Positions 1 to 11,887 of a stretch of DNA of 11,887 nt are shown in pieces. The translations under genes and the position numbers were made by a program. This stretch comes from Verrucomicrobiota bacterium (GTDB lineage Bacteria > Verrucomicrobiota > Verrucomicrobiia > Chthoniobacterales > UBA10450). Location: NCBI GenBank assembly GCA_003218345.1, contig QHNF01000045.1:1-11887 (forward strand), read 5' to 3'. The first letter of the stretch is position 1. Each line of letters opens with the position of its first letter. The notes under the pieces are model-generated. The model made no database searches and had not been told where the DNA came from. It saw only the letters and a list, made by a program, of their open reading frames with translations.

Positions 1-582
1 GTGTGGACGTTCTTGCGCAGGCTGCCATGTGATGTCGTAAATCTTATCGGGCGGCCGCACATATTTCTGCGGCTGCCGGTGACAATCCAGGCACCATTTC
101 ATGTATAGAGTGTTCACCCGCCAGGTGAGCGGCATTTGATCGATGCGCCCGTGGCAAGTGGAGCAACCGATGCCTTTCGCGATGTGAATGCTGTGATTGA
201 AGTAGACGAAACCGGGTAAATCGTGAACGCGATTCCATTTTAACGGAGTGTTTGTAGCGAGACTTTGACGAACCGGCGCCAGCACCGGCGCATCGGTGAA
301 GATTTGCGAATGGCAGGTCATGCAGGTTTGAGTCGACGGTAATCCGGCGAACGCCGATTTTTCTACTGAGGCATGGCAGTAGCGGCAATCGATGCCGTCA
401 TCGCCCACGTGATGTTTGTGGCTGAATGGCACCGGTTGGTCGAACGGCACGCCCACGTAGGTAGTATACGGCGACCAGTAAATCGTCGACGTCGCCCAAA
501 CTGCGCCACAAACCAGAACGACCGTACCGAAGATGATTACCTGGGAGTAAACGTTCCCGCGCGGCGAGAAAAGCTGGGCCAT
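1..582 (-). CDS. actA: Alternative complex III multiheme cytochrome c subunit ActA (N-terminal part; gene continues past base 1)
   Basis: ActA is the membrane-anchored multiheme c-type cytochrome of alternative complex III, a quinol-oxidising complex that passes electrons to periplasmic acceptors or an associated oxidase. Translation from the ATG at 582 gives 194 residues open to the window edge. Residues about 14-36 form one hydrophobic anchor, followed by 'YWSPY' and a histidine cluster (FSHKHH, 53-58). Four CxxCH heme sites are visible: CRYCH 66-70, CMTCH 87-91, CSTCH 140-144 and CLDCH 164-168. The family usually has five, so a fifth would lie off the edge. The start 'MAQLFSPRGN' fits the family. 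No strong Shine-Dalgarno site precedes it; AAGGAAAA lies about 13 nt upstream. In known clusters actA leads actBCDEF, which would lie to the left of this window. Family assignment is from motif pattern and is strong; the operon is inferred. Confidence 0.88.
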   Translation of the reverse strand, partial: MAQLFSPRGNVYSQVIIFGTVVLVCGAVWATSTIYWSPYTTYVGVPFDQPVPFSHKHHVGDDGIDCRYCHASVEKSAFAGLPSTQTCMTCHSQIFTDAPVLAPVRQSLATNTPLKWNRVHDLPGFVYFNHSIHIAKGIGCSTCHGRIDQMPLTWRVNTLYMKWCLDCHRQPQKYVRPPDKIYDITWQPAQERPH

Positions 583-804
583 GAAGAGCTAAAGTTTTCC
601 TTGTTCGCAAAAATGAATCGCGCATGCAAGCAAGCTGGGACGCCTGCAGCCGGTTTACCGCAATGTTGGGACCCTCACATGGTAGCGCGCGACTCCGAAA
701 TTCTTCGCGAGCAGGCCGCTCGCCACGGCGCAGCCCGTCTAAGGCGGAGGCGGATTGGGCGCGCCGCGACAAACGACGCAGGACACAGGATTCTTTTACA
801 ACAT
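583..804. other. Intergenic region upstream of actA
   Basis: This 222-bp space lies between the end of the methyltransferase pseudogene and the actA start, both on the minus strand. It should hold the actA promoter if actA is transcribed on its own, but I could not pick a convincing -35/-10 pair. Open frames crossing it on both strands have no recognisable domain and overlap actA antisense, so I treat them as chance. The minus-strand text around 705-755 is GC-rich and reads like a dispersed repeat, which I cannot confirm from one copy. Confidence 0.4.
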
Positions 805-2003
805 TTAGTTTAGTTCGAGCGCAGAGCGCGGGTCGCGCGCGAACTTAAAGCCCGCCAGCGGCAGCGCGGGATCGACATTTTTTGCGAGCGCGAGTACCTG
901 AAACGCGCGGCCCAGCATTTCCGGGTGCAGCAATGTTTGGAGCGCGCGTTTGGTTCTACGACCGGCATCAGCAATTTGAACTTGACGGCTTAAAGCCGTC
1001 GAGTTTAAGCCCAAAAGATTTCGGCCCAGCAGATTTGGCCAGGTAGAGATGATGCCGGTGAGGAAGTGATGTTGATCGGTGAATCCAGCAACCGGCAAGC
1101 CGTTTGCCTGCGCGCGCTCTGCAATGCTCTTCCAATGCACGTCCATCGTAATATCTGCGTGACCGATTTGCTCGAAGGGCGAATCCAGATGTTGATGTTG
1201 CGCGCGGACCTGAACGCTTTCTTGAAATTCGTCATCCACGCGTCCGTAATCGATCGCTATGATATAGCCGCGCCGCAGATTCGCGGCGAGGCTGTCGATC
1301 CAATCGAGTGCCGGTTGATTGAAAACCCCCCTCTCGGTAGACGGCTTGGAAGCCCTGCTCGCAGCAGTTTCGCGCAGCGATGCAGGCGTGGCCGCCGTTC
1401 GTTGAGAAAGCGGGCGCTCGACGAGCACAAACTTGTCGTCTTGAAGATCGACAAGTTTTTCCATCCCGCCGCTGATCAAGCGCACCGGCAGTGCGTCTAG
1501 CAGTTCATTGGAAAAATGGACGCCGACGAATGGTTGAAGCGAATCACGCCATTCGATCTTGCTGCCAAATGGTTCCAGGATCCGCGATTGTCGCTCTTGC
1601 AATATCGGAAATGGCTCGACTATTGGTAGCGCACAACCGCGAAGAATTCCGGCGCGTGTTTTTGCGCAGATTGGAGAACGTCGCGCGCGAACTGCCCGTC
1701 GTGGGCGCCCTGCTCAACAATTAAGAAATTGTCGATTTTGCCAAGACGTTCCCAGATTTCGGTAAATTGCGCGGCCATCAGTTGCCCGAACAGGGGGCCG
1801 ACGCTCACATTGGTGAAGTAATCGCCTTTTCGCCCAATCGAGCAGCGGCCAGAGGAATAATATCCGTGCTCGGGGTGGTACAGCGCTTGTTGCATGAACC
1901 AGGCAAAAGATACCGGACCGCGATTGTTAATCTCGTTGAGAATGAGTTCGACGAGAGCGGGATTCCCAGTTTGCGTCCTCAACATCCAATGCTCAACGCT
2001 CAA
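805..2003 (-). pseudogene. MidA/NDUFAF7-family SAM-dependent methyltransferase (COG1565), split by a one-base deletion
   Basis: Two adjacent minus-strand frames together make one COG1565 protein of about 399 residues, the usual family length. The first (2003 to 1620, 127 aa) has 'ALYHPEHGYYSS', 'GDYFTNVSVGPLFGQL' and the SAM-binding glycine motif 'VEQGAHDG', and ends 'VVRYQ' at a TAG. The second (from about 1620 to 805) resumes with 'VEPFPILQERQ' and has 'VHFSNELLDALPV', 'GYIIAIDYG' and 'IGHADITMDVHW'. Restoring one A in CCAATAG (about 1623-1626) gives 'RYQIVEP', the expected family text, so the break is a -1 indel and not two genes. The stretch after DYG is also slightly shorter than I expect. 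The mitochondrial homologue methylates a complex I subunit; whether this one acts on a respiratory complex is unknown, though actA is next downstream. The 2003 ATG lies inside a heptamer repeat; the ATG at 1985 is an alternative. A sequencing error is possible. Confidence 0.82.
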
Positions 2004-2066
2004 TGCTCAACGCTCAAGTCAAACAGCGCGCGAGACAATTGGACGTTGAACGTTGAGCGTTGGACG
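1991..2066. repeat. Inverted pair of four-unit heptamer tandem repeats
   Basis: Bases 1991-2018 are four heptamers of the form GCTCAA(C/T/G). After a 20-nt spacer, 2039-2066 holds four heptamers of the form TTG(A/G)(A/G)CG, the reverse complement of the same unit. The two arrays therefore face each other and could fold into an imperfect stem with several G-U pairs. They lie between the divergent methyltransferase and penicillin-binding protein genes and run into the apparent 5' end of the methyltransferase frame. A third array of the same family is at 7002-7022. Confidence 0.8.
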
Positions 2067-2104
2067 TTTGCCCCCTAAATTGCGCCACATAGTCATTTGC
2101 TCAT

Positions 2105-4759
2105 TTGAGACTGCCCAACACATATCTGAGGCCCCCGCCGGGCTACCGCTTTCGACCGCCCTGGTATTCCAGGCCGTGGTTCTACCTTCCCGTCGTCGTC
2201 ATTGCAGTGTTGGCCATTACCTTGACAGTTTACATTTCCAGTCTGGTAGCCGACCTCCAAGCACAGGCCAGAACGTTCGATCTAAACCAGCTCGAACAAA
2301 TGGAATCAGCGAGCGTGATTCTCGATCGCAACGGCAAGATCTTCGGCCAAATCTATGTTGAGAACCGCGAGACGGTGCCGTACGACCAGTTGCCTCCCGA
2401 TCTCGTCAAGGCTGTTGTGGCGGTCGAGGATGCAAAGTTTTATCAGCACCACGGCTACGATTTGCTCGGGATCATCCGTGCAGCACTTAAGAATTTGACG
2501 GCCGGCCATGTGCGCCAAGGTGCAAGCACGATTACACAGCAACTGGCGCGCAACAGTTTTTCGCTCAAGCAAAAAACGTTTCGCCGCAAGCTGCTCGAGT
2601 TTTTTCTGGCGCAACGAATCGAAGAGCACTTCGGCAAACAAAAAATCATGGAGCTGTATCTGAACCGGATTTATTTCGGAGGCGGGCTTTATGGAGCGGA
2701 AGCAGCGGCGCGAGGTTACTTCGGCAAGTCCGCGCGCGAAATGTCGCTGGCGGAATGCGCCACGCTCGCGGGCCTGATCAAAAGTCCAAACAGGTTGTCG
2801 CCGTGGACGGATCGCGCCGCTTCACGTGAAGTGCGCGACTATGCGCTCGATCGGATGCGCGATCTTGACTTCATCAGCCGTGAACAATACGCCGATGCGC
2901 GCGCGCAGGAGATCGTCATCGGCAATCGGCAAAACGCGCAGGGACAAACCTACGCGGTCGATTACATCCGCCAGCAGGTAATCGCGGCAGTCGGATGGAA
3001 CCGCGCGATGAACGAAGGCTTTCGTATTCACACCACCATCGATGTCGATCTGCAAAAGGTTGCTGAGGATTCTCTCCGGGCCAATCTCGACCGGATTGAG
3101 AAGAATGCTGACTACAACCATCAGACTTATGCCGATTATGCGGCCACTTTTCGCAAAGCAAAAGCAAGTGGCACGATGTCTGATCAGCCCGCGCCAGAGT
3201 ATCTTCAAGGCGCGGTGATCGGCCTGGACAACGCAACAGGCGATATTCTGGTGCTCGTGGGCGGGCGTGATTTCGAGCACAACCAGTACGACCGCGCACT
3301 GCAAGCCCGCCGACCCGCTGGGACAGCGATCTTGCCGTTCGTTTATGCGGCTGCTTTTGAAAAAGGAATGTTTCCCGGATCGCTTGTAGAAGATTCGCCG
3401 CTGGACAATCGCGCGGTCATGATCGGTGGCACAACAGGAATTCTTGGCGAATGGGGACCTGAAAGCGCTGATAACCGCTATGAAGGCGCGATGACAGCCA
3501 GGCAGGCGCTGGCCAAATCAAAAAATGGCGCAACCGTCCGCATTGGAATGAACGCGGGAATCGATTCAGTCCTGCAGCTTTGCTCCGCTGCAGGCATTCG
3601 TTCCCCGCTTCGTCCTTATCCGGCCACGTTTCTCGGCAGCAGCGAGGTCACTCTGGCCGAGCTCGCGCTCGCGTACACTATATTTCCAAACGGCGGCTGG
3701 CGGCCAAACTCATCACACATTTTGGAACGCATTGAAGAAAAGGACGGAACACTGGTTTGGGACGCAAAGCAGGAGAGCATTCGGAAACTAGTCATTAGAC
3801 CTGAAACCGCGTACGAAGTGCATTCCTGTCTTGTAGACGCACTCCAATCGGGCACTGGAAAAGCTGCCTTCACGCAATTTGGTCTGAAGAGAATGCCCGC
3901 GGCGGGCAAAACCGGCACCGCGTATGACTTTACCGATGCTCTGTTTGCCGGATACGATTCCAATTTTGCTTGCGCTGTTTGGGCCGGCTTCGACAAGCCG
4001 CAGAAGATTTATCGCGGCGCATTTGGGCGCGAGCTCGCCCTGCCGGTTTGGGCCGATATCATGAACGCCGCCGCTCAGCGTTATCCGCCGCGAGAAATCA
4101 AACAGTCGGCGACTCTAAATCAGGTCGAGATTTGTTCGAGGTCCGGCCTACTCGCCACCGACAAATGTTATGACGCCGTGAAAACGGCAAACGGCGATAC
4201 CGTTCAGCGACGCACTACCTACATGGAAATTGCGACACAGTCGCAAGCGCCTACCGAGCCTTGCAATGTCCACGGTGAAGCGCGCGCGCGCCTTGCTCGC
4301 GATTTTCCTTCCAGCGATTTGCCGCGCGCCGCTCTCGCTGTGGACCTGAGCGAGGTCATGCCAGTCGCAATAAAAACTCCAACGTTGTTAGCCGACAAGG
4401 ACCCCTACAATTCTCTTAAGTCGACACTGAAACCCGAGCCAGCGCCGCAGGCCGAAAAAGAAATCGCCGAGAGACGAAAGACCGGCACGGAAACCGACGC
4501 CGATCGGACAACCCCGGTCCCGGTAAGGGCGGTTGACCCCAGTCGCCCGGCGGGAGAGACCAGCCAACCTGCAGGAGAAACGGCTAATCAGACCGCGCAA
4601 TCGGTTATCCCGATCAGAAAAGCGATCCCAGTCCAACCGCAGGATAAAAAGCCAGTCGAGATCCGGCGTGCGATACCAGTCAAACCGCTCGATCAAGAGG
4701 AAGAGGACAAGACGCTGTTGAAGGCGGCGACGCCGCAGCCGAGCGATCTGGACGAATAA
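2105..4759 (+). CDS. Class A penicillin-binding protein (PBP1-type) with degenerate transpeptidase active site
   Basis: The protein has 884 residues. Residues 26-48 form one membrane anchor after a short basic, proline-rich cytoplasmic tail. Residues about 75-240 are a GT51 peptidoglycan glycosyltransferase: EDAKFYQHHG 109-118 (catalytic Glu109), GASTITQQLARN 139-150, RKLLE 161-165 (second Glu165) and a LYLN/YFGGGLYG segment near 184-197. This domain polymerises lipid II into glycan strands in the periplasm. Residues about 365-660 are a transpeptidase fold with SxN (SKN 472-474) and KTGT 602-605, but the place of the catalytic SxxK reads TAIL 407-410 ('RRPAGTAILPFVY'), so nucleophile and general base are both missing. 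A two-cysteine segment with a distal CxxH (677-723) is common in PBP1 proteins. Residues about 725-884 are a charged, proline-rich tail with the repeat 'RKAIPVQP'/'RRAIPVKP'. Start is TTG; an in-frame TAG at 2090-2092 rules out a start further upstream, and the first ATG would remove the anchor. Confidence 0.93.
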   Translation: MRLPNTYLRPPPGYRFRPPWYSRPWFYLPVVVIAVLAITLTVYISSLVADLQAQARTFDLNQLEQMESASVILDRNGKIFGQIYVENRETVPYDQLPPDLVKAVVAVEDAKFYQHHGYDLLGIIRAALKNLTAGHVRQGASTITQQLARNSFSLKQKTFRRKLLEFFLAQRIEEHFGKQKIMELYLNRIYFGGGLYGAEAAARGYFGKSAREMSLAECATLAGLIKSPNRLSPWTDRAASREVRDYALDRMRDLDFISREQYADARAQEIVIGNRQNAQGQTYAVDYIRQQVIAAVGWNRAMNEGFRIHTTIDVDLQKVAEDSLRANLDRIEKNADYNHQTYADYAATFRKAKASGTMSDQPAPEYLQGAVIGLDNATGDILVLVGGRDFEHNQYDRALQARRPAGTAILPFVYAAAFEKGMFPGSLVEDSPLDNRAVMIGGTTGILGEWGPESADNRYEGAMTARQALAKSKNGATVRIGMNAGIDSVLQLCSAAGIRSPLRPYPATFLGSSEVTLAELALAYTIFPNGGWRPNSSHILERIEEKDGTLVWDAKQESIRKLVIRPETAYEVHSCLVDALQSGTGKAAFTQFGLKRMPAAGKTGTAYDFTDALFAGYDSNFACAVWAGFDKPQKIYRGAFGRELALPVWADIMNAAAQRYPPREIKQSATLNQVEICSRSGLLATDKCYDAVKTANGDTVQRRTTYMEIATQSQAPTEPCNVHGEARARLARDFPSSDLPRAALAVDLSEVMPVAIKTPTLLADKDPYNSLKSTLKPEPAPQAEKEIAERRKTGTETDADRTTPVPVRAVDPSRPAGETSQPAGETANQTAQSVIPIRKAIPVQPQDKKPVEIRRAIPVKPLDQEEEDKTLLKAATPQPSDLDE

Positions 4760-4767
4760 GCGGTTGA

Positions 4768-4986
4768 GCCCGCGAATCACGCGAATTTGCGCGAATAAGA
4801 TCTCGGAAAAACAAAGCTCTAATGACCAAGAACGAAGGAACGACAAAAGCCAAAGATCACGGAATCGGTGAAGGTCTTCTCGTCATTCGACCTTCGTCAT
4901 TCATCCGTCATCCGTCATTCGTCATTCGTCATTTCGCCGAGTCTCTTTCTTGCGGCTATTCGCGTCAATTTGCGTGATTCGCGGGC
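4768..4986. repeat. 219-bp element with 30-bp terminal inverted repeats (MITE/REPIN-like)
   Basis: The arms at 4768-4797 and 4957-4986 match in inverted orientation at 27 of 30 bases (both ends begin GCCCGCGAATCACGC on their own strand). The element starts eight bases after the penicillin-binding protein stop codon and ends ten bases before the likely ATG of the next gene. Inside, 4905-4932 is four tandem heptamers of (C/T)CGTCAT, with looser copies from 4881. No open frame inside resembles a transposase, so if mobile it would depend on an enzyme elsewhere. Confidence 0.8.
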
Positions 4987-4996
4987 CGATCCGGCA

Positions 4997-6040
4997 ATGA
5001 CATCACAAAGCGCAGACGATTTTCGGTTAACCGTTCTGAACCCGGGCGGGCGCGATCCGGAACAACAGTTTCACCACCCGCTTGCTCTAGGCGAAGGCGC
5101 ACACCCGCCGATCAATTTCCACGGCTTTGCTGCGTGCACGCTGGGAGCTTTTCATCGTGATCCGCGGCGCGCGATCGCAGAGGACACGCCGGTTCTTCTT
5201 CTTTTGCGCGGCGATTTTCGCGATTCAGAGCGCGCATTAAGCGATCTGAAGAAGCACGGTCGCACCGTCGCTGTTTCACTAAAGGAGACTGGGCTTCACC
5301 AAATTGCTCAGCAGTTGTGCGAGCGCAGGAAGTTATCGCGCTTTATGAAAATCCTGGCGCAAGCCGATGGATGCATCGCTACAACTCCCGAAGCCGCGGA
5401 AATCTACCAGCGCACCCGCTGGAGCCTGAGGCGGGTGACCTTTATCCCCACTCCCTATCCTATCGAAGACCAAAGATGGGACTTTTCTATGTCGCCTAAC
5501 GAGCAATCGGGAATTCTTGTCGGCACACGCGAATGGGACGTGCCGTCGCGCAATCATTTCGCGGCGCTGCTAGTCGCGCGGGAGCTTTGCGAAGCGACAG
5601 GTGAACCGGTCACTGTTGTTAATCTGAATGGACGTAAAGAGGAACGATTGCTTGCCCAGCTAAAATTTCCGGAGGGAAAACTCCGCGTAATTGAGAAAAG
5701 GAAGGCCTATCCGGATTATCTGCGCGATGTGGCGCAGCATAAGATCGTTTTGCATTTGGATCGTAGCCACGTACCGGGCCAGGTGGCCGGCGACGCTCTC
5801 CTCACCCGGATCGCCTGCGTGGGTGGCGACGGCGCGATTGAAAGAATTGCGTTTTCGAAAACGTGCGGCGAAGGTCGAACGATTACTGAAATCACTTCGA
5901 TGGCTCTTGACCTATTGAAAAGTGCCGATTTACGTGCGGCGATTGTGGCCGAATCGCAGCAGCGCGCACTCGAGCGGCTTTCGTTTCAAGCAGTACGTTC
6001 GCAACTGGCGACGTTTTTTGCTCAGTTCGGGGAAAGATAA
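4997..6040 (+). CDS. Glycosyltransferase-like (GT-B fold candidate) protein
   Basis: The 347-residue soluble protein shows no signal peptide or membrane segment. Its N-terminal half has a beta-strand/loop pattern (VLLLLRGDF 66-74) and ends in 'CIATTPEAAEIYQRT', then 'VTFIPTPYPI' 147-156, the kind of linker seen between the two halves of GT-B glycosyltransferases. The second half begins 'SGILVGTREWDVPSRNHFAA' (171-190) and has 'VPGQVAGDALLTRIACVGGDGAIER' in a position resembling the sugar-nucleotide binding part of GT4 enzymes. I cannot name donor or acceptor. The frame is open back to 4868, but residues before 4997 are translated repeat sequence (the heptamers read as RHSSVIRHSSF), so I start at the ATG at 4997. 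The upstream penicillin-binding protein is on the same strand, 237 bp away. CDS status is solid; function is tentative. Confidence 0.72.
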   Translation: MTSQSADDFRLTVLNPGGRDPEQQFHHPLALGEGAHPPINFHGFAACTLGAFHRDPRRAIAEDTPVLLLLRGDFRDSERALSDLKKHGRTVAVSLKETGLHQIAQQLCERRKLSRFMKILAQADGCIATTPEAAEIYQRTRWSLRRVTFIPTPYPIEDQRWDFSMSPNEQSGILVGTREWDVPSRNHFAALLVARELCEATGEPVTVVNLNGRKEERLLAQLKFPEGKLRVIEKRKAYPDYLRDVAQHKIVLHLDRSHVPGQVAGDALLTRIACVGGDGAIERIAFSKTCGEGRTITEITSMALDLLKSADLRAAIVAESQQRALERLSFQAVRSQLATFFAQFGER

Positions 6041-6044
6041 AATC

Positions 6045-6073
6045 GCGGATTACTCCGATAGGGCGGATTAAAC
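6045..6073. repeat. Degenerate copy of the 'CGCGGATTAC' intergenic repeat
   Basis: The sequence just after the glycosyltransferase-like gene (CGCGGATTAC, then CCGAT and GCGGATTAAAC) resembles the left half of the repeat region at 9242-9338. The match is imperfect and only one arm is clear, so it may be a decayed copy. Confidence 0.4.
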
Positions 6074-6163
6074 CCGTTTGCTATAACCACGGATGCACTC
6101 GAATCGAGACGTAATGCCCGGCTTGCCGAAGCCGCAGCGGACAGTAGCATGTGGTCCATCCTT

Positions 6164-6553
6164 ATGGCCGAGCGCACACACGACTGGTTCAGACAGGCCG
6201 AGGCGGATTTGCGCCTCGCTCGCACTGCGCGCGACGCTGGGCATTACGAGTGGTCTGCTTTTGCCTGCCAACAAGGCGCCGAAAAAGCCATAAAAGCGCT
6301 CTATCAACATCTGCACAAGGATGCGTGGGGTCACGTTTTGATCGCGCTGCTAGGCGCGTTGCCGGAACAAGCAAAGCCCGATGCCGACTTAATGGATCGT
6401 GCGAGAGTGCTCGACAGGCATTACATCCCTACACGTTACCCAAACGGTTTTGAACGCGGCGCACCGCTGGATTTTTATTCGCAAAAAGACGCCAACGAAG
6501 CAATTGCAAACGCGGAGGCAATCCTTGCGTTCTGTCGAAATCAGATCGGTTGA
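6164..6553 (+). CDS. HEPN domain protein (putative RNase toxin of a HEPN/MNT pair)
   Basis: This 129-residue protein is a small all-helical HEPN domain. The start 'MAERTHDWFRQAEADLRLA' and the central 'WSAFACQQGAEKAIKAL' (30-46) are the hallmark helices, and the C-terminal 'ARVLDRHYIPTRYPNGF' carries the R-x4-H motif (Arg81, His86) that forms the composite RNase site in HEPN dimers. Tyr87 and Tyr92 beside it are candidate targets for AMPylation by the partner. A longer start (ATG at 6149) adds MWSIL; I prefer 6164 because homologues of this type begin close to this point. The partner nucleotidyltransferase follows 65 bp downstream on the same strand. Pairs of this kind act as toxin-antitoxin modules in several bacteria; whether this one is toxic is not known from sequence. 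An RNA-binding accessory role without toxicity is an alternative. Confidence 0.88.
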   Translation: MAERTHDWFRQAEADLRLARTARDAGHYEWSAFACQQGAEKAIKALYQHLHKDAWGHVLIALLGALPEQAKPDADLMDRARVLDRHYIPTRYPNGFERGAPLDFYSQKDANEAIANAEAILAFCRNQIG

Positions 6554-6618
6554 TATTTGGTAGGTCGCGACCGAGCCTCCCCTGAACAAAGCCGAATGGG
6601 GGCGCGCCGCTTAGGACG

Positions 6619-6999
6619 ATGTCTCAGTCTATCGAAATCAAATCCGTTGATGCGGAACAAGTGCGCCGCTGCATGGACGAGTACGCGGCCCGGCTCCTTG
6701 CGAGCAACCCTGCGGTCGAAGAAATCATCGTCTTCGGCTCGTTCGTCGAAGACACTTACGCCCCGGGAAGCGATCTGGACGTGTTCATTGTCCTCACCAG
6801 CGCACAACAGCGGCCGCGTGACCGAATCCCGGATTTTCTGCCAAACAGATTTCCAGCGCCGATGGACATTTTTCCATTTACGCGCGCAGAGATGGCAGAA
6901 TTGGATTCATCGCCTCTGCTTGTGGCAATCAGGAAAAGCAACTGGCGCTACAAGCGATCAGGGACGCCAGCCGATCGGGACCCACTCGCGACAGAATGA
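6619..6999 (+). CDS. Minimal nucleotidyltransferase (MNT) domain protein, putative antitoxin of the HEPN/MNT pair
   Basis: The 126-residue protein is a pol-beta superfamily minimal nucleotidyltransferase. It shows the full signature GS-x10-DxD: Gly40-Ser41 in 'IIVFGSF', then Asp52 and Asp54 in 'PGSDLDVFIV', with a third acidic residue at Asp83 ('PMDIFPF'). An intact metal-binding triad suggests it can transfer a nucleotide, by analogy with MntA, which AMPylates and silences its HEPN partner. A short AGGA lies close before the ATG (6613-6616). The gene follows the HEPN gene on the same strand, so co-transcription is likely. Its stop codon runs directly into a heptamer array (7002-7022). The charged C-terminal end after 'KSNWRYKRSG' looks like a plain tail. 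Confidence 0.88.
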   Translation: MSQSIEIKSVDAEQVRRCMDEYAARLLASNPAVEEIIVFGSFVEDTYAPGSDLDVFIVLTSAQQRPRDRIPDFLPNRFPAPMDIFPFTRAEMAELDSSPLLVAIRKSNWRYKRSGTPADRDPLATE

Positions 7000-7001
7000 A
7001 C

Positions 7002-7022
7002 GCCCAACGCGCAACGTTCAAC
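7002..7022. repeat. Heptamer tandem array (three units)
   Basis: Three consecutive heptamers of the form GNNCAAC follow the nucleotidyltransferase stop codon. They belong to the same family as the arrays at 1991-2018 and 2039-2066, on the GCTCAAC strand. A fourth, weaker unit (AATGAAC, 6995-7001) overlaps the stop codon itself. Confidence 0.65.
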
Positions 7023-7041
7023 GAAAATCAAAGTGAAAACC

Positions 7042-7061
7042 GACAGGCTCGAAAGCCTGTC
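7042..7061. terminator. Perfect 8-bp hairpin with CGAA loop between convergent genes
   Basis: GACAGGCT and AGCCTGTC pair perfectly around the tetraloop CGAA. The hairpin lies between the nucleotidyltransferase (plus) and the small secreted protein gene (minus), so it could stop transcription from both sides. No T-run follows on either strand, so it is not a classical intrinsic terminator and may instead be a dispersed palindromic repeat. Confidence 0.45.
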
Positions 7062-7091
7062 TGCCGAGACAGCCAACATAGCTGTGTTCGA

Positions 7092-7391
7092 TCAAAAGAT
7101 AATTTCGAAGAGTTTAATACCCTTCCATTTTCCCGGGATCTCAGAGTCGAACGACGTGCTTTCAATCCATGTGCCGTAACGGGCCGGCGCCCACGGATTG
7201 AGCATTTGGAACGGGTTACGGCCGTTGCTAAATCCTCGCGGGATTACCCCCTCCACCGCGGGCCGTTCTGAAATCGGCGGCGGTGTCGGCATTGCTCGCA
7301 CCGGTTTTTGTGGCCCGATCGGCGCCTCAAATGTTTGTGCCGAAGCGGTTGTAGCCAGCGCGGCTAGGATTGCGATCATCAATGTTTTCAT
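7092..7391 (-). CDS. Small secreted protein of unknown function
   Basis: The 99-residue protein begins with a clear signal peptide: MKT, a hydrophobic core LMIAILAALATTA, and a likely cut after 'ASA' at residue 18. The mature part is proline-rich near 'PTPPPISERPAVEGVIPRG' and ends in an aromatic segment with 'NPWAPARYGTWIEST' and 'GKWKGIKLFEIIF'. There are no cysteines. I recognise no family. A good ribosome binding site (AAAGGA, six bases before the ATG) and a TATAAT box about 57 nt upstream support it being real. It is divergent from kdsD, with only 69 bp between the start codons. It probably ends up in the periplasm or outer envelope, as no second membrane segment is present. Confidence 0.72.
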   Translation of the reverse strand: MKTLMIAILAALATTASAQTFEAPIGPQKPVRAMPTPPPISERPAVEGVIPRGFSNGRNPFQMLNPWAPARYGTWIESTSFDSEIPGKWKGIKLFEIIF

Positions 7392-7423
7392 GTTTTTCCT
7401 TTCTTGCGAGTGCGTGCAAATCC

Positions 7424-7452
7424 TTGCCCGTCACAACGCCTGCCCACATTAT
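7424..7452 (+). promoter_or_regulatory. Promoter candidate for kdsD (near-leaderless)
   Basis: TTGCCC (7424-7429) and CATTAT (7447-7452) are spaced 17 bp and each match the sigma-70 consensus at four of six positions. The kdsD ATG lies only eight bases after the -10 box, so a transcript from here would be leaderless or almost so. The -10 box overlaps the minus-strand TATAAT. Confidence 0.35.
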
Positions 7453-7476
7453 ATAGTTCGATGGACTACCTTGAAA
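7447..7476 (-). promoter_or_regulatory. Promoter candidate for the small secreted protein gene
   Basis: On the minus strand a perfect TATAAT (7448-7453) is preceded at 17 bp or slightly less by TTCAAG, a weak -35 match that lies inside the start of kdsD. The leader to the ATG at 7391 would be about 50 nt, with the AAAGGA site near its end. Confidence 0.5.
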
Positions 7477-8432
7477 AGGCCGGACGTGTCCTGGACATAG
7501 AAATCTTTGAGCTCAAGCGACTGCGGGAGCGTTTAGGCGAAAATTTCTCCCGCGCAGTTGAATTGATCAAAGAAACGGTCGATGCACGCGGCAAGGTTGT
7601 AGTGGTGGGAGTGGGAAAATCTGGGCATATAGGCGCAAAGATTGCGGCCACTCTCACCAGCACCGGATCGCCAGCGGTCGTGCTCGATTCCTCAAACGCC
7701 TTGCACGGCGATCTTGGCGTGATCGCCGACGGCGACGTCGTGCTCGCCTTAAGCGCGAGTGGGGAGACGGAGGAAATGGTCCGCATTCTGCCCGCCATTG
7801 CGCGGTTCCAAGTCAGGATTATCGCCATGTGCGGTGACCCGAAATCGGCCCTCGCACAAAACTCTCATCTTTTTCTCGACGTAAACATCGAACAGGAAGC
7901 TTGTCCGCTGAATCTTGCACCAACGTCCAGCACGACGGCGATGCTGGCGTTGGGCGATGCGTTGGCCATGGTGCTGCTGGAGGCGCGAGGATTTAATAGG
8001 GAAGATTTTGCAAAGTTTCATCCCGGCGGAATGATTGGCCGCAGCATGCTCATGCGCGTGCATCAAATCATGCGGCCACGCGAAGCAATGGCGATTGTTC
8101 CTACTGATACATCCGTCCGCGACGTGCTAAAAGTGATGACCAGTGTGCGCGCTGGCGCCGCCGTCGTGACCGACGACGATCAGAAATTGCTGGGTATTTT
8201 TACGCACGGCGATTTCGTGCGGCATTTTCAATTCGATTCAAAAATCGGGGAGCGCTTGGTGGCAGATCTGATGACGTTGAACCCGGTGGCAGTGCACAAA
8301 GACAAACTCGCCGTTGAGGTTCTTAATCTGCTGGAACGCCATCGCATCGACGACCTAGTCGTGGTCGATGACAATCGCGTGCCCGTCGGGATTGTTGATT
8401 CGCAAGATTTGACGCGGCTGAAGTTGCTTTAG
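7461..8432 (+). CDS. kdsD: Arabinose-5-phosphate isomerase (KdsD/KpsF/GutQ family)
   Basis: The enzyme converts ribulose 5-phosphate to arabinose 5-phosphate, the first step to Kdo, the inner-core sugar of lipopolysaccharide; it is cytoplasmic. The 323 residues match the family length. An N-terminal SIS domain (about 30-195) has 'VGVGKSGHIGAKIAATLTST' and 'HGDLGVI', and the four catalytic residues known from E. coli KdsD (Lys59, Glu111, Glu152, His193) all appear at a constant offset of six as Lys53, Glu105, Glu146 and His187. Two CBS domains follow (about 198-258 and 265-323), the second starting 'DLMTLNPVAV'; in this family they may sense a ligand. The frame is open back to 7404, but the ATG at 7461 ('MDYLEKAGRVLDIE') fits family starts. 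Having Kdo synthesis implies a Gram-negative outer membrane. Confidence 0.93.
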   Translation: MDYLEKAGRVLDIEIFELKRLRERLGENFSRAVELIKETVDARGKVVVVGVGKSGHIGAKIAATLTSTGSPAVVLDSSNALHGDLGVIADGDVVLALSASGETEEMVRILPAIARFQVRIIAMCGDPKSALAQNSHLFLDVNIEQEACPLNLAPTSSTTAMLALGDALAMVLLEARGFNREDFAKFHPGGMIGRSMLMRVHQIMRPREAMAIVPTDTSVRDVLKVMTSVRAGAAVVTDDDQKLLGIFTHGDFVRHFQFDSKIGERLVADLMTLNPVAVHKDKLAVEVLNLLERHRIDDLVVVDDNRVPVGIVDSQDLTRLKLL

Positions 8433-8453
8433 CGCGGTGCGGCAGTGCTCTGA

Positions 8454-8599
8454 GTAGCCCACGCGTCAGGCGTGCTGGTTTTGGTGTCTCGCCAGAATGA
8501 ACTTTTCTTTGAGATTTCGCCCATGGCGAGCAAATAGATGCACAACGAAGTTCGCGATCGCGAGGACAGGCTCGCCAACAGGCGGGACGCGTGGGCTAC
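8454..8599. repeat. 146-bp element bounded by 25-bp inverted repeats
   Basis: Arms at 8454-8478 and 8575-8599 match in inverted orientation at 21 of 25 bases (both start GTAGCCCACGCGTC on their own strand). Inside there is a second inverted pair, CTCGCCA 8488-8494 with TGGCGAG 8524-8530, and a 12-bp palindrome TCGCGATCGCGA at 8552-8563. No coding potential was seen. It lies between kdsD and efp and may act as a folded RNA end for kdsD or be a non-autonomous mobile repeat. Confidence 0.78.
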
Positions 8600-8607
8600 C
8601 CAGGTGG

Positions 8608-8635
8608 TTGCGCTCGCACCGAGCGCGTGTACACT
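8608..8635 (+). promoter_or_regulatory. Promoter candidate for efp
   Basis: TTGCGC (8608-8613) and TACACT (8630-8635) are spaced 16 bp and lie just outside the right arm of the inverted-repeat element. The leader to the efp ATG would be about 37 nt. The assignment rests on consensus match only. Confidence 0.4.
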
Positions 8636-8678
8636 CCGCGGCCCCCGCTGAACGCTTTAACGAATCACGTCTTCAACC

Positions 8679-9236
8679 ATGCTCGCTGCAAACGATCTTC
8701 GCAAAGGAATGGCCATTAAATACCATGGCAATCCTGCCATTGTGCTCGAAGTCCATCACCGCACGCCGGGAAATCTGCGTGCGTTCGTGCAGGCGATCAT
8801 CCGCTACATCAACACTGGCAAAAGCGCAGATGTTCGTTTTGGCTCGACCGACAAGGTGGAGTTAGTCGAGATCGAGCGAAAGCAGCTCGAGTTCAGTTAC
8901 AAGGATCGCAACGGATATCATTTCATGGACCCGGAGACGTACGATACGGTTACGTTGCAGGAGAATCTCATCGGCGACGCCAAAGATTATCTGGTAGAAA
9001 ATCTTTCCGTTCAGGTGCTTTATGCCGAGGGTAAACCGGTGCAACTTGAGTTGCCAGCCTCCGTTAATCTGAAGGTCGTGGAATCACCCGAAGGGTTGCG
9101 AGGCGATACTGCGAGCAACGTGACCAAGCCGGCGAAGTTGGAGAGCGGCAAGACCATCAACGTCCCACTTTTCATTAAAGAAGGCGAAGCGATTAAAATT
9201 GACACCCGCACCGGCGTCTACATGGGTCGGGCATGA
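8679..9236 (+). CDS. efp: Translation elongation factor P
   Basis: EF-P binds the ribosome between the P and E sites and helps form peptide bonds at proline runs. The 185 residues have the three-domain layout of the family: an N-terminal KOW-like domain starting 'NDLRKGMAIKYHGNPAIVLE', a middle OB domain with 'YHFMDPETYDTV' near 95-106, and a C-terminal OB domain with the signature 'GDTASNVTKPAKLESG' and 'VPLFIKEGEAIKIDTRTG'. The tip loop reads 'RTPGNLRAF': at the position of the lysine that is modified in E. coli (Lys34, PGKGQ) there is Asn32, with Arg34 two residues on. This points to a different modification or none. The gene stands alone, with a promoter candidate before and a hairpin after it. 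Confidence 0.96.
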   Translation: MLAANDLRKGMAIKYHGNPAIVLEVHHRTPGNLRAFVQAIIRYINTGKSADVRFGSTDKVELVEIERKQLEFSYKDRNGYHFMDPETYDTVTLQENLIGDAKDYLVENLSVQVLYAEGKPVQLELPASVNLKVVESPEGLRGDTASNVTKPAKLESGKTINVPLFIKEGEAIKIDTRTGVYMGRA

Positions 9237-9241
9237 TGTTT

Positions 9242-9286
9242 AACCGCGGATTACGCGGATGACACGGATTGGAATAATCCGCGGTT
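9242..9286. terminator. 12-bp perfect inverted repeat after efp
   Basis: AACCGCGGATTA (9242-9253) and TAATCCGCGGTT (9275-9286) are exact inverted copies with a 21-nt loop, starting five bases after the efp stop. It could end the efp transcript, but the stem is followed by ATTAAATTG and not a T-run, and its sequence belongs to a dispersed repeat family. Confidence 0.55.
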
Positions 9287-9338
9287 GAGAATTAAATTGT
9301 CTTTCCCAGATCCGCGTAAATCTGCGTAATCTGCGGAT
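9242..9338. repeat. Composite 'CCGCGGATTACGCGGAT' inverted-repeat region
   Basis: The left part (9244-9272) and the reverse complement of the right part (9310-9338) are similar over about 29 bases (CCGC-GATTACGC-GAT core), so the region is an imperfect inverted repeat enclosing the shorter perfect hairpin. A degenerate relative is at 6045-6073. The right arm ends just before the TTG used as a possible start of the next gene. Confidence 0.65.
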
Positions 9339-9342
9339 AACT

Positions 9343-10140
9343 TTGGCTGCAACGAAGCGAAGATCGACGAGCGGCCGCCGCGGGCGAAAACCGCAACGCG
9401 ACCGGAAAATGGTTCGAAGTGTCGCGCGGGCGACCCGATTCACGCCTGATTCGCTCACGGTGCCCACGCGTTGGGTGAACTTTGTCTTTGCGATTTTTTT
9501 GCTGCCGGTCTGCGCAATTCTCAGTCAGACATTTTTCACCGTCTTTGCGCGCGCGACCGTTGCGCAGCGGCTTTGGGCGGGCGAAGAATTTTGGTTCTTC
9601 TCGTTGGGCGCTCTCCTCTGGCTGATTGCCTTCCTCGGGTTGCCACGCCCAATTGTGATCTACGTCTTTGGACATGAACTTACACACGCCTTGTGGGTCC
9701 TACTGATGGGCGGGCGCATCAGCCGATTTCGCGTAGGCCGTGATGGCGGTCATGTAGTAACCAACCGAAACAATTTCTTGATCGCGCTCGCGCCTTACTT
9801 TTTCCCACTCTACAGCATTCTGGCGATCGCCACTTATGGACTGCTCAGGTTTTTTGTGAATGTGCAGCCCTACGGGCGAATGCTTTACGCGGTGATCGGC
9901 GTGACTTGGGCGTTCCATTTCACATTCACGTGCTGGATGATCCCGAAGAATCAGACCGACCTGAGCGATCAAGGCACATTTTTTTCGCTCGTCGTGATCT
10001 ATCTCATGAATCTGCTGCTGCTCAGCACGATGCTCATTGTTGCGTCACCGCAGATTACGTTCGCGGGACTCGGCGCGGACCTGCTGACGAATCTCGGCAA
10101 CTTCACGCAATGGGTGATCGGCTTCTTCCAACGGCTATAA
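9343..10140 (+). CDS. Polytopic membrane protein with HExxH motif (M50/site-2-protease-like candidate)
   Basis: The 265-residue protein has a very basic N-terminus (residues 1-32), then hydrophobic segments at about 46-66, 84-108, 145-170, 178-200 and 213-235. The zinc-protease-like motif HELTH (111-115) lies in 'VFGHELTHALWVLLMGGRI' at the end of the second segment, as in intramembrane M50 proteases where two histidines and a distant aspartate bind zinc. A possible third ligand is Asp206 or Asp209 in 'KNQTDLSDQG'. The usual M50 'NPDG/LDG' motif is not clear, so protease activity is unproven. Start could be TTG at 9343 or ATG at 9409; the latter shortens only the basic tail. The gene is convergent with treY. 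Function and substrate are unknown. Confidence 0.75.
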   Translation: MAATKRRSTSGRRGRKPQRDRKMVRSVARATRFTPDSLTVPTRWVNFVFAIFLLPVCAILSQTFFTVFARATVAQRLWAGEEFWFFSLGALLWLIAFLGLPRPIVIYVFGHELTHALWVLLMGGRISRFRVGRDGGHVVTNRNNFLIALAPYFFPLYSILAIATYGLLRFFVNVQPYGRMLYAVIGVTWAFHFTFTCWMIPKNQTDLSDQGTFFSLVVIYLMNLLLLSTMLIVASPQITFAGLGADLLTNLGNFTQWVIGFFQRL

Positions 10141-10142
10141 AT

Positions 10143-10214
10143 GTAGCGCGAGCCTCTGGCTTGCGGGACTTCGCCCCGCTTTCAAGCAGAGCGCAAGCGG
10201 GACGCTCGCGCTAC
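10143..10214. repeat. 72-bp inverted repeat filling the gap between two convergent genes
   Basis: Arms at 10143-10165 and 10192-10214 match in inverted orientation at 20 of 23 bases (both begin GTAGCGCGAGC). An inner GCGGG/CCCGC pair extends the fold. The element begins two bases after the membrane protein stop codon and ends one base before the treY stop codon, so a folded RNA could end both transcripts. There is no T-run. The shape (GTAGC start, short arms, small loop) resembles REP/REPIN-type repeats. Confidence 0.75.
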
Positions 10215-10215
10215 C

Positions 10216-11887
10216 TTACAAATTCGTGATTACGACAAAGGGCAAGATCGACAATGCACCTGCAACGGATACGTGGTGCCGTTGATGCTGAATTGGCCGG
10301 CAGGTAAAGAGGTCATGTGCGTGCGCCAGCGAAAGCGTTTCGGGAAATTCTATTGTTGTATCTTTCCATCGCTCACCAATCGGTGGAAAACCAATGCGCG
10401 AAGAGAGCCGAGGTGCAATCACAACGATCCATTTGTCCGCCAGCGAACGCGCAAAGCTGACGCAGCATTCCATAAATGTTCCGCTCGGTGTCAGGGGCAG
10501 ATATTCTCCACGCTGGAAAAGCTCGAAGTGCTCGCGCCGAAATTGCAACAGACGCTGGGTTAGAAACATTTTGATCCGACCATCCGGCCAACTCCGCGGA
10601 AGTTCCTCAGGATTCACTGTTGCGAGCGATTCGAGCATTTCACGACGCCGCTTGTAATCCACCGGGCGTCGGTTATCCGGATCCACCAGGCTGTAGTCCC
10701 AAATTTCGTTACCTTGATAAATGTCAGGCACGCCCGGCGAAGTCAGCTTGAGCAGTGTTTGTGTAAGCGAATTGATCGCGCCAAAGCGCGCAATCTCCTG
10801 CGCAACCGGAATGAACACCGAAACGAATTTATTCCGCGGCGACGGATCCAGAATTTTCGTGACGAAATCGCGCATTGCCGCGTCCCATTGTTCGTTAGGT
10901 TGAATCCAGCTGGTATTGATCTTCGCTTCGTGAAGCGCCTTGTGCATGTACGCTTGAATCCGCTCCACGTACTCGCATGTCGGCACTCGCTCCGGTTCAC
11001 CGGAAGCGTGGATCGGCCAGGTCCCGAGTAATGTCTGGTAGAGCAGGTACTCCTCATCTGCGTCCGGCGCTTCCGCGTCGTTGATGGTCCGCTTCCAACG
11101 GCGATTACTGACGCGCCACCGTTGCAACGAACGCTGCCAAAGCTCCGGGATTTCGGAAATCGCAGCTATCCGGGCCCGCACATCTTCGCTGCGTTTTGTA
11201 TCGTGCGTTGAGGTGGCAAGCAGGGTTGCCGGCCACTTGCGTTGTCGATCGAGATTACGTTCGTGGAAGGCGTCGACGTCCATTCCGAACTGCTGCGGCT
11301 CGCCGCCCACTTCATTTAACGCCGCTAGCCGGTTGTAAATGTAAAACACCGTGTCCTCCAGCCCCTTGGCCATTATTGGTCCCGTAGCCTGTTGAAACTT
11401 CAGAACGAAGTGCGTGTGCGCAGCGCGTTCTTTGGCATCGAGGTTTGGCGGAAAGCGAAAAAGCAGCACGTCGCGGAGAAAGTTGAAAATCGATTCTTCC
11501 ATCGCTGGATTGCGGCGCTTGGCTGCGACGATCGCGCGTTCCACGATTTGCCGATCGTCCTCGGTCACGGGCTGCCCGGGCGCGAGATACGTCCGGTAGA
11601 CGGGAAAACAAGCGATGGTCTCGCGCACGGCGCGCGAGAGCGCCTCGAGTGTGAAGTCGCGATACCACCGGTTTTGCTCGGAGAGCCGGTCGAGCATGTT
11701 GCCCAGAACATCGACGTCATTGGCCAGGGACAATTTCATTACTTGCAGTTTTTTCGCATAAAGCAGATGCCCAAACGGCATCGAGTGGGCGATAAAACGA
11801 TGGAACGTTTTTGTGATCCCCGTTTCGGCCGAGGAATCGACCAGCAACTGCGCCACCTGATTTGCAAAGTCGTACCCAGTGGTACCA
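10216..11887 (-). CDS. treY: Malto-oligosyltrehalose synthase (C-terminal part; 5' end beyond the window)
   Basis: TreY turns the reducing end of a malto-oligosaccharide into a trehalose unit, which TreZ then releases; the product protects against drought and osmotic stress. About 556 residues are visible, in frame to the right edge, beginning 'GTTGYDFANQV', a typical internal TreY sequence. Further GH13-type TreY motifs follow: 'CFPVYRTYL', 'IMAKGLEDTVFYIYNRL', 'ATSTHDTKRSEDVRARI' (its Asp is the third catalytic acid of the family) and 'GVPDIYQGNEIWDYSLVDPD' with 'NRRPVDY'. The C-terminal beta domain ends at TAA next to an inverted repeat. A GTG at 11856 could be read as a start but lies inside the conserved region, so the gene is cut by the window and not truncated. 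The catalytic nucleophile region lies outside. Confidence 0.95.
   Translation of the reverse strand, partial: GTTGYDFANQVAQLLVDSSAETGITKTFHRFIAHSMPFGHLLYAKKLQVMKLSLANDVDVLGNMLDRLSEQNRWYRDFTLEALSRAVRETIACFPVYRTYLAPGQPVTEDDRQIVERAIVAAKRRNPAMEESIFNFLRDVLLFRFPPNLDAKERAAHTHFVLKFQQATGPIMAKGLEDTVFYIYNRLAALNEVGGEPQQFGMDVDAFHERNLDRQRKWPATLLATSTHDTKRSEDVRARIAAISEIPELWQRSLQRWRVSNRRWKRTINDAEAPDADEEYLLYQTLLGTWPIHASGEPERVPTCEYVERIQAYMHKALHEAKINTSWIQPNEQWDAAMRDFVTKILDPSPRNKFVSVFIPVAQEIARFGAINSLTQTLLKLTSPGVPDIYQGNEIWDYSLVDPDNRRPVDYKRRREMLESLATVNPEELPRSWPDGRIKMFLTQRLLQFRREHFELFQRGEYLPLTPSGTFMECCVSFARSLADKWIVVIAPRLSSRIGFPPIGERWKDTTIEFPETLSLAHAHDLFTCRPIQHQRHHVSVAGALSILPFVVITNL

Follow-up and report, generated by a model that had tools for sequence, protein, structure and literature searches.

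Class A penicillin-binding proteins (PBPs) are assumed to crosslink the strands that they make, and surveys such as PMC8406291 sort bacteria by whether an aPBP gene is present. The closest described relatives of the protein considered here are the PBP1A-type class A PBPs (TIGR02074; solved structures 4oon, 3udf and 5u2g), which join a GT51 glycosyltransferase (GT) domain to a transpeptidase (TP) domain with the motifs SxxK, SxN and KTG. Mgt (TIGR02070) polymerises glycan without crosslinking it and has no TP domain. In E. coli, the engineered variant PBP1b S510A, whose TP half is dead for want of its nucleophile and whose GT half is kept, still provides the polymerisation on which crosslinking by the L,D-transpeptidase YcbB depends (PMC5089857), which shows that the two tasks can be divided in this way. 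Loss of aPBP genes has been reported for several PVC bacteria, with Akkermansia scored as having an aPBP (PMC8406291); the part of that paper available to us yielded no comment on the active-site motifs of aPBPs. A Tn-seq study of V. spinosum lists class B PBPs and SEDS and, in the text at hand, no class A protein (PMC12283558). The multidrug resistance of Ca. Udaeobacter in soil is attributed by its authors to beta-lactamases and efflux (PMC7343977). No description of the protein family reported below was found in the full-text literature, whose coverage leaves out most subscription papers and supplements.

The window analysed here, a stretch of 11,887 nucleotides from a Verrucomicrobiota genome, carries on its forward strand a class A PBP-like gene at 2105-4759, and all features of this gene given below lie on that strand. 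The frame encodes 884 residues from a TTG codon, the true start possibly lying one or two codons downstream, and the protein reads RRPAGTAILPFVYAAAFEKG. The GT51 domain (residues 77-251, 2333-2857) matches PF00912 with an E value of 1e-62 and contains Glu108 (2426-2428) and Glu165 (2597-2599), which we take to be the catalytic pair of GT51. The TP domain (residues 369-618, 3209-3958) matches PF00905 with an E value of 4.9e-18 and 65.8 bits against a cut-off of 22.1, and includes the SxN motif as SKN (residues 472-474, 3518-3526) and a KTGT motif (residues 602-605, 3908-3919). The protein passes the PBP1A family model TIGR02074 (518.4 bits, cut-off 508.75) and fails that of Mgt, TIGR02070 (154.1, cut-off 182.65). 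In an alignment to the solved class A PBPs, their GSSFKPF, GSTIKPF and GSSIKPF (4oon, 3udf, 5u2g) fall on GTAILPF, so that the SxxK site at 3323-3334 reads Thr407-Ala-Ile-Leu410, Thr407 being encoded by ACA (3323-3325) and Leu410 by TTG (3332-3334). The original prediction, that the SxxK place reads GTAILPF in a frame open for 884 codons with SxN and KTGT kept, is thereby confirmed, positions included. Between the SxxK and SxN sites lies a segment specific to the family, DNRAVMIGGTTGILGEWGPE (residues 434-453, 3404-3463), whose residues 443-447 form an insert that canonical class A PBPs lack, and a C-terminal segment with Cys677, Cys688, Cys720 and His723 (4133-4273) is invariant in a 17-row alignment.

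The protein is thus like the PBP1A-type enzymes in its GT51 and TP domains, GT residues, SxN and KTG, and differs from them by lacking SxxK (TAIL at 407-410) and by having the insert at 443-447 with its flanks, DNRxVMIGG..GILGEWGxE. By descent and architecture it is a member of the PBP1A family; judged by the defining SxxK, it is predicted to be no functional transpeptidase and presumably no penicillin-binding protein, and we think that it works like a GT-only class A synthase. It would then resemble Mgt in polymerising glycan without crosslinking, but Mgt has no TP domain and the window protein has one.

The replacement turned out to be strongly conserved, although not in the form that had been anticipated. 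Among the best 120 of 4716 homologues found, one of which is the window's own sequence, position 407 is Thr in all 120 and position 410 is Leu in 119 and Ser in one; SxN reads SKN in 104, SKD in 14, and SKG and SNN in one each, the KTG motif reads KTGT in 117 and KSGT in three, and none has a full SxxK. A wider set comprises 169 rows from 167 genomes including the window's (141 of its order and 26 of the families f15 and f18); membership was defined by the insert, a test that three further Thr rows (L020, L131 and L155) failed, being either truncated or variable at the insert. In this set, position 407 is Thr in 159 rows and Ser in 10, and the Lys slot is occupied by Thr (64), Leu (54), Lys (28), Val (13), Ile (4), Ala (2) and by Ser, Gln, Gly and Phe once each. 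The conserved state is therefore Thr and not T-x-x-L, the Lys slot being free and still occupied by Lys in several lineages: conservation of T-x-x-L holds for the close relatives, and across the wider family only Thr is near-constant. Over 170 rows, Thr407 is encoded by ACG (73), ACC (56), ACA (18) and ACT (13), the other 10 having AGC for Ser, and its maintenance through four synonymous codons points to selection on the residue.

The GT51 residues are kept wherever they are covered, as had been expected: Glu108, Glu165, Asp109, His115, Gln146, Arg161, Lys162, Lys178 and Asn187 are the same in 167 of 168 family rows, the remaining row having a gap. In the TP half, Lys602 of KTG is found in 166 of 168 rows and Thr605 in 161 of 168, and the insert is nearly invariant. 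The SxN motif is looser, with Gly or Ala in place of Ser in 67 of 169 rows; its Asn is kept in 142 and lost in 27, of which 20 have Ile, and in f15 and part of f18 it is replaced by Ile, Val, Leu or Thr. The Lys inside SKN, Lys473, is specific to the family (162 of 168 rows, vs. Arg in 33 of 34 canonical rows), as is Tyr607 after KTGTA, where canonical Verrucomicrobiae rows have Asn or Asp. All 28 rows with Lys in the slot have SKN and 74 of the 141 others keep the Ser, but a tree-aware pair test of this co-variation, which had only 6 pairs, was not significant.

Purifying selection acts on both halves of the protein to the same degree. Median pairwise dN/dS in the window's genus (14 sequences, TP taken as residues 369-640) is 0.047 for both the GT domain (91 pairs) and the TP domain (89 pairs), as compared to 0.078, 0.182 and 0.097 for linker, N-terminus and C-terminal tail, respectively, and the canonical paralogue of the same genus (5 sequences, 10 pairs) gives 0.044 for each domain; these ratios are rough because synonymous distances are large, about 1.2-1.4 on average in the GT and TP domains. 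By these estimates, constraint in the window's genus is as strong on the TP domain as on the GT domain, which agrees with the selection on GT51 and TP that had been proposed, and a domain so constrained after losing its catalytic residues has the marks of a pseudoenzyme. A decaying or sequencing-damaged paralogue might have been suspected from the lost catalytic motif and from the fragmented state of many of the genomes, but the gene is conserved across the order and two further families of the class, the window copy has no internal stop, and its TP domain shows the low dN/dS just given. Decay or error is hardly credible on this evidence and was rejected, and the Thr in all 120 best homologues and in 159 of 169 family rows bears out the view that the change is no sequencing slip.

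A second possibility is that the TP domain remains catalytic through Thr407, with another base, e.g., Lys602 of KTG or Lys473 of SKN, in place of the missing Lys. The constancy of Thr407 and Lys602 and the family-specific Lys473 would suit such chemistry. However, the Lys slot accepts nine residues besides Lys, and this variation, together with that of the SxN Ser and Asn, shows that the remainder of the known catalytic network has not been maintained. A comparison of residues 360-649 with canonical proteins gave no Ser, and no Lys other than Lys473, that is both family-specific and conserved in at least 90% of rows, so a substitute Ser/Lys pair does not appear from the alignment. We know of no Thr nucleophile in this transpeptidase fold. 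A search of the full-text literature for TXXK together with penicillin-binding also found no paper, and we regard catalysis by Thr407 as improbable.

The reading that we favour, and consider quite probable, is that of a PBP1A-type synthase whose GT half polymerises glycan, whose TP half is a conserved dead pseudoenzyme, and whose strands are crosslinked by other enzymes. Judging from its intact and invariant residues, the GT51 half would polymerise lipid II into glycan strands. The TP half would form no acyl-enzyme with stem peptide or penicillin according to established PBP chemistry, since the nucleophile position is Thr and, in the window's lineage, the Lys base is missing. At the sequence level, strong selection maintains the fold and that end of the cleft where KTG lies, and the TP half may hold a stem peptide or a partner protein uncut, the former possibly at KTG and the latter at the DNRxVMIGG..GILGEWGxE segment; so bound, it could position the nascent strand or gate the GT half. 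The original prediction of a glycan-only polymeriser with the transpeptidase fold kept as a scaffold seems to stand in its first part, for which motif loss, selection and the presence of a canonical paralogue all speak; its second part is harder to square with the mostly kept KTGT and the conserved Thr407, for which a purely structural scaffold has no use.

Within this reading, the ligand of the TP half may be stem peptide and not a partner protein, the domain then acting on the GT half as a sensor or allosteric switch. We hold this as a tentative but real possibility, to which the retained Lys602 and Thr605, the SxN Asn in most rows and the nearly invariant insert between SxxK and SxN would lend themselves, but the Asn is replaced in f15 and part of f18, and the far paralogues L224 and L225 have no KTG at all. 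Two observations run against a wholly dead TP domain. Every one of the 20 TxxK rows in the order has SKN, with KTGT in 19 and KSGT in one, and these rows might keep residual chemistry. Members of the genus g35 as well as row L261 carry the full SxxK/SKN/KTG, so the fold can still host a site that is probably active. Homologues with SxxK are thus absent among the best 120 and are seen in one more distant genus, g35, and in L261, whose place in the tree is weakly supported.

The history of the site was followed on a tree of 82 rows built with the motif columns removed; 37 rows had been dropped beforehand (including near-duplicates, four outgroup rows, and L224, L225 and L221 with their long branches), and rows from a scan of named genomes had been added. 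The family forms a clade (support 99/92 with the long-branched L287, 95/93 without it) whose sister group is the clade of canonical class A proteins from Verrucomicrobiae (100/99). The insert is present in 56 of 56 rows of the family as defined by the tree, and the 26 rows outside it all have SxxK, with a gap at the insert in 25 and an unrelated stretch in L311; the standing of the insert as a family mark rests on this clade, the sets of 169 and 168 rows having been sorted by the insert itself. In contrast to the engineered PBP1b S510A, which keeps its Lys, this family lost the motif naturally and long ago, and the loss extends through much of the class.

Genus g35 is nested in family f6, whose other members have Thr; of its 10 genomes, eight have SxxK and two SxxL. 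A tree that groups all Thr rows of the order without g35 is rejected (p-AU 0.0039, the group having been named after the tree was seen), and Ser/Thr parsimony needs three changes when free and 11 separate losses if regain is disallowed. The nested position, the topology test and parsimony together make it most likely that Ser was regained in g35; its codon is AGC in all 10, one base from ACC. The Lys of g35 was probably kept from TxxK ancestors in f6, where parsimony counts seven changes when free and 12 if Lys is never regained. The placement of L261 is weakly supported (80/54), so both Ser and Thr are compatible with the founder of the family.

The family is widespread in the order, 132 of whose 147 genomes have a locus at an E value of 2.6e-174 or better, with weaker matches only in 12 and none in three. 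It shares about 38-43% identity with the canonical class A paralogue. Among the best 80 loci from the scan of named genomes, 42 rows have the insert, 40 of them with Thr, the other two being L261 with SAFK and L287 with SAFL; the insert rows are from Verrucomicrobiota except L281, and the other non-Verrucomicrobiota rows, 33 in number, all have SxxK. L281 (RFPR01000027.1) is labelled Proteobacteria, is close to Spartobacteria-labelled copies and is probably a mislabelled MAG. Akkermansia-labelled rows belong to the family, and the Asn of SxN is often Ile there as well. Outside the class, the best match reached only 4e-44 among 240 genomes of the phylum, with at most three candidates scored per genome. 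Within the class, 97 of 189 genomes have no GT51 match (E 0.001), including families f16, f17 and others, which fits the aPBP-less PVC bacteria of the literature.

Several further degenerate proteins were seen alongside the family. L224, L225 and L283 represent another paralogue of 686-707 residues with TAFL, a similar insert and a still more degenerate transpeptidase, in which KTG is replaced by WGGT, FSGS and YGGI. In L276, L279, L280 and L313, a second protein of 551-608 residues directly follows the canonical class A gene; a domain search of the one from L280 gave GT51 and transpeptidase-domain remnants, the SxxK site reads SAFE in L279, L280 and L313 and PILS in L276, and these are perhaps another pseudo-transpeptidase lineage in Verrucomicrobiales. 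L284, an open frame of 1351 residues, comes from a MAG labelled V. spinosum; its motif sites read ENGALLQPF and AGMSGYS, and it would be a class A-like protein without the three motifs, if the alignment holds.

In the favoured reading of a GT synthase with a dead TP half, the strands would be crosslinked by class B PBPs, by the canonical class A paralogue and, probably, by the many L,D-transpeptidases, and such enzymes are at hand in the window genome (2.39 Mb, 81% complete). A second class A protein with an intact SxxK, which had been named as something to look for, was found on contig C112 (GSAFK). It represents the canonical Verrucomicrobiae paralogue of the sister clade, present in this and other genomes, which has GT51 and TP domains like the family but differs from it in keeping SxxK, in lacking the insert and in being shorter (about 720-745 residues where uncut in the window's genus). 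The same genome encodes two class B proteins, each with GSTFK (contigs C45 and C237), SEDS genes on contigs C404 and C324, and 12 YkuD hits, with the SHGC motif in four of the five that were read. The C324 SEDS gene (FtsW/RodA-type) is matched twice, in different frames, which may reflect a frameshift in the assembly. On contig C54, at 10922-11272 (L003), the contig end truncates another copy of the window gene, of which an N-terminal part with 79% identity is left; it is either a recent paralogue or a strain mixture.

The number of YkuD proteins raises a reading compatible with the favoured one, namely, that the family arose as a GT-only partner of L,D-transpeptidases because YkuD enzymes do most of the crosslinking in these bacteria. 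YkuD hits number 4-16 in 99 genomes of the order (completeness at least 90, contamination at most 5, the pair of 0.9-Mb genomes excluded); the 16 genomes tested from f15 and f18 have 9-18. In the 99 genomes the count rises with genome size. Once size is allowed for, g35, where Ser was probably regained and where SxxK was seen as in no other genus of the order, lies lowest among 35 genera (residual -5.06). Within f6, six g35 genomes have 6-7 YkuD hits vs. 7-15 in 17 others, and four less complete g35 genomes have 4, 5, 6 and 6. Similarly, the SxxK genome of L261 has 10, compared with 14, 14, 14 and 19 in four others of 6.2-6.5 Mb; the other two of the seven genomes in this comparison (2.2-2.5 Mb) have 5 each. 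Five f17 genomes without a class A match have 1-2 each. However, g35 is one clade and one contrast noticed after the fact, the TxxT genus g2 is nearly as low (4 hits, residual -4.34), and two f16 genomes without any GT51 match still hold 6 each. YkuD enzymes have other tasks as well, such as the anchoring of proteins. The g35 pattern is a lead, and a dominant L,D-transpeptidase partnership appears possible but rather doubtful; a limited search of papers found no wall-chemistry data for these bacteria. A bolder version appears unlikely on present evidence: an ancient, class-wide pseudo-TP PBP whose GT half is coupled to L,D-transpeptidases would form a beta-lactam-insensitive wall route, and g35 would have reverted Thr to Ser while its L,D-transpeptidase set shrank. 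If true, abundant soil and gut bacteria would have beta-lactam-insensitive wall synthesis.

On the favoured reading of a polymerising GT half with a dead TP half, strand synthesis by the pseudo-TP enzyme should continue under beta-lactams, and the presence of a class A gene alone does not imply crosslinking in these bacteria. The family offers a natural test of the roles of the TP domain besides catalysis, and of the possible return of a catalytic serine once it has been lost. It also bears on the multidrug resistance of Ca. Udaeobacter, near which we would guess the window genome to lie.

The commonest recurrent neighbour of the gene is the cluster of a Methyltransf_28 gene that lies divergently at 805-2003 on the reverse strand, split over two frames (805-1602 and 1620-2003). 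Single-linkage BLAST placed related ORFs in 59 of 119 loci, Pfam confirmed one of them as Methyltransf_28, and the cluster suggests no wall function to us. The other window neighbours recur in few of 140 loci, whose flanks were mostly of 2-4 kb so that neighbours may lie beyond them: the 4868 ORF in 6, KpsF in 5 and EF-P in 2. Two small ORFs within 6149-6999 of the forward strand are arranged like a HEPN/MNT pair, the first (6149-6553) being HEPN-like by eye and the second (6619-6999) matching NTP_transf_2. Just upstream of the PBP gene, at 1975-2072, repeated CAACGCTCAATGCTCAACGCTCAAG and GGACGTTGAACGTTGAGCG were seen by eye, perhaps an intergenic repeat.
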